Source: Blattabacterium cuenoti
Lineage (GTDB): Bacteria > Bacteroidota > Bacteroidia > Flavobacteriales > Blattabacteriaceae
DNA: 64,000 nt
Reading direction: 5' to 3'
Assembly (NCBI RefSeq): GCF_014252275.1
Contig: NZ_CP059214.1
Location: 125,906-189,905 of the forward strand
Both the position numbers and the translations under genes were made by a program. Positions 1 through 64,000 of the stretch are shown in pieces (positions within the stretch are counted from its first letter, which is position 1; each line of letters begins with the position of its first letter). The notes under the pieces were generated by a model. It did not search any database. It was not told where the DNA came from and worked only from the letters and a program-made list of their open reading frames with translations.

Positions 1-633
1 CGCATCACCTATAAAATGGATAAACTCGTGTTCTCTAAAATTCAAGATATGAGCAATCATTGTTAACAACAAAGAATAGGAAGCAATATTAAAAGGTAGT
101 CCAAGAAAAATATCCGCACTTCTTTGATATAGAAGTAAAGACAATTGTTTCTTTTCATTATCAACGAATAATTGAAACATGACATGACAAGGAGGTAATG
201 CCATAAATTTAATCATTCCTACATTCCAAGAAGAGACAATAAGACGTCGAGAGGTTGGATTATATCGAATTTCTTTGATTACGTTGGATATTTGATCAAC
301 ACATATTTCATTTCCACGATAATATGTAGGCCATTTTCTCCATTGATATCCATATATAGGTCCTAATTCTCCATTCTTATCAGCCCATTCATTCCAAATT
401 GTTACTTTATTATCTTTCAAATATTGTATATTAGTATCTCCTTTTAAAAACCAAAGAAGTTCATGGATTATGGATTTTATACTCATTTTTTTAGTAGTTA
501 ACAATGGAAATCCTTTCTTTAAATCAAATCGCATTTGATATCCAAATATACTTTTGGTTCCAACACCGGTTCGGTCGTTTCTTTTTTTTCCATGTTGCAA
601 AACTTGTTGTATCAGCTCCAAATATTGTCTCAT
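1..633 (-). CDS. thyA: Thymidylate synthase (3' end cut by window edge)
   Basis: Makes dTMP from dUMP using methylene-tetrahydrofolate, in the cytoplasm. The frame opens at the ATG at 633 and stays open for 211 codons to base 1. The N-terminus ([12 protein letters not shown]) and the RTGVGT motif near residue 21 are typical of ThyA. The catalytic cysteine is Cys149 in LPPCH, followed by the dUMP-binding QRSAD motif. Against the usual length of about 264 residues, roughly 50 C-terminal residues lie outside the window. It is divergent from prs across 58 bases. Its product dihydrofolate is recycled by FolA, encoded at 54103. Identification is firm; only the missing end is unseen. Confidence 0.96.
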
Positions 634-667
634 GATTTAAAAATATGTTTATTTTTTCTTTTAGAAG

Positions 668-675
668 TATTTTTG
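668..675 (+). promoter_or_regulatory. Putative -7 promoter box for prs
   Basis: The octamer TATTTTTG matches the Bacteroidetes -7 consensus TAnnTTTG and ends 16 bases before the prs ATG. No TTG sits at the ideal 19-base spacing upstream, so only half of the promoter is recognisable. In such AT-rich DNA a chance match is possible. Confidence 0.35.
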
Positions 676-691
676 CATAAAAAATATAGAT

Positions 692-1630
692 ATGAATCAA
701 AAAGTTCTCTTTTTCTCTACAAGACGTGGATTGGAATTATCTAAAAATATATCTCAATATTATGGAAAATTACTTGGAAAAGTAAAGTTTCTAGAATTTA
801 GTGATGGAGAATATATTCCACATTTTCAAGAATCTGTTCGTGGTTGTAGAGTATTTTTAATTGGATCTACTTTTCCTCCAGTCGATAATCTCATGGAACT
901 CCTATTAATGTGTGATGCTGCTAGGAGGGCATCTGCTTATAACATAACACTGGTAATTCCTTACTTTGGATGGGCAAGGCAAGATCATAAAGATCAACCA
1001 AGAACGCCAATTGCAGCAAAACTTGTTGCACAATTAATGGTCTCTTCTGGAGCTACCAGATTAATCACTATGGATTTACATGCAGATCAAATACAAGGAT
1101 TTTTTGATATTCCTGTAGATCATTTATATGCTTCTAGAATTTTTATTGATTATATTAAAAAATTAAATATTGATCGTCTAACTATCGCTTCTCCAGATAT
1201 GGGTGGAGCAAAAAGAGCAAGAAGCTATGCAGGATATTTAGGAACAGATGTAGTGATTTGTTATAAAGAAAGAAAAAAAGCAAATAAAATAGAATTCATG
1301 AATCTTATAGGAAAAGTAAAAGGAAAAAATATCGTACTGATAGATGACATGGTAGATACTGCAGGAACATTAACAGAAGCCGCAAATTTAATTAAACAAC
1401 AAGGAGCATTGAGTGTTCGTGCAATTGCTACACATCCGGTATTATCAGGAAATTCATACGATAAAATCTATCAATCTTCTATTGAAGAATTAGTAGTCAC
1501 AGATACTATTCCTATCAAAAAACATCAAACAAATCAAAAAATACGTGTCATCTCTTGTGCTCCACTTTTTGCAGAAGTGATGAAATCTATAAAAAATGAT
1601 GAGTCCATAAGCAATAAATTTATAATTTAA
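692..1630 (+). CDS. prs: Ribose-phosphate pyrophosphokinase (PRPP synthetase)
   Basis: Transfers pyrophosphate from ATP to ribose 5-phosphate to make PRPP, the shared precursor of the purine and histidine pathways encoded in this window. At 312 residues it has the normal family length. Visible signatures are the ATP-binding stretch GWARQDHK near residue 92, the metal-binding TMDLHADQIQGFF around 128-140, and the PRPP loop LIDDMVDTAGTL near 215-227. The ATG at 692 gives the usual short N-terminus. Three bases separate it from rplY, so the two are probably cotranscribed, an arrangement common in Bacteroidetes. Confidence 0.97.
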   Translation: MNQKVLFFSTRRGLELSKNISQYYGKLLGKVKFLEFSDGEYIPHFQESVRGCRVFLIGSTFPPVDNLMELLLMCDAARRASAYNITLVIPYFGWARQDHKDQPRTPIAAKLVAQLMVSSGATRLITMDLHADQIQGFFDIPVDHLYASRIFIDYIKKLNIDRLTIASPDMGGAKRARSYAGYLGTDVVICYKERKKANKIEFMNLIGKVKGKNIVLIDDMVDTAGTLTEAANLIKQQGALSVRAIATHPVLSGNSYDKIYQSSIEELVVTDTIPIKKHQTNQKIRVISCAPLFAEVMKSIKNDESISNKFII

Positions 1631-1632
1631 GT

Positions 1633-2232
1633 ATGAAACAGGTAAATATATACGGTAAAAGAAGAGATATTGGAAAAAAAACAGTCCGTTTTCTTCGACG
1701 TTCAGATCAAATTCCATGCATTTTATACGGAAAAAATATCAACATTCCATTTTCAATTTCATTGGAAGAAATCAAAAAAATCATTCATAAGCAAGAGGTC
1801 TATAGAGTAGTGATAACCATTGAAAATTATGAAAAAAATATCCATACAATCCGTAAAGAAGTACAATTTGATCCTGTTAATGACCATCCACTTCATGTAG
1901 ATTTTTATAAATTCGATGAATTAAAACCTGTTGTGTTAGAAATTCCATTAAAATATACCGGAAGACCAATTGGAGTTTCTAAGGGTGGTCTCTTTTATTC
2001 TCCTATAAAAAAATTAAAAATCAAATCTTTACCAAAGAATATTCCAGATTATATAGAATTGTCTACTGATAAATTAGACATTGGTGATAAAATAACAGTG
2101 AAACATTTACATAATGAAAAATATGATATTTTACATCCTTCAAATACAATGATAGTGAAGATTACAACATCTCGAATAATTGCAAAGAGTTCTAAAGAAT
2201 CAGAAAATCAGGTAAAAGAAAATTCATCATGA
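1633..2232 (+). CDS. rplY: 50S ribosomal protein L25/CTC
   Basis: A 199-residue protein of the long L25/TL5/CTC class, which binds 5S rRNA on the large ribosomal subunit. The N-terminal half (GKRRDIGKKTVRFLRRSDQIPCILYGK, in part) is the L25 RNA-binding beta-barrel. It is followed by the CTC domain with the typical phrase HVDFYKFDELKPV near residues 97-109. The C-terminal tail is charged and low in complexity. It starts three bases after prs, and its TGA overlaps the ATG of tadA by four bases, so translation of tadA is probably coupled. Confidence 0.93.
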   Translation: MKQVNIYGKRRDIGKKTVRFLRRSDQIPCILYGKNINIPFSISLEEIKKIIHKQEVYRVVITIENYEKNIHTIRKEVQFDPVNDHPLHVDFYKFDELKPVVLEIPLKYTGRPIGVSKGGLFYSPIKKLKIKSLPKNIPDYIELSTDKLDIGDKITVKHLHNEKYDILHPSNTMIVKITTSRIIAKSSKESENQVKENSS

Positions 2233-2684
2233 AAAAAGATATGTTCTTTATGAACATTGCATTTCAAGAGGCTTGTATTGCATTTCATAAAAATGAAATT
2301 CCTATAGGTGCTGTGATGATTCATAATAATTTTGTAATTGCAAAAGCACATAACTTAACCGAAAAATCAAAAAATATTACAGCACATGCTGAAATTATAG
2401 TACTAAATCTAGCTTCTCATTATTTAGAAAAAAAATATATGACAGAATGTACTCTTTATGTGACTATTGAACCATGCGTTATGTGTGCAGGTGCTTTGTT
2501 TTTATCTAGAATGGGTAGATTAGTTTATGGAGCTTCAAATCATTCCAATCTAGGATTTTTAGGGTATGGAATACGATTGCATCCTAAAACTACTTTTAGT
2601 TCTGGAATTATGGAACAACAATGCAAATTATTAATGAAAAAATTTTTTCTTTCTATCAGAAGAAAAAAAAAAAAAATTAAGTAA
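2229..2684 (+). CDS. tadA: tRNA-specific adenosine deaminase
   Basis: Converts A34 of tRNA-Arg(ACG) to inosine so that one tRNA reads three arginine codons. It belongs to the cytidine/deoxycytidylate deaminase fold. The zinc site and proton donor are visible as TAHAEI (HAE) near residues 54-58 and PCVMCAGA near 84-91. At 151 residues it has the usual length. The ATG overlaps the end of rplY by four bases. The last codons lie on a run of 14 adenines (2663-2676), giving an Arg/Lys-rich tail, and the gene overlaps the 3' end of the opposite-strand DedA gene by eight bases. Confidence 0.95.
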   Translation: MKKDMFFMNIAFQEACIAFHKNEIPIGAVMIHNNFVIAKAHNLTEKSKNITAHAEIIVLNLASHYLEKKYMTECTLYVTIEPCVMCAGALFLSRMGRLVYGASNHSNLGFLGYGIRLHPKTTFSSGIMEQQCKLLMKKFFLSIRRKKKKIK

Positions 2685-3363
2685 TAAATTTCTTTTTTTT
2701 GATTTTCATTGTTAAAATAAAAGGAACTGTTGTGATACATATAATAGCTACAATAATCCATTCAATATGGTCTTTGATTTCTGGAAAATGTTTATCTAAA
2801 TAATGTCCAGATAACATAATGGAGTATGTCCATGTTAATGCACCAATCACGTTATAGATCATAAATTTTTTAAAATCTATATGTAGTATTCCGGCAACAA
2901 TAGGAGCAAAAGTACGAAATATAGGAAAAAATCTACTAATGACCAATGCTATAGAATTGTATTGATTATAGAATAATTTTGCTAAGATTAAATGTTTCTT
3001 TTTAAAAAAGAAAGAATCCTTTTTTTGATACAAAAATTTTCCTGATTTATATCCTAACCAATATCCTTGTATGTTTCCTAATACTGCTGCTAAAGCAACG
3101 AGGAGAATAATCACAAAAAAAGGAATATTGTAAAAATTTTTCCGTAAATCTTCACCAAAAATTCCTGCTGTAAATAACAAAGAATCTCCTGGTAAAAAAA
3201 ATCCAATAAACAACCCGGTTTCTGAAAATACAATAGCTAAAAGAATCAATAATGCTGTATTTCCAAAATGCACAAAAATCCACCTAGGGTTTAGTAAATG
3301 ATTTAAAAAATCAAGAATATCGGAGATTATGAAACAATAATCATAAAAATTATGTATTTGCAT
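2677..3363 (-). CDS. DedA-family integral membrane protein
   Basis: A 228-residue polytopic inner-membrane protein of the DedA (SNARE-associated/VTT) family, linked in other bacteria to membrane homeostasis and proposed lipid-carrier flipping. The first hydrophobic span carries the family phrase ETGLFIGFFLPGDSLLF near residues 48-64. The second half has SRFFPIFRTFAPIVAG near 143-158, matching the conserved R-x(3)-R-x(3)-P amphipathic motif. Several further hydrophobic segments follow, ending in a Lys-rich tail. It is convergent with and overlaps tadA. The substrate cannot be read from the sequence. Its retention in a small genome suggests an important envelope role. Confidence 0.87.
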   Translation of the reverse strand: MQIHNFYDYCFIISDILDFLNHLLNPRWIFVHFGNTALLILLAIVFSETGLFIGFFLPGDSLLFTAGIFGEDLRKNFYNIPFFVIILLVALAAVLGNIQGYWLGYKSGKFLYQKKDSFFFKKKHLILAKLFYNQYNSIALVISRFFPIFRTFAPIVAGILHIDFKKFMIYNVIGALTWTYSIMLSGHYLDKHFPEIKDHIEWIIVAIICITTVPFILTMKIKKKKFIT

Positions 3364-3416
3364 TTTTTATTTTTTGAATATCTTAAGATATGTTTCATTA
3401 AAATTTTCTAATTATC

Positions 3417-3536
3417 ATGGAATATTTATTCAAATTTATTAATCTTTTAGGATGGTTACCTAATTTATTGTTTTTAATAATAGGTTTTATTTTTATAACT
3501 TATTGGTTGTATAACATATTTCATTTTAATAGTTAA
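3417..3536 (+). CDS. Small hydrophobic single-pass membrane protein (hypothetical)
   Basis: A 39-codon ATG-to-TAA frame encodes a protein that is mostly membrane segment: about MEYLFKFINLLGWLPN, then LLFLIIGFIFITYWLY, then a short tail NIFHFNS. It fills nearly all of the space between the DedA gene and aroB, and its stop lies 15 bases before the aroB start, so it would be the first gene of an aroB transcript. The single span ending in YWL resembles short flavobacterial membrane proteins of the DUF6341 type (about 70 residues), of which this could be a shortened relative. That link is from memory. It may also be a chance open frame. Confidence 0.4.
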   Translation: MEYLFKFINLLGWLPNLLFLIIGFIFITYWLYNIFHFNS

Positions 3537-3551
3537 TGATTTTATAAAATT

Positions 3552-4646
3552 TTGAATGATGTGAAAATCAAAAAAGGATCTATTTTTTTTAAAAAAGATG
3601 CATATCAAATTTTAAACTTTTATTTAAATCATCATATTGATGATAGATCCAATCTATTTATTTTAGTAGATAATATAACTGAAAAATATTGTATTCCTAT
3701 ACTTTTTCATTCTATAGATCTTTTGAAAAGATCGCATATTATTCGTATTCAAACAGGAGAAAAAGAAAAAAATATACATACTTGTATTCAAATATGCAAT
3801 CAATTAGAAAGATGGAAAGCGAATAGAAAAAGTTTGATCCTCAATTTAGGAGGTGGTGTGATAACGGATATCGGAGGATTCGTATCCTCTATTTTTAAAA
3901 GAGGAATACGTTTTATTAACATTCCTACTACATTACTTGGTATGGTAGATGCCTCTATAGGAGGAAAAACAGGGGTAAATTTAAATACTGTAAAAAATGA
4001 GATAGGATCTTTTTATAGTCCAGAATTTTTAATCATTGATATAAATTTTTTGCAAACCCTGTCTAATGAGGAAATTCTTTCTGGTATGGCAGAAATGTTA
4101 AAACATGGATTAATATCGGATAGAAGTTTTTGGATAAAAATGAAAAATCTATTTTATATCGAAAAAATTCATGAAAAAAATGTTATAACAAACAAAAAGA
4201 AATGGGAATCATTAATTTCACAATCTATTTTAATCAAAAAAAATATTGTAGATCATGATCCTCAAGAAAAAGGATTACGTAAGATTCTCAATTTTGGTCA
4301 TACCATTGGTCATGCGTTAGAAAGTTATTTTATTATGAATAATCAAAAAATAACTCATGGAAAAGCCATTGCGATGGGAATGATATGTGAATCATTTATT
4401 TCAAATAAGATAAATGGATTATCCATGCAAGATTATAAAGAAATAAATTTTATTTTTTCTAAATTGTACTCATTAGAAAAAAATCAAATATGCGAAAGAG
4501 AAATAGACCATCTGTTTCCTATTATGGAAAATGATAAAAAAAATGAAAATAATCAGATTCTATTTTCTCTTTTAAAGAGGATAGGAGAATGCTTATACAA
4601 TTGTCCTGTTTCTTATTCGTTGATCAAAAAAAGTTTTATGTATTAA
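3552..4646 (+). CDS. aroB: 3-dehydroquinate synthase
   Basis: Second step of the shikimate pathway: DAHP to 3-dehydroquinate, using NAD and a divalent metal. The NAD-binding part is visible as [14 protein letters not shown] and then [19 protein letters not shown] (about residues 97-150). Metal ligands are the Glu in GMAEMLKHG and the His residues in [11 protein letters not shown] and HGKAIAMGM. At 364 residues it has normal length. No ATG fits the N-terminus; the best start is the TTG at 3552, with a GTG at 3561 as alternative. The 3' end runs close to the upstream part of gyrA. Confidence 0.95.
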
Positions 4647-4669
4647 TTGTTTTAATATTTTATAAAAAA

Positions 4670-7120
4670 ATGATTGAAGGTGAAAAATTAATTTCCATTA
4701 ATATTGAAGATGAAATGAAATCATCTTACATCGATTATTCTATGTCTGTGATAGTTTCTAGAGCTCTTCCTGATGTAAGAGATGGATTAAAACCTGTTCA
4801 TAGAAGAGTTCTTTATGGAATGTATCAATTAGGGCTTCTATCTAAAAATCCATATAAAAAATCTGCTCGTGTAGTTGGAGAAGTGTTAGGAAAATATCAT
4901 CCTCATGGAGATGTTTCAGTGTATGAAACAATGGTCCGTATGGCACAAAAATGGTCATTGCGTTATCCATTAATTGATGGACAAGGAAACTTTGGATCCT
5001 TGGATTCTGATCCTCCCGCAGCAATGCGTTATACAGAAGTAAGGATGGAAAAAATCTCTGAAGAGATGTTATTAGACATCCAAAAAGGAACCGTGGAGAT
5101 GCAATTGAACTTCGATGATTCTTTGGAAGAACCTAGCATATTACCAACACGTATTCCAAATCTTTTAATCAATGGATCTTCTGGAATTGCAGTCGGTATG
5201 GCAACAAACATCCCACCTCATAATTTAAAGGAAACCATTCAAGCAATTTGTGCATATATAGAAAGTGATAATACCCTATCCGTAGAAGAAATTATAAAAT
5301 ATATTAAAGCGCCTGATTTTCCTACAGGAGGAATTATTTACGGATATGATGGAGTTAAAAATGCGTTTCATACTGGAAGAGGTCGGATTGTTTTACGTGC
5401 TAAAGTTCACTTTGAAGAAATACAAGGAAGAAAATGTATTGTGGTCGATGAAATGCCTTATCAGGTGAATAAGTCCGATATGATATCAAAAACTGTTGAA
5501 TTAATAAAAGAAGGAAAAATGGATGGCATTTATCAAATACGTGATGAATCTGATAGAAAAGGATTACGTATTGTATATATCCTTAAACAAAATGCAAATC
5601 CCAATGTATTATTAAATAAATTATTTCAATATACTTCTTTACAAACTTATTTCAATGTTAATACTATTGCTTTAGTGAACGGAAAACCCGTTCAATTGAA
5701 TATAAAAGATTTAATTCAAAATTTTGTCGATCATCGACATGACGTGATTATCCGTCGAACAAAATATGAGTTAACAAGATGTCAACATCGTCTTCATATT
5801 TTAAAAGGATTTTTAAAGATATTGAATCATTTAGATACTATGATTCAATTAATTAAAGAATCTAAAAGTCGACATGAAGCTTGCGAGAGATTAATTCGTA
5901 AGTTTAACATATCGGAAAATCAATCAAAATCTGTATTAGATCTTCGTCTTCAAAGTCTTACTTCTCTTGAAAGGGAGAAAATTCAGAAAGAATATCGAGA
6001 TTTAGAAAGTAAACGAGAATTTTATAAGAAGGTACTGGATCAATACTCTTTAAGAACAGAAATTATTAAACAAGAGTTATTAGAAATTAACAAAAAATAT
6101 CAAGATTCGAGAAGAACACAAATTGATCATTCAGGAAGAGAAGTCCATATGGAAGATCTAATTGAAAATGAACAAGTTGTCCTGACCATTTCTCATGCAG
6201 GATATATTAAGAGAACTTCTTTATCTGAATATAAACGTCAAGGACGAGGAGGAATTGGAAATCGTGGAGCAACAGCAAAAGAATCTGATTTTTTTAAACA
6301 TTTACTCATAGCAACCAATCATCAACATTTGTTATTGTTTACAGAAAAAGGAAAATGTTTTTGGTTGAGAGTTTATGATATTCCAGAAGGATCTAAAATT
6401 TCTAGAGGTAGAGCAATTCAGAACATCATTAATCTTCAAACAGATGATAGAGTAAATGCTTACATATTAACTGGAGATATATCCGATAAAAAATATGTAA
6501 AAGATCATTATGTTGTAATGGTCACACAAAAAGGAGTAATCAAAAAAACATCACTAGAACATTATTCTCGTCCAAGAAAATATGGAATTAACGCCATTAT
6601 TATTCGAAAAGGAGATTCTTTATTAGAAGCTTTTTTAACTAAAGGAAATAGCCAGGTACTTATCGCTTTAAATAGTGGAAGAATTATTCGTTTTTCAGAA
6701 AAAAAAGTTCGTCCTACAGGAAGAAATTCATCAGGAGTAATAGGAATTTCATCAAAAAATGAAAATATGGTCATTGGGATGATATGTGTAGAAGAAAAAT
6801 GTCAAGGACAATTATTAGTAGTTTCTGAAAAAGGTTTTGGAAAAAGATCTCAATTAAAAGATTATCGATTAACCAATCGAGGAGGAAAAGGAATAAAAAC
6901 CCTAAACATTACTAAAAAAACAGGAAATTTGATTTCTATCAAATCTGTAACAGAACAAGATGATTTAATGATTATAAAAAAATCAGGAATTATGATAAGA
7001 ATTCCAGTATCAGATATCAGAATTATGGGTAGAACTACTCAAGGAGTACGATTGATAAATTTAAAAGAAAAGGATGCTATTGCGGATGTAGCAAAAGTAT
7101 ATAAACCAATTATGGATTGA
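4670..7120 (+). CDS. gyrA: DNA gyrase subunit A
   Basis: Breakage-reunion subunit of gyrase, which introduces negative supercoils with GyrB. The frame is open from 4589, but the family N-terminus ([20 protein letters not shown], in part) begins at the ATG at 4670, giving 816 residues and avoiding overlap with aroB. The catalytic tyrosine is Tyr121 in AAMRYTEVR. The quinolone-resistance region follows [12 protein letters not shown]. The gyrase-specific GyrA box is seen as [10 protein letters not shown] near residue 523, opening the C-terminal beta-pinwheel with its repeated GR/GG motifs (for example [10 protein letters not shown]). The GyrA box argues for gyrase over topoisomerase IV. Confidence 0.95.
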
Positions 7121-7290
7121 TTGTTGAATCATATTCTTTAATTTGAAGAAAAAAGAAATTAGAATGTGTTAAGATTGTCTTTTATGCATAAACAAATCGT
7201 TGATGATAAAATTGAATAGAACAAATATATTTATGAAACAATTGTTTTTTTTTAAATCAAAGAAAAATTAATCAACAATATTTCGTTGTT

Positions 7291-8253
7291 ATGTCATGTT
7301 CAAATATTTATTTAAATCCAAAAAATATCCAAGAATTCATCGGAAAAGAATATTTATTGGAGAATCTTAATGTTTTCATCAAAGCTGCAAAAAAGAGAAA
7401 GGAAACTCTAGACCATATTTTATTTCACGGACCTCCAGGATTAGGAAAAACGACTCTTGCTCATATAGTAGCTCATGAATTATGTGTGAATATTACTGTA
7501 ACATCAGGAGCAGTTTTGGATAAACCTAGAGATTTAGCAGGATTATTGATTCATTTAAAATTACATGACGTTTTTTTCATTGATGAAATTCATCGATTAT
7601 CTCCAATCATTGAAGAATACTTGTATTCTGCGATGGAAAATTATAAAATAGATATTATTATTGATTCAGGATCTAACGCTAAATCGATCCAAATTGATTT
7701 ATCTCCTTTTACATTAATAGGGGCAACTACAAGATATGGATTGTTAACCTCTCCCATGAGATCTAGATTTGGAATTAATTTTCGCATCAATTATTATAAA
7801 AAAGAATTGTTAAAAACTATTATACAAAGAAATGCTAATCTATTAAACATTCCCATTACAGATGAAGCTTCGTTCGAAATAGCATGTAGAAGTAGAGGGA
7901 CTCCACGGATAGCTAATGCATTATTAAGGAGAATCCGTGATTTTGCTCAAATTAAAGGAAATGGAATAATTGATTTGAGCATATGCAGGTTAGGATTGCA
8001 AGCATTAAATGTCGATCGATATGGATTAGATGAAATGGATAATAAAATTTTGTATTCTATTGTTAATAATTTTCAAGGAGGTCCAGTAGGGATAAAAACG
8101 ATTGCTACATCTGTCAATGAAAATCCAGAGACTTTAGAGGAAGTATATGAGCCATTTCTTATACAGGAAGGATATTTAATAAGAACTCCAAGAGGAAGAA
8201 AAGCAACAAATTTAGCATTTCAACATTTAAAAAATCGGTTACAAAAAAAATAA
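7291..8253 (+). CDS. ruvB: Holliday junction branch migration ATPase RuvB
   Basis: AAA+ motor of the RuvAB complex that drives branch migration of Holliday junctions. The Walker A motif GPPGLGKTT lies at about residues 47-55, Walker B is FFIDEIHRL, sensor 1 is GATTRYG, and the arginine-finger stretch MRSRFG follows. The C-terminal winged helix contains the family phrase TPRGRKAT. At 320 residues it is slightly shorter than usual because the N-terminus is trimmed, but the core is complete. The 170 bases upstream hold no gene, so it probably has its own promoter. RuvA and RuvC are not in this window. Confidence 0.96.
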   Translation: MSCSNIYLNPKNIQEFIGKEYLLENLNVFIKAAKKRKETLDHILFHGPPGLGKTTLAHIVAHELCVNITVTSGAVLDKPRDLAGLLIHLKLHDVFFIDEIHRLSPIIEEYLYSAMENYKIDIIIDSGSNAKSIQIDLSPFTLIGATTRYGLLTSPMRSRFGINFRINYYKKELLKTIIQRNANLLNIPITDEASFEIACRSRGTPRIANALLRRIRDFAQIKGNGIIDLSICRLGLQALNVDRYGLDEMDNKILYSIVNNFQGGPVGIKTIATSVNENPETLEEVYEPFLIQEGYLIRTPRGRKATNLAFQHLKNRLQKK

Positions 8254-8291
8254 AATATTAATTTGATTCATTCATTTATAAACAATTCCTT

Positions 8292-8299
8292 TAACTTTG
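8292..8299 (+). promoter_or_regulatory. Putative -7 promoter box upstream of purA
   Basis: TAACTTTG matches TAnnTTTG and lies 28 bases before the purA ATG, within the 74-base gap after ruvB. The nearest TTG upstream is 26 bases away instead of about 19, so the -33 element is poor. If real, it could drive the long purine gene run. Confidence 0.35.
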
Positions 8300-8327
8300 G
8301 TTCAAGTTTATAAAATATATTAAAATT

Positions 8328-9629
8328 ATGCCTTCAAATGTTATTGTGGGGTTACAATGGGGAGATGAAGGAAAAGGTAAAATAACGGATTTACTTTCAA
8401 AAAATTCGGATTATGTCATACGTTATCAAGGAGGAAATAATTCAGGACATTCTATTCATGTAAAAAATCGTTATTTCGTACTTCATTTAATTCCTTCTGG
8501 AGTAATATATCCTAATGTCACGTGCATCGTAGGCGCAGGAGTGGTCATAGATCCCAAATCTTTCATTCAAGAAATCAAAAACTTAGAATCTATTGGCATA
8601 GATGTCTCTAAAGTATTTATAGAACATCGTGCGCATATTACTATGCCTTATCATTTACTGATCGATCAATATCGAGAAGAATCATTAGGAAAAAAAGCTA
8701 TAGGAACTACACATCGTGGAATTGGTCCAACTTATGAAGATAAAATAGCACGTATAGGAATTCGTGCGTTAGATTTGTTGGATAAAAAGAATTTATATAA
8801 AAAAATACAATATAACGTTCATTTGAATAATGCATTAATTACGAAAATTTATAAAAAACCTCCTCTTTCATTTGAAGAAATTTATCATGAATATGAAGAA
8901 TATGCCAATCTTCTATATAAACGAATTATAGATTCTATTTATCGAATTCATCGTGCTTTTCAAGAAAAGAAAAATCTTTTGTTTGAAGGTGCACAAGCCA
9001 TGTTATTAGATATCAATTACGGTACGTATCCATATGTTACTCCATCTTCTACGACTACTGGAGGAGTGTGTACAGGAAGTGGAATTCCTCCCAATTTTTT
9101 GGAAAATTTTATAGGAATATCCAAAGCATATTGCACACGTGTAGGAAATGGCCCATTTCCTACAGAAATATTCAATCAAAACGTTAACAATCACATACAA
9201 AAAAAAGGAAATGAGTATGGATCTACTACACAAAGGATTAGACGATGTGGTTGGTTGGATTTGGTCGCTTTAAAATATTCTTGCATGATCAACGGAATTA
9301 ATTGTTTAATTGTTACTAAATTAGATATACTTAGTGGATTAAACGTTTTAAAAATTTGTGTAAAATATAAAATTCATCATAAAATATTCAAAAATTTTCC
9401 TTCAGACATGCAAGGAAAAAAAATAGAATGTATTTTTTTAGAGTTTCCTGGATGGAAAGAAGATATTTCTTTTATTAAGGAATATGATCATTTACCAAAA
9501 AATTGCAAAAATTATGTGGAATACATTGAAAAATATCTTCAGTTAAAAATTGTACTCATTTCAGTTGGATCCGAAAGAAATCAAAATATTATAAAAAATA
9601 ATCAATTATTCAATAAAATTTTTTCTTAA
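8328..9629 (+). CDS. purA: Adenylosuccinate synthetase
   Basis: GTP-dependent condensation of IMP with aspartate, the first step from IMP to AMP. The GTP loop GLQWGDEGKGK at residues 7-17 is the family signature. The catalytic Asp lies within that loop, and the His is in NNSGHSI. The IMP-binding stretch GTTHRGIGPTYEDK lies near residues 125-138, and TPSSTTTGG and QRIRRCGWLD are typical. The 433 residues match the family. It is followed by purB after 12 bases, so the two AMP-branch genes are probably cotranscribed. Confidence 0.97.
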   Translation: MPSNVIVGLQWGDEGKGKITDLLSKNSDYVIRYQGGNNSGHSIHVKNRYFVLHLIPSGVIYPNVTCIVGAGVVIDPKSFIQEIKNLESIGIDVSKVFIEHRAHITMPYHLLIDQYREESLGKKAIGTTHRGIGPTYEDKIARIGIRALDLLDKKNLYKKIQYNVHLNNALITKIYKKPPLSFEEIYHEYEEYANLLYKRIIDSIYRIHRAFQEKKNLLFEGAQAMLLDINYGTYPYVTPSSTTTGGVCTGSGIPPNFLENFIGISKAYCTRVGNGPFPTEIFNQNVNNHIQKKGNEYGSTTQRIRRCGWLDLVALKYSCMINGINCLIVTKLDILSGLNVLKICVKYKIHHKIFKNFPSDMQGKKIECIFLEFPGWKEDISFIKEYDHLPKNCKNYVEYIEKYLQLKIVLISVGSERNQNIIKNNQLFNKIFS

Positions 9630-9641
9630 AAAATTTTTCTT

Positions 9642-11057
9642 GTGAACGAATACAAAAATCCTTTAGTAGAAAAATATAGTAGTAAAGAAATGTTATATAA
9701 TTTTTCTCCTAAAAAAAAATTCATTATTTGGAGAAAATTATGGATTCATTTAGCAATGATTCAAAAAGAATTAGGACTCAATATTAGCGAAAAACAAATC
9801 AATGATATGAAAAAAAACTTGTATAACATTGATTGGGAACGAGTCGATTTTTTTGAAAAAAAATTTCAACATGATGTAATGGCACATTTATATGCTTTTG
9901 GAGAAAAAGCAAAAATTGCAAAACCTATTATCCATCTTGGAGTAACAAGTGCTTTTTTAGGAGATAATACCGATATTATTCTTATTCGTGACGGATTAAA
10001 AATTCTATTAAAAAAAATAATTTATGTTCTTTTTTTTATGAGAAATTTTTCATTAGAATATCATGATTTACCAACTTTGGCCTTTACTCATTATCAACCA
10101 GCTCAATTAACAACGTTAGGAAAACGTGCAACGTTATGGATGCAAAGTCTCATTATGGATTTAGAAGAATTAGAATTTCGATTGAATCATCTGCATTTTA
10201 GAGGTGTAAAAGGAGCTGTTGGAACTGCAGCAAGTTTCAAAGATTTATTTAATGGGGATATTAAAAAATTTCAATTGTTAGATAAAAAGATATCGAATAT
10301 GTTTGGATTCCAAAATGTTTTCCCTGTTACTGGACAAACTTATGATAGAAAAGTCGATTCTCAAATATTAAATTTATTGTCCAATATTTCTCAATCGTCC
10401 CATAAATTTAGTAATGATATTCGATTGTTACAAAATCTCAAAGAATTATCAGAACCGTTTGGAAAAGAACAGATTGGATCTAGTGCAATGTCTTATAAAA
10501 AAAATCCAATATACAGTGAACGTATGTCCTCTTTATCCAAATATGTGATATCTTTATCGAATAGTTCAGCAATGGTTGCAGCAACTCAATGGTTGGAGCG
10601 TACTTTAGATGATTCTGCAAATAGACGATTGGTTATTGGACAGTCATTTCTTTCTGTAGATGCTATTTTAATGATTTGGAAAAATATAATTAAAGACATT
10701 GTAGTCTATCCTAAAGTCATTGAAAAAAATATAAATCACGAACTTCCTTTTTTAATTACTGAATATATTATTGTTGAATCAGTAAAAAATGGAGGAGATC
10801 GACAAGAAGTTCATGAAAGAATTCGAAAACATTCCATGAAAACACATTTTGATATGCAATGGAAAGGAGAAAAAAACCATTTTATAAAAAAAATTTTATG
10901 TGATGAAAAAATTCCAATATGTAAAGAAAAAATGAAAAAGATTATCAATCCTAAAAATCTTATTGGATTCGCTTCCGAACAGACGTTGGAATTTATTCAA
11001 AAAAAAGTAAATCCTTTTTTAAAAAAATATTATCAATTGATTGATAAAAATATATAA
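9642..11057 (+). CDS. purB: Adenylosuccinate lyase (Clostridium/eukaryote-like type)
   Basis: Removes fumarate from SAICAR and from adenylosuccinate, so it serves both the main purine pathway and the AMP branch. The fumarase/aspartase-superfamily signature is GSSAMSYKKNP near residues 284-294, and other markers are THYQPAQLTTLGKR and RTLDDSANRR. The start codon is GTG at 9642; no ATG fits. At 471 residues, with an N-terminus like NPLVEKYSSKEM, it resembles the 475-residue clostridial form rather than the roughly 450-residue form beginning with an SPIDGRY-like motif that I associate with free-living Flavobacteria. It lies 12 bases after purA. Confidence 0.95.
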   Translation: MNEYKNPLVEKYSSKEMLYNFSPKKKFIIWRKLWIHLAMIQKELGLNISEKQINDMKKNLYNIDWERVDFFEKKFQHDVMAHLYAFGEKAKIAKPIIHLGVTSAFLGDNTDIILIRDGLKILLKKIIYVLFFMRNFSLEYHDLPTLAFTHYQPAQLTTLGKRATLWMQSLIMDLEELEFRLNHLHFRGVKGAVGTAASFKDLFNGDIKKFQLLDKKISNMFGFQNVFPVTGQTYDRKVDSQILNLLSNISQSSHKFSNDIRLLQNLKELSEPFGKEQIGSSAMSYKKNPIYSERMSSLSKYVISLSNSSAMVAATQWLERTLDDSANRRLVIGQSFLSVDAILMIWKNIIKDIVVYPKVIEKNINHELPFLITEYIIVESVKNGGDRQEVHERIRKHSMKTHFDMQWKGEKNHFIKKILCDEKIPICKEKMKKIINPKNLIGFASEQTLEFIQKKVNPFLKKYYQLIDKNI

Positions 11058-11109
11058 CATGAAATTTTTATTATTTTTTTTGAAATAAGTATTATATTTT
11101 TTGAAAAAA

Positions 11110-14100
11110 ATGAATTTTAAAATTTTTATAAAAAAAAAACGTCCTTTTAATCAAGATTCAAATGCATTATTTTATGAATTAATGGATTTAAATATTCCTA
11201 TAAAGAAAGTAATTATATATCGTGTATATAAAATATGCAATGTTGACGAAACAACGTTTTTAGAAAGTTTACCAAAAATTTTTTTTGATCCTGTAACAGA
11301 TATTTTTTATCAAAAAAAATATTTTCATCATCATTTTCCATTTTTTTCATTAAAAGATCAAGATAGATCTAATGCAGCAAAACAATGCATAAAAATTTTA
11401 TATCCTGCATCTTGTATAAAAATCCATACATATTCAATTGTGGAATTGATAGGAATAAAAACAAAAGAAGATGTAGAAAAATCTAAAAAATATTTTTTTT
11501 CTAAATATTCAAATTTTTTTGATGTTATAAATAAGGTAGATTCTTCTTCCTTAAAGAAGGATCTTTTAATTAATTTTATTCATTTGTCCATGAAAGAATT
11601 AAAAAAACTTCATAAAAAGTTGGATTTATCGATCTCTTTTAAAGATTTACTATTTATAAAAAAATACTTTATTCAAGAAAAAAGAAATCCAAAAGAAATA
11701 GAAATACGTATTTTAGAAACCTATTGGTCAGATCATTGCAGACACATAACGTTTTTTACTTCATTAAAAAAAATACGTTTTAATGGAATTTTGAAAAAAA
11801 AATATCAACATATATTTAAAGAATACTTAAAAAATAAATCTTTTCTTGGAATTTCCCATCATCCGATTACTTTGATGGAATTATCTATACTTCCTTCTCA
11901 AATTCTTTACCAAAAAGGTAAGTTGAAACATTATTGTCCATCTAACGAAAAAAATGCATGTATGATGATGATCAATGTCGATGTTGATAATCAACGAGAG
12001 AAATGGTATTTGTTTTTTAAAAATGAAACGCATAATCATCCTACAGAAATTAATCCATTCGTAGGAGCTGCAACTTGCCTAGGTGGAGCAATCAGAGATC
12101 CATTATCTGGAAGATCTTTCGTTTATCAAGGAATTCGTTTAAGTGGATCAGCAAATCCTACCAATTCTACAACGTTTTATGATAAAATTCCTCAAAACAA
12201 AATTAGTAGAGAAGCGGCTATGGGATTTAGCTCTTATGGAAATCAAATAGGATTATCAACAACACATGTTCATGAAATTTATCATGAAGGATATCGTGCT
12301 AAACGAATGGAAATTGGTATGGTTGTAGGAGCTTCACCTATGCAATTTGTCAAACAAAAAACATTAAAAAAAGGAGACATTATTTTATTAATAGGAGGAT
12401 TAACAGGAAAACATGGAATCGGAGATGCAACAGATTCTTCTAAAAAAAACAATAAAAGGATTAAAAAAAATAAGATTAATCAACAAAAGGGCGATCCTTT
12501 AACTGAAAGAAAAATACAAAGATTTTTTAGAAAAAAAAAAGTCACTTCTTTAATAAAAAAATGCAATGATTTTGGAGCAGGTGGTGGAGCAATTGCAATT
12601 GGAGAATTACATGACAGCATTGAACTTGATTTAGATCAAATACCTATAGATAAAAATCAAACCATGAACGAATTAGAAATATCTCTATCCGAATCTCAAG
12701 AACGTATGGCCGTTGTTTTACATCCTAAAAATGTTAATCATTTTATACAATTAGCTCATGAAGAGAATCTCATGGCCACTCCTATTGCAAAAATCACTGA
12801 TAACAAACGTATTATTTTTTATTATCAAAAAAAGGAAGTTTTTAATGTCAAAAGTTCTTTTCTTCATACAAAAGGTTCAAATAAAAAACAATCCGTAATA
12901 TTAGATTCACCTATAACATGTTCTCCTTTCAAAAAATCTAAACAATTGATTTTCAACAAAGAAAATTTTCTACATACTATTTCTAAATTAAATGTTGCAT
13001 CTCAAATTCATTTAGTAGAAATGTTTGATAATACGGTAGGAGGAACTACCGTACTTATGCCATTTGGAGGAAAATATCAAATGACTCCTTCTGAAGGAAG
13101 TGTTCAAAAAATTCCTGTATTACATGGAAATACCAATACGGTAAGTATGGTATCTTGGGGTTTTCATCCTGATATTTCGAATTGGAGTCCTTTTCATGGA
13201 GGATCTTATGCAATTATCGAATGCATATCAAAAATTGTATCAATGGGGGGGGATTATAAAAATACGTACCTCAGTTTTCAGGAATATTATCAAAAGTTAG
13301 GGAATAATTCAAAAACGTGGGGAATTCCCTTTGCATCCTTAATGGGTGCATATCATACTCAAATGTCTTTAGAAATTGCTTCAATTGGAGGAAAAGATTC
13401 TATGTCAGGATCTTATAAAAATTTTCATGTTCCTCCTACATTGATTTCGTTTGGAATTACAACAGGATTTTGTGATCATGTAATTTCTCCTGAATTTAAA
13501 AAAATAGGTAATAAAATTTATTTATTTCATCATAGTCCATTAACGGACGAAATGCCTAATTTTGAATCTATTAAAAATGCATACAATCAAATTTATGATG
13601 GAATACGTTCCAAAAAAATAATATCAGTAAAAACGGTAAAAGATGGAGGAATATCAATTGCTATTGCACAAATGTCCTTTGGAAATCGTTTGGGGGCAAT
13701 AATAAACTGTAAAAAAAATCTTTTGGATCTTCAAATTGGATCGTTAATTATAGAATCATCTTCATATCTATCGGATGATTTCATTTTAATAGGAAAAGTC
13801 ATATCCAATAAATCGTTAATATTTAATGATGTATCTATTGATATAAATGTTGCACAATTCCATTGGTTGAAGACTTTATCTTCTGTTTTTTCTTTTGAAC
13901 ATGATAAAAAAGAAAAAAGAAACACTATCATCCAGAATCATATTGAAAAAAAAACAATTATTCATCAATCCGAATTCTCCACTGTTATAGGAAAATCTTC
14001 CTTTTATAAAGGAATTCCAAGAGTATTCATTCCCATATTTCCAGGAACTAATGGAGAATTTGAATCCATTCGTTCATTCCATAAAGTAGGTTCCATCATA

Positions 14101-14811
14101 AAAACTTTTGTATTTAAAAATATGAAAGATAAAGATATTCTAAATTCTATATTAGAATGTAAAAAATATATAGAATCTACACAAATTATTATGTTATGTG
14201 GTGGATTTAGTTATGGAGATGAACCAGACGGTTCTGGAAAATTTATAGCATCTATATTATATAATCCTCATATTCAAGAATCCATCCATCGTTTTTTAGA
14301 AAATGATGGATTAATATTGGGAATTTGTAATGGATTTCAAAGTTTAATTAAATCAGGACTGTTACCATATGGTAAAATTTGTTTAAGAAATGAAAACTCT
14401 CCTACATTAACATATAATAAGAGGAACAAATATATATCTCGATGTGTACACATAAAAATTCTATCTGATAAATCACCATGGCTCATGGGAATGAAAAATA
14501 ATATATATACATTACCTATTTCTCATGGAGAAGGAAGGTTTTACGCTAAAAAAAACATGATAAAGGTTTTATTCGATCAAAATCAAGTTGCGTCTCAATA
14601 TGTGAATACAAATGGACTTCCTAGTTTAAGTCCAACGGATAATCCCAACGGATCTGTAGAATCTATTGAAGGATTATTAAGTGTAGATGGAAAAATTTAT
14701 GGAAGAATGACTCATCCAGAACGATGTGATCAAGGATTATTAAAGAATATTCCAAATAGTTCTCGAAATTCTCATTCTATTTTTAAAAATGCAGTACAAT
14801 ATTTTATGTAA
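11110..14811 (+). CDS. purL: Phosphoribosylformylglycinamidine synthase, large single-chain form
   Basis: Converts FGAR to FGAM with ATP and glutamine. A single chain of about 1233 residues carries the N-terminal domain, two PurM-like ATP-binding halves (FKNETHNHPTEI near 311 and GGKDSMSG near 760) and a C-terminal glutaminase domain beginning near IPIFPGTNGE. The glutaminase nucleophile is in GICNGFQ (about Cys1073) and the catalytic His is in THPERC. The ATG at 11110 is preferred because the family N-terminus begins just there; a TTG at 11101 is possible. Sequence phrases such as SESQERMAVV and QEYYQKLG fit the second (Clostridium/Streptococcus-type) PurL clade. A run of eight guanines at 13245-13252 is in frame. 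Confidence 0.95.
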   Translation: MNFKIFIKKKRPFNQDSNALFYELMDLNIPIKKVIIYRVYKICNVDETTFLESLPKIFFDPVTDIFYQKKYFHHHFPFFSLKDQDRSNAAKQCIKILYPASCIKIHTYSIVELIGIKTKEDVEKSKKYFFSKYSNFFDVINKVDSSSLKKDLLINFIHLSMKELKKLHKKLDLSISFKDLLFIKKYFIQEKRNPKEIEIRILETYWSDHCRHITFFTSLKKIRFNGILKKKYQHIFKEYLKNKSFLGISHHPITLMELSILPSQILYQKGKLKHYCPSNEKNACMMMINVDVDNQREKWYLFFKNETHNHPTEINPFVGAATCLGGAIRDPLSGRSFVYQGIRLSGSANPTNSTTFYDKIPQNKISREAAMGFSSYGNQIGLSTTHVHEIYHEGYRAKRMEIGMVVGASPMQFVKQKTLKKGDIILLIGGLTGKHGIGDATDSSKKNNKRIKKNKINQQKGDPLTERKIQRFFRKKKVTSLIKKCNDFGAGGGAIAIGELHDSIELDLDQIPIDKNQTMNELEISLSESQERMAVVLHPKNVNHFIQLAHEENLMATPIAKITDNKRIIFYYQKKEVFNVKSSFLHTKGSNKKQSVILDSPITCSPFKKSKQLIFNKENFLHTISKLNVASQIHLVEMFDNTVGGTTVLMPFGGKYQMTPSEGSVQKIPVLHGNTNTVSMVSWGFHPDISNWSPFHGGSYAIIECISKIVSMGGDYKNTYLSFQEYYQKLGNNSKTWGIPFASLMGAYHTQMSLEIASIGGKDSMSGSYKNFHVPPTLISFGITTGFCDHVISPEFKKIGNKIYLFHHSPLTDEMPNFESIKNAYNQIYDGIRSKKIISVKTVKDGGISIAIAQMSFGNRLGAIINCKKNLLDLQIGSLIIESSSYLSDDFILIGKVISNKSLIFNDVSIDINVAQFHWLKTLSSVFSFEHDKKEKRNTIIQNHIEKKTIIHQSEFSTVIGKSSFYKGIPRVFIPIFPGTNGEFESIRSFHKVGSIIKTFVFKNMKDKDILNSILECKKYIESTQIIMLCGGFSYGDEPDGSGKFIASILYNPHIQESIHRFLENDGLILGICNGFQSLIKSGLLPYGKICLRNENSPTLTYNKRNKYISRCVHIKILSDKSPWLMGMKNNIYTLPISHGEGRFYAKKNMIKVLFDQNQVASQYVNTNGLPSLSPTDNPNGSVESIEGLLSVDGKIYGRMTHPERCDQGLLKNIPNSSRNSHSIFKNAVQYFM

Positions 14812-14840
14812 AAAAAACGTTGAATAACCTAAATATTTTT

Positions 14841-15323
14841 ATGAAAATTTCCATTTTTTTAGGAAGTGTATCGGATCAATCCATCATCAATCCTGCAATA
14901 GAACTCATTAAAAAATTCAATATAAACTACTCATGTTATGTAATTTCTGCACATAGATTACCAGATAGGTTAATTACACAATTAAAAGAAACATCATCTG
15001 ATGGTACGGAGGTAATTATTGCTGTTGCAGGATTATCCGCTCATTTACCAGGAATCATTTCTTCAAGAACCATTTTACCTGTTATCGGTGTCCCCGTTTG
15101 TTCAACAAATGGATTATTAGGTGGAATGGATGCACTTTTATCTATGATTCAAATGCCTAAAGAAGTTCCTGTTTCTACCGTAGGTATTAATAATTCTTAT
15201 AATGCAGCACTATTAGCTATTCGTATTCTATCTATAAAATATAGATGTATTAAAAATTTACTAATTACCTTCCAAATGCATAAAAAACAAAAATTGATAA
15301 ATGAAATAAACATAAATTTATGA
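14841..15323 (+). CDS. purE: N5-carboxyaminoimidazole ribonucleotide mutase
   Basis: Rearranges N5-CAIR to CAIR in purine synthesis. The start at the ATG at 14841 gives MKISIFLGSVSD, the standard PurE beginning, and 160 residues; a TTG at 14820 would add seven atypical residues. Visible motifs are SVSDQS, the active-site SAHRLP near residues 41-46, AHLPG near 78, LPVIGVPV, and SMIQMPKEVPV. These follow the bacterial class I pattern, although HRLP replaces the common HRTP. Class I enzymes need the PurK product; no purK lies in this window. It sits between purL and purC and overlaps purC by four bases. Confidence 0.92.
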   Translation: MKISIFLGSVSDQSIINPAIELIKKFNINYSCYVISAHRLPDRLITQLKETSSDGTEVIIAVAGLSAHLPGIISSRTILPVIGVPVCSTNGLLGGMDALLSMIQMPKEVPVSTVGINNSYNAALLAIRILSIKYRCIKNLLITFQMHKKQKLINEININL

Positions 15324-16066
15324 ATTCCGTAATAAAAAAAAATCTTCTTATAGAAGGAAAAACAAAAAAAATATACTGTACAAATAATCCATTTGAAATT
15401 ATTATACATTATAAAGATAATTTAACGTCTTTAAATGGTAAAAAAAATGAAATTTATCAGGATAAAGGAATATTAAATAACGAAATCAATACACATATTT
15501 TTCAATTTCTCAATTCTTGTGGAATCAACACCCATTTTATAAAAAGAATCAACAATAGAGAACAATTATGCATGAAGTTAAAGATGATCCCTTTAGAATT
15601 TGTTTTGAGAAATATTGTTTCTGGTAGTATGGCTCAACGGTTAGGTATTGAAGAAGGAATTAAAATAAACAAAAATGGAATTATTGAAATTTTTTATAAA
15701 AATGATCAATTACAAGATCCATTAATTAATGATCATCATGCAATATTTTTGGATATTATTTCTTATGAAGAATTAAATTATATATATTCTATCATGAAAA
15801 AAATCAATAATATTCTTAAACAATATTTTTTAAGCAAAAATATTATATTAGTAGATTTTAAACTAGAATTTGGAAAAAATACAAACAATGAAATTTCACT
15901 TGCTGATGAAATTAGTCCTGAAACCTGTCGTTTCTGGGATAAAATCACTATGAAAAAATTAGATAAAGATCCGTTTAGAAAAAATTTAACAACAAAACAT
16001 ATAGACATTATTGATGTGTACATGGAAATTTTAAAAAGACTCCATCATAATTCATCTTATCAATAA
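15320..16066 (+). CDS. purC: SAICAR synthase, short bacterial type
   Basis: Ligates aspartate to CAIR with ATP to make SAICAR. The ATG overlaps the TGA of purE, so translation is probably coupled. Key family phrases are LIEGKTKKIY near residues 9-18, LEFVLRNIVSGSMAQRLG near 92-109, DPLINDHH, ILVDFKLEFG and the nucleotide-binding LADEISPETCRFWD near 193-206. The 248-residue length matches the Bacillus/Clostridium/E. coli short form. The SAICAR synthase I know from Flavobacteria is longer, above 300 residues, so this is an unusual type for the presumed host lineage. Confidence 0.95.
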   Translation: MNSVIKKNLLIEGKTKKIYCTNNPFEIIIHYKDNLTSLNGKKNEIYQDKGILNNEINTHIFQFLNSCGINTHFIKRINNREQLCMKLKMIPLEFVLRNIVSGSMAQRLGIEEGIKINKNGIIEIFYKNDQLQDPLINDHHAIFLDIISYEELNYIYSIMKKINNILKQYFLSKNIILVDFKLEFGKNTNNEISLADEISPETCRFWDKITMKKLDKDPFRKNLTTKHIDIIDVYMEILKRLHHNSSYQ

Positions 16067-16124
16067 GAACAAAATAATTTTTTTGTAAAAAAAAAGGATG
16101 GAATTCTAACTATTTTAATCCATT

Positions 16125-17543
16125 ATGAAAAAAGAGGATAGTAGTTTTCTTTCAGATAAATTCCATGAAGAATGTGGAATATTCGGAGTTTATTCCCCTT
16201 CTAAAATAGATACTTTCTCTTTAATCCAATTTGGATTATTTGCGTTACAACACCGAGGACAAGAAGCATGTGGTTTCTCTGTATTACGTGATGGATTTAT
16301 TATTTCTCATAAAAATGAAGGGCTTGTTTTAGATTTTTTCCGTAAAATATATAATTCTGAATGTTACCATGGAAATGCTGCCATTGGTCATACGCGGTAT
16401 TCCACTGAAGGAGGACAAAGTAAAAGAAATATTCAACCATTTTTTTGTGAAGATTCTTATGGGAAAAGTACCATTTCTATTGTCCATAATGGAAATTTAA
16501 TCAATGCATGTAATATTCGGAAAAAATTAGAATCTGAGGGGGTTCATTTTATATCTGAATATTCAGATTCAGAAGTTATATTACGATTAATACAGAAATA
16601 TTTATTGAAGTATAATAATTGTCTCAAAAAAGCAATCAAGAAGACAACAATGGATATTAAAGGAGCTTATTCCGTAATAGTCTTAATGAATAATAAAATA
16701 GCGGCATTTCGTGATCCTTACGGAATACGCCCTTTGTGTTATGGAATGTTAAATGAAAAAACATATCTATTTAGTTCCGAAACCTGTGGCATTGATTCTG
16801 TTGGAGGATTTTATATAAGAGATTTACTTCCAGGAGAATCCATTATTGTTGAAAAACAATCGGTTTATTTTTTTTCTTTAAAAAAAACAACATGGATCAA
16901 AAGAAGAATATGTTCTTTTGAATATATTTATTTTTCTCGTCCTGATTCTTTAATTGAAAATATAAATGTTTATGAAATACGTGAAAAAAGTGGTGAAAAA
17001 CTTTATCAACAACATCCAGTAGAAGCAGATGTTGTAATTGGTGTACCAGATTCTGGAGTTCCTGCATCTATTGGATATTCTAAAGCTTCTGGAATTCCAT
17101 TTAAACCTCTTTTAGTAAAGAATAAATATATTGGTAGATCTTTTATTCTTCCTAAAAAGGAAATGAGGGAGGAAATGGTAAATTTAAAACTCAATCCTAT
17201 TTTATATGAAATTATAGGAAAAAGAATTGTGATTATTGACGATTCCATTGTTAGGGGAACAACTAGTAAAAGATTGGTCACGCTCTTAAGAAGAGCAGGA
17301 GCTAAAGAGATTCATTTTAGAAGTGCTTCTCCACCTATTATCGCACCCTGTTATTTAGGGGTGGATACTCCTATAAAAAAAGATCTCATTTCATATCAGA
17401 TAAATCAAAATACTATGAAAAAAGTATTAAATGTAGATAGTTTAGAATTCCTAAGTATGGAAAATTTTATTGAAATTTTAGGAGGAAAAAGTTATTGTTT
17501 TGGATGTTTTACGGGAAACTATCCAGTCATAAAAAGTGATTAA
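16125..17543 (+). CDS. purF: Amidophosphoribosyltransferase with propeptide and Fe-S cysteines
   Basis: First committed purine step: PRPP and glutamine to phosphoribosylamine. The Ntn-hydrolase nucleophile is Cys17 in EECGIFGV, so a 16-residue propeptide would be cleaved off autocatalytically. The PRPP loop IIDDSIVRGTT lies at about residues 370-380. Four cysteines, Cys263, Cys409, Cys458 and Cys461, have the same arrangement as the [4Fe-4S] ligands of the Bacillus subtilis enzyme, with the exact 146-residue spacing between the first two. At 472 residues it is much shorter than the roughly 630-residue form I know from free-living Bacteroidetes. It lies 58 bases after purC. Confidence 0.95.
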   Translation: MKKEDSSFLSDKFHEECGIFGVYSPSKIDTFSLIQFGLFALQHRGQEACGFSVLRDGFIISHKNEGLVLDFFRKIYNSECYHGNAAIGHTRYSTEGGQSKRNIQPFFCEDSYGKSTISIVHNGNLINACNIRKKLESEGVHFISEYSDSEVILRLIQKYLLKYNNCLKKAIKKTTMDIKGAYSVIVLMNNKIAAFRDPYGIRPLCYGMLNEKTYLFSSETCGIDSVGGFYIRDLLPGESIIVEKQSVYFFSLKKTTWIKRRICSFEYIYFSRPDSLIENINVYEIREKSGEKLYQQHPVEADVVIGVPDSGVPASIGYSKASGIPFKPLLVKNKYIGRSFILPKKEMREEMVNLKLNPILYEIIGKRIVIIDDSIVRGTTSKRLVTLLRRAGAKEIHFRSASPPIIAPCYLGVDTPIKKDLISYQINQNTMKKVLNVDSLEFLSMENFIEILGGKSYCFGCFTGNYPVIKSD

Positions 17544-17555
17544 TAAATTCGGATC

Positions 17556-18545
17556 ATGAAAGAAATTGATTTAACTATTTGCAAAATCAATAAAATTTTG
17601 GAAAAAACATATAATAAAAAAATTCTAAGTAATCTAAAGAATTTTGCTGCATTCTATAAAATGGATCAATCTGTTTGGAAAAAACCGATTTTAGTTTCTG
17701 GAGTAGATGGTGTAGGGACTAAAATTCGTTTAGCAATAAATTACAAAAAATACGATGTCATTGGAAAAGATTGTTTTGCTATGTGTATTAATGATATTCT
17801 TTGTCACGGAGCAATTCCTTTATTTTTTCTAGACTATTTATCATGTAACATGATCGATGCTTCTATAGCATCTAAAATAATAGAAGGTGCGGCTTCTTCT
17901 TGTAAAGAAAGCAATACTTGTTTTATTGGTGGAGAAACCGCAGAAATGAAAGGTTTTTATAAAGAAAATGATTATGATATTTCGGGGTTTTGTGTTGGAA
18001 TGGTAGAAGAAGATCATCTTATCAATGGGAAAAAACTCATTCAAGAAGGTGATATTTTAATTGGTCTTCCATCATCGGGAATTCATAGTAATGGATTTTC
18101 TTTAATTAGAAATTTTTTTTATGAAAAAGATTTTGTACAAATTTTTGAAAATAAACCATTATATGAAACGCTTTTAATTCCTACCCGTGTGTATTATATC
18201 CCTGTTCATTATTTATTAAAAAAATTTTCTTGTATCCACGGAATTGCACATATTACCGGTGGAGGAATTTCTCATAACTTATCCAGGATTATTCCTGATA
18301 AATTATCAGCCATCATATACAAAAAAAATGTTCCCATTCATTCCATTTTTAGTTTGATTCAAAAAAAAGGTCATTTATCTGATAAAATAATGTGGGAAAC
18401 TTTTAATATGGGAATTGGAATGATTTTTGTCGTTTCATATAAATACAAAAATGAAGTATTAGAAACATTACGTTTGTCTGGAGAAAATCCACGTTTTTTA
18501 GGAAACATTGTAAAAGGTGAAACAAAAGTCTTATTACAAACATGA
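17556..18545 (+). CDS. purM: Phosphoribosylformylglycinamidine cyclo-ligase (AIR synthetase)
   Basis: Closes the imidazole ring: FGAM plus ATP to AIR. Family features are VSGVDGVGTKI near residues 48-58, the metal/ATP-site stretch IGKDCFAMCINDIL, the GGETAEMKGFY motif near 127-137, and GLPSSGIHSNGFSL. The 329 residues are typical of the E. coli/Bacillus form and differ from the longer, divergent PurM (near 390 residues) that I associate with Flavobacteria. It begins 12 bases after purF, and its stop overlaps the purN start by four bases. Confidence 0.96.
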   Translation: MKEIDLTICKINKILEKTYNKKILSNLKNFAAFYKMDQSVWKKPILVSGVDGVGTKIRLAINYKKYDVIGKDCFAMCINDILCHGAIPLFFLDYLSCNMIDASIASKIIEGAASSCKESNTCFIGGETAEMKGFYKENDYDISGFCVGMVEEDHLINGKKLIQEGDILIGLPSSGIHSNGFSLIRNFFYEKDFVQIFENKPLYETLLIPTRVYYIPVHYLLKKFSCIHGIAHITGGGISHNLSRIIPDKLSAIIYKKNVPIHSIFSLIQKKGHLSDKIMWETFNMGIGMIFVVSYKYKNEVLETLRLSGENPRFLGNIVKGETKVLLQT

Positions 18546-19099
18546 AAAAAATTACTATTTTAGTTTCTGGAAAAGGAACAAATCTCAAACATATAGTTCG
18601 ATCTATTCATAATGGAACCCTTTCAACTTTTTCAATAAATTCAGTAATTTCAGATAGAATTTGCCCTGCTATTTTCTATGCATTAAAAAAAAATATAAAA
18701 ATTTTTTCATTAAAAAAAGATCAATTTTTGTCAAAAAAAATTGATAATATTCTATTAAATAATATTCCATATATGATTGTATTATCTGGATTTTTATCTT
18801 TTCTTGATGAAGAATTTTGCAAAAAATGGGAAAGAAAAATTATTAATGTTCATCCTTCTTTATTACCTAAATATGGAGGAAAGGGAATGTACGGAATGAA
18901 TGTACATCGATCTGTAATAAAAAATAAAGAATGTATATCCGGAGCAACGATCCACTATGTAACAAAACATATAGATGAAGGAAAAATTCTTTTACAAAAA
19001 TCCTGTAAAGTTTCTATTAAGGATAATCCCATATCTTTATCAAAAAAAGTTTCTATTATAGAGAAAGAAATATTAATTCAATCAATAAAAAATTTTTAA
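18542..19099 (+). CDS. purN: Phosphoribosylglycinamide formyltransferase
   Basis: Transfers the formyl group of 10-formyl-tetrahydrofolate to GAR. The N-terminal phosphate-binding loop VSGKGTNLKHI lies at residues 8-18. The catalytic triad is recognisable in INVHPSLLPKYGGKGMYG (Asn and His near residues 101-103) and the Asp in HIDEGKIL. At 185 residues it has normal length. The ATG overlaps purM by four bases. Its cofactor would come from FolD, encoded at 59351. No PurT, the formate-dependent alternative, is seen. Confidence 0.94.
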   Translation: MKKITILVSGKGTNLKHIVRSIHNGTLSTFSINSVISDRICPAIFYALKKNIKIFSLKKDQFLSKKIDNILLNNIPYMIVLSGFLSFLDEEFCKKWERKIINVHPSLLPKYGGKGMYGMNVHRSVIKNKECISGATIHYVTKHIDEGKILLQKSCKVSIKDNPISLSKKVSIIEKEILIQSIKNF

Positions 19100-19155
19100 T
19101 TTTTCTCATAGGAAAAAAATAATCAATTTTTTATAAATACTTGGAAGATAAATAT

Positions 19156-20679
19156 ATGAAAAGAGCCTTAATTAGTGTTTATAACAAACATAAAAAATTA
19201 ATTGATTTTGTTCATTTTTTACATAGAAAAAAATATCAAATTATTTCTACTGGAGGAACATATCAATATTTTATAGAAAATGGATTATCTCATGTAAAGG
19301 AAATATCAAAAATAACTTCGTTTCCTGAAATTCTAGATGGACGAGTAAAAACGATACATCCTTTAATTTATGGAGGAATTCTTGCAAATCGTAATATAAA
19401 ACAACATATAAATTCTGCGAAAAAACATAATATCCATTTTATTGATATCGTATTCATTGAATGTTATCCATTTATTAAAAAATATGAAGATCATCATGAT
19501 AACATACGTTCTTTAATTGAATTTATTGATATTGGAGGAATTTCTCTATTACGTGCTGCAGCAAAAAATTTTTTTCATGTTACTTCGATGATTGATGATC
19601 GTGATTTTGAATTAGTTAAAAATGAAATCAATTTTCATGGATCTACTTCATTACAATTAAGAAAGAAATTAGCGGGAAAAGTATTTAATTTTACTTCATA
19701 TTATGATTCTATTATTTCTAAATTTTTTTTGAAAGAAGAAAAATTTCCTATTTATTTACATGAATCTTATAAAAAAAAGATGGAACTCCGCTATGGAGAA
19801 AACCCTCATCAAAAAGCTTTTTTTTATACAAAAAATAAATCATATAAAACAAATTTTAAACAATTATATGGAAAACAACTGTCTTTTAATAACTTGAGAG
19901 ACATGGATGTAGCATGGAAAATAGTATCCCAATTTTCAGAACCAGCTTGTTGTATTGTCAAACATTCTACTCCTTGTGGTGTCTCTTTAGGAAAAGATGG
20001 TTTGGAAGCCTTTCGAAAAACTTATGAGACAGATCCTGTTTCTTCTTTTGGAGGTATTTTATCATTGAATTGTCCTCTTTCATTAGAATTGGCGGAAAAA
20101 ATTAATCAAATATTTATAGAATTAGTCATTGTTCCTCATTGTGATCCACATGTATTAAAAATTTTTCATCATAAAAAAAATTTAAGAGTAATTCAAATCA
20201 ATCATTCTATTTCAGAAAAAATAGAATGTGTTCAAATAGATGGAGGATTATTAGTACAAGAATCGGATTCCTCTTTTCATGAAAACATGAACTATCAAAT
20301 AGTTACAGAAAACAAATTTTCTCAAGAAGAAAAGAAATATTTATTCTTTGCTCAACGAGTGGTGAAACATGTAAAATCAAATGCAATCGTAATCGCTAAA
20401 GGAACTCAAACAATAGGAATTTCTGGAGGACAAACAAATCGAATTTGTGCTGTTCGTCAGGCAATACAACAAGCAAAAAGAAAAAAAGAACAGGGACTTG
20501 TCCTTGTATCAGATGCTTTTTTTCCTTTTCGTGATGTAATTGACGAAATAGCTCGTTATGGAAAAATTCAATCAATTCTTCAACCAGGTGGATCTATTCG
20601 TGACAAAGAATCGATAGAAGCTTGTAATGAATATGGAATTTCTATGGCATTTACTGGAAGAAGATCCTTTAAACATTAA
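19156..20679 (+). CDS. purH: Bifunctional AICAR formyltransferase / IMP cyclohydrolase
   Basis: Final two steps to IMP. The N-terminal cyclohydrolase domain (MGS-like fold) shows ISTGGTYQYF near residues 32-41 and GRVKTIHPLIYGGIL near 63-77. The C-terminal transformylase domain shows RYGENPHQ near 216 and KHSTPCGVS near 268, with the catalytic Lys-His. It ends with the typical QPGGSIRD and FTGRRSFKH. The ATG at 19156 matches the family start; a TTG at 19141 would add five residues. AICAR also arrives from the histidine pathway (HisF/HisH), so PurH connects the two operons. Confidence 0.96.
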   Translation: MKRALISVYNKHKKLIDFVHFLHRKKYQIISTGGTYQYFIENGLSHVKEISKITSFPEILDGRVKTIHPLIYGGILANRNIKQHINSAKKHNIHFIDIVFIECYPFIKKYEDHHDNIRSLIEFIDIGGISLLRAAAKNFFHVTSMIDDRDFELVKNEINFHGSTSLQLRKKLAGKVFNFTSYYDSIISKFFLKEEKFPIYLHESYKKKMELRYGENPHQKAFFYTKNKSYKTNFKQLYGKQLSFNNLRDMDVAWKIVSQFSEPACCIVKHSTPCGVSLGKDGLEAFRKTYETDPVSSFGGILSLNCPLSLELAEKINQIFIELVIVPHCDPHVLKIFHHKKNLRVIQINHSISEKIECVQIDGGLLVQESDSSFHENMNYQIVTENKFSQEEKKYLFFAQRVVKHVKSNAIVIAKGTQTIGISGGQTNRICAVRQAIQQAKRKKEQGLVLVSDAFFPFRDVIDEIARYGKIQSILQPGGSIRDKESIEACNEYGISMAFTGRRSFKH

Positions 20680-20691
20680 CGAAAAAATTAT

Positions 20692-21930
20692 ATGAAAGTT
20701 TTAATCATAGGAAATGGTGGACGTGAACAGGCAATTGGAAAAAAACTATTGGAAGATAATCCTTTTTTGAAATTATATTTTTATCCTGGAAATGGAGGAA
20801 CGAAGATAATAGGTAAAAATATAGATCACTTTCATTCTCTTAGAAAATTAGTTTGTTTTGCTAAAAAAGAAAACATTAACATTACAATTGTAGGGTCCGA
20901 AATGTTTTTAATGGAAAAAATTGTTGATATGTTCCATTATCAAAAATTACAAATTTTTGGTCCACATTATCAAGCGTCTAGATTAGAAGGAGATCGTAGT
21001 TTTTCTAAAAATTTTATGAAAAAATATGGAATACGAACTCCAGATTATCATACTTTTCGTTGTTATCAACGTGCTGAAAATTTCTTTAAAAATCAAAAAG
21101 GATCTTTTGCAATCAAAACTAATGGATTAGCATATGGAAAAGGAGTTATATTAGTCCATAATCAAGAAGAAGCAAAAAATGCATTAAAAAAAATAATGAT
21201 ACAAAAAAAGTTTGGAAAATCTGGTGAAACAGTCATTATAGAAGAATTTTTAACAGGAATTGAAGCTACCGTAATTTCAATTTTTAACGGAAAAAAAATT
21301 ATTCCTTTGTTATCTTCTAAAGACTATAAAAAAATAGGAGAAAACGAAACTGGATTAAATACTGGTGGAATGGGATGTATTGCTCCACATCCTTCTTTCA
21401 ACGATTCAATTTGGAAAGATTTTAAAAAAAACATATTAACTCCTACTTTGGAAGGATTGAGATCAGAAAAATTAAATTTTTTAGGATTTTTATATTTTGG
21501 TTTAATGATTCATCATGGAAAAGTTTATTTATTAGAATATAATACTCGAATGGGAGATCCTGAAGCCCAAACATTATTTCCACTAATGAATAATAATTTA
21601 TTGGAAGTTTTTAATTCTGTCTTTCTTAAAAAAGAAATTCATTTTGTTTGGAAAAAATTACATTCCTGTTGTATCGTTTTATCTTCCCATGGATATCCTT
21701 TAGAATATGAACATGGAAAAGTAATTTATGGAATAGATTCTTTAAAAGAACCATTTTATATTTCTGGTATGAAAAAAATCAAAGAAACATGGATTACATC
21801 AGGTGGTCGTGTATTAAATATTGTAGGATTAGGGAATTCAATAAAGGAAGCAAGAAATTTGGCTTACGATAAAATAAAAAACATCAAATTTGAAAATATG
21901 TATTTTAGAAAAGATATAGGAAAAATATAG
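20692..21930 (+). CDS. purD: Phosphoribosylamine-glycine ligase
   Basis: ATP-grasp enzyme joining phosphoribosylamine and glycine to form GAR. The N-terminus MKVLIIGNGGREQAIG contains the classic GGREHA-like loop, here GGREQA. FGP then RLEGDRSFSKNFM follow near residues 86-105. The central ATP-grasp has VIIEEFLTGIEATV, and the C-terminal metal-binding motif is EYNTRMGDPEAQ near 283-294. The 412 residues fit the family. It lies 12 bases after purH and 13 before guaA, at the end of the purECFMNHD-ordered run. Confidence 0.96.
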   Translation: MKVLIIGNGGREQAIGKKLLEDNPFLKLYFYPGNGGTKIIGKNIDHFHSLRKLVCFAKKENINITIVGSEMFLMEKIVDMFHYQKLQIFGPHYQASRLEGDRSFSKNFMKKYGIRTPDYHTFRCYQRAENFFKNQKGSFAIKTNGLAYGKGVILVHNQEEAKNALKKIMIQKKFGKSGETVIIEEFLTGIEATVISIFNGKKIIPLLSSKDYKKIGENETGLNTGGMGCIAPHPSFNDSIWKDFKKNILTPTLEGLRSEKLNFLGFLYFGLMIHHGKVYLLEYNTRMGDPEAQTLFPLMNNNLLEVFNSVFLKKEIHFVWKKLHSCCIVLSSHGYPLEYEHGKVIYGIDSLKEPFYISGMKKIKETWITSGGRVLNIVGLGNSIKEARNLAYDKIKNIKFENMYFRKDIGKI

Positions 21931-21943
21931 TAAAAAAAATACA

Positions 21944-23479
21944 ATGCAAAAAAATTTGATTATTGTTTTGGATTTTGGATCGCAATATAGTCATATGATT
22001 GCAAGAAGAATTCGGGATATTGGAGTCTATACTTTATTATGTTCGTATAAATTATCCGTATCGGAGATTTTAAAAAAAAATCCAAAAGGAATTATTCTTT
22101 CGGGGGGACCATGTTCAACTTATCATCATCAATCTCCATTAATTCTGAAAGAAATATTTTATTTAAATATCCCTATTCTTGGAATTTGTTATGGAATGCA
22201 AATGATTTCTTCTTTATTCAAAGGAATAGTAAAGAAATCTATTCATAAAGAATTTGGAAAATCTTGTTTTATCATAGATCAAAAAAGTTTATTATTTCAA
22301 AATATTCCTAGACAATCCAATGTTTGGATGAGTCATATGGATGAAGTTACAAAAGTTCCAGAAACATTTCATGTTATTGGACATACCGACTCCTGTTCTA
22401 TCGCGGCAATTCAACATAATAAAAAAAATATTTATGGAGTTCAATTTCATCCAGAAGTAAAAAATACAAAATATGGAATAGTTCTTTTTAAAAATTTTGT
22501 ATTGACTATTTGTCAATGTCATCCTACTTGGATTCTGAAGAACTTTTTACAAAAAAAGATATACAGTATAAGAAGACGTGTTCAAAAAAACAAAGTCCTA
22601 TTGGGAATTTCTGGAGGATTAGATTCGTGTGTAACGGCTTGCATTATATACAAATCAGTTGGAAGTTCTTTATATTGTATTTTTATAGATACTGGATTCT
22701 TACTTGAAGAAGATCAAAAAAATATCCATGATTTATCCAAAAAAATGAACTTTCCGATCAAAGTAATTGATGCAAAAAAACATTTTTTGCATCAATTAAA
22801 AGGAATTAATGATCCTGAACAAAAACGAAAAATTATAGGAAAAGAATTTATTTACTTTTTCCAAAAAGAATCAGAAAAAATAGGAAACGTTAATTTTTTA
22901 GCACAAGGAACCATTTATTCCGATATTGTAGAATCCTCTCCAATGGGGACATTAAGATCTCCTATTAAGTCTCATCATAATGTTGGAGGATTACCTCAAC
23001 GGATGAAATTTAAACTCATTGAACCATTAAAAAAATTATTTAAGGATGAAGTGAAAAGATTAGGTAAACAATTAGGAGTTCCTAAAAATATTTTGTATCG
23101 TCATCCATTTCCTGGTCCTGGATTAAGTATACGAATTATTGGAGAAGTGAATAAAAGAAAAATTTCCATTTTAAAAAAATCAGAATCCATACTATCACAA
23201 GAATTACAAAAATTTGGAATTTATCATCTTGTTAGTCAAGCATTTATTGTTTTATTACCTATTAAATCTGTCGGAGTTATGGGGGATAAGAGATCATATG
23301 AGTATGTTGCAGCATTGCGCGTGGTTAATACTGAAGATTTCATGACTTCTACTTGTTCTCCTTTACCCTATCAATTTTTAGAAAAAATTTCCAATAGAAT
23401 TATAAATGAAGTCGATGGAATTAATCGAATGGTTTACGATATAACATCCAAACCGCCATCCACTATTGAATGGGAATAA
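21944..23479 (+). CDS. guaA: GMP synthase (glutamine-hydrolysing)
   Basis: Amidates XMP to GMP. The N-terminal class I glutaminase has its nucleophile in GICYGMQ (about Cys82) and the His-Glu pair in VQFHPEV near residue 168. The ATP-pyrophosphatase domain has the P-loop GISGGLDSC near 219-227, a conservative change from the usual SGGVDS. The C-terminal dimerisation domain carries RHPFPGPGLSIRI and ends in KPPSTIEWE, the standard GuaA terminus. At 511 residues it is full length. It closes the purine gene run and ends one base from the convergent accD. GuaB is not in the window. Confidence 0.97.
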   Translation: MQKNLIIVLDFGSQYSHMIARRIRDIGVYTLLCSYKLSVSEILKKNPKGIILSGGPCSTYHHQSPLILKEIFYLNIPILGICYGMQMISSLFKGIVKKSIHKEFGKSCFIIDQKSLLFQNIPRQSNVWMSHMDEVTKVPETFHVIGHTDSCSIAAIQHNKKNIYGVQFHPEVKNTKYGIVLFKNFVLTICQCHPTWILKNFLQKKIYSIRRRVQKNKVLLGISGGLDSCVTACIIYKSVGSSLYCIFIDTGFLLEEDQKNIHDLSKKMNFPIKVIDAKKHFLHQLKGINDPEQKRKIIGKEFIYFFQKESEKIGNVNFLAQGTIYSDIVESSPMGTLRSPIKSHHNVGGLPQRMKFKLIEPLKKLFKDEVKRLGKQLGVPKNILYRHPFPGPGLSIRIIGEVNKRKISILKKSESILSQELQKFGIYHLVSQAFIVLLPIKSVGVMGDKRSYEYVAALRVVNTEDFMTSTCSPLPYQFLEKISNRIINEVDGINRMVYDITSKPPSTIEWE

Positions 23480-23480
23480 T

Positions 23481-24320
23481 TTAAATCATCATAGAAATCA
23501 AATTACATATATTTTCTTTTAACTTATTTCTTGGAGAAATTAAATCTATAAATCCATGATCCATAAGAAATTCAGATGTTTGAAATCCTTCCGGGATATG
23601 TTTCCCTATTGTTTCTCGAATCACTCTTGGTCCGGCAAATCCAATAAGAGCACCAGGTTCCGCAATATTAATATCTCCAAGCAATGCATATGATGCGGTA
23701 ACACCTCCTGTTGTTGGATCTGTAAGAACAGAAATATAAGGAATTTTTGTATGACGTAATTGTGTTAATCTAGCCACTGTTTTTGCCATTTGCATTAAAG
23801 AAAAAGAAGATTCCATAATTCTTGCACCTCCAGATTTCGAAATCAAAATGTAAGGAAGTTTTTTTTCTATACAACAAGTTATGGATCTCGATATTTTTTC
23901 TCCTACAACAGAGCCCATTGAACCCCCTATGAAAGAAAAATCCATGCAAGAAATAACAACCATTCTTTTTCTCATTTTTCCAATTCCTGTTCTAATCGCA
24001 TCATATAATTTCGTTTTTTTTATGGATTCATTAATTCTTTCTTTATACGTTTTATTGTCTTTCCAATGAATCGGATCTTTACTTTTCATTTTTACATGTA
24101 TTTCCATAAATTTTCCATTATCAAAAAGGATATCAAAATACTCTTTACTATGAATTCGTACATGGTATCCATCTTCTGGACTTACATAAAAATTTTTTCT
24201 TAACTGATCCGTATCAACAATCTTTCCACTTGGAGTGCGATACCATAATCCTTTTGGTAAATTTTTTCGATCCTCTACAGAAGTGGATATTTTTTTTTTC
24301 CTTCTTAAAAACCAAGACAT
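23481..24320 (-). CDS. accD: Acetyl-CoA carboxylase carboxyltransferase subunit beta
   Basis: Carboxyltransferase beta subunit, which with AccA moves the carboxyl group from biotin to acetyl-CoA to form malonyl-CoA for fatty-acid synthesis. The crotonase-type core is clear: [11 protein letters not shown], the [20 protein letters not shown] stretch near residues 165-184, and [12 protein letters not shown]. The N-terminal region, where E. coli AccD has a four-cysteine zinc finger, reads [12 protein letters not shown] ... [11 protein letters not shown] with no cysteines. I recall this as common in Bacteroidetes. It lies 10 bases after fba on the same strand, so the two are probably an operon. 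Confidence 0.95.
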
Positions 24321-24330
24321 AAAATATTTT

Positions 24331-25398
24331 TTATAAAGTATTGATATTATTCATTAATACAAAATATTTTTTTAAAAGGTTCCTAAAAGATTTTTCTCCT
24401 TCTCTTAACCAAACTCTGGGATCGTAATATGGTTTATTAGGAAGATATTTTCCTTTTGGATTTCCTATTTGTTGTGCTATATATTTTTCTTTATCGTTCA
24501 TATATTTTCTTACTCCACAAGTAAAAGCATATTGTAAATCAGTGTCTACATTCATTTTTACCACCCCATATTCAATAGATTCTTTTATATCTTTTTCAGA
24601 AGATCCAGATCCTCCATGAAATACAAAAGAAACTGGTTTTTCTTTTGTGTTGAATTTCTTTCTTATATATTCCTGAGTATTTTTTAAAATTTCAGGACGT
24701 AACATTACATTTCCTGGTTTATAAACTCCATGAACATTTCCAAATGCTGCAGCAATAATAAAATTATTGCTTATTTTTAAAAGATTTTCATAAGCGTATG
24801 ATACGTCTTTTGGTTGAGTATAAAGTTTATTATTTTCTACATTGGAATGATCTACTCCATCTTCTTCTCCTCCAGTAACCCCTAATTCTATTTCAATCAT
24901 CATTTGATTTTTATTCATTTTATCAAAATATTTTTCACATATTTTCATATTTTCTTCTAAGGGTTCTTGAGAGAGGTCTAGCATGTGTGAGCTAAATAAC
25001 GTTTTTCGAAAATGTTTAAAGTAACACTCGTTCGCATAAATTAATCCGTCGATCCATGGCAACATGGATTTGGAACAATGATCAGTATGAAGAAGTACTG
25101 TCGTTCTGTATAAAGTAGATAATTCATGTACATGTTTTGCACATGCAATAGCTCCTTTTATTGCGGATTCTTGTGAATGATTTTTTAACCCTTTTCCTGC
25201 ATTGAACATTGCACCTCCATAGGATAATTGTATAATTACAGGAGCATTGACTTCTGAAGCCGTTTCCATGACTGCATTAACGGAATTGCTCCCAATCACA
25301 TTAACTGCAGGGATAGCAAATTTCTTTTCTTTTGCATATTCGAATATTTCTTTTACAAGACTTCCAGTTGCTACTCCAAATGGGAATTTTCTATACAT
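24331..25398 (-). CDS. fba: Fructose-bisphosphate aldolase, class II
   Basis: Zinc-dependent aldolase that interconverts fructose 1,6-bisphosphate with dihydroxyacetone phosphate and glyceraldehyde 3-phosphate. The frame is open from 25455, but the family start ([18 protein letters not shown]) follows the ATG at 25398, giving 355 residues. Metal ligands are visible in LLHTDHC, in [15 protein letters not shown], in NVHGVYKPG and in VFHGGSGSS. It heads a probable fba-accD unit and is divergent from the helicase gene across 128 bases. It receives the dihydroxyacetone phosphate produced by GlpD. Confidence 0.95.
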
Positions 25399-25526
25399 GT
25401 TTTGTTGAATTTTTTTAAACAAATAAAAAAATTTGATTTTTGGATTGATTTGCAAATTAATGATTTTAATTTTTTTATCAAGAAATTTTCTTATAAAAAA
25501 TTATTATTTTTTAATATTTAATAAAT

Positions 25527-28124
25527 ATGTTAGAACCAGGAACGTTGAAAATCTATCCCGCTTCGGCAGGTTCTGGAAAAACTTCTTTTTTAATCATAAA
25601 TTATCTTTATGTGTTATTTAATAGTAAAGATCCTTATGAATTTAAGAAAATTCTCGTTTTAACATTTACGAGAAAATCTTCCGAAGATATGAAAACACGT
25701 ATTTTAAATTGTCTTCATGATTTCTCTGTAGGAAAGATACAGAAATCTTCTTATCCTATGTTTCAATACCTGATAAATCTCAATAAAGAATACGTTTTAA
25801 CGAAAGAAAAATTATTTTATCATTCTAAAAAAATATTGAATGAAATTTTTCATGATTTTTCTTCTTTTTCTAACAATATAAGTACTTTGGATAAGTTCAC
25901 TTATCGAATTGTTCGTACGTTTCTTTCTCGTAAAAAATGTTCATTAGAAATGAATACCCATCACTTTATCCAACAAGTAGTAAAAAATATTTTACAAAAA
26001 TTGAAAATATCAGAAAAATGGTCAAAAATTTTAATCCAATTCTCTCTTGAAAAATTTCAAAGAGGACAATCATGGAATATAATAAAAGATCTTCAACAAA
26101 TGATCTTTTTATTAATGGATGAAAATCAATATTTCTTTATAAAGAAAATAGAGAATTTTTCTTTCACAAATTTCATTACATTAAAAGATATTTTAACGAA
26201 AAGAATTCGATTTTTTGAAAAAAAGTGTGAATTGCAAGGAATACTATTTTATAATTTTATAAGAGAACAATCCATTAATGAAAATTCATTCATTTATTCA
26301 GATTTACCTAGATTATTTGATAATATGAAAATGAAAAAATTACTGGTGAATCCATTTACAAAACGTCTTGAAAAGAATATGAAGAATGGGGTAATTTTTT
26401 CTAAAAAATATTTAAATAATAAAAAAAACGGTGGGTTTCAACAGAAAGAAAAAATTATTTCTTTATATGAAAAAACAAAAAAGTTCTATCAAAAACATAT
26501 TCAATGTTATCTCATTGATAAAGTTTGTAAAAGACATTTATGGATCTTTTCTATGATTCATGAAATAAAAAAAGAATGTTCTTTTTTAAAAAAAGAAAGA
26601 AACATTCTCCTTCATTCAGAATTAAATCAAATTCTTTATGAAAAAATTACTCATTTCATTCCAAAAATTTATGAAACTTTTGGAATGAAATATCAATATT
26701 ATTTTATAGATGAATTTCAAGATATTTCTTATTTACAATGGGAAAATATAAAAATTTTATTAGAGAACTCTTTATCAGAAAATGGATCATCTATTATAGT
26801 AGGAGACGCAAAACAATCTATCTATCGATGGAGAGGAGGAAGTGTAAAACAATTTATCCATCTCATGGATTCAAAGAGCAAATTTTATAAAAAAGATATA
26901 GTTCGACTATCAACGAATTTTAGAAGTTTTAAGGAAATTGTTCAATTTAACAACACTTTTTATCAATATTTCTCGGAAGTTTTTCAAAATACTCCATATA
27001 AAAAAATATATGAAAACGTTGGTCAAAACATATCTAAAAAAATAGGAGGATATGTTGAAATAAATTTCTTCCACAAGATGTTTTTGAAAAAGGAAAATTA
27101 TCAAGAATACATATATCATAAAATTATAAATAAAATAAATAAATTTTTATTACATAATCAATATAGTTTATCAGATATTGCTTTATTGGTAAGAACTAAT
27201 GAAGAATGTAATTTTTTATGCGAAAGACTCATGGAAGATGAATTTCTCGTTCATGATCCTGGAACGGTATTAATCAAAAACCATATTGAAATTCAGATTA
27301 TTATTAATGTTTTTGAGATCCTTTCTCATCCTTTTTCTTATGAAAAACGTTTTTCTTTGATTTCTTTATTATTGAAAAATAAATTTTTTATTAGAAAAAA
27401 AAATCTTCATAACTTCATTGAAACATGCATTTTTCTTCCATTGAATTTATTTTTGGATAAAATTTTATCCAAAAATTCTATTACACTAGAGAAAATATAT
27501 AACAAATCCATCTATCAAATTTCAGAAATTATTATAGAATCATTTAATTTATTTCATTTAAATAACGCTTCTTGTCTCTATTCTTTTTTAGACGTTGTTT
27601 ATAGAAATGAACAAAAAAATATGGCAAATTCAATTGCAGATTTTTTATATCATTGGGATTCTATAAAAGATAAAGAAAACATTGTCTTTTCCAGTAAAAA
27701 TAAAAAAAATATGATTAATGTGATGACCATCCATAAATCTAAAGGACTTCAGTTCCCTATTGTGATAATTCCATTTACAGATTGGAATATTTTTTCAAAA
27801 AAAAAGGAAGGAAAATGGATTCATGTTGATCCTATATTCTATCAAGGATTGGAATATGTATATATCGAGATGAAAAGTAATTTCCATAAAAATATACGAA
27901 ATCATGAAAAAATAAAACATATATATAATGATTATATTTTAGACATTATATTAGATAATATTAATTTGTTGTATGTTGCGACCACTCGTCCTATTGAACA
28001 ACTTATTTTATTTTCAAAATTAGAAAATAAACCATCTATTTCCCATTATATCAAAAATTTTTTGAACAAAAAAAACCTTTGGAATAATAAAAAACATCAA
28101 TATTCTTTTGGAAAAGAATTTTAA
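25527..28124 (+). CDS. UvrD/RecB/AddA-like helicase lacking the C-terminal nuclease
   Basis: Superfamily 1A DNA helicase. All main motifs can be read: Walker A ASAGSGKTSF near residues 12-21, motif Ia LTFTRKSSEDMKTRI, motif II FIDEFQDIS, motif III VGDAKQSIYRWRGG, motif IV STNFRS, motif V MTIHKSKGLQFP and motif VI LLYVATTRP at about 814. The beginning PGTLKIYPASAGSGKT is typical of the Bacteroidetes AddA/RecB-like exonuclease subunit. Those proteins run to about 1050 residues with a terminal PD-(D/E)XK nuclease; here only about 50 residues follow motif VI. lipA begins on the opposite strand 8 bases later, so no remnant remains. No AddB/RecC-like partner is in the window. Confidence 0.85.
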   Translation: MLEPGTLKIYPASAGSGKTSFLIINYLYVLFNSKDPYEFKKILVLTFTRKSSEDMKTRILNCLHDFSVGKIQKSSYPMFQYLINLNKEYVLTKEKLFYHSKKILNEIFHDFSSFSNNISTLDKFTYRIVRTFLSRKKCSLEMNTHHFIQQVVKNILQKLKISEKWSKILIQFSLEKFQRGQSWNIIKDLQQMIFLLMDENQYFFIKKIENFSFTNFITLKDILTKRIRFFEKKCELQGILFYNFIREQSINENSFIYSDLPRLFDNMKMKKLLVNPFTKRLEKNMKNGVIFSKKYLNNKKNGGFQQKEKIISLYEKTKKFYQKHIQCYLIDKVCKRHLWIFSMIHEIKKECSFLKKERNILLHSELNQILYEKITHFIPKIYETFGMKYQYYFIDEFQDISYLQWENIKILLENSLSENGSSIIVGDAKQSIYRWRGGSVKQFIHLMDSKSKFYKKDIVRLSTNFRSFKEIVQFNNTFYQYFSEVFQNTPYKKIYENVGQNISKKIGGYVEINFFHKMFLKKENYQEYIYHKIINKINKFLLHNQYSLSDIALLVRTNEECNFLCERLMEDEFLVHDPGTVLIKNHIEIQIIINVFEILSHPFSYEKRFSLISLLLKNKFFIRKKNLHNFIETCIFLPLNLFLDKILSKNSITLEKIYNKSIYQISEIIIESFNLFHLNNASCLYSFLDVVYRNEQKNMANSIADFLYHWDSIKDKENIVFSSKNKKNMINVMTIHKSKGLQFPIVIIPFTDWNIFSKKKEGKWIHVDPIFYQGLEYVYIEMKSNFHKNIRNHEKIKHIYNDYILDIILDNINLLYVATTRPIEQLILFSKLENKPSISHYIKNFLNKKNLWNNKKHQYSFGKEF

Positions 28125-28132
28125 AATTTATT

Positions 28133-28987
28133 TTATTTGACATGTTTTTCGGCATGATAAGAGGACCTAACTAATGGACCACTTTCTACATATTTAAATC
28201 CCATTTTCATTCCAATGAACTTGTATTCTTTAAATTGTTCAGGAATAATAAATTTTTTTACAGGATAATGATGAATAGAAGGTTGTAAATATTGTCCTAT
28301 AGTCAATATATCAACATTAGATTGTTTAATATCTTTCATGGTTTCAATAATTTCTTTTTTATGTTCTCCTAATCCTAACATTATTCCTGTTTTCGTACGA
28401 ATATTTTTATTTTTTTCCTTTATATATTGTAATATTTTTAGGCTTCTATCATATTTGGCTTGTACACGTATTTTTTTTGTTAATCGATGCACTGTTTCTA
28501 TATTATGAGAAATCACTTCTGGATGTATATCAATAATACGATTAATTATGGTTTCATTTCCTTTAAAATCAGGAATTAAAGCTTCGACCGTAATCCATGG
28601 ATTATCCTTTCTTATTTTTCTTATTGTTTCTACCCACATTAATGATCCCATATCTTTTAAATCATCTCTATTCACGGAAGTTAATACAACATGTTTAATT
28701 TTTAATATTTTTATAGAGTTTGCTATTTTTTTTGGCTCTTCCCAATCTAATTTTCCTGGTTTTCCAGTTTTCACTCCACAGAATTTACAAGATCTTGTAC
28801 AAATATTTCCTAATATCATAAACGTCGCGACCCCATTTGTCCAACATTCTCCTATATTTGGACAACTAGCACTTTGACAGATTGTATTTAAATTTTTTAA
28901 AGAAATAAGGTTTTTTAATTCATTGTATTTTTTTCCCCTTGGTAGTTTTACTTTTATCCATTTGGGTTTTCTATTATGCAATATCAT
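28133..28987 (-). CDS. lipA: Lipoyl synthase
   Basis: Radical-SAM enzyme that inserts two sulfurs into octanoyl groups on the E2 and H proteins of lipoate-dependent complexes. The auxiliary cluster motif CQSASCPNIGEC lies near residues 37-48 and the radical-SAM CTRSCKFC near 63-70. The C-terminal RSSYHAE supplies the serine ligand found in LipA. The 284 residues match the family. It is convergent with the helicase gene and divergent from the Nif3-like gene. It would serve the pyruvate and branched-chain 2-oxoacid dehydrogenases whose E1 parts are encoded at 47064-49511 and 55258-56241. Confidence 0.97.
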   Translation of the reverse strand: MILHNRKPKWIKVKLPRGKKYNELKNLISLKNLNTICQSASCPNIGECWTNGVATFMILGNICTRSCKFCGVKTGKPGKLDWEEPKKIANSIKILKIKHVVLTSVNRDDLKDMGSLMWVETIRKIRKDNPWITVEALIPDFKGNETIINRIIDIHPEVISHNIETVHRLTKKIRVQAKYDRSLKILQYIKEKNKNIRTKTGIMLGLGEHKKEIIETMKDIKQSNVDILTIGQYLQPSIHHYPVKKFIIPEQFKEYKFIGMKMGFKYVESGPLVRSSYHAEKHVK

Positions 28988-29064
28988 TATTTTTATTTTT
29001 TATTTAATATATAAAAATCAGTTTAATTTTAATAAATTTGTTGGATAATATTGATTTTTTTCCT

Positions 29065-30171
29065 ATGGAAATTATGGTAAAAGATATTTCGGATAAATTG
29101 GAAGATTTAGCTCCGTTAGATTATAGTGAACCGTATGATAACGTAGGATTAATTGTGGGAGATCTATTCAAGAAAATTCAAAATATTCTAATAACATTAG
29201 ATTTAACCGAAGAGGTTATGATCGAATCCATTAATAAAAAGTGCGATTTGATAATCGTTTTCCATCCTGTTATTTTTCATCCGATAAAAAAAATAAATGG
29301 AAACACGTTTTCTGAAAGAGTGATCATTTATGCGATCAAACATGATATATCCATTTATGTTATCCACACCAATTTAGATGCTGTATGGGAAGGTACGGGA
29401 TCTTTTGTATATAATTTATTGAAAATAAATAAAGAAAAAGTATTAATTCCTAGAAAAGGAACAATGAAAAAATTAAATACTTACGTTCCTGTTAATTATG
29501 CAGAAAAAGTAAGAAATGCTTTATTTCTGAAAGGAGCAGGAAATATTTCTAATTATAGTCATTGCAGTTATAATGTAGAAGGATTGGGAAGTTATATGGG
29601 GAATGAATATACTCGTCCTTTTTTTGGTAAAAAAGAAGTTTTTCATCTAGAAAAAGAAATATGTATATCTGTTCTTGTTCCTAATCATAAGTTAAAATTG
29701 GTAAAAGAAGCACTTTTTCAAACCCATCCTTATGAAGAAGTTGCTTACGAAATTTACGATATCAATAATACTAATCCTCATATAGGAATCGGAATGGTTG
29801 GTAATCTTATTGATGAAATGAATCTTCATGATTTTCTTTCATATATTAAAAAAAATATGAATTTATCTTGTATAAAATATTCCAATCGGAATAATAAAAA
29901 AAAAATAAAAAGAGTATCGATGATTCCTGGATCTGGACGATTTGGAATTGAATCTGCTATTAAAGAACAATCTGATGCATTTATCTCTTCTGATTTTAAA
30001 TATCATGATTTTTTTAAATCTGAAAAAGATCTCGTTATTTTAGATATAGGACACTATGAATCTGAGAATTTTAACAAAAATTTGATAAAATCTTTTTTAG
30101 AAAAAAATTTTGATTCTATTTTTGTTTTTAAATCAGAAATCAATACTAATCCAGTGGAATATTATTATTAA
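29065..30171 (+). CDS. Nif3-like dinuclear metal-centre protein
   Basis: A member of the NIF3/DUF34 family, hexameric proteins with a two-metal site whose biochemical role is still unsettled. Metal-ligand candidates are the two His residues in FHPVIFHP near residue 75, the His and Asp in VIHTNLDAVWEG near 102, and the C-terminal IGHYESEN. As in many bacteria, a PII/CutA-like middle domain is inserted, seen as LVPNHKLKLVKEALFQTHPYEEVAYE. The ATG at 29065 is chosen; a TTG at 29038 and an ATG at 29074 are alternatives. It is followed directly by the coiled-coil gene, a pairing common in Flavobacteria. Confidence 0.88.
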   Translation: MEIMVKDISDKLEDLAPLDYSEPYDNVGLIVGDLFKKIQNILITLDLTEEVMIESINKKCDLIIVFHPVIFHPIKKINGNTFSERVIIYAIKHDISIYVIHTNLDAVWEGTGSFVYNLLKINKEKVLIPRKGTMKKLNTYVPVNYAEKVRNALFLKGAGNISNYSHCSYNVEGLGSYMGNEYTRPFFGKKEVFHLEKEICISVLVPNHKLKLVKEALFQTHPYEEVAYEIYDINNTNPHIGIGMVGNLIDEMNLHDFLSYIKKNMNLSCIKYSNRNNKKKIKRVSMIPGSGRFGIESAIKEQSDAFISSDFKYHDFFKSEKDLVILDIGHYESENFNKNLIKSFLEKNFDSIFVFKSEINTNPVEYYY

Positions 30172-30172
30172 T

Positions 30173-30994
30173 ATGAAAATTGATATAAACAAAAAAAATA
30201 TTACTGTAACAGAAAAATTGAGAGTTTTATATAATATTCAATTAATTGATTCTCGTATCGATGAAATACGGAGTTTTTATCTTCATGTTCCAATGGAAAT
30301 TAAGATCTTAGAAAAAGAAATCGAAAAAACAAAAGAACATTTATCAAAGATTCATTCGTGTATTTTATCTATAAAGGAAAAAAGGAATAAACAGGATAAA
30401 AACATTCATCAATCAGAACTATTAATTCATAAATATAAAAAACAAAAATATAGCATAACTAGTAATAGAGAATTATATACTATTAACAAAGAAATCGATT
30501 ATCAAAATTTGGAAATACAATTATCTAAAAAAAAAATTAAGGAATTTGATGCAAAAATACGAAACAAAAATCTTCTTTTTGAAGAAGGGGAAAAAACATT
30601 AGAAAACAAAAAACAACACTTTATTCATAGAAAAAAAGAACTAGAGAAAACTACAGAAAAAAATAAAAAAGAAGAGAAAATATTATTAGAAAGATATCTT
30701 TCATTATCTAATAAATTAGAAAAAAAGATATTTGATATTTACAAAAAAATTAGAAAAGGAGTTAAAAATGGAATTGCAATTGCACCCGTACAAAGAGGTG
30801 CTCCATTAGGTTCCTATTTAGCTATTACACCTCAAAAATATTCTGAACTGATACAGAGAAAAAAAATATTAATCGATGAACATAGTGGAAGAATATTAAT
30901 CGATGAAGAATTAGCAGAAGAAGAACGAAAAAAATCATTTCTTTATAAAAAAGAATTTACGGATTATGATAAAAAACAGGATAAAAAAAATTAA
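30173..30994 (+). CDS. Coiled-coil protein of the C4-type zinc-ribbon family, cysteines absent
   Basis: A 273-residue protein dominated by a long Lys/Glu-rich coiled coil (about residues 25-185), followed by a conserved C-terminal part with GVKNGIAIAPVQRGAPLGSY and then DEHSGRILIDEELAEEER. In many bacteria this last stretch is a zinc ribbon with CxxCGRIL-like cysteine pairs. Here the equivalent DEHSGRIL has none, which I recall as typical of flavobacterial members. The ATG at 30173 lies two bases after the Nif3-like stop; an upstream in-frame start at 30110 would overlap that gene and add a foreign hydrophobic leader. The function is unknown. Cytoplasmic location is inferred from the lack of a signal peptide. 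Confidence 0.8.
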   Translation: MKIDINKKNITVTEKLRVLYNIQLIDSRIDEIRSFYLHVPMEIKILEKEIEKTKEHLSKIHSCILSIKEKRNKQDKNIHQSELLIHKYKKQKYSITSNRELYTINKEIDYQNLEIQLSKKKIKEFDAKIRNKNLLFEEGEKTLENKKQHFIHRKKELEKTTEKNKKEEKILLERYLSLSNKLEKKIFDIYKKIRKGVKNGIAIAPVQRGAPLGSYLAITPQKYSELIQRKKILIDEHSGRILIDEELAEEERKKSFLYKKEFTDYDKKQDKKN

Positions 30995-31508
30995 GAATTT
31001 TCACTTATTGGAAGTTACTTCATGGAAAGAAAAATCGTTGAAAGATTTTTTTTCGAAAAAAGCTAATGTGATTATGTTTATTTGCAATCATTGTCCTTAT
31101 GTGAAACATATAAACAAAGAATTAATCAAATTATACAATGATTTTTCAAAAAAGGAAATTTCATTTATCGCTATTAATTCAAATGATGTGGAACAATATC
31201 CAGAAGATTCTCCTGAAAATATGAAAAATATTTCTTTGAAACTTGGATATCCATTTCCTTATTTTTTTGACAAGAAACAAAAAGTTGCAAAATACTATGG
31301 GGCTCAATATACTCCTGAATTCTTTATTTTTAATCATCATGGAAATTTATGTTATCAAGGACAATTAGATGATTCTAGACCAAAAAATCAAATTCCTGTA
31401 ACGGGAAACGACATAAGAAATATATTAAAAAATATTGTATATGGAAAAGGGTTGAATTCAACGATGGTAAAAGAAGGTTATGGATGTAGTATTAAGTGGA
31501 AAATATAA
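30966..31508 (+). CDS. Thioredoxin-fold redoxin (AhpC/TSA-like), shortened N-terminus
   Basis: A 180-residue thioredoxin-fold protein. The redox motif is FICNHCPYVKHI near residues 38-49, with the CxxC-like pair Cys-Asn-His-Cys. It is followed by INSNDVEQYPEDSPENM and the cis-proline region YTPEFFIF near 116. This pattern matches a flavobacterial family of about 190-200 residues related to peroxiredoxins/TlpA. The usual N-terminal strand before the kinase-like GTKAPDF segment seems trimmed. The ATG overlaps the preceding gene by 29 bases, so translation is probably coupled. No signal peptide is evident. The substrate is not known. Confidence 0.8.
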   Translation: MIKNRIKKIKNFHLLEVTSWKEKSLKDFFSKKANVIMFICNHCPYVKHINKELIKLYNDFSKKEISFIAINSNDVEQYPEDSPENMKNISLKLGYPFPYFFDKKQKVAKYYGAQYTPEFFIFNHHGNLCYQGQLDDSRPKNQIPVTGNDIRNILKNIVYGKGLNSTMVKEGYGCSIKWKI

Positions 31509-31509
31509 T

Positions 31510-32490
31510 TTATTTGTAATTATTTATAATACTTAAGAAGTATTCAATAGATTCATATAAACTTTTATTTAATATACCTCCTGCAGCATTTTTATGTCCT
31601 CCACCTCCGAAATATTTTCTAGAAAATAAATTAACATCGAAATCACCTTTTGAACGAAAAGAAATCTTGATAGGAAATGTTTCCCTTTCCTCAAAAAAAA
31701 AAGCTGAAAATACAATATTTTTTATTCCTAATCCATAATTAGTTATTCCATCTGTATCCCCCTTTTTGTATGGATAACGTTGAAGATCTAAGGCATTAAT
31801 GAATGTATAAGCAGTTCGATGGTTTGGTATAATTTTGATTCTTTTTAAGGCAATAGATAATAATCTTAATTTGTTTTCATTATACTTTTCTTGCAAATGA
31901 TTATAAATCAAAGGGATATTGATTCCTTTTTCAATAAGTTTTCCTGCAATAAAATGACTTTCTGAGGTAACAGAAGGATAACGAAAATAACCAGTATCCG
32001 TCATTAAACCAATGTATAAACATGTTGCAATATCTTTATCTAATTTTTCCAAATTATTCATATATGATATGAATCGAAAAACCATCATACTTGTCGATGG
32101 TACTGTTGTATCATAAAACATAAAATCACAATTCATAGGAAATGGATGGTGGTCAATTAATCCTTTTTTTGCTTTTGAGGAAAAAAAGGATTCTTTTAAT
32201 TCCCCGATACGGGATACATTATTGCAATCAATAAGAAAAATATAATCTGATTCATTAATTTTTTTTTGAATCGAATTTTTTTTTGTTTCGGAAAATATGA
32301 TAATTTCTTTGACTCCTGGAATCCATTGAAAAGATTTTGAATATGTTGTAGGAGATATAATAGATACTTTATTCCTTAATTTTTTAAAATAAAAAAAAAG
32401 TGCTAAAGATGAACCTAATGCATCTCCATCTGGATTATTATGGGGTAATAAAATTATTTTTTTTTTACTTATTTCATGAAGATTAATCAT
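31510..32490 (-). CDS. nrnA: DHH-family phosphoesterase (NanoRNase / pAp phosphatase, NrnA-like)
   Basis: Degrades very short RNA oligonucleotides and, in characterised relatives, 3'-phosphoadenosine 5'-phosphate. The manganese-binding motifs are PHNNPDGDALGSS near residues 16-28, FLIDCNN, the DHH motif in LIDHHPFP, and the late Asp in MTDTGYFR. The C-terminal DHHA1 domain ends in GGGHKNAAGG. At 326 residues it fits NrnA. It is the last gene of the dapD-tsaC-cca-nrnA run, four bases after cca, and is convergent with the redoxin gene with one base between them. Confidence 0.9.
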   Translation of the reverse strand: MINLHEISKKKIILLPHNNPDGDALGSSLALFFYFKKLRNKVSIISPTTYSKSFQWIPGVKEIIIFSETKKNSIQKKINESDYIFLIDCNNVSRIGELKESFFSSKAKKGLIDHHPFPMNCDFMFYDTTVPSTSMMVFRFISYMNNLEKLDKDIATCLYIGLMTDTGYFRYPSVTSESHFIAGKLIEKGINIPLIYNHLQEKYNENKLRLLSIALKRIKIIPNHRTAYTFINALDLQRYPYKKGDTDGITNYGLGIKNIVFSAFFFEERETFPIKISFRSKGDFDVNLFSRKYFGGGGHKNAAGGILNKSLYESIEYFLSIINNYK

Positions 32491-32494
32491 GTAT

Positions 32495-33931
32495 TTATAT
32501 TTTTTTTGTAAATCCTAATTTTTTTCCTTCTTTTAACATAAGAAAATAAGCCTCATGAAAACTATTGGATATTCTTCCTTCTAATATAGCTTCTTTAATG
32601 TAATTTTTAATAATTCCTATTTCTTTGCATGGCTTAATATGAAAAGTGTTCATGATATCGTATCCTGATATAGGAGATTTCCAGTTCATTACACGATCTT
32701 TAAGTTCTATATGTTTCATTCGATCCATTAAAGAAAAAATATTTTTTTTATAATAGATCATTTTATCCAAATGAATAGTTGTAATATCTGCAATACTTAA
32801 TTTGATTAAATCTTCTAGATCACTTCCCATATCGAATAATAATCGACGTATTGAAGAATCTTGTATTTGATCTCCTATTAAAGATCTCGTACGATAACTA
32901 TTCAATACCATTTTTTTTATATAATTCATAATTTTCCCTTTTGGAAGTTTTAATCGTTGAAAAATATTTTCAATCATTTTACTTCCTATAAATTCATGAG
33001 AATGAAATGTCCATCCTAATTCTGGAAAAAAACTTTTACAAAAAGGTTTTCCGATATCATGAAGTAATGCGGACCACCTAAGCCAAAGGGATGGAGAATG
33101 TTCCTTACTTATATTATCTATTACTTGTAAAGTATGATAAAAATTATCTTTATGTTTCAATTGATTTTTTTCATCTATTCCCTTGAGTAAAACTAATTCT
33201 GGTAATAATAATGATAACAGTCCGGATTTATATAATAAAAACAAACCAATTGAAGGTTGATCGGATAACAAAATTTTATTGAATTCATCAATAATCCTTT
33301 CTGAAGAAACAATGGAAATTCTTTTTTTATTATTTTTAATAGCATCGAAAGATTTTTTTTCAATACAAAAATGTAATTGTGTTGCAAATCTTATTGCTCT
33401 CATCATTCTCAATGGATCATCAGAATATGTAATATCTGAATTTAATGGGGTTCTTAAAATTCCTTTTTGTAAATCTGATAAACCATCGAATGGATCGATG
33501 AGATCTCCATAATTTTGATCATTCAAACTGATTGCTAAAGAATTCACTGTAAAATCTCTTCTTTTTTGATCATCTTTTAATGATCCAAACATTATTATTG
33601 GATTTCTACTGACAGAAGTATATAATTCTTTTCTAGAACCAACAAATTCTATTTTTTTATCGTGATATTTTAACATAGCAGTTCCATAATGTTGAAATTC
33701 AATAATCTTAGGATAATATTTGTTATATTGATAAATTGCATTTGCAACAGCAATCGCTAATTTTCTTCCTTCTCCGATAGTAATAATATCAATATCTTCC
33801 GTTATCAATTTTCCTAACAATATATCTCTTACGTATCCTCCGACTACATAACTATTTTGTTTAATTTTTTTTGAGCAAATATTTACGATTTTAAATATTT
33901 TTTCTTTATGTAGAAAAGATGATAAATTCAT
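32495..33931 (-). CDS. cca: CCA tRNA nucleotidyltransferase with HD domain
   Basis: Class II nucleotidyltransferase that adds or repairs the CCA end of tRNAs. The active-site loop is VVGGYVRDILLGK near residues 29-41 with the metal-binding EDIDI just after it. The template region shows RDFTVNSLAI, DPFDGLSDLQ and DDPLRMMRAIRFA near 173-185. A C-terminal HD domain appears as LLHDIGKP near 288-295. The 478 residues match the Bacteroidetes form. A poly(A) polymerase role cannot be excluded from sequence, but no other CCA enzyme is seen here. It lies between tsaC and nrnA with gaps of a few bases. Confidence 0.92.
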   Translation of the reverse strand: MNLSSFLHKEKIFKIVNICSKKIKQNSYVVGGYVRDILLGKLITEDIDIITIGEGRKLAIAVANAIYQYNKYYPKIIEFQHYGTAMLKYHDKKIEFVGSRKELYTSVSRNPIIMFGSLKDDQKRRDFTVNSLAISLNDQNYGDLIDPFDGLSDLQKGILRTPLNSDITYSDDPLRMMRAIRFATQLHFCIEKKSFDAIKNNKKRISIVSSERIIDEFNKILLSDQPSIGLFLLYKSGLLSLLLPELVLLKGIDEKNQLKHKDNFYHTLQVIDNISKEHSPSLWLRWSALLHDIGKPFCKSFFPELGWTFHSHEFIGSKMIENIFQRLKLPKGKIMNYIKKMVLNSYRTRSLIGDQIQDSSIRRLLFDMGSDLEDLIKLSIADITTIHLDKMIYYKKNIFSLMDRMKHIELKDRVMNWKSPISGYDIMNTFHIKPCKEIGIIKNYIKEAILEGRISNSFHEAYFLMLKEGKKLGFTKKI

Positions 33932-33938
33932 TTTATTT

Positions 33939-34523
33939 CTACATACGTAATATTTTTATTTGATTCGACTGGATTTTCATGATCATGGAATGATTATACA
34001 AAGATTTCTCTTTTCTTTTCAGATTTACAGCATAATCTATTTTATTTAAAATACATGGATTAATATCGTTAAATGATTGTGGAGAAGTACTTCCAGACAA
34101 ATTAGCAGAGGTAGAAATAATTGGACGATTAAGATTTTTAATAAGTAGTTTACAAAAAGGATCATGAGTTAAACGTATAGCTAATGAATGATTTCGAATT
34201 AAGAAATTGTATTTTATATTTTTTTTGATTTCATATATTATTGTTATCGGTTTTTTTTTATATCGAATATGATTGTACGAAATCATGTTTCTGGTAAAAT
34301 CCGAAATTTCTCCTACTAAACCACATAAACGATCTATACTTTCAACTAAAAGAATCATTGATTTGTTTGGATCTCTATTCTTAATTGTATATATTTTTTG
34401 CACTGATTTTTCATTAAATGCATCACAACCTATTCCCCAAATAGTATCTGTAGGATATAATAAAATCTTTCCTATTTTTAAAAAATAAATACTTTTATTT
34501 ACTTCTTTTTTATAAAAAGACAT
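33939..34523 (-). CDS. tsaC: L-threonylcarbamoyladenylate synthase
   Basis: YrdC-fold enzyme that makes threonylcarbamoyl-AMP from threonine, bicarbonate and ATP for the t6A37 tRNA modification. The signature YPTDTIWGIGCDA is near residues 23-35, followed by the basic KNRDPNKSMILLV stretch, and TRLTHDP-like and ISTSANLSG motifs in the C-terminal half. The 194 residues correspond to the TsaC (YrdC-only) length, with no Sua5 extension. Its start codon shares one base with the dapD stop, which implies translational coupling. Confidence 0.92.
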   Translation of the reverse strand: MSFYKKEVNKSIYFLKIGKILLYPTDTIWGIGCDAFNEKSVQKIYTIKNRDPNKSMILLVESIDRLCGLVGEISDFTRNMISYNHIRYKKKPITIIYEIKKNIKYNFLIRNHSLAIRLTHDPFCKLLIKNLNRPIISTSANLSGSTSPQSFNDINPCILNKIDYAVNLKRKEKSLYNHSMIMKIQSNQIKILRM

Positions 34524-35344
34524 TATACCGATATATTATGAGTTCTTAAAGCGTCATTTAATGAAGTTTTTTTATCTGTACTTTCTTTTCTTTTTCCAAT
34601 AATCATAGCACATGGAATATAATATATTCCAGCAGGATATTTTTTAGGATAAGATCCTGGAATAACAACTGAATATTTTGGAATTACTCCTTTTATTTCA
34701 ATAGGACCACTGTTATCTGTTATATCAAAAATTTTTATTGATGCTGTGAGAACTACATTTGCTCCTAACACTGCTCCTTTTTGAATGAGTACACCTTCTA
34801 CTAAAATACATCTAGATCCAATAAATACATCATCTTCTATAATTACAGGATGATCTTGTACTGGTTCCAATACGCCACCTATTCCTACTCCTCCACTAAT
34901 ATGAACACGATTTCCAATTTGTGCACAACTACCAATTGTTGCCCATGTATCTACCATCGTCTCTTTTCCTATATATGCACCGATATTTACATAAGACGGC
35001 ATAAGGATTACACCAGGAGAAATATACGAACCATAACGAGCTATCGCATGAGGAACAACGCGAATTCCTTTTTCTTTATATTGATTTTTTATAGGAATTT
35101 TATCATAAAATTCTAAAGGTCCTAATTCTATTTTGTTCATTTTTTGAATAGAAAAATACATAATAATGGCTCTTTTTACCCACTCATTTACCTTCCATGT
35201 TTCATGCACAAAATTACATACTCTAATTTCACCTTTTTCAAGATAATAAAGGACCTGATTTACTAAATCTTTTGTATATTTATTAGTATACCATGTATCT
35301 TTTTCCCTCCAAGCTTCTTCTATTCTCGATTCTAATTGATTCAC
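34523..35344 (-). CDS. dapD: Tetrahydrodipicolinate N-succinyltransferase
   Basis: Succinylates tetrahydrodipicolinate in the diaminopimelate/lysine pathway, also needed for peptidoglycan. The left-handed beta-helix is visible as hexapeptide repeats from about residue 95 to 220 (for example SPGVILMPSYVNIGAYIG, VDTWATIGSCAQIG). It ends in the conserved IIGKRKESTDKKTSLNDALR. No ATG is available. The GTG at 35344 gives NQLESRIEEAW aligned with the family start; a TTG at 35353 adds three residues. An exact Bacteroidetes promoter lies just upstream. It leads the dapD-tsaC-cca-nrnA run and is divergent from ruvX. Confidence 0.95.
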   Translation of the reverse strand: MNQLESRIEEAWREKDTWYTNKYTKDLVNQVLYYLEKGEIRVCNFVHETWKVNEWVKRAIIMYFSIQKMNKIELGPLEFYDKIPIKNQYKEKGIRVVPHAIARYGSYISPGVILMPSYVNIGAYIGKETMVDTWATIGSCAQIGNRVHISGGVGIGGVLEPVQDHPVIIEDDVFIGSRCILVEGVLIQKGAVLGANVVLTASIKIFDITDNSGPIEIKGVIPKYSVVIPGSYPKKYPAGIYYIPCAMIIGKRKESTDKKTSLNDALRTHNISV

Positions 35345-35366
35345 CTTTAACAAAATTTATATAAAA

Positions 35367-35396
35367 CAAAAGTAGGAAAATAAAATAAGATAACAA
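35367..35396 (-). promoter_or_regulatory. Bacteroidetes-type promoter for dapD-tsaC-cca-nrnA
   Basis: Read on the minus strand, TTG (35396-35394) is followed after exactly 19 bases by TACTTTTG (35374-35367), matching the TTG-N19-TAnnTTTG consensus of Bacteroidetes primary sigma promoters. Transcription would begin about four to seven bases later, only some 10-20 bases before the dapD start. It is the best promoter match seen in this window. The start site itself is inference. Confidence 0.6.
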
Positions 35397-35406
35397 TCAA
35401 ATATTT

Positions 35407-35414
35407 TATATTTG
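35407..35414 (+). promoter_or_regulatory. Putative -7 box abutting the ruvX start
   Basis: TATATTTG fits TAnnTTTG and ends four bases before the A of the ruvX ATG. If used, the transcript would begin at or next to the start codon and be nearly leaderless. No TTG sits 19 bases upstream, so support is weak. Confidence 0.25.
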
Positions 35415-35417
35415 TTT

Positions 35418-35840
35418 ATGGGAAAAATATTAGGAATTGATTATGGAACTGTCATGACAGGATTATCTATAACGGATGAACAAAAAATTTTTTCTTTTGG
35501 GTTAATTTCGTTATATACTGAAAAATTATTCATTTTTTTAGATCCTTTTTTGTGTACCGAAAATATAGAAAAAATTGTGATTGGATGTCCTAGAAAATGG
35601 AATAATAAAAAAGAAATAAATTTAGAAAAGAAAATTATAAAATTTATTCATATTTTTCATACAAAATTTCCAAACATTGATATAGAAAGAATAGACGAAC
35701 GTTTTACTTCAAAAATGGCTTTTTATTCTATGATAGAATTAGGTTTTAAAAAAAAACAAAGAAAAGAAAAAAAAATATTACATACAATTAGTGCTACTAT
35801 TATTTTACAATCTTATCTTAAAAAACAAGAAATCCTTTAA
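35418..35840 (+). CDS. ruvX: RuvX/YqgF-family putative pre-16S rRNA nuclease
   Basis: RNase H-fold protein implicated in 5' end maturation of 16S rRNA and annotated in some genomes as a Holliday-junction resolvase. The first catalytic Asp is in GIDYG (Asp8). IVIGCPRKWN and the second acidic site DERFTS (Asp93, Glu94) follow. The C-terminal family motif, normally with an Asp before the ISATIILQ helix, here reads LHTISATIILQ, so the third acidic residue is replaced by His122. The ATG at 35418 is preferred over a TTG at 35412. At 140 residues it has normal length. It is followed by def after four bases. Confidence 0.88.
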   Translation: MGKILGIDYGTVMTGLSITDEQKIFSFGLISLYTEKLFIFLDPFLCTENIEKIVIGCPRKWNNKKEINLEKKIIKFIHIFHTKFPNIDIERIDERFTSKMAFYSMIELGFKKKQRKEKKILHTISATIILQSYLKKQEIL

Positions 35841-35844
35841 ATCC

Positions 35845-36327
35845 ATGGTTTTACCAATTATTCTTTATGGAGATCCCATTTTAAGGAAAAAATGTATCGA
35901 TATAGATCATCGCATGTTTCCAAAAAAAGAATTAAAACAATTGATTCAAGATATGTTTGAAACCGTGAAAAAAGTAAACGGTATCGGATTATCTGCACCT
36001 CAAATCGGTAAATCAATACGTATTTTTATTGTTAATACTTCGTTGTTAAATAAGAATAATAAAACAATTCATTATCAAAAAGTTTTTATTAATGCAAAAA
36101 TACTACGAATTCATGGTAAAGAAACCCTTTTTAATGAAGGATGTTTAAGTATTCCAGGAATTATGGGAAATATAAAAAGAAAATCTCAAGTATTAATTGA
36201 ATATTATAATCAAAAATGGGAAAAACGAAAAGAAAATATATCAGGAATGCGTGCAAGAATTATATTACATGAATATGACCATTTAGAAGGAAAACTTTTT
36301 ATTGATTATTTTAATCATAAATCATAA
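35845..36327 (+). CDS. def: Peptide deformylase
   Basis: Metalloenzyme that removes the formyl group from the N-terminal methionine of new proteins. All three family motifs are intact: GIGLSAPQIG near residues 45-54, EGCLSIPG near 97-104 (metal-binding Cys), and HEYDHLEG near 141-148 (metal-binding His pair and catalytic Glu). The true start is the ATG at 35845, since the N-terminal VLPIILYGDPILRK is standard; in-frame codons upstream lie inside ruvX. The protein has 160 residues, slightly short of the usual 190, with a compact tail. It is convergent with rplT across 41 bases. Confidence 0.95.
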   Translation: MVLPIILYGDPILRKKCIDIDHRMFPKKELKQLIQDMFETVKKVNGIGLSAPQIGKSIRIFIVNTSLLNKNNKTIHYQKVFINAKILRIHGKETLFNEGCLSIPGIMGNIKRKSQVLIEYYNQKWEKRKENISGMRARIILHEYDHLEGKLFIDYFNHKS

Positions 36328-36368
36328 AAATAAACAAGCTCCTTGAATTGAATTCTATCAACGAATTA

Positions 36369-36716
36369 TCATGAATAAACAAAATCTATAATATTTTTAA
36401 ATACTTTAGGTTCATTCATAGAAATATCAGATAAAAGTTTTCTATTTATTTTTACATTATGATATGATAGTTTTTTTATAAAATCAGAATAAGACTTTCC
36501 ATATGTTCTCGTTCCTGCATTGATCCTTTGAATCCAAAGAGATCGTAAATTTCTTTTCTTATTCTTTCTTCCTGAAAAAGCATATAAAAACGATTTTTCT
36601 ACTGCATTTTTTGCAACGGTATAAATCTTTTTTCTTGATCCATAAAAACCCTTTGCTAACTTTATTATTTTTTTTCTCTTTTTTCTTGAAGAAACTGAAT
36701 TTGTAGATCTTGGCAT
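36369..36716 (-). CDS. rplT: 50S ribosomal protein L20
   Basis: Binds 23S rRNA early in large-subunit assembly and in many bacteria also represses its own operon. The 115 residues begin MPRSTNSVSSRKKRKKI, and the conserved KLAKGFYGSRKKIYT-like stretch lies near residues 19-33, followed by RKNKKRNLRSLWIQRINAG. It is the last gene of the infC-rpmI-rplT group, four bases after rpmI. The length and basic composition are normal. Confidence 0.97.
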   Translation of the reverse strand: MPRSTNSVSSRKKRKKIIKLAKGFYGSRKKIYTVAKNAVEKSFLYAFSGRKNKKRNLRSLWIQRINAGTRTYGKSYSDFIKKLSYHNVKINRKLLSDISMNEPKVFKNIIDFVYS

Positions 36717-36720
36717 AACT

Positions 36721-36909
36721 TTATATTTGTTTTTTAATATTCTTCATATCTGATTTACTTATAACATTAAATTTTGAAAGATTTCTTTTTCTTTTTTTTG
36801 ATTTCTTTGTAAGTAAATGATTTTTAAATGCATGTTTTCTTTTTATACTTCCATTATATGTTTTTTTAAATCTTTTTTTTGCACCTGATTTAGTTTTTCT
36901 TTTTGGCAT
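36721..36909 (-). CDS. rpmI: 50S ribosomal protein L35
   Basis: Small, very basic large-subunit protein of 62 residues. The beginning [17 protein letters not shown] is the L35 signature. The usual central [14 protein letters not shown] pattern lies near residues 31-44. It sits between infC and rplT with gaps of four bases on each side, the classical arrangement. Confidence 0.97.
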
Positions 36910-36913
36910 ATTA

Positions 36914-37489
36914 TTACATTTTTTTTGGAGATAAAATCATATACATCCTTTTTCCTTCCATCACTGGCATTTGTTCCACTTTTCCATATTCTTCAATTTC
37001 TTCTGCAAATTTTAATAATTTTATTTTTCCTTGCTCTTTATAAACAATAGATCTTCCTTTAAAGAAAACGAATACTTTAACTTTATCTCCACGCATTAAA
37101 AATTTTTCTGCACTTTTTATTTTTACCCTTCCATCATGATCACCAATTTGTGGACCAAATCGAATTTCTTTAGTATTTATCTTAATTTGTTTAGCTTTAA
37201 ATTGCTTTTTTCTTTTTTTCTGTTCATATAAAAACTTTTTATAGTCTAATATTTTGCATACTGGAGGATTTAATTTAGGGTTAATTTCAACTAAATCTAA
37301 CCCTCGTTCAGAAGCAATATGAATAATTTCTTTTGTAGAATAGATCCCATTTTTTACTGAAGGATCTCCAACCAAACGGATGGTTCGAGAATTAATATTT
37401 TCATTAATTCTATATGATTCTTTTTTCTTTATAACCGGACGAGGAGGTCTTCTTCTTCTATGTCCTTTTGAAAATCTTTTTTTTATAAT
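36914..37489 (-). CDS. infC: Translation initiation factor IF-3 with non-ATG (AUU) start
   Basis: Keeps ribosomal subunits apart and checks the start codon and initiator tRNA. The N-domain phrase [17 protein letters not shown] and the linker/C-domain phrases [32 protein letters not shown] and [11 protein letters not shown] are diagnostic. The conserved N-domain extends well upstream of the TTG at 37375, and no in-frame ATG, GTG or TTG exists between there and the thrS stop that would give the whole protein. In-frame ATT codons at 37492 and 37489 and an ATA at 37486 are the candidates. I chose ATT at 37489, giving 191 residues. An AUU start is the known autoregulatory device of E. coli infC. 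Confidence 0.9.
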
Positions 37490-37500
37490 AATGTAATGTT

Positions 37501-38745
37501 TTAAAATTTTATGTTATTTAAAATATTTTTAATGCCATGATATATAGAAAACATTCCCATATTTCCAACTCCGTGAGAACGTAATGAAATCATTTCTTTT
37601 TCTTTTTCTTTTTTTCCTAAAATAAACATATAGGGAATTTTATTTTCCTCAGAATCTCTAATCTTTTTATTGATTTTCTCATTTCTTTTATCAATAACCG
37701 CACGAATATCATGGTTTAACATTAAAGTTAAAATTTTTTCTGCATATGATATATACTTATCCCCTATAGGAAGTAGAATAGCTTGAATAGGTGCCATCCA
37801 CAATGGAAAATTTCCACTTGTATGTTCTATAATAATTCCAATTATACGTTCCAAAGATCCAAAAGGAGCTCTATGGATCATAACAGGATGATATTTATTA
37901 TTATCTTTTCCTTTATAAAATAAATTAAAACGTTCAGGCATATTATAATCAATTTGAATGGTCCCAAGTTGCCAATTTCTTCCCAAAGAATCTTTTATCA
38001 TAAAATCTATTTTAGGACCATAAAAGGATGCTTCTCCATAATTAACAGTGGCATTAATTTTCGATTTTTCAACTGAATTTAATAATATTCCTTCTGCTTT
38101 TTTCCAATTTTCTTTTGATCCTATATAACATTTGTTTTTTTTAGGATCTCTCAATGAAATTCTCACTTTATATTCTAAAAAACCTAAACATTTAAAAACA
38201 TAAATAACTAACTTAATAACTTTTTGAACTTCTTCTAAAAGTTGTTGATTTGTACAAAAAATGTGAGCATCATCTTGAGTAAAAGATCGAACACGAGTTA
38301 ATCCATGTATTTCTCCACTTTGTTCATATCTATATACTGTACCAAATTCAGCAAAACGTTGAGGAAGATCACGATATGACCATGATTGAGATCGAAATAT
38401 CTCACAATGATGAGGACAATTCATTGGTTTTAAAAGAAATTCTTCGTTTTTATTAGGTGTTTGAATAGGTCGAAAACTATCTTGACCATACTGATCCCAA
38501 TGTCCACTTTGGATATACAATTCTTTATTTCCAATATGGGGAGTCATAACCATTTGATATCCATTTTTTTTTTGTATATCGATTAAAAAATTCTTTAAAG
38601 CATTTTTTAATATTGTTCCTTTAGGTAACCACAATGGTAGTCCAACTCCTACCTTATCAGAGAATAAGAAAAGCTTTAACTTTTTTCCTATTTTTCTATG
38701 ATCTATGTTTTCCTTTTTTTTTACAAAAAAAGCGTTTTCATTCAT
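37501..38745 (-). CDS. thrS: Threonyl-tRNA synthetase lacking TGS and editing domains
   Basis: Charges tRNA-Thr. The catalytic domain is complete: DHRKIGKKLKLFLFS near residue 15, motif 1 region, motif 2 TVYRYEQSGEIHGLTRVRSFTQDDAH near 134-160, the FYGPKIDF stretch, and motif 3 HRAPFGSLERIIGI near 290-303, then the anticodon-binding domain. At 414 residues it lacks about 230 N-terminal residues, which in normal ThrRS hold the TGS and the serine-editing (SAD) domains. The ATG overlaps the end of glpF by eight bases, so no missing part hides upstream. It lies between glpF and infC on one strand. Confidence 0.95.
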   Translation of the reverse strand: MNENAFFVKKKENIDHRKIGKKLKLFLFSDKVGVGLPLWLPKGTILKNALKNFLIDIQKKNGYQMVMTPHIGNKELYIQSGHWDQYGQDSFRPIQTPNKNEEFLLKPMNCPHHCEIFRSQSWSYRDLPQRFAEFGTVYRYEQSGEIHGLTRVRSFTQDDAHIFCTNQQLLEEVQKVIKLVIYVFKCLGFLEYKVRISLRDPKKNKCYIGSKENWKKAEGILLNSVEKSKINATVNYGEASFYGPKIDFMIKDSLGRNWQLGTIQIDYNMPERFNLFYKGKDNNKYHPVMIHRAPFGSLERIIGIIIEHTSGNFPLWMAPIQAILLPIGDKYISYAEKILTLMLNHDIRAVIDKRNEKINKKIRDSEENKIPYMFILGKKEKEKEMISLRSHGVGNMGMFSIYHGIKNILNNIKF

Positions 38746-39487
38746 ACTTTAAAAATAAATATAAGGCTGATGCTACGATACTTCCAAAAAGTGGGCCTAA
38801 AACTGGTACTAAAGCATAACTCCAATCACTATCTCCTTTTCCTGGAATAGGGAGTAGATAATGAATAATTCTTGAACCTAAATCTCTAGCAGGATTTAAT
38901 GCAGCTCCAGTTGTTCCACCTAAAGATAAAACAATTCCTAAAACAACTAAAGAAGAAGGAATCGCACCCATGGCTCCTAATCCCAATAAATATTTTTTTC
39001 CGAATATAAAAATTGACCCTTCTTTATTCAAAAAAAAAGAAATGAATATAAATAAAAAAGTAGATAGAAATTCACTGAAAAAATTAGAACAAAAATTTCT
39101 TATAGCAGGAGTGGTTACAAATACTGATAATTTATCTCTTTCGTTATTAGTTTCTAAAAAATAATCTTTATATAAAATCCACACTAATGATGATCCTAAC
39201 ATAGCTCCAATAAATTGAGAAACTATGTAAAAAGGAACTAAACTCCAACTTAGTTTTCCAATCATTGCAAACCCGATAGTAACACATGGATTTAAATGTC
39301 CTCCACTATAAGGAGAAGAGATAATCATTGCCATAAACACAGCAAGTGCCCAACCTATGGTAATAGTTAGCCATTTTTCATTTTTGCTATACCCTTTTGT
39401 TTTCGATAACATTACATTCGCAACAACGCCATTTCCTAAAGTAACTAAAACCATGGTCCCTATTAGTTCCGATAATATATTTGTCAT
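38738..39487 (-). CDS. glpF: Glycerol facilitator / aquaglyceroporin
   Basis: MIP-family channel with six predicted transmembrane segments and two half-helix loops, 249 residues. The first loop motif reads HLNPCVTIG at residues 64-72, so the canonical NPA is NPC. The second is LNPARDLG near 197-204, where the Asp after NPAR is typical of glycerol-permeable channels. Neighbours glpK and glpD on the same strand support glycerol uptake. It lies 64 bases after glpK, and its 3' end overlaps thrS by eight bases. Confidence 0.92.
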   Translation of the reverse strand: MTNILSELIGTMVLVTLGNGVVANVMLSKTKGYSKNEKWLTITIGWALAVFMAMIISSPYSGGHLNPCVTIGFAMIGKLSWSLVPFYIVSQFIGAMLGSSLVWILYKDYFLETNNERDKLSVFVTTPAIRNFCSNFFSEFLSTFLFIFISFFLNKEGSIFIFGKKYLLGLGAMGAIPSSLVVLGIVLSLGGTTGAALNPARDLGSRIIHYLLPIPGKGDSDWSYALVPVLGPLFGSIVASALYLFLKYE

Positions 39488-39551
39488 ATTATTTATTGTA
39501 TAATATTACACAATATTAAATAAATATATTCAATATTCATTACAAATATCA

Positions 39552-41042
39552 CTATTCTTTCGACCAAGAACGAGTTGTTTTAACTGCTTTTTTCCATCCT
39601 TTGATTCTATCTCTTCGACAAAACATTTCTTTTGGTACAAAAATTTTTTCCATTTGCCATTTATCTTGAATATCTTCTAAACTACTCCAATAGTTAACGG
39701 CTAATCCAGCTAAATAAGCAGCTCCAGCAGCTGTTAATTCAGATATTCTTGATTTCACCACTTTGACCTTTAAAATATCCGATTGAAATTGCATTAATAA
39801 CTTGTTTACAGTTGCTCCTCCATCTACACGAAGTTCTTTAATAGAAATACCAGAATCTGCTTCCATCGCTTTAAGAACATCCATATTTTGAAAAGCAATG
39901 CTTTCCAAAGCTGCACGTATTACATGAGCAGAAGAAGTTCCTCTTGTAATTCCTACAATAACACCTCTAGCTTTTTGATCCCAATATGGTGCTCCTAATC
40001 CAGAAAAAGCGGGTACCAAATATAATCCTTCCGTATCTTCTACTGAAGACGCTAATTTTTCGGCTTCATTAGAAGATAATAGTAATCCTAGTCCATCTCT
40101 TAGCCATTGCACTACAGCTCCAGCAATAAAAACACTCCCTTCTAAAGCATATTGTACTTTATTTTTTATTTTCCATGCCACAGTGGTAATTAGATTATTT
40201 TTAGAAAAAACTGGTTTATTTCCAACATTCATTAACATAAAACATCCTGTTCCATAAGTATTTTTCACCATTCCTATTTTAGTACACATCTGTCCAAATA
40301 AAGAAGCTTGTTGATCTCCAGCAATTCCTGATATAGGAATTTTATGAGAAAGAATATGTCCTGTGGTATATCCAAAAACTTCACTAGAGGATTTAACAAC
40401 CGGAAGCATTGTTATTGGAATACCAAATAAATCAATTAATTCATAATCCCAATGAAGAGTATGAATATTAAAAAGCATGGTTCTTGAAGCATTAGTAACA
40501 TCTGTGACATGAATCTTTTTTCCTGTTAAATTCCATATTAACCAAGAATCAATCGTTCCAAAAGCTAAATTTCCTAAATTCGCTTTTTTTCTAGCATCTG
40601 GGACATGATCTAATATCCATTTAATTTTTGTTGCAGAAAAATAAGGATCTATAATAAGACCGGTTTTTTCACGAATCATTTTCGTCAATCCTTCTTTCTT
40701 AATCTGATCACAATATTTAGATGTTCTCCTATCTTGCCATACAATTGCATTAAAAATGGGTTCTCCTGTTTTTTTATCCCATACAACGGTGGTCTCTCTT
40801 TGATTTGTAATTCCTATCGATTCGATATTTTCTCCTTCTAAATTGGCTTTTAATATTGCTTCCAAAGCCACTGAAGCTTGTGTAGACCATATTTCTTCTG
40901 CATTATGTTCCACCCATCCAGGATGAGGATATATTTGTGTAAATTCTCTTTGAGCTATAGAAATAATATTTCCAATTTTATCAAAAATAATGGCCCTCGA
41001 ACTAGTAGTTCCTTGATCTAAGGATAACATGTATTTTTTCAT
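39552..41042 (-). CDS. glpK: Glycerol kinase
   Basis: Phosphorylates glycerol to sn-glycerol 3-phosphate. FGGY-family features are [14 protein letters not shown] at residues 7-20, the substrate-binding [10 protein letters not shown] near 81-90, the [10 protein letters not shown] motif near 168, and the ATP-domain [17 protein letters not shown] near 341-357 with [18 protein letters not shown] near 409. The 496 residues are full length. It acts between GlpF (uptake) and GlpD (oxidation). It lies 28 bases after glpD on the minus strand. Confidence 0.97.
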
Positions 41043-41070
41043 ATCAAATAACTGTTTATTGCAATTTTTT

Positions 41071-42708
41071 TTATGGATAAAAATATTGCATAGCTAATTT
41101 GACAAAATTAGATACTTGTAATTTTTCCCATGTTTCATCTCGATCCATTTCTTTTGCCATGATTGATGCTACTTTAGGAGCAATATCAATTGCTTTTTTC
41201 GCATTTAAAAATAAAAGACGAAACCTTCTTGCTAAAACATCTTCCACAGTTCTAGCCATTTCGTTACGAACCATCCATATTACTTCTGCTTCAGTGTAGC
41301 AATCATCATCATAAAAGGAATGGAAAGATTTATGGTCATGATTATGATTTAAGAATAACGATTGTCCTAAAAAAGAATGTTGTTGAATGAGTTTTTTAAT
41401 TTTCTTTGCATCTTCTCCATATTTTTCCCAATAATCACTTATTTTTTCTCTCTTTTTCGAAAAAGAATGAGATCCATAAATTTTTAGATTTTTGGTTAAA
41501 GAAGGTTTTTTATTTAATCCTCCTATTTCAATTGCTTTATCAATAGTATCTTCAGCCATTTTTCGATACGTTGTCCATTTTCCACCGATGATACTTATCA
41601 ATCCAGAATCATTCACCATTAGTTTATGAGTTCGAGAAATATCTTTCGTTTTATTTTTCATATCATGATCACTCGAAACAAATAGAGGACGTAATCCAGA
41701 AAAAGCACTTAATATATCATTTTTATTAGGACGAATAAGAAAATATTGTTTAAAAGTTTTTAGGATAAAATTAATTTCTTTTTCTAGGGGAATAGGATCT
41801 AAAACACATTTATCTAAAAATGTATCTGTCGTACCTACTAAAACATGTTCATACCAAGGAATACAGAATAAAACTCTACCATCTGAAGTTTTTGGGATTA
41901 CAATTGCATCCTGACTGCTAAAAAAAGATTTACTCAACACTATATGGGTCCCCTGACTAGGTTTGATAAATGAATGATTTTTGGAAGTATTATCCATTTT
42001 TAAAATGGAATCCGAAAAAATACCAGTTGCATTTATAACAATTTTTGCACAAATTTTATATTCTTTTTTGGTTTCTATATCGGATGCAATCACTCCTAAT
42101 ATTTTATTTTTTTTTTTAATAAGGTTCTTAACCTTGAAATAATTAAGTAAAATTCCTCCTTGTTTTACACAAGTTTGTGCCAAATTAATTGCCATACGAG
42201 CATCGTCAAATTGTCCGTCATAATATAAAATACCACCTTTCAATTGATTACATTGAATTTCAGGTATATTTTTAACAATTTCATTTTTTGACAAAAATCT
42301 GGATTTTCCAAAACTTAACGATCCAGATAACCATTCATAAATTTTTAACCCTATCCAATAAAAGATCCCCATTTTCCAATCAAAAATGGGGATGATAAAC
42401 TTCTTTTTTTTCACTAAATGAGGAGCATTCTTGAGAAGATATCCGCGCTCTTTTAATGCTTCCCATACTAATTTGATATTTCCTTGAGCTAAATATCTTA
42501 TGCCTCCGTGAACTAATTTAGTACTTCGGCTCGAAGTTGATTTAGAAAAATCTGATTGTTCTAAAAGAATGGTTTTATATCCTCTTGAAGAAGAATCTAA
42601 AGCAATACCTAATCCCGTCGCTCCACCTCCAATAACAACAACATCCCATAAATGTTTATTTTTAACGATTTTTAAAAATCGTTCTCTATTTAAAAAACCT
42701 TTCATCAT
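41071..42708 (-). CDS. glpD: Glycerol-3-phosphate dehydrogenase, FAD-dependent
   Basis: Membrane-associated flavoprotein that oxidises glycerol 3-phosphate to dihydroxyacetone phosphate and passes electrons to quinone. The FAD-binding dinucleotide fold is [20 protein letters not shown] near residues 23-42, followed by [26 protein letters not shown], the family's characteristic stretch. VLVGTTDTF and the late [20 protein letters not shown] are also typical. The 545 residues are full length. Two tandem ATGs (42708, 42705) are possible starts. It heads the glpD-glpK-glpF run, after a 111-base gap from ffh. Confidence 0.96.
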
Positions 42709-42773
42709 CTTCTTTTACTTAAAATTCCAAAAAAAACGGAAATTTTTGATATTTTTAATAAGTATTTAATGAA

Positions 42774-42781
42774 CAAAATTA
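42774..42781 (-). promoter_or_regulatory. Putative -7 box for the glpDKF-thrS-infC run
   Basis: On the minus strand TAATTTTG (42781 to 42774) matches TAnnTTTG and lies about 65 bases before the glpD start, inside the only sizeable gap upstream of the run. No TTG is present 19 bases further upstream, so this is a half-site. Confidence 0.35.
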
Positions 42782-42819
42782 AAAATATTTTCAATAAAAG
42801 AAAATTATGAAGGATTTAA

Positions 42820-44181
42820 TCACAATTCGTTTTTTTTATTCATCATATCATAAAAAAACTGTTTTACCATTTCTTTTCCTGAATTTTCATGTATTTTTTT
42901 CATTATTTGACTGATATTATTAAATTGTTTTAAACAAAGATTAACATCAAATAAGGATACGCCAGATCCCATTGCAATTCTTTTTTTTCTATCAATATTA
43001 GAAACAATTTTAGGATGTCTTCTTTCATAAGGAGTCATAGAATAAATCATAGATTCTATTTTTTTGAAAGAATGATGATCAAAAATATGATTGTTTTTTT
43101 GAAAAAAATTAGAATTCTGAATACCAGGAATCATAGAAATAATGTTTTTAATATTTCCCATTTTTTTTAATTTTTTTATTTGATTTAACAAATCGTTAAA
43201 ATTAAAACGGTTTTTAGAAATTTTATGGTATATCTTTTTTGCTTTTTTTTCATCAAATTGTTCTTGAACTTTTTCTACCAGAGAAACAATATCTCCTCTA
43301 CCTAAAATTCGGTTTGCAATTCTATTTGGATAAAAAATTTCTATATCTTCTATTTTTTCTCCATTACTAATAAATTTGATAGGTTTTCTAATAACACTGG
43401 ATATCGTAATGGCTGCTCCTCCACGAGTATCACCATCTAATTTTGTCATCACAATCCCATTATATTTTAATATTTTATAAAATGATTGTGCAGAATTAAT
43501 AGCATCTTGTCCTGTCATAGCATCAACAACAAAAAGAATTTCATTTGGATTTGCATGTTGTTTAATCAATTTAATTTCTTTCATCATTTTTTCATCAATT
43601 CCCAATCTTCCAGCTGTATCAATAATGATAATATTTCTTTTTTTTTCCAATGCGTAATTCATTGATCTATCAATAATATCTAGAACATTCTTACTTTCAT
43701 AAGAAAAAACAGGAATATTTACCTTTTTTAAAAGGAGATTTAACTGATCTATTGCAGCAGGACGATAAATATCCGCAGCTACTACCATTGGATGGTGTCC
43801 TCTTTTTTTGAAAAAAAAAGAAAGTTTCGATGAAAAAGACGTTTTTCCACTTCCTTGTAATCCACAAATCAAAATAATAAAAGGATTAGAAGAAATATGA
43901 ATCCCAACTTTAGATTTTCCTCCCATAAGAGTCACTAATTCATCGTAAACTATTTTTATAATAATTTGTTCTGGATTTAACGAAGTCAATACTTTTTTTC
44001 CTAAAGATTTTTTTTTGATTTTTTTAATAAAATCTTTAACAATTTGATAATTAACATCTGCATCTATAAGTGCTTGTCCTATTTCTTTGATAGAAGATGC
44101 AAGATTAATTTCTGTTATTTTACTATGTCCTTTTAAAACATGAATTGCTTTATTAATTTTTTCTTGTAAACTTTCAAACAT
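42820..44181 (-). CDS. ffh: Signal recognition particle protein Ffh
   Basis: GTPase of the signal recognition particle, which binds SRP RNA and signal sequences and docks with FtsY. The N domain comes first, then the G domain with the P-loop CGLQGSGKTSF near residues 105-115, DTAGRLG near 188-194 and TKLDGDTRGGAA near 244-255. The methionine-rich M domain follows (MGNIKNIISMIPG near 341, and the SRP RNA-binding GSGVSLFDVN near 401). At 453 residues it is full length. It follows argS after 20 bases. The SRP RNA gene was not seen in this window. Confidence 0.96.
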   Translation of the reverse strand: MFESLQEKINKAIHVLKGHSKITEINLASSIKEIGQALIDADVNYQIVKDFIKKIKKKSLGKKVLTSLNPEQIIIKIVYDELVTLMGGKSKVGIHISSNPFIILICGLQGSGKTSFSSKLSFFFKKRGHHPMVVAADIYRPAAIDQLNLLLKKVNIPVFSYESKNVLDIIDRSMNYALEKKRNIIIIDTAGRLGIDEKMMKEIKLIKQHANPNEILFVVDAMTGQDAINSAQSFYKILKYNGIVMTKLDGDTRGGAAITISSVIRKPIKFISNGEKIEDIEIFYPNRIANRILGRGDIVSLVEKVQEQFDEKKAKKIYHKISKNRFNFNDLLNQIKKLKKMGNIKNIISMIPGIQNSNFFQKNNHIFDHHSFKKIESMIYSMTPYERRHPKIVSNIDRKKRIAMGSGVSLFDVNLCLKQFNNISQIMKKIHENSGKEMVKQFFYDMMNKKNEL

Positions 44182-44201
44182 AACTCTTATTTTTTCTAAT
44201 T

Positions 44202-45965
44202 TTACATTTGGTCAATCATATTTATTCCTAATAAATTCATTCCATATTTTAATATATTTCCTATGATATGGAGGATATGCATATACACATTACTGTATAA
44301 AGTATTAACAGAATTTATTAATCGTTTATTTTGATATAAGTTGTTAAATATCTTAGATACATCATAAACATAATTTGCTAATAAAGAAGGATTTAAATCC
44401 TTCGATGATTTTTTTAAAATCGAAGGATATTGCTGAAGAATTTTAATCACTTTTTTATCATATTCACTGAAAAGAACTTTATGACAAAAAACATTTATAA
44501 TTTTACATATATTATAAAATCTTTTTTCTAACGAACGAATACGAGAATAAGTATATTGAATATATGTTGAAGTTTTACCTTTAAGATCTATAGATTTTTC
44601 TGGATGAAAAATAATTTCCTTTTTAGGATCTACCTTTAAAAAGTGGTATTTCAATGCACCTAATCCTATAATGTTGTAAGATTCTTCATATTCTGTTTTT
44701 TTAGATCTTGTTAAAAATCTTTTTTTTGCAATTTCATGCATTTTCTTTATAAGACTATCTGCGGTGACTACATTACCTTCTCTTGATTTCATTTTTCCAC
44801 CAGGTAAAGTTACCATATCATATGAAAGATGATATAATTTATGAACCCATGGAAATCCTAAACATTTTAAAATTTTAAAAAGAACTTGAAAATGATAGTT
44901 TTGTTCATTTCCAACAACATAAATTAATTTATGAATATTATATTTTTGAAAACGTTCTATAGCCGTACCTAAATCTTGAGTCATGTATACAGAAGTTTGA
45001 TCCGATCGCAATAATAGTTTTTTATCAAATCCTTCTTTTTCTAAATCGATCCAAATTGATCCATCTTCTTTTTTAAAGAACAATCCTTGATTCAGTCCCT
45101 TTTGAACAATTTTTTTCCCTATTTTATAAATATTACTTTCATATTCAGTTTTATCGAAGTATACTCCTAACTTTTTATAAGTTTCTGAAAATCCATCATA
45201 AACCCATCTATTCATTTTTTTCCAAAGATTTCTAGTTTCAACCTCTTTTTCTTCCCATTTTTTTAATAAAATCCTTGCTTCTTTCAAAATTGAAGTATCT
45301 AATCTTTGATTTTCTTGTTTTTTTTGTATTAATTCTTCAACTTCTTGTTGATGAATTTGATTAAATAGATTGTAATATTTTCCTACAAAATGATCTCCTT
45401 TCATTTTATTATTTGTAGGATTTTTTCCATGACCGAATTTTTTCCAAGCAATCATAGATTTGCAAATATGAATACCTCGATCGTTAATCATTTGAATTTG
45501 AATAATATGATTTCCAACAAATTTAAGAATATTTGCAATAGAAGAACCAATTAATATATTTCTTAAATGTCCTAAATGAAGAGGTTTATTTGCATTTGGA
45601 GACGAATATTCTATCATGATGTTTTTTGTTTTATCTATAGTAATCTGATAAAAACGTGGATGAATCATTTTCTTTAAAAGAAAAAGATAATAGTCATTTT
45701 GATAGATAAAATTCAAAAACCCTCCAACAATAGAATAAAAAACATTTTTCTTGAATTTTTCCATTACGTATAATCCTATATTTTCTCCTATTTCTTTTAT
45801 AGGTCGATGTAATTGTTTAGATAAAGGAAATAATACTAAAGTTATATCTCCTTTATATGTTTTTTTAGTATACTGAAAATATAGTTTGGGACATGGAATA
45901 GTATTATATATGTGGATAATTGATTCTTTTACCGTTTTTTCCACTGATTGAAAATTATCATTCAT
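44202..45965 (-). CDS. argS: Arginyl-tRNA synthetase
   Basis: Class I synthetase for tRNA-Arg. The N-terminal additional domain occupies about the first 110 residues. The HIGH signature is HLGHLRN near residues 133-139 in NANKPLHLGHLRN. The KMSKS position reads GKMKSREGNVV near 395, and the SYDMVTLPGGKMKSREG context is typical of Bacteroidetes ArgRS. The C-terminal DALR anticodon-binding domain is present. The 587 residues are full length. It lies between ilvE and ffh on one strand with short gaps. Confidence 0.96.
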   Translation of the reverse strand: MNDNFQSVEKTVKESIIHIYNTIPCPKLYFQYTKKTYKGDITLVLFPLSKQLHRPIKEIGENIGLYVMEKFKKNVFYSIVGGFLNFIYQNDYYLFLLKKMIHPRFYQITIDKTKNIMIEYSSPNANKPLHLGHLRNILIGSSIANILKFVGNHIIQIQMINDRGIHICKSMIAWKKFGHGKNPTNNKMKGDHFVGKYYNLFNQIHQQEVEELIQKKQENQRLDTSILKEARILLKKWEEKEVETRNLWKKMNRWVYDGFSETYKKLGVYFDKTEYESNIYKIGKKIVQKGLNQGLFFKKEDGSIWIDLEKEGFDKKLLLRSDQTSVYMTQDLGTAIERFQKYNIHKLIYVVGNEQNYHFQVLFKILKCLGFPWVHKLYHLSYDMVTLPGGKMKSREGNVVTADSLIKKMHEIAKKRFLTRSKKTEYEESYNIIGLGALKYHFLKVDPKKEIIFHPEKSIDLKGKTSTYIQYTYSRIRSLEKRFYNICKIINVFCHKVLFSEYDKKVIKILQQYPSILKKSSKDLNPSLLANYVYDVSKIFNNLYQNKRLINSVNTLYSNVYMHILHIIGNILKYGMNLLGINMIDQM

Positions 45966-45989
45966 ATGAATAAACGTTTTAAAATTATT

Positions 45990-47051
45990 TTAAAAATATC
46001 TTCTTATTTTGACTCTCCATCCAAAAGGATCTTCTGATAAATTATGTTGAATATCTAGTAATTTCTTTTTTAAACGAAAAGATAATCTTTTGTGATTAGA
46101 AATCTTAGGAAAATGAAAAATATTATTTTGATAACTAATCATTTTAAATGAACTTATCACTACTGCCGTACCACATCCAAAAGCTTCTTGTAATTCTCCA
46201 TTTCGTAATCCTTCTATAATTTCAGAGATATTGATATCTCTTTGTTCAACACATAATCCTTCTTTTTTTGATAAAGACAAAATACTATTACATGTAATTC
46301 CTCTTAATATACTATCATTAGCTTTAGGAGTAATAAGTTTATCTTTCATAAAAAAAAATACATTCATAGTTCCTGCTTCTTCTATTTTTGTATGAGTAGA
46401 AGAATCTGTCCATAACAATTGATCAAATCCTTGTTCATTAGCTAACCTAGTTGGATAAAAGGATGCAGCATAATTTCCAGAAGCTTTAGTAAATCCAACA
46501 CCTCCTGGAGAGGATCGACTATATTGTTCTTCTATTTTTATTTTTAATGAATTTAAATAATAAGATCCTACAGGAGTAGAAATAATAAGGAACATGTAAT
46601 TTTTTGAAGGTTTTGCAGATAAAATCCCACTTGTAGCAATCATAAATGGACGAATATATAAAGAATGGCCATAATCATTAGGCACCCAATCACGATCTAT
46701 GTCAATTAATTTTTTCAATCCATTCATAAAAATATTTTTTGGTATGGATGGCATTTCTAAACGTTGAGCAGATTGATTAAATCTTTTAAAATTCTCTTCT
46801 GGACGAAACAAAAAAATCTCTCCTTTTTTATCTCGATATGCTTTCATTCCTTCAAAAACTGCTTGTCCATAATGAAAAACAAGAGATCCCGGAGAAAACA
46901 AAATTTTTGAAAAAGGTTTAATTATAGAATTTTTCCACTCTCCATCTTTAAATTCAGAAAAAAACATGTGATCCGAATAATGATTTCCAAAAGAAATATT
47001 CTTAAAATCCATTTCTTTAATTTTTGAATGTAAGGTTCTTTCTATTTTCAT
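45990..47051 (-). CDS. ilvE: Branched-chain amino acid aminotransferase
   Basis: PLP-dependent fold IV aminotransferase for leucine, isoleucine and valine. The PLP lysine is in FTKASGNYAASF near residues 188-199. Other family marks are VFEGMKAYRDKKGEIFLFRPEENF near 62-85, EEAGTMNVFF near 227, and the late QEAFGCGTAVVIS near 299. The 353 residues fit the bacterial/mitochondrial BCAT subgroup. It starts 12 bases after the fused E1 gene, so the pair probably works together on branched-chain 2-oxoacids. Confidence 0.94.
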   Translation of the reverse strand: MKIERTLHSKIKEMDFKNISFGNHYSDHMFFSEFKDGEWKNSIIKPFSKILFSPGSLVFHYGQAVFEGMKAYRDKKGEIFLFRPEENFKRFNQSAQRLEMPSIPKNIFMNGLKKLIDIDRDWVPNDYGHSLYIRPFMIATSGILSAKPSKNYMFLIISTPVGSYYLNSLKIKIEEQYSRSSPGGVGFTKASGNYAASFYPTRLANEQGFDQLLWTDSSTHTKIEEAGTMNVFFFMKDKLITPKANDSILRGITCNSILSLSKKEGLCVEQRDINISEIIEGLRNGELQEAFGCGTAVVISSFKMISYQNNIFHFPKISNHKRLSFRLKKKLLDIQHNLSEDPFGWRVKIRRYF

Positions 47052-47063
47052 ATGTAATAATAC

Positions 47064-49511
47064 TTAATCTTTTTTTATCATATCTATAGTTGTTTCCACA
47101 ACATTTTCAACGGAAGGTTTAGAAAAATAATCTCCATCTGATCCATAAGGAGTCCGGTGTTCTTTGGCTGTTATTGTTATAGGAGGACAATCTAAATAAT
47201 AATATCCCTTTTGTTTTTCTAAAATATTTTGCAAAATATATGCAGAAGCACCACCTGGAACATCTTCATCTATCACTAATAACCTGTGAGTTTTTTGTAA
47301 ACTTTTTACAATATCTTTTTGTAAATCAAAAGGAATCAATGATTGTACATCAATGATTTCAACATCTATATTAATTCGTTCTAATTCTTCGGCCGCATTG
47401 TGAACTACTCTCCAAGTAGATCCATAAGTTACCATAGTAATGTCTTTTCCTTTTCGAGTAGTTTCAACAATTCCAATAGGAGTTTTAAAATAACCTAAAT
47501 TATCAGGTAATCTTTCTTTAATCCTATATCCATTCAAACACTCTACTACTAAAGCAGGATCATCTGATGATAACAACATATTATAAAAACCTGAAGCTTT
47601 TACCATATTTCTTGGAACGAGAACCAAAATTCCTCTTAAATAATTTATAATCCCACCCATAGGAGATCCTGAATGCCAAATTCCTTCTAAACGGTGCCCT
47701 CTTGTTCTAACAATAACGGGAGATTTTTGTCCACCTTTTGTTCTATATTGCAAACAAGCAAGATCATCACTCATAATTTGCAATGCGTAAAGAAGATAAT
47801 CGATGTATTGTATTTCAACAATTGGACGAAGACCACGCATGGCTAATCCAATTCCTTGACCAATCAGAGTAGATTCACGAATTCCTGTATCAAAAATTCT
47901 AATTTTTCCGTATTTTTTTTGTAACCCTTCTAATCCTTGGTTGACATCTCCCATTTTTCCAACATCTTCTCCAAAGATGAGTAAATCATGATGTAACTCC
48001 AAAAGTTTATCAAAATTTTCTCTTAACACGATCCTACCATCCACTTGAACATTTTTTTTATTGTATAAAGGAAAAACTTCTATTTTTTCTTTATAGGAAT
48101 TTTTGGAGGTACTATACAAATGTGAAGAGTAATTATTTTGTTCTTCTTGATATCTTTTTTTTGTCCATTTTATTAAATTTTTTTTTTCATAATTATTCTC
48201 TAATAAATATAAAATTTTTCTTACAATACAAAATATGGAACGTTTGTTTGGAATGGAAATAGAATGATTTAACTTCTTTATATTTTTATCTATAAATTTT
48301 GGAATCCATTTTTGTTCATAACAATTATTTTGTATTCTTTTTAAGATATGTAAGACTTCTTCTTTTATTTGATTAATTGGTTTTTTGAAATCTTTCCAAG
48401 CTTTTTTTTGTTCTTGTATAACATAATTCTTTGCTTCTAATTCCAATTTCTCTAAAAGATGAAGATTCGCGATATTTTTAATTCTTCCATCATTTTTTAA
48501 ATGAAAATTCAAAATCCATTCTCTAAATATTTTTAATCCATCATTTTTTCTTTCCCATTCTAATCGTTCTTTTGACTTATAACGTTCATGTGAAGAAGAA
48601 GTGGAATGTCCTTGAGGTTGTGTTAAATTTGTAACATGAATAATCACTGGAACGTATTCATAACGTGCTATTTGTTCTGCATTTACATAAGCACTGATTA
48701 ATTTCATGTAATCCGATCCATTAACTCTTATAATTTCAATTCCTTTTTCTTTTTGATTTCTACGAAATCCAGTTAATAAATCACTAATGTTTTTTTTTGA
48801 AAACTGATATTTATTAGGAACAGATATTCCATATTCATCATCCCAAATAGAGATAATAAGAGGTATTTGCATAACTGATGCAGCATTTAATGTTTCCCAA
48901 AATAACCCTTCTGAAACACTAGCATTTCCAATAGTACCAAAAGCTACTTCATTTCCATTATGAGAAAATTTTTTGTGTGTTTCTTTTAAGTTGTTTAATT
49001 TTTTATAAATTTTTGATGCTTGAGCTAATCCTAATAACCTTGGCATTTGAGAGGCCGTAGAAGAAATATCAGCAATAGAATGTTTTTGTTTGACGAGATA
49101 TTTCCAACTTCCATCTTTATTCAAAAATCGTGTTCCAAAATGAGATGTCATCATTCTTCCAGAAGAAGTTGGTTCCAATTCTATATCAGAATTCGCATAT
49201 AATTGTGAAAAAAAGGTTTTAGTAGTTAAAGCACCTATCGCAAGCATAAACGTTTGATCTCTGTAGTATCCAGAACGGATGTCTCCATTTTTAAAAACTT
49301 TTGCCATCGCTAATTGTGGAATTTCTTTTCCATCTCCAAATATTCCAAATTTTGCTTTTCCATTCAATACTTCCTTTCGACCAATTATACTCATTTCACG
49401 ACTAATTCTCGCTAATTTATAATCATTTATTACCATGTTTTTAAACGAATTGAAAGACATTCTCCCTTTTGTATATGAAAAAAAATATTTCTCATATCTT
49501 TTATCATTCAT
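47064..49511 (-). CDS. Fused alpha-beta E1 of a 2-oxoacid dehydrogenase, probably branched-chain
   Basis: Thiamine-diphosphate-dependent E1 that decarboxylates 2-oxoacids for transfer to lipoyl-E2. Residues about 20-370 are the E1-alpha half (GYYRDQTFMLAIG, then the TPP-binding GNASVSEGLFWETLNAASV and DDEYGIS). About 470-815 are the E1-beta half (FGEDVGKMGDVNQGLEGLQ, TGIRESTLIGQGIGLA, and the C-terminal EHRTPYGSDG). The two halves are joined by a Lys-rich linker. Such single-chain E1 proteins are frequent in Bacteroidetes. The following gene, ilvE, points to branched-chain substrates. The E2 and E3 genes are not in this window. Confidence 0.9.
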   Translation of the reverse strand: MNDKRYEKYFFSYTKGRMSFNSFKNMVINDYKLARISREMSIIGRKEVLNGKAKFGIFGDGKEIPQLAMAKVFKNGDIRSGYYRDQTFMLAIGALTTKTFFSQLYANSDIELEPTSSGRMMTSHFGTRFLNKDGSWKYLVKQKHSIADISSTASQMPRLLGLAQASKIYKKLNNLKETHKKFSHNGNEVAFGTIGNASVSEGLFWETLNAASVMQIPLIISIWDDEYGISVPNKYQFSKKNISDLLTGFRRNQKEKGIEIIRVNGSDYMKLISAYVNAEQIARYEYVPVIIHVTNLTQPQGHSTSSSHERYKSKERLEWERKNDGLKIFREWILNFHLKNDGRIKNIANLHLLEKLELEAKNYVIQEQKKAWKDFKKPINQIKEEVLHILKRIQNNCYEQKWIPKFIDKNIKKLNHSISIPNKRSIFCIVRKILYLLENNYEKKNLIKWTKKRYQEEQNNYSSHLYSTSKNSYKEKIEVFPLYNKKNVQVDGRIVLRENFDKLLELHHDLLIFGEDVGKMGDVNQGLEGLQKKYGKIRIFDTGIRESTLIGQGIGLAMRGLRPIVEIQYIDYLLYALQIMSDDLACLQYRTKGGQKSPVIVRTRGHRLEGIWHSGSPMGGIINYLRGILVLVPRNMVKASGFYNMLLSSDDPALVVECLNGYRIKERLPDNLGYFKTPIGIVETTRKGKDITMVTYGSTWRVVHNAAEELERINIDVEIIDVQSLIPFDLQKDIVKSLQKTHRLLVIDEDVPGGASAYILQNILEKQKGYYYLDCPPITITAKEHRTPYGSDGDYFSKPSVENVVETTIDMIKKD

Positions 49512-49571
49512 ATTTTTTTAATATAGAAATTTCCATTTATATTACGATCATTTATTTGACGATGAAAAATT

Positions 49572-50030
49572 ATGTTCATATCTCATTTATTAGGAAATAT
49601 AACATGTTCTATTATTAAACCAGATGCAGTGAAAAAAGGATATATCATTCCTATTCTCCTACATATTTATCGATATCGATTCCATTTAATTGCACTAAAA
49701 ATGAAAAAATTTACAGAAAAAGAATATAAAACATTTTACAAAGAACATCAAAATAAACCTTTTTTTATGTCTCTAGTAAGATTCATGTCTTCTGGACCAG
49801 TGGTGTCTATGATATTGAAGAAAAAAAATGCAGTAAAAGATTTTAGAACAATTATTGGACATACGGATCCTAAAATATCTAAAAAAGGGACGATTCGTAA
49901 TCTATATGCTTCTTCTATTGAGTCCAATGCCATTCATGGATCCGATAATGATGAAAATGCAATAAAGGAATGTGAATTTATTTTCAATCATGAAGAGATT
50001 TTTATAGATATGAAAAATCATAATTTATGA
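49572..50030 (+). CDS. ndk: Nucleoside diphosphate kinase
   Basis: Transfers phosphate between nucleoside tri- and diphosphates, finishing the products of the purine and thymidylate routes. The ATP site is CSIIKPDAVKKGY near residues 12-24. The catalytic phospho-His is in NAIHGSD near 116-122. SSGPVV near 73-78 and RTIIGHTDP also fit. The 152 residues carry about eight more N-terminal residues than typical. It is divergent from the fused E1 gene across 60 bases, and its stop overlaps the lemA start by four bases. Confidence 0.94.
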   Translation: MFISHLLGNITCSIIKPDAVKKGYIIPILLHIYRYRFHLIALKMKKFTEKEYKTFYKEHQNKPFFMSLVRFMSSGPVVSMILKKKNAVKDFRTIIGHTDPKISKKGTIRNLYASSIESNAIHGSDNDENAIKECEFIFNHEEIFIDMKNHNL

Positions 50031-50629
50031 AAAAATCCAGTTTGAAAATTATTTTATTCATCTTTACTTTTTCTTTTATGATTGGATGGTGGATGGTGAA
50101 TATTTATAATAATCTAGTCAAATTAAATGAAAATGTAAAAACACAATGGAGTCAAGTAGAAAATGTATATCAAAGACGATCTGACTTAATTCCAAATCTA
50201 GTAAATACAGTAAAAGGGGCTTCTTATTTTGAAAAAGATACATTAAATAAAATTACACAATCTAGAGCAAAAATGGGTACTGTTCAAGTTGATCCAGATA
50301 AATTAAATCAAAATCAAATAGATCATTTTCAGAAAGCTCAGGAGGATTTTCGTCATTCTATTCATCAATTCATTCTTACAGTCGAAAACTATCCTGATAT
50401 AAAATCCACAAAAAATTTTTCTGAACTACAGAATCAATTAGAAGGAACAGAAAATCGAATTAATGTAGAAAGAAATCGATTTAATGATCAAGTCAATAAT
50501 TTTAATACGTATAGAAATCAATTCCCAAAGATCATGATTGCTAATTTTTTTAAAGAATTTCAAGAAAAAGGATATTTTAAATCACAAATTTCTTCAGAAA
50601 AATCTCCAATAGTTGACTTTGCATACTAA
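50027..50629 (+). CDS. LemA-family membrane-anchored protein
   Basis: A 200-residue protein with one N-terminal membrane anchor (about residues 6-24, IILFIFTFSFMIGWW) and a helical LemA domain beginning YNNLVKLNENVKTQWSQVENVYQRR. The phrase DLIPNLVNTVKG near residues 55-66 is the strongest family mark. The C-terminal part (NRFNDQVNNFNTYRNQFP) is also typical. The function of LemA proteins is poorly known. Here, as in many Bacteroidetes, it directly precedes a TPM-domain gene. The ATG overlaps the ndk stop. Confidence 0.9.
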   Translation: MKKSSLKIILFIFTFSFMIGWWMVNIYNNLVKLNENVKTQWSQVENVYQRRSDLIPNLVNTVKGASYFEKDTLNKITQSRAKMGTVQVDPDKLNQNQIDHFQKAQEDFRHSIHQFILTVENYPDIKSTKNFSELQNQLEGTENRINVERNRFNDQVNNFNTYRNQFPKIMIANFFKEFQEKGYFKSQISSEKSPIVDFAY

Positions 50630-50663
50630 TTGAAAGAATCTTTTAAAAGATAAAGTTTTTATT

Positions 50664-51404
50664 ATGTATTTAAAAATAATCATGAATATCATGTGCATAT
50701 TCCTTGCCATTAATCAGGGACAAAGTCAATTTTTGATTCCTGATAAACCTTCAAAACCAATATATCCTATTCAAGATTATGCTAATGTTCTATCAAAAAA
50801 AGAAATCAATACACTTAATAAAAAATTAATTCAATATTATCGTAAAACATCTACAGAAATTCTTGTTCCTATCGTTCAAGATCTTCATGGGGAAGATCCA
50901 AATGTTATCTCTCAAAAATGGGGAGAAAAATGGAAAATTGGAAAATATTATAAAAATAATGGAATTGTGATTTTATTATCTATCAATGATAGAAAAATAT
51001 CCATACAGAACGGATATGGGATTGAACCATACATAACGGATTTATTAACGAAACAAATTATAAATAATATAAAACCATATTTAAAAAAAAAATTATATTA
51101 TCAAGCTATTAATTCTTGTACTGACGAAATATTTTCAATATTAAAAAACAATTTTATAAAAAAAAATAATCAAAAAGAAAATTTGAATATGATTTTTCTA
51201 TATGGAATACTATTCATTATGATAATGTATTTCTTATGTCGAAGACATTGTATGAATTTCTCAATTTTTGATACTTTTATGATGACTCATTTTTTTTCTT
51301 CTAATTATAAAAATTTTTCTGAAAATGAAGATTCATTTGATGGATTTGGTGATGGTGGAAATTTTGGAGGTGGAGGAAGTAGTGAAAAATGGGATGATAA
51401 TTAA
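50664..51404 (+). CDS. TPM-domain envelope protein (YgcG-like) with Gly-rich tail
   Basis: A 246-residue protein: an N-terminal signal-like segment (about 1-22), a TPM domain (about 38-165: VQDYANVLS-like start, then STEILVPIVQDL, GKYYKNNGIVILLSINDRKISIQNGYGIEPYITD), a second hydrophobic segment near 177-192, and a C-terminal tail GGNFGGGGSS. It would be anchored in the membrane with the TPM domain outside the cytoplasm. It follows lemA and probably acts with it. Relatives include a photosystem II repair phosphatase, but the activity here is unknown. Its stop overlaps that of valS on the other strand (TTAA at 51401-51404). Confidence 0.87.
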   Translation: MYLKIIMNIMCIFLAINQGQSQFLIPDKPSKPIYPIQDYANVLSKKEINTLNKKLIQYYRKTSTEILVPIVQDLHGEDPNVISQKWGEKWKIGKYYKNNGIVILLSINDRKISIQNGYGIEPYITDLLTKQIINNIKPYLKKKLYYQAINSCTDEIFSILKNNFIKKNNQKENLNMIFLYGILFIMIMYFLCRRHCMNFSIFDTFMMTHFFSSNYKNFSENEDSFDGFGDGGNFGGGGSSEKWDDN

Positions 51405-54064
51405 GATATATTTTCATTATTTAACAAATATTTTAAGTGTTCTTTAAGCTGTATAATTTTTTTTAATGTATCTCTTTCCTTCTTTTTTTCTTTTAAAAAA
51501 ATATATTCCGGAACAGAACGAATATATTCATTGTTTGATAAATTTTTTTGAATTATTGACAACAATCCATAAAAATATTTGATCTTTTTTTCAATATTTA
51601 TTATTGTATTATGATTATTAGAAAATTTTTTATTTTCATGAAATAAAAAAAACTTTTCTGAGTTCAATATAAAAGAAAAAAAGGAAGAACCTTTGGGTTC
51701 TTTATCAACAGAAATTATATTTGATATATTTGCCAATTTTAAGATAATAGAATCATATTCATTTTTTTTTATTTTTCTCATAAAAAATAAAACTAACCTT
51801 TCTTTAAATGGAAGGTTATTTTCCTTTCTTATATTTCTTATTTTAGAGATTATTTGCATTGTTTTTTCAAAAGAGTTTATAATATTATTATCATATGATT
51901 TTCTTTTTGGCCAATGAGAAGATATCAGAAATTTTTTTCTTTTTTTCTCTTTGAGAAGATGCCAAATTTTCTCAGAAATAAAAGGCATATATGGATGTAA
52001 TAATTGCAAAATATATTCGAAATATAGAATGGTATTCTTATAAGTTTTTTTGGAGATCTTTTTTTTATTTTTTATTGGTTTTATTATCTCAAGATACCAT
52101 GAACAAAAATCAAAACATACAAATTTATAAATTATCATTAAGGACTCTTCTAATTTGTATTTTACAAAAAATTTTTCAAATTTTTCTAAAATAAAATAAA
52201 AACGATTTTTTAACCATTTACAAGCAATTTTATTGCATTCTGATCCATCTTCTTCCTCTTTCTCGTCAAAAGTCCAACTTTTTATTAATCGGAAAGCATT
52301 CCATATTTTATTGGAAAAATTTTTTCCTTGCAAGCAAATTTTTTCATCAAAGTGAAAATCTTTACCTGCACTATTTTTTAACATTAACCCAAAACGTAAG
52401 GAATCAGCTCCATACTGATCAATCAATTTTATAGTATTAGGAGAATTGTTTAAAGATTTTGATATTTTTTTATCATTAGAATCTCTCATAATTCCAGTAA
52501 AAAAAACTTTACTAAATGGTTTTTTTTTCATAAAAAAATATCCGGATATAATCATACGAGCAATCCAAAAAAATAATATATCATATCCTGTAACGATGAT
52601 TTCAGTAGGATAATAATAACATATTTCTTTGTTTTCTGGATGATTAATCCCATCAAATAAAGTAATTGGTAAAATCCAAGAAGAAAACCAAGTATCCAAC
52701 ACATCATTTTCTTGAAAAAGATCCTTTAACATTGGATTATTAGTTTTTTTTCTTGCTTTTTTCAAAGCATTTTCCCAACTATCAGCAACAACAAACTCAT
52801 TCATTTTTTTTCCATAATAGAAAACAGGAATTCTATGTCCCCACCATAATTGTCTAGAAATATTCCAATCATGAATATTTTCCATCCATTCAATATAATT
52901 TTTTTTCATTTTTTCAGGATAAAATTGAATATCTCCATTTTTTACGGCTTCTATTGCAGGAATAGATATTTTTTTCATTTTCAAGAACCATTGAAGAGAT
53001 AATCGATATTCTACAATTGTAGAAGTCCTTTCTGAAAATCCTATTTTATGGATACATGGTTCTATTTTTTTTAAAAAACCCAAAATATTTAACTCTTGAA
53101 CTATTTTTTTTCTCACTTCAAATCGATCCAAACCTTGATAATGCAATGCATTTTCATTCATTGTTCCATCTTCATGGAAAAGATTAATAATATTTAATTT
53201 ATATTTTTTATATAAAATTTGATCTTTTCTATCATGAGCAGGAGTCACTTTGAAACATCCCGTTCCATATTGTCTATCCACACATGAATCTTGTATAATT
53301 GGAATTTCTCTATTAATAATAGGAACTATTGCTTTTTTTCCTTTTAAATGAAAAAAACGTTTATCACAGGGATGATAACAAATAGCGGTATCTCCAAAAA
53401 TAGTTTCAGGACGTGTAGTCGCTATTGTTACATGATAATTTTCATTTTTGATCTTATAGGTAAGATAATACAATTTATCCATTTGTTCTTTATAAATGAC
53501 TTCTTCATCAGAAATTGTTGTTTTCGCTTGTGTATCCCAATTCACAACGTGATATCCTCGATAAATAAATCCTTGATCGTATAAATCGATAAAACATTTT
53601 TTTACTGAATCATATAAATTTTTATCCATTGTAAATTGAACACGATTCCAATCACAAGAACATCCGATTTGACGTATTTGATCAAAAATAATTTCTTGAT
53701 GTTTGTTAGCCCATCTTAAAACATGAGATAAAAACCTTTTTCTTCCTAAAAGAAATTTCGATAATCCTTTTTTTTTCAATTCATAGGAAACTCTTGCTTC
53801 CGTTGCAATAGAAGCATGATCGGTACTTGGGATCCAACAGGAATTATATCCGTTCATTCTTGCATATCGAATAAGAACATCTTGTAGGGTATTATTTAAC
53901 ATATGTCCTATATGAAGAATTCCTGTTATATTAGGAGGGGGCATTATAATAGAATAAGGAATACGTTTATTATCTGGAAATGAAGAAAAACAGTTCTCTT
54001 TCATCCATTCATGATAAATTTTTTTTTCAACAGATTTCGGATTATATTTAAATGAAATGTTCAT
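51401..54064 (-). CDS. valS: Valyl-tRNA synthetase
   Basis: Class I synthetase for tRNA-Val. The HIGH motif is HIGHMLN near residues 52-58 after PPPNITG. The CP1 editing domain is retained, with IATTRPETIFGDTAI near 216-230 and GTGCFKVTPAHD near 270. The KMSKS loop reads KKISKSLNNSP near 533. A C-terminal coiled coil is present but looks somewhat shortened; total length is 887 against roughly 880-950 in relatives. Unlike ThrRS in this window, its proofreading domain is still there. It is divergent from folA across 38 bases. Confidence 0.96.
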   Translation of the reverse strand: MNISFKYNPKSVEKKIYHEWMKENCFSSFPDNKRIPYSIIMPPPNITGILHIGHMLNNTLQDVLIRYARMNGYNSCWIPSTDHASIATEARVSYELKKKGLSKFLLGRKRFLSHVLRWANKHQEIIFDQIRQIGCSCDWNRVQFTMDKNLYDSVKKCFIDLYDQGFIYRGYHVVNWDTQAKTTISDEEVIYKEQMDKLYYLTYKIKNENYHVTIATTRPETIFGDTAICYHPCDKRFFHLKGKKAIVPIINREIPIIQDSCVDRQYGTGCFKVTPAHDRKDQILYKKYKLNIINLFHEDGTMNENALHYQGLDRFEVRKKIVQELNILGFLKKIEPCIHKIGFSERTSTIVEYRLSLQWFLKMKKISIPAIEAVKNGDIQFYPEKMKKNYIEWMENIHDWNISRQLWWGHRIPVFYYGKKMNEFVVADSWENALKKARKKTNNPMLKDLFQENDVLDTWFSSWILPITLFDGINHPENKEICYYYPTEIIVTGYDILFFWIARMIISGYFFMKKKPFSKVFFTGIMRDSNDKKISKSLNNSPNTIKLIDQYGADSLRFGLMLKNSAGKDFHFDEKICLQGKNFSNKIWNAFRLIKSWTFDEKEEEDGSECNKIACKWLKNRFYFILEKFEKFFVKYKLEESLMIIYKFVCFDFCSWYLEIIKPIKNKKKISKKTYKNTILYFEYILQLLHPYMPFISEKIWHLLKEKKRKKFLISSHWPKRKSYDNNIINSFEKTMQIISKIRNIRKENNLPFKERLVLFFMRKIKKNEYDSIILKLANISNIISVDKEPKGSSFFSFILNSEKFFLFHENKKFSNNHNTIINIEKKIKYFYGLLSIIQKNLSNNEYIRSVPEYIFLKEKKKERDTLKKIIQLKEHLKYLLNNENIS

Positions 54065-54102
54065 GTTAATAAAAATATAAAAAAAAATTCAATTCATAAA
54101 AC

Positions 54103-54603
54103 ATGAAAATAATAATCATTGCAGCAGTTTCTAGAAATGGATTTATAGGAAAAAATAATCAACTAATGTGGAAATTACCCAATGATTTAAAAAGATTTAA
54201 ACATTTTACTTTAGGAGAAACCATTCTAATGGGTAGAAATACATTTGAATCTGTAGGAAAAATTCTTACAAAAAGAAGAAAACTTATATTAACAAATAGT
54301 AATTCGAATGCATTAAAAAATAATGTTAAAAAAAGTGGAGGGATCCTTATCTCTTCTGTAAGAGAGATCAATAATTTTCTTTTAAAGAAATTATTTATCA
54401 TAGGTGGAGAAAAGACTTATGTTACTTTTTTTGAAATGGCTCATACGATCGAATTAACTTTAATTCATAAAGATTTTATAGGAGATACAAAATTTCCAAA
54501 AATAAAATACAAAAATTGGAAAAAAATTTATGAATGGTTTTATGAAAAAGATCAAAAAAATATGTATGATTATAGTTTTATAAAATTTGAAAAAAAACAT
54601 TAA
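54103..54603 (+). CDS. folA: Dihydrofolate reductase
   Basis: NADPH-dependent reduction of dihydrofolate to tetrahydrofolate. The N-terminal signature is AAVSRNGFIGKNNQLMWKLPNDLKRFKHFT near residues 7-35 (only the core cited here), with Trp and the catalytic acidic residue in LPNDLKRF. The NADPH-binding MGRNTFESVG lies near 44-53, and the second cofactor loop is FIIGGEKTYV near 93. The 166 residues are normal length. It recycles the dihydrofolate made by ThyA. The stretch after it contains no clear gene for 654 bases. Confidence 0.95.
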   Translation: MKIIIIAAVSRNGFIGKNNQLMWKLPNDLKRFKHFTLGETILMGRNTFESVGKILTKRRKLILTNSNSNALKNNVKKSGGILISSVREINNFLLKKLFIIGGEKTYVTFFEMAHTIELTLIHKDFIGDTKFPKIKYKNWKKIYEWFYEKDQKNMYDYSFIKFEKKH

Positions 54604-55257
54604 TCCATTCTATAGTATTTTGTTAGATTCATAGATCATTCATAAAATTCATTAAACTTATTTACTAATAATTGATATTTAAAAATATTCATTATTTTTT
54701 ATCCATCTTAATTTTCCTTTTCGAAAAAATTCATAATTTTCTGATGGTTCTAACACAGAATTTTTTTTATTTCATCCTATAATTTTACTTTTTTAAAAAA
54801 ATGGAATAAACAAATTTGAATAGTATAAATAAGAGAATCAAATCGAATTGATAATTCATTATAAATTTTCGAAAATCAGAATATCTGATCGTTTTCTATT
54901 TGTTTTTTATTATTTATTTTTAATAAAATTGAAAAACATTCCCATTAATTATTAGGTTCTTCTAACTTTAATAGAAAAAAAAATTCATTAGAAAATAAAA
55001 CAATTGTATAGTAGTTCTATGAATTTTACGTATGATTTTTTTAATACGTAAATAATGGATTTACTTTAATTCAAATAAACGATTTTTCCTTCAAAAGCAA
55101 TTATCTAATATATTCTAAAAATGAACCAAATTAGAAAACAAATAAATATCAAAGAAATAAATAGAAAAAGAATCTGAAAAAAATTCAATCAACATTAATT
55201 TTTTCATTTCCTTTATTACATATTAATTTGATTAAAATGATTAAATAAACTTATGTT
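54604..55257 (+). other. Gene-free stretch between folA and pdhB
   Basis: The only gap above 300 bases in this window. It is very AT-rich and has no frame longer than about 30-35 codons in any reading that starts with a plausible codon and resembles a protein I know. It holds a possible decayed gene on the minus strand (see the pseudogene entry), and two small inverted repeats: 54871-54896 (GAAAATCAGA, loop ATA, TCTGAT then CG and TTTTC) and 55025-55052 (nine-base arms TTTACGTAT/ATACGTAAA, ten-base loop). No tRNA-like cloverleaf or other recognised RNA was found. The pdhB promoter presumably lies near its right end. Confidence 0.6.
54679..54771 (-). pseudogene. Possible 3' remnant of a decayed gene
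   Basis: On the minus strand a 30-codon open stretch ends in TAA at 54679 and encodes a protein-like sequence: SVLEPSENYEFF, then RKGKLRWIKNNEYF. It has more G+C and more Trp, Pro and Gly codons than the flanking bases. A frameshift at a run of eight thymines (54761-54768 on the plus strand) would join it to a second open frame just upstream that contains FSKIYNELSIRFDSL. A possible start is an ATG about 55205 (MKKLMLIEFF). I do not recognise the family. It may be a chance frame; confidence is low. Confidence 0.25.
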
Positions 55258-56241
55258 ATGAAAAAAAAAACTTTCCGTGAAGTCATTAAAGAGGCAATGA
55301 GTGAAGAAATGAGAAGAGATCGTAGCGTTTACCTGATAGGGGAAGAAGTCGCTAAATATAATGGTGCATATAAAGCATCTAAAGGAATGTTGGAAGAGTT
55401 TGGATCAAGAAGAGTTATTGACACTCCAATATCAGAATTAGGATTTTCTGGAATAGGAATTGGTTCTGCCATGAACGGATGTAGACCAATTGTAGAATTT
55501 ATGACTTTTAATTTTTCTTTAGTAGCAATGGATCAAATTATTAATAATGCAGCTAAAATACGTTATATGAGTGGAGGACAGTGGAAAATTCCGATTGTTT
55601 TTAGAGGTCCTACTGGGTTTGCAGGCCAATTAGGAGCTACTCATTCTCAATCATTCGAAAGTTGGTATGCAAGTTGTCCGGGATTAAAAGTTGTTATTCC
55701 ATGTAATCCTTATGATGCTAAAGGATTATTAAAATCTTCTATAAGAGATAATAATCCTGTTATATTTATGGAATCCGAACAAATGTATGGAGATACAATG
55801 TTAGTTCCAGATCAGGAATATATCTTACCCATTGGTAAAGCTGATATAAAAAGAAAAGGAACAGATATTAGCATTGTATCTTTTGGAAAAATTATCAAGA
55901 TTGCGTTAGAGGTAGCAAAAAAATTAAAATACGATTCTAACATTAGCGTAGAAGTCATAGATCTTCAAACAATACGTCCATTGGATTATGAATCCATTTT
56001 TTTTTCTGTAAAAAAAACAAATCGATTAATTATTTTGGAAGAATCTTGGCCATTTGCTTCAGTTTCATCAGAAATTGCTTATTTTATACAAAATAAAGCA
56101 TTTGATTATCTTGATGCTCCTATTCAACGAATTACTTTACCAGATACACCCGCCCCATATTCCTCTAATCTCGTACAAGATTGGTATCCTAATAAAAATG
56201 ATCTCATTCAAGTCATAAAAAATACTTTGTATATATCTTGA
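55258..56241 (+). CDS. pdhB: Pyruvate dehydrogenase E1 component, beta subunit
   Basis: Beta chain of the heterotetrameric thiamine-diphosphate E1 of pyruvate dehydrogenase, which forms acetyl-CoA with E2 and E3. The N-terminus TFREVIKEAMSEEMRRD, GEEVAKYNGAYKASKGM near residues 28-44, DTPISELGFSGIGIGSAMNG near 61-80, and GQLGATHSQSFESW near 122 are close to the flavobacterial enzyme as I remember it. The 327 residues are full length. The alpha subunit is not adjacent, which is also usual in Flavobacteria. It stands alone, after the 654-base gap, and is convergent with metF. Confidence 0.95.
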   Translation: MKKKTFREVIKEAMSEEMRRDRSVYLIGEEVAKYNGAYKASKGMLEEFGSRRVIDTPISELGFSGIGIGSAMNGCRPIVEFMTFNFSLVAMDQIINNAAKIRYMSGGQWKIPIVFRGPTGFAGQLGATHSQSFESWYASCPGLKVVIPCNPYDAKGLLKSSIRDNNPVIFMESEQMYGDTMLVPDQEYILPIGKADIKRKGTDISIVSFGKIIKIALEVAKKLKYDSNISVEVIDLQTIRPLDYESIFFSVKKTNRLIILEESWPFASVSSEIAYFIQNKAFDYLDAPIQRITLPDTPAPYSSNLVQDWYPNKNDLIQVIKNTLYIS

Positions 56242-56251
56242 TCATTATCGA

Positions 56252-57214
56252 TTAATAAATAGCTTGAACAATTTTATAGATATTTTCCGGTCTATCCATG
56301 GTATAATAATGAATAATTTTTACCCCATAATTTTTTAATTCTTTAGATTGATGAATTGCCCATTCAATTCCAATATGAAAAACACTTTCTTTATTTTTTG
56401 CTTTATCAATTTCTTTAACTAATTCATTGGGAATATTTAAATAAAAACGAGACGGAAGAATATTTAATTGTCTTTTTGAAGAAATTGGTTTTATTCCAGG
56501 AATAATCGGAACCGATATTCCTTCGATCCTACATTGTTCTACAAAAGAAAAATATTTTTCATTATCAAAAAACATTTGAGTCACGATATAATCTGCTCCT
56601 GCTTCTATCTTTTTTTTTAAGAAAAATAAATCACTCTCTATATTAGGTGCTTCAAAATGTTTTTCTGGATATCCTGCAACACCTATACAAAAATTAAAGG
56701 AAGGATGATTCTCCTCTTTTGCAAAAGAGGAGTCAATATATTTTCCTGTATTTAAATTTTTTACTTGTTTTACGAGATCAACAGCATATTTATGACCATC
56801 TTTTAAAGCAAAAAAGCTTTTTTCAGATTTTAATGGATCACCTCTAAGTAAAAATACATTATCAATTCCTAAAAAGTTTAATTCTATTAATGTATTTTCT
56901 GTCATTTGTTTATTAAATCCACCGCAAATAAGATGGGGGACGGCATCAATTCCATATTTATTAATAATAGTTGCACAAATTCCTACAGTTCCTGGTCGTT
57001 TTGAAATTTTTTTTCTCTGTAACAATCCATCTTCTCTTTCTACATAAATAAATTCTTCTCGATGAGAGGTTACATCAATGAAAGGAGGATGAAATTCCAT
57101 TAAAGGATCTAATGTAGAAAAAATATTTTTAATATCATTCCCTCTTAAAGGAGGAATAATTTCAAAAGAAAATAAGTTTTTTTTTGATTTTTCTATATGT
57201 TCTATAACTTTCAT
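56252..57214 (-). CDS. metF: 5,10-Methylenetetrahydrofolate reductase
   Basis: Flavoprotein that reduces methylene- to methyl-tetrahydrofolate for methionine synthesis. The TIM-barrel start FSFEIIPPLRG lies near residues 16-26, with the catalytic Glu in FEIIPP. The GIDNVFLLRGDP motif near 104-115 and the C-terminal FDNEKYFSFVEQCR and PIIPGIKPI are family features. The 320 residues match bacterial MetF. It lies 12 bases after serS on the same strand. It competes with ThyA and FolD for the same one-carbon unit. Confidence 0.95.
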   Translation of the reverse strand: MKVIEHIEKSKKNLFSFEIIPPLRGNDIKNIFSTLDPLMEFHPPFIDVTSHREEFIYVEREDGLLQRKKISKRPGTVGICATIINKYGIDAVPHLICGGFNKQMTENTLIELNFLGIDNVFLLRGDPLKSEKSFFALKDGHKYAVDLVKQVKNLNTGKYIDSSFAKEENHPSFNFCIGVAGYPEKHFEAPNIESDLFFLKKKIEAGADYIVTQMFFDNEKYFSFVEQCRIEGISVPIIPGIKPISSKRQLNILPSRFYLNIPNELVKEIDKAKNKESVFHIGIEWAIHQSKELKNYGVKIIHYYTMDRPENIYKIVQAIY

Positions 57215-57226
57215 GAAAACAACATT

Positions 57227-58498
57227 TTACTTAATACTATCAAATCCTGTATAAGGAATTAAAACTTTAGGAATGTTAATATGATAGTAAGATTGGTTAT
57301 TTTCTAACAAAGTTACCAAAATCCTTGGCAAGGCTAAGGAACTTCCATTAAGTGTATGACAATACTCAATATTTCCTTTTGGATTTTTATATTTAATATT
57401 TAATCGATGAGATTGAAAATTAGTGCAATTCGAAACTGAACTAACTTCTAACCATTTTTTTTGTGCAAAAGAATAGACTTCAAAATCATAAGTAATTGAA
57501 GAAGAATATCCCAGTTCATTGCCATTCAAAAGGATAATACGAAAAGGTAAATATAGGGATTTAAGAATATTTTTAATATGCTCTATCATTTCTTTTAATG
57601 AAATCGATGAAGAATTTGATGTGGTTATTTGAATAATTTCAACTTTATCAAATTGATGTAATCGATTCAATCCCCTTACTTTTAATCCATAAGATCCAGA
57701 TTCTCTTCTAAAACAAGAAGTATAAGAGGTCGCTTTAATAGGGAGATCCAAATATGAAAATATTTGATCTCTATAACAATTCATTAACGGGACTTCTCCC
57801 GTTGGAATAAGATAAAAATTATCTTTTTCTATAAAATACATTTGATTTTCTTTATCAGGAATTTGTCCTGTAGAAAAAGCTGATGATTGATTTACAAGAT
57901 AAGGTAAACTATATTCTTTATATAAATTTTCCTCGTTTTTATCCAAAAAATATTGAATTAAACATCTTTGTAGTTTAGCACATTTATCTATATAAACGGA
58001 AAAACCAGATCCACATATTTTTGATCCTATATTTAAATTAAATAAAGGAAATTTTTTTGATAACTCCCAATGAGGAAGTGGATTATCAATACAAACATTT
58101 TTTATATCAGGATTATATTGATAAATAATATGGCATTTTCCAAATTCATTTGGGACTAATTTATCAGGAAGATTAGGAATTTGATATAAACATTTTTCTA
58201 GAATATTAATTGTTTCTTTCAATTGAAAGTTGATCTCTTTTTTTTTCTTTTTTAAAAAAAAAGATTGTGTTTTTAATATTTCAATTTGATCAATTTTTTT
58301 TGTTTTTAACAAAATTGCTATTTCTTTGGATAAGGAATTTTCTTTTTCCAATATTTTATTAAAAATATGTTGATACTTTTTTTTTTCTTCATCAAGTTTC
58401 AATACCTTATCTATTAAATAAATTTTTTTAAAATTTCTTTTTTTTAAACCATTTAGAACTTTTTCTATATTTTTACGTATAAAGTATGGTTTTATCAT
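57227..58498 (-). CDS. serS: Seryl-tRNA synthetase
   Basis: Class II synthetase for tRNA-Ser. The N-terminal coiled-coil arm that grips the long variable arm is seen at about residues 25-105, rich in Lys/Glu/Leu. Motif 2 is CFRRESGSYG near 264-273 with GLNRLHQFDKVE after it. Motif 3 is NGSSLALPRILVTLLENNQ near 386-404. The ATG at 58498 gives MIKPYFIRKNIEKVL, the family start; a TTG at 58504 adds two residues. At 423 residues it is full length. It precedes metF. Confidence 0.96.
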   Translation of the reverse strand: MIKPYFIRKNIEKVLNGLKKRNFKKIYLIDKVLKLDEEKKKYQHIFNKILEKENSLSKEIAILLKTKKIDQIEILKTQSFFLKKKKKEINFQLKETINILEKCLYQIPNLPDKLVPNEFGKCHIIYQYNPDIKNVCIDNPLPHWELSKKFPLFNLNIGSKICGSGFSVYIDKCAKLQRCLIQYFLDKNEENLYKEYSLPYLVNQSSAFSTGQIPDKENQMYFIEKDNFYLIPTGEVPLMNCYRDQIFSYLDLPIKATSYTSCFRRESGSYGLKVRGLNRLHQFDKVEIIQITTSNSSSISLKEMIEHIKNILKSLYLPFRIILLNGNELGYSSSITYDFEVYSFAQKKWLEVSSVSNCTNFQSHRLNIKYKNPKGNIEYCHTLNGSSLALPRILVTLLENNQSYYHINIPKVLIPYTGFDSIK

Positions 58499-58584
58499 AA
58501 CCAAAAAATAAAATTATTATATCTCTTATTCCATTACAAGATACAATATTACAAAACATTTTCGTGAAATTCATTCGTTATTCT

Positions 58585-59358
58585 ATGAATCAAAAAAAAT
58601 GGAGTCAACATTTTTTAAAGGACAAAAATATAGCAAAAAAAATTGTCAAATATCTCACTTTTGAAAAGTATAAAACAGTAGTTGAAGTAGGACCAGGAAC
58701 AGGAATGTTAACCAAAGAACTATTAAAGATAATATCCAATAATTTGTTTTTAATCGAAATTGATAAAGAATTATCTTTTTTTTTAAGAAACATTTTTTCA
58801 ATTTCTAAACATCGAATAATTAATAAAGATTTTTTAAAATGGAATCCTGATGAAAATCAATTAAAAAATTTTGCATTAATAGGAAATTTTCCATATGGAA
58901 TTTCTACAAAAATATTATTACATATAATAAAATATAGTCATTATATTCCCGAATGCATAGGGATGTTTCAAAAAGAATTTGTAACAAAAATTATGTCTCA
59001 TAAAGGAAAAAAATTATATGGAATTTCTTCGGTTCTAACACAAACATTTTATGATATAAAATATCTTTTTACTGTTAAAAAAAATGTTTTTTATCCCATA
59101 CCAAAAATTCACTCATCAGTAATTTTTTTAAGAAGAAAAGAAAATCAATTATTTTCATTTTATCAAAAAAAATTATTCTTTAAATGTGTTAAAATGGCTT
59201 TTAATCAAAGAAGAAAAAAGATAAAAAATTCTTTGAAATCTCTAAAATATATTTTAAATATTGAAAACGATTCTTTCATCCTCAATAAAAGAGCAGAAGA
59301 GTTATCTTTCAAAGATTTTATTCAAATAACAAAAAAAATACCAGTTAAACATGACTAA
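58585..59358 (+). CDS. rsmA: 16S rRNA (adenine1518-N6/adenine1519-N6)-dimethyltransferase
   Basis: KsgA-type methyltransferase that dimethylates two adenines at the 3' end of 16S rRNA during small-subunit maturation. The SAM-binding motif VEVGPGTGMLTKELL lies near residues 34-48, and the catalytic NFPY motif in IGNFPYGIST near 105-114. The ATG at 58585 gives NQKKWSQHFLKD, aligned with the conserved GQHFL start; a GTG at 58564 would add seven residues. The 257 residues are normal. Its end overlaps folD by eight bases. Confidence 0.94.
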   Translation: MNQKKWSQHFLKDKNIAKKIVKYLTFEKYKTVVEVGPGTGMLTKELLKIISNNLFLIEIDKELSFFLRNIFSISKHRIINKDFLKWNPDENQLKNFALIGNFPYGISTKILLHIIKYSHYIPECIGMFQKEFVTKIMSHKGKKLYGISSVLTQTFYDIKYLFTVKKNVFYPIPKIHSSVIFLRRKENQLFSFYQKKLFFKCVKMAFNQRRKKIKNSLKSLKYILNIENDSFILNKRAEELSFKDFIQITKKIPVKHD

Positions 59359-60226
59359 ACTACTAAATGGTAATCAAGTTGCCATGAAAATAAGAAAAGA
59401 GATCTCAAATGAGATCGTAAAAAAAATAGTAAATAAAAAACAACGTGTTCCTCATTTGGGAATTATTTTAGTAGGGGAAAATCATTCAAGTAGAATATAC
59501 GTAAACAGCAAAATACAGGAATGTAAAAAGATAGGAATGCAATCAACATTAATCCATCTTCATAAAAACATTGAAGAAAAAAAAATACTAGAAATTATTA
59601 ATAACATGAATAATAATCCCATGATAGATGGTTTTATTATTCAATTACCTATTGAAAAACATCTTAATCAAGAAAAAATCATTTCCTCAATTAATCCTAA
59701 AAAAGATGTTGATGGATTTCATCCTGAAAATTTTGGAAAAATATCCTTAAAAAATACAAAAAGTTTTTTTCCTGCAACTGCTTTGGGAATCATAACACTT
59801 TTAGAAAGAAATAATATTAATATCCATGGAAAACATACCGTAATTATCGGTCGTAGTAGAATTGTAGGATTGCCAACAAGTCTTCTCATGAGTAGAAAAG
59901 CCACTTTTGGTAACAGTACCGTAACGATTGCGCATAGTTATACTAAAGATTTATCATTCTATACAAAACATGCAGATATTATTATCATTGCTGTAGGAAT
60001 TCCTAATTTTCTTAAAGGAAAAATGATCAAAAAAGGGGTTATTCTAGTAGATGTAGGAATAAATAACATTCATAATTCTAAAAAATTATTAGGTGATATT
60101 GATTTTGATAGTGTTAATGGAATTGCATCCTACATTTCACCAGTTCCCGGTGGAGTTGGTCCGATGACTCGAGTAATGTTATTAAAAAATACTTTACATG
60201 CTGCATTACATTATAGAATCAAATGA
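59351..60226 (+). CDS. folD: Methylenetetrahydrofolate dehydrogenase / methenyltetrahydrofolate cyclohydrolase
   Basis: Bifunctional enzyme interconverting methylene-, methenyl- and 10-formyl-tetrahydrofolate. The catalytic Lys is in YVNSKIQECKKIGM near residues 50-63. The folate-site motifs IIQLPIEKH near 97 and DVDGFHPENFG near 119, the NADP-binding GRSRIVGLPTSLLM near 164, and the C-terminal PVPGGVGPMTRVMLL near 262 are all intact. The 291 residues are full length. It supplies the formyl donor for PurN and PurH. It overlaps rsmA by eight bases and is convergent with hisIE. Confidence 0.97.
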   Translation: MTKLLNGNQVAMKIRKEISNEIVKKIVNKKQRVPHLGIILVGENHSSRIYVNSKIQECKKIGMQSTLIHLHKNIEEKKILEIINNMNNNPMIDGFIIQLPIEKHLNQEKIISSINPKKDVDGFHPENFGKISLKNTKSFFPATALGIITLLERNNINIHGKHTVIIGRSRIVGLPTSLLMSRKATFGNSTVTIAHSYTKDLSFYTKHADIIIIAVGIPNFLKGKMIKKGVILVDVGINNIHNSKKLLGDIDFDSVNGIASYISPVPGGVGPMTRVMLLKNTLHAALHYRIK

Positions 60227-60249
60227 AATTGATCGATTTTTTTATTATT

Positions 60250-60849
60250 TTACTGATTTTTTAATAAATTTCTATACTCAAGAGTTTTTATTACTTCTTT
60301 GATAGAAATATTTTTATAATATAAAAGAACTAAATAATGAAATAATAAATCTGCAGATTCATTTAAGAATAAATTTTTATTATTGTCTTTGGATTCAATA
60401 ATTAATTCTATTGACTCTTCTCCAAATTTTTGAGAAATTCTATTAATTCCTTTTTTATACAATTTATATGTGTATGAATTTTGTTCCTTTTTAGAAATTT
60501 TATATGATATGATCTTTTCTAAATAAAACAAAAAATTTTTTTTGTTATTTTCTTTCCAACAAGTATCTGTCCCATGATGGCATGTAGGCCCTTTTGGAAC
60601 GACTTTAATTAATAAAGTATCTCTATCACAATCAATCAATATTTTTTTAATAATAAGATAATTTTTACTGATTTCTCCTTTCGTCCATAATCGTTTTTTT
60701 GATCTACTATAAAAAGTAACTTTTTTTTCATACAAACTTTTTTCGTATGCTTCTCGATTCATGTAGCCTAACATTAACACCTTGTTTGTTTCTTGGTCTT
60801 GAATAATGACAGGAATTAATCCATTTTCAAAATTTATTTTTTGTTTCAT
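60250..60849 (-). CDS. hisIE: Bifunctional phosphoribosyl-AMP cyclohydrolase / phosphoribosyl-ATP pyrophosphatase
   Basis: Second and third steps of histidine synthesis in one chain of 199 residues. The HisI half (about 1-110) has GLIPVIIQDQ, MLGYMNREAY, the zinc-binding DCDRD near 73-77 and GPTCHHGTDTCW near 87-98. The HisE half (about 110-199) is a helical MazG-like domain with FGEESIELIIESKD and ESADLLFHYLVLL. It is the last gene of the his run, one base after hisF. Confidence 0.95.
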   Translation of the reverse strand: MKQKINFENGLIPVIIQDQETNKVLMLGYMNREAYEKSLYEKKVTFYSRSKKRLWTKGEISKNYLIIKKILIDCDRDTLLIKVVPKGPTCHHGTDTCWKENNKKNFLFYLEKIISYKISKKEQNSYTYKLYKKGINRISQKFGEESIELIIESKDNNKNLFLNESADLLFHYLVLLYYKNISIKEVIKTLEYRNLLKNQ

Positions 60850-60850
60850 A

Positions 60851-61627
60851 TCACGTTCTTTCTATAGAATTTTCATTTCTTACTGGAATACAATGATTTT
60901 TTAGATAAATCTTTAAATCAGGAATTTTTATTTCTTTATAGTGAAAAATACTTGCTGCTAAAGCTGCATCAGCTTTTCCTTTTTTAAAAATATTTAAAAA
61001 ATCTTCGTATTTTCCTGCTCCACCTGAAGCAATGACTGGAATTGATAATTGTTCAGATATATTTTTAGTAATATCAATCGCAAATCCATTTTTCGTTCCA
61101 TCATGATTCATAGAAGTCAATAATATTTCACCAATTCCTCTATTATAGGCTTCTTTCGCCCAATCTAAAGATTTCTTATTAGTCGAAATTCTTCCTCCAT
61201 TAAGATATACCCACCATTCATGATTTTTATATTTTGTATCAATTGATAGAACAATACATTGACTGCCAAATCTTTTTGCAATTTTTTCTAAAAGATTTGG
61301 ATTATAAAAAGCTTCTGTATTAATAGAGATCTTATCTGCTCCAGCTAATAAAAGTAACTCAACATCTTCTTCTTTTTTGATCCCTCCTCCTACTGTAAAA
61401 GGTATGTTAATATAACGGGAAATTTCTTTTACTAGACTAATCAAAGTTTTTCGTTGTTCATTTGTTGCCGTAATGTCCAAAAATACTAACTCGTCGGCTC
61501 CTTGTTGAGTATACCAACGAACTAATTCGATAGGATCTCCCGCATCTTGTAAATGTTGAAAATTGACTCCTTTTACTGTACGTCCATTTTTAATATCCAA
61601 ACATGGAATAATTCTTTTCGCTAACAT
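60851..61627 (-). CDS. hisF: Imidazole glycerol phosphate synthase, cyclase subunit
   Basis: TIM-barrel subunit that with ammonia from HisH makes imidazole glycerol phosphate and releases AICAR. The catalytic Asp11 is in [13 protein letters not shown] near residues 8-20. The second active-site Asp is in [11 protein letters not shown] near 125-135. The phosphate-binding GGGIKKEED near 79 and [12 protein letters not shown] near 200 are also clear. The 258 residues are full length. It follows hisA after 18 bases. The AICAR it releases is used by PurH. Confidence 0.97.
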
Positions 61628-61645
61628 AACCGTTTCTTTTTGAAA

Positions 61646-62368
61646 TTACAATTCTAAAATTTCATGAAATGATATTCGATTTTCATATATCGCTTTTCCA
61701 ATGATAACTCCAAAACATCCTAATTCTAATAATTTTTTGATATCATCAATATTGCGAACTCCTCCACTTGCTATTAATTTAATAGATGGAAATTGATGAA
61801 TGATTTTTTTATATAAAAGAAAAGATGGCCCAGATAATTCTCCATCTTTTGAAATATCTGTACAAAAAATATACTTAATTCCATGTTTTTTTTTTTCTTT
61901 TAAAAATTTTAGTAGTGAAATATTAGAAATATTTTTCCATCCATCTATTGCAATTTTATCGTGTTTTATGTCTGCTCCTACAAGAATTTTTTCATGTCCA
62001 TAAACATTGATCCATTCTTTTAAAAGAGATGGATTATTCACTGCAATACTTCCAACAGTAGCTATATCTGCTCCACTTTCAAATACAGATTGTATATCTT
62101 TTTTTGTATGAATTCCACCTCCAAAATCGATGATCATATTAGTATTTTTAGCTATATTTTCTAATACTTTCCAATGAATAACCTTTCCTTTTCTTGCACC
62201 ATCTAAATCTACTAAATGAATTCTATGGATTCCATTATCTTCTAATAATAAAGCTATATCTATTGGATTATTACTATAAATTTTTTTTTTGTTAAAATTT
62301 CCTTGATTTAAACGAACACACTTGTTATCCATTAAATCAATAGCTACTATAATATTATTATTTTTCAT
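61646..62368 (-). CDS. hisA: ProFAR isomerase
   Basis: Amadori rearrangement of the ProFAR intermediate in histidine synthesis. A (beta-alpha)8 barrel of 240 residues with the catalytic Asp in VAIDLMDNKCVRLNQG near residues 8-23 and the second Asp in TDISKDGELSGPS near 129. Phosphate-binding loops are seen as FGGGIHTKKDI near 77 and ASGGVRNIDDI near 171. It lies 15 bases after hisH and 18 before hisF on the same strand. Confidence 0.96.
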   Translation of the reverse strand: MKNNNIIVAIDLMDNKCVRLNQGNFNKKKIYSNNPIDIALLLEDNGIHRIHLVDLDGARKGKVIHWKVLENIAKNTNMIIDFGGGIHTKKDIQSVFESGADIATVGSIAVNNPSLLKEWINVYGHEKILVGADIKHDKIAIDGWKNISNISLLKFLKEKKKHGIKYIFCTDISKDGELSGPSFLLYKKIIHQFPSIKLIASGGVRNIDDIKKLLELGCFGVIIGKAIYENRISFHEILEL

Positions 62369-62382
62369 TAATATACTAACGT

Positions 62383-62973
62383 TTATAAATTCATAAAATT
62401 TTCTAATATTTTATGTCCTACATAAGAAGATTTTTCTGGATGAAATTGAACAGCATAAAAATTATTTTTCTGTAATGCTGCACTATAAGGAATAATATAT
62501 TCAGTTTGAGCAATAGTATCCTTCCCTAAGGGTGCATAATATCCATGAACAAAATATTGATAAATACCATCAGGTATTTTGTAAAATAAAGGGCCTTTTA
62601 AATTATGAATGGTATTCCAACCTATTTTAGGAATTTTATAGGTTTTATTGTTTGATTGAAATTTTTTTACAGACAAATCAAAAATTCCCATACATGAAGT
62701 ATTACTTTCTTCTGAATATTTACAAAGTAATTGCATCCCTAAACATATTCCCAATACAGGCTGTTTCAAATTGTATAAAATAGTATCTATCTTTTTTTCT
62801 TTTAAATATTTCATAGCGTAATTGGCTTCTCCAACTCCAGGAAGAATAATTCTTTTTGCATTTTTTATACATTCTTGGGAGTCTGTTACAACTGCCTTTA
62901 CTCCAATTCTCTCAAGAGAAAAGAGAACGGATTGTACATTTCCAGCAGGATATTTTATAATAATTGTTTTCAT
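62383..62973 (-). CDS. hisH: Imidazole glycerol phosphate synthase, glutaminase subunit
   Basis: Class I glutamine amidotransferase that feeds ammonia to HisF. The nucleophile is in GICLGMQLL (about Cys77) and the His-Glu of the triad in VQFHPEKS near 176-183. The N-terminal oxyanion-hole motif IILPGVGEANYAM lies near 42-54. The 196 residues are normal. It lies 13 bases after hisB. Confidence 0.96.
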   Translation of the reverse strand: MKTIIIKYPAGNVQSVLFSLERIGVKAVVTDSQECIKNAKRIILPGVGEANYAMKYLKEKKIDTILYNLKQPVLGICLGMQLLCKYSEESNTSCMGIFDLSVKKFQSNNKTYKIPKIGWNTIHNLKGPLFYKIPDGIYQYFVHGYYAPLGKDTIAQTEYIIPYSAALQKNNFYAVQFHPEKSSYVGHKILENFMNL

Positions 62974-62985
62974 AAATCTTTTTTT

Positions 62986-64000
62986 TTATAACAACCCTTT
63001 AGAACTAGATATCTTGTTAAAAGTAATTTTTTTTACTGCCATTTTAATAGATCTAGCAAAACATTTGAAAATAGATTCTATTTTATGATGCTCATTATTT
63101 CCTAAAGCTTTTATATATAGATTGCACTTTGCATTTAAAGAAAAAGATTTAAAAAAATGGTAGAACATTTCTGTAGGAACATTTCCAATTTTTTCTCTAA
63201 AAAATTCTACGTTCCATATAAGGTCACTTCTTCCACTAAGATCTAAAGCAACTGTCGATACACAATCATCCATAGGAAGAATAAAAAATCCATACCTATT
63301 TATACCTCTTTTATTTCCTAAAGAATTACAGAATACTTTTCCCAATGTAATTGCCGTATCCTCTATAGTATGATGTTCATCAACATATAAATCACCTATG
63401 GTTTCTATATTCATATTCATAGAACTATGAATCGAAATTTGTTTAAGAAGATGATCAAAAAAACCAATATCAGTTTTTATGTCATTCTTTCCGTATCCAT
63501 AAACAGAAAGATTTATTTTTACATTAGTTTCATAAGTTTTTCTTTGCAAAAAAGATTGTCCACTGCAATTAAATCGTAAATATTCATATATTTCATTCCA
63601 TTGATCAGTTATTAATGAAATTATATTTTTTAAATTTTTTCCATTATAAAAATATTCTTCATTTTTTCTATTACCATCTTTTTTTATCCATATAGATTTA
63701 CAACCTAAATTATAGGCTAACAAAATATCGGTAAATCGATCTCCAATAACAAATGATTTCTCTATATCATATTTTTTTGTTAAATAAGAAGTTAACATTC
63801 CTATTCCTGGTTTTCTCGTAGATTTTTTTTCATGTTGAAACGTTTGATCTATATGAACAGAAAAAAATTGAATTCCTTCTGATTTCATTATATTTATAAT
63901 GTGATCATGTATCGGCCAAAAAGTTTGTTCTGGAAATTTTGATGTACCTAATCCATCTTGATTTGATACCATGACTAGTTCAAATTCAAGTTCTTTATAT
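62986..64000 (-). CDS. hisB: Bifunctional histidinol-phosphatase / imidazoleglycerol-phosphate dehydratase (5' end beyond window)
   Basis: Carries two steps of histidine synthesis. The frame is open to the window edge (reading ELVMVSNQDGLGTS just inside), so the first roughly 35-40 residues, with the DxD phosphatase nucleophile, lie outside. The internal ATG at 63972 is not the start. Visible phosphatase parts are NQDGLGTS, RKPGIGML and VIGDRFTDILLA. The zinc-binding cysteines of E. coli HisB are absent, as I recall for other Bacteroidetes. The dehydratase half has FFDHLLKQISIH, DLYVDEHHTIEDTAITLG and NNEHHKIESIFK, with its metal-binding His pairs intact. It leads hisH-hisA-hisF-hisIE. Confidence 0.94.
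   Translation of the reverse strand, partial: YKELEFELVMVSNQDGLGTSKFPEQTFWPIHDHIINIMKSEGIQFFSVHIDQTFQHEKKSTRKPGIGMLTSYLTKKYDIEKSFVIGDRFTDILLAYNLGCKSIWIKKDGNRKNEEYFYNGKNLKNIISLITDQWNEIYEYLRFNCSGQSFLQRKTYETNVKINLSVYGYGKNDIKTDIGFFDHLLKQISIHSSMNMNIETIGDLYVDEHHTIEDTAITLGKVFCNSLGNKRGINRYGFFILPMDDCVSTVALDLSGRSDLIWNVEFFREKIGNVPTEMFYHFFKSFSLNAKCNLYIKALGNNEHHKIESIFKCFARSIKMAVKKITFNKISSSKGLL

What the first reader, a model, noticed from the sequence alone, without database searches (positions are those of the whole stretch)
25527..28124. AddA/RecB-like helicase that has lost its nuclease domain
All helicase motifs are intact up to motif VI at about residue 814, but only about 50 residues follow, where relatives have a roughly 200-residue PD-(D/E)XK nuclease. 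lipA on the other strand starts eight bases later, so the loss is complete. Either the protein now works only as a helicase, or it relies on a nuclease in a partner not seen here. This would change double-strand-break repair in the symbiont.
Basis: partly seen in the sequence, partly recalled or inferred. Interest (0 to 1): 0.5.

Follow-up and report, generated by a model that had tools for sequence, protein, structure and literature searches.

The report
Break-repair helicase without its nuclease
A cockroach symbiont keeps a DNA-break-repair machine whose motor protein has lost its own DNA-cutting domain, apparently leaving the cutting to a partner protein, which may leave the machine permanently in its repair-ready state.

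Summary
The 865-aa ORF is an AddA/RecB-type SF1A helicase with intact motor motifs. It stops at the helicase-nuclease linker and no PD-(D/E)XK domain follows. The loss is not strain-specific: all 49 genomes searched in the genus (two match named Blattabacterium cuenoti records) carry an 846-878 aa form, and a 1.3-Mb relative has 883 aa. Outside the family, 112 of 118 genomes of the order have a 986-1257 codon frame, and 33 of 33 AddA C-termini read keep the nuclease. A profile of that domain finds nothing in 59 of 59 family genomes searched and hits 8 of 8 controls.

The partner exists: 49 of 49 genomes have one AddB-like protein with an intact nuclease site, here about 355 kb away. RecA is in 49 of 49; RecJ, RecO and RecR were not found in 13 of 13 sampled. 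Best reading: a one-nuclease AddAB. In Bacillus the AddA nuclease cuts the 3' strand and Chi works by keeping that strand from it, so losing the domain should leave the enzyme always post-Chi, resecting only the 5' strand. That step is inferred. Against: addB is frame-split in 13 of 49 genomes.

In 173-200-kb relatives the AddA motor is dead too (6 of 8 read), while the AddB nuclease site persists.

The parts
25527..28124 (+). addA-like gene, 865 aa, RecB-like SF1A helicase without C-terminal nuclease
25563..25583 (+). helicase motif I (Walker A), SAGSGKT
   Evidence: K18 and T19 in 49 of 49 genus proteins
26703..26723 (+). helicase motif II, FIDEFQD
   Evidence: D395, E396, Q398 in 49 of 49
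26799..26837 (+). helicase motif III, VGDAKQSIYRWRG
   Evidence: Q430 in 49 of 49
26907..26927 (+). helicase motif IV, LSTNFRS
   Evidence: R466 in 49 of 49
27723..27758 (+). helicase motif V, MTIHKSKGLQFP
   Evidence: T734, H736, G740 in 49 of 49
27966..28004 (+). helicase motif VI, LLYVATTRPIEQL
   Evidence: R821 in 49 of 49
28047..28121 (+). end of the protein, residues 841-865: the conserved segment that in outgroups leads into the nuclease domain; the protein stops 3 residues after G862
   Evidence: alignment; tail lengths; G862 in 48 of 49 genus and 13 of 13 outgroup proteins
   Evidence: coordinates; the name lipA was not tested

Best explanation
The gene encodes the motor subunit of a one-nuclease AddAB complex. 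AddA unwinds the broken end with its 3'-5' motor but has no nuclease for the 3'-ended strand. The nuclease left is that of AddB, encoded about 355 kb away, which in Bacillus cuts the 5'-ended strand. In the Bacillus model Chi works by keeping the 3' strand away from the AddA nuclease; without that domain the enzyme should behave from the start as if it had already met Chi: remove the 5' strand, leave a 3' tail and let RecA load on it, with no phase that destroys both strands. Shown here: the domain loss and that it is old, the intact motor, the intact AddB nuclease site, RecA present, and no RecJ, RecO or RecR detected in the genomes sampled. Inferred: that the two proteins form a complex, the strand polarity, independence of Chi, and RecA loading through the helicase part.
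For: Motor residues invariant in 49 of 49. Same truncated form in 49 of 49 genus genomes and in G050. Nuclease present in 33 of 33 outgroup AddA C-termini read and absent by profile from 59 of 59 family genomes searched, 8 of 8 controls positive. AddB-like PD-(D/E)XK protein over the Pfam cut-off in 49 of 49, catalytic columns H, D, D-Y-K and Q..Y in 49 of 49. RecA in 49 of 49. RecJ, RecR, RecO models: no match in 13 of 13 sampled genus genomes. dN/dS medians in 25 close pairs: addA 0.21, addB N part 0.31, addB C-terminal 280 residues 0.23. Mechanism transferred from passages of PMC4824097, PMC4027173 and PMC5443536.
Against: addB is split between two or three frames in 13 of 49 genus genomes, so full-length AddB there needs slippage or the sequences are wrong. 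AddB has no PDB match at E<=1 and only sub-cut-off AddB model scores. addA and addB are far apart, as in the free-living G070. No interaction, polarity or activity was measured. The mechanism is taken from distant bacteria.
Confidence: 0.62

Rival explanations
1. AddA now works alone as a helicase (for example at stalled forks or against recombination, as UvrD and Rep do), and AddB is a separate or vestigial nuclease.
For: The motor is complete without the nuclease. addB, not addA, is frame-split in 13 of 49 genomes. The N part of addB evolves faster than addA (median dN/dS 0.31 against 0.21).
Against: AddB nuclease residues are invariant in 49 of 49, and both genes are kept in 49 of 49. The genome already has a UvrD-like gene with a 728-codon frame. 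In the nine family genomes of other small-genome genera (G049, G051-G055, G057-G059) neither a PF12705 nuclease nor an AddA-length match was found, so the two genes appear to go together.
Confidence: 0.17
2. Both genes are decaying by drift in a shrinking genome; the truncated AddA is a step towards loss with no distinct function.
For: Nine relatives in other small-genome genera lack detectable AddA and AddB; addB is split in 13 of 49 genomes; G050 has a RecJ broken by stops.
Against: addA open in 49 of 49 with all listed motor residues kept, at 46-59% identity to the window protein; dN/dS well below 1; catalytic AddB residues kept in 49 of 49.
Confidence: 0.12
3. The AddA nuclease domain was split off and is encoded by another gene.
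For: Split helicase and nuclease genes occur in other systems (recalled).
Against: The AddA-nuclease profile A2 matched 0 of 59 family genomes at E<=1 and 8 of 8 outside controls; PF12705 matched once per genus genome, in the AddB-like ORF.
Confidence: 0.03
4. The truncation is a sequencing or annotation error.
For: These genomes are AT-rich with long homopolymers, which are prone to indel errors.
Against: 49 of 49 genomes end within 1-9 residues of the same position; a six-frame search of 58 family addA loci found no nuclease remnant (best E 2.2); the next gene is 8 bases away.
Confidence: 0.01

Closest known systems
AddAB (RexAB) of Bacillus subtilis and of free-living Flavobacteriales
   Same: SF1A motor subunit related to AddA/RecB; an AddB-like partner with a PD-(D/E)XK nuclease.
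   Different: AddA has no nuclease domain, so one nuclease instead of two; genes about 355 kb apart here, while in G128, G159 and G174 they lie about 3 kb apart.
RecBCD of E. coli
   Same: One active nuclease in the complex; RecB-type motor.
   Different: In RecBCD the live nuclease is on RecB and the RecC one is dead (PMC1185551 passages); here the motor subunit lost it and the AddB-like subunit keeps it. No RecC or RecD model was run.
UvrD/PcrA/Rep helicases
   Same: SF1A motor without nuclease.
   Different: The protein scores better with RecB-like models (NF010485, TIGR00609) than with PcrA, Rep or UvrD models, and the genome has another UvrD-like gene.
Frameshifted genes rescued at poly(A) tracts in insect symbionts (Blochmannia, Buchnera)
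   Same: addB frame breaks at A or T runs in AT-rich genomes; phenomenon described in PMC3017870 (passages).
   Different: Rescue is not shown for addB; recurrence at one site in several genomes is seen here.

Membership tests
AddA (motor subunit of AddAB) | Complete SF1A helicase motifs I-VI | tested here: met
AddA (motor subunit of AddAB) | C-terminal PD-(D/E)XK nuclease | tested here: not met
AddA (motor subunit of AddAB) | Score over the cut-off of a curated AddA or RecB-like model | tested here: not met
   NF010485 168.3 bits against a cut-off of 650; TIGR02785 107.6 against 707.65
AddAB complex | AddB partner with an intact PD-(D/E)XK nuclease | tested here: met
   49 of 49 over the PF12705 cut-off; catalytic columns in 49 of 49; AddB identity rests on sub-cut-off models and similarity to outgroup AddB
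AddAB complex | Helicase-like, Chi-recognising N part of AddB | tested here: inconclusive
   No family hit to the N part in this genome; in G050 a weak UvrD_C hit, 439-536, E 0.00059, under the cut-off
AddAB complex | Physical AddA-AddB complex with strand-specific cutting | not testable with these tools
   needs biochemistry; the AddA fold model was too poor to use
RecBCD | Nuclease on the RecB-type motor subunit | tested here: not met
RecBCD | RecC and RecD subunits | not tested
   no RecC or RecD model was run on the genome; PF00580 found only this gene and one UvrD-like gene

The most novel reading that the evidence does not exclude
In this symbiont family AddAB has been dismantled in order: first the AddA nuclease, leaving in Blattabacterium a resection machine that is always in its post-Chi state, and then, in relatives with 173-200-kb genomes, the AddA motor itself, leaving a long AddA pseudo-enzyme kept by selection as a scaffold for the AddB nuclease. 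The 5'-strand nuclease of AddB would then be the last indispensable activity of the complex.
Probability: 0.4. Interest if true: 0.75.

Novelty: new variant of a known kind. Interest (0 to 1): 0.5.

Why it matters
Control of DNA-end resection by Chi is a central part of the accepted models for AddAB and RecBCD, and the Bacillus model predicts what removing the AddA nuclease should do. Here evolution appears to have made that deletion and kept it in every genome searched of a genus, with RecA present and no RecJ, RecO or RecR detected in the genomes sampled. It is a natural test of whether the destructive phase and Chi are needed in a sheltered intracellular bacterium. The family also orders the parts of AddAB by how long they are kept: AddB nuclease site, then the AddA motor, then the AddA nuclease.

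Tried and rejected
Nuclease remnant in or around the family addA genes: six-frame search of 58 loci, best E 2.2, nothing credible. Nuclease remnant in the 131-177-residue tails that six of the eight small-genome AddA proteins have: profile comparison gave probability 0.1%, so not claimed either way. Split-off nuclease gene: rejected. AlphaFold2 of AddA with 4 sequences: mean pLDDT 47, unusable, no fold search made. AddA of one small genome, G061, was not found in the 40 kb read, so small-genome AddA counts are out of 8, not 9. My first motif pattern missed 7 of 20 extra outgroup C-termini; the profile search found all 20 and the motif was then printed for those 7. Sequencing error as the only cause of the addB splits: disfavoured but not excluded; addA has 504 A/T runs of 8 or more against 646 in addB and no split in 49.

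Full report
What is there. The window lies in a single-contig genome of 561,052 bases. The gene at 25527-28124 (+) is open and 865 aa long. Its best curated matches are RecB-like helicases (NF010485, E 2.5e-49, 168.3 bits against a cut-off of 650; TIGR00609, E 2.1e-42, also under its cut-off). Pfam finds UvrD-helicase and UvrD_C and no nuclease family at E<=1. Motifs I to VI are present and 39 residues follow the last one.

Which organism. All 49 genomes searched in the genus carry the gene. The window's own strain was not named by any search.

How old is the loss. In the genus the protein is 846-878 aa (start codons chosen by alignment) and ends 1-9 residues after the position of the conserved glycine 862. 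A 1.3-Mb relative in the same family, G050, has 883 aa and a 27-residue tail. Outside the family, 112 of 118 genomes of the order have an AddA frame of 986-1257 codons; the other six (G089, G090, G097, G147, G157, G158) gave fragments, a contig-edge piece or weak partial hits (my count from its table). I read 33 outgroup AddA C-termini, 13 in whole proteins and 20 more ends; 33 of 33 carry the domain and its motif. A profile of the domain built from those 13 hits 8 of 8 outside genomes not used to build it and 0 of 59 family genomes: 49 of the genus, G050 and 9 small genomes. In a tree of the helicase part of 25 proteins, one branch (support 99/100) separates the 13 outgroups from the nuclease-less proteins, so one loss is enough; the program warns of unlike amino-acid composition, and several inner branches are weak.

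The partner. This genome has one PF12705 nuclease match, inside an 878-aa ORF (GTG start) at G000:C1:509345-511981, about 355 kb from addA. All 49 genus genomes have one match over the cut-off. The catalytic columns H, D, D-Y-K and Q..Y are kept in 49 of 49 and in G050. In the 9 small genomes they are kept wherever readable, with E for the second D in three and one H column masked in G064. By sequence the protein is AddB-like: TIGR02786 E 7.1e-10 here and E 1.8e-19 in G050, both far under the cut-off, with similarity over most of its length to the AddB proteins of six free-living relatives. In three of these, G128, G159 and G174, addB lies about 3 kb from addA; in G070 it does not. No PDB chain matched it at E<=1.

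The pathway around it. RecA is in 49 of 49 genus genomes, G050 and 7 of 9 small genomes. RecJ, RecR and RecO models found nothing in 13 of 13 sampled genus genomes and 9 of 9 small genomes; the two free-living genomes in the same searches were positive for all three. G050 has RecR, a RecJ in pieces with stops, and no RecO hit. Among the routes searched, AddAB is the only one left that could prepare an end for RecA; RecF, RecN, RecQ and SbcCD were not searched.

Selection. Eleven motor residues checked across motifs I-VI are invariant in 49 of 49. For 25 close pairs among the 36 genus genomes with unsplit addB, median dN/dS is 0.21 for addA, 0.31 for the N part of addB and 0.23 for its last 280 residues, which are the lower of the two addB parts in 20 of 25.

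How it would work. From passages of two papers: B. subtilis AddAB has one motor and two nucleases, one per strand; Chi is thought to keep the 3' strand from the AddA nuclease while the AddB nuclease goes on degrading the 5' strand (PMC4824097; PMC4027173). Taking the AddA nuclease away should therefore mimic the Chi-activated state all the time. It need not cost RecA loading: in Caulobacter RecA appears to bind the N-terminal helicase part of AddA, unlike RecB, where it binds the nuclease domain (PMC5443536, passages). These are transfers from distant bacteria. Compared with RecBCD, whose RecC nuclease is dead and RecB nuclease live (PMC1185551, passages), the arrangement is reversed.

A further step in relatives. 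A genus of 173-200-kb genomes in the same family (by size and family probably Karelsulcia; this name is recalled and comes from no call) also has both proteins. AddA was read in 8 of its 9 genomes. In two (G063, G066) the motor motifs stand. In the other six (G056, G060, G062, G064, G065, G067) most of motifs I-V are gone; in G067 the ORF as read begins after motif I. Yet these ORFs are open over 828-953 codons. For two pairs, letting one ORF drift at the observed synonymous difference gives on average 77 and 48 stop codons; none is seen. Pair dN/dS for addA is 0.29 (G064-G065) and 0.42 (G062-G067), but 0.60 (G056-G062) and 0.71 (G063-G066) in more divergent pairs, so constraint is weaker than in Blattabacterium. 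The AddB nuclease residues remain, although in G063 the addB match falls in two separate ORFs. So the motor can be lost while the protein and its partner's active site are kept.

What speaks against. addB is split between frames in 13 of 49 genus genomes, at 14 junctions, all with the same frame change and all with an A or T run of 8 or more at or beside the overlap. In one more, G027, the first 70 residues were not matched in the frame. addA is split in none of 49. Such homopolymer frameshifts can be rescued by transcriptional slippage in insect symbionts (PMC3017870, passages), but here rescue is unproven, and sequencing error or early decay are possible. In two cases a close relative has the frame intact (G041 beside G001 and G047; G045 beside G018 and G021), so the breaks may be recent or recurrent, and the low dN/dS does not show selection after them. 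The fold model was too poor to use.

Prior work. I searched the open-licence PMC library ten times and in the listings and passages seen found no description of an AddAB whose motor subunit lacks its nuclease, nor of this gene in Blattabacterium. Most subscription papers are not in that library, so this is a weak negative. A study of eight Blattabacterium genomes says that the genus has lost many repair genes and lacks genetic recombination (PMC6128925, passages); RecA and AddAB-type genes in 49 of 49 genomes sit uneasily with the second statement.

Verdict. The protein fails one defining feature of AddA, its own nuclease, so I call it an AddA-derived helicase of a one-nuclease AddAB: a new variant of a known kind.

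Noticed in passing
addB loci L040, L043, L051, L054, L057, L060, L065, L071, L075, L077, L085, L086, L087 (13 of 49 genus genomes): addB is split between frames at 14 junctions, all with the same frame change and all at or beside an A or T run of 8 or more; seven lie near the same place, about residue 135. Candidate transcriptional slippage, early decay or sequencing error.
   Followed up: partly
L089, L090, L093, L178, L180, L181 (173-200-kb relatives G056, G062, G067, G060, G064, G065): AddA homologues that have lost most helicase motifs yet stay open over 828-953 codons, beside an AddB with intact nuclease residues.
   Followed up: partly
G000 and 12 further genus genomes; 9 small genomes; G050: RecA is kept while RecJ, RecO and RecR models find nothing in the genus genomes sampled; in G050 RecJ is in pieces with stops.
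   Followed up: yes
AddB of free-living Flavobacteriales and of the genus (alignment): The cysteine before the P-x-x-F-Y motif, an iron-sulphur ligand in some AddB proteins (recalled), is N or another residue in 5 of 6 outgroup AddB proteins and in this genome's AddB; G078 has it.
   Followed up: no
window 31510-32490 (-): A 326-aa ORF that looks by eye like a DHH-type phosphoesterase; the RecJ model found no match in this genome, so it is not a RecJ by that test.
   Followed up: no
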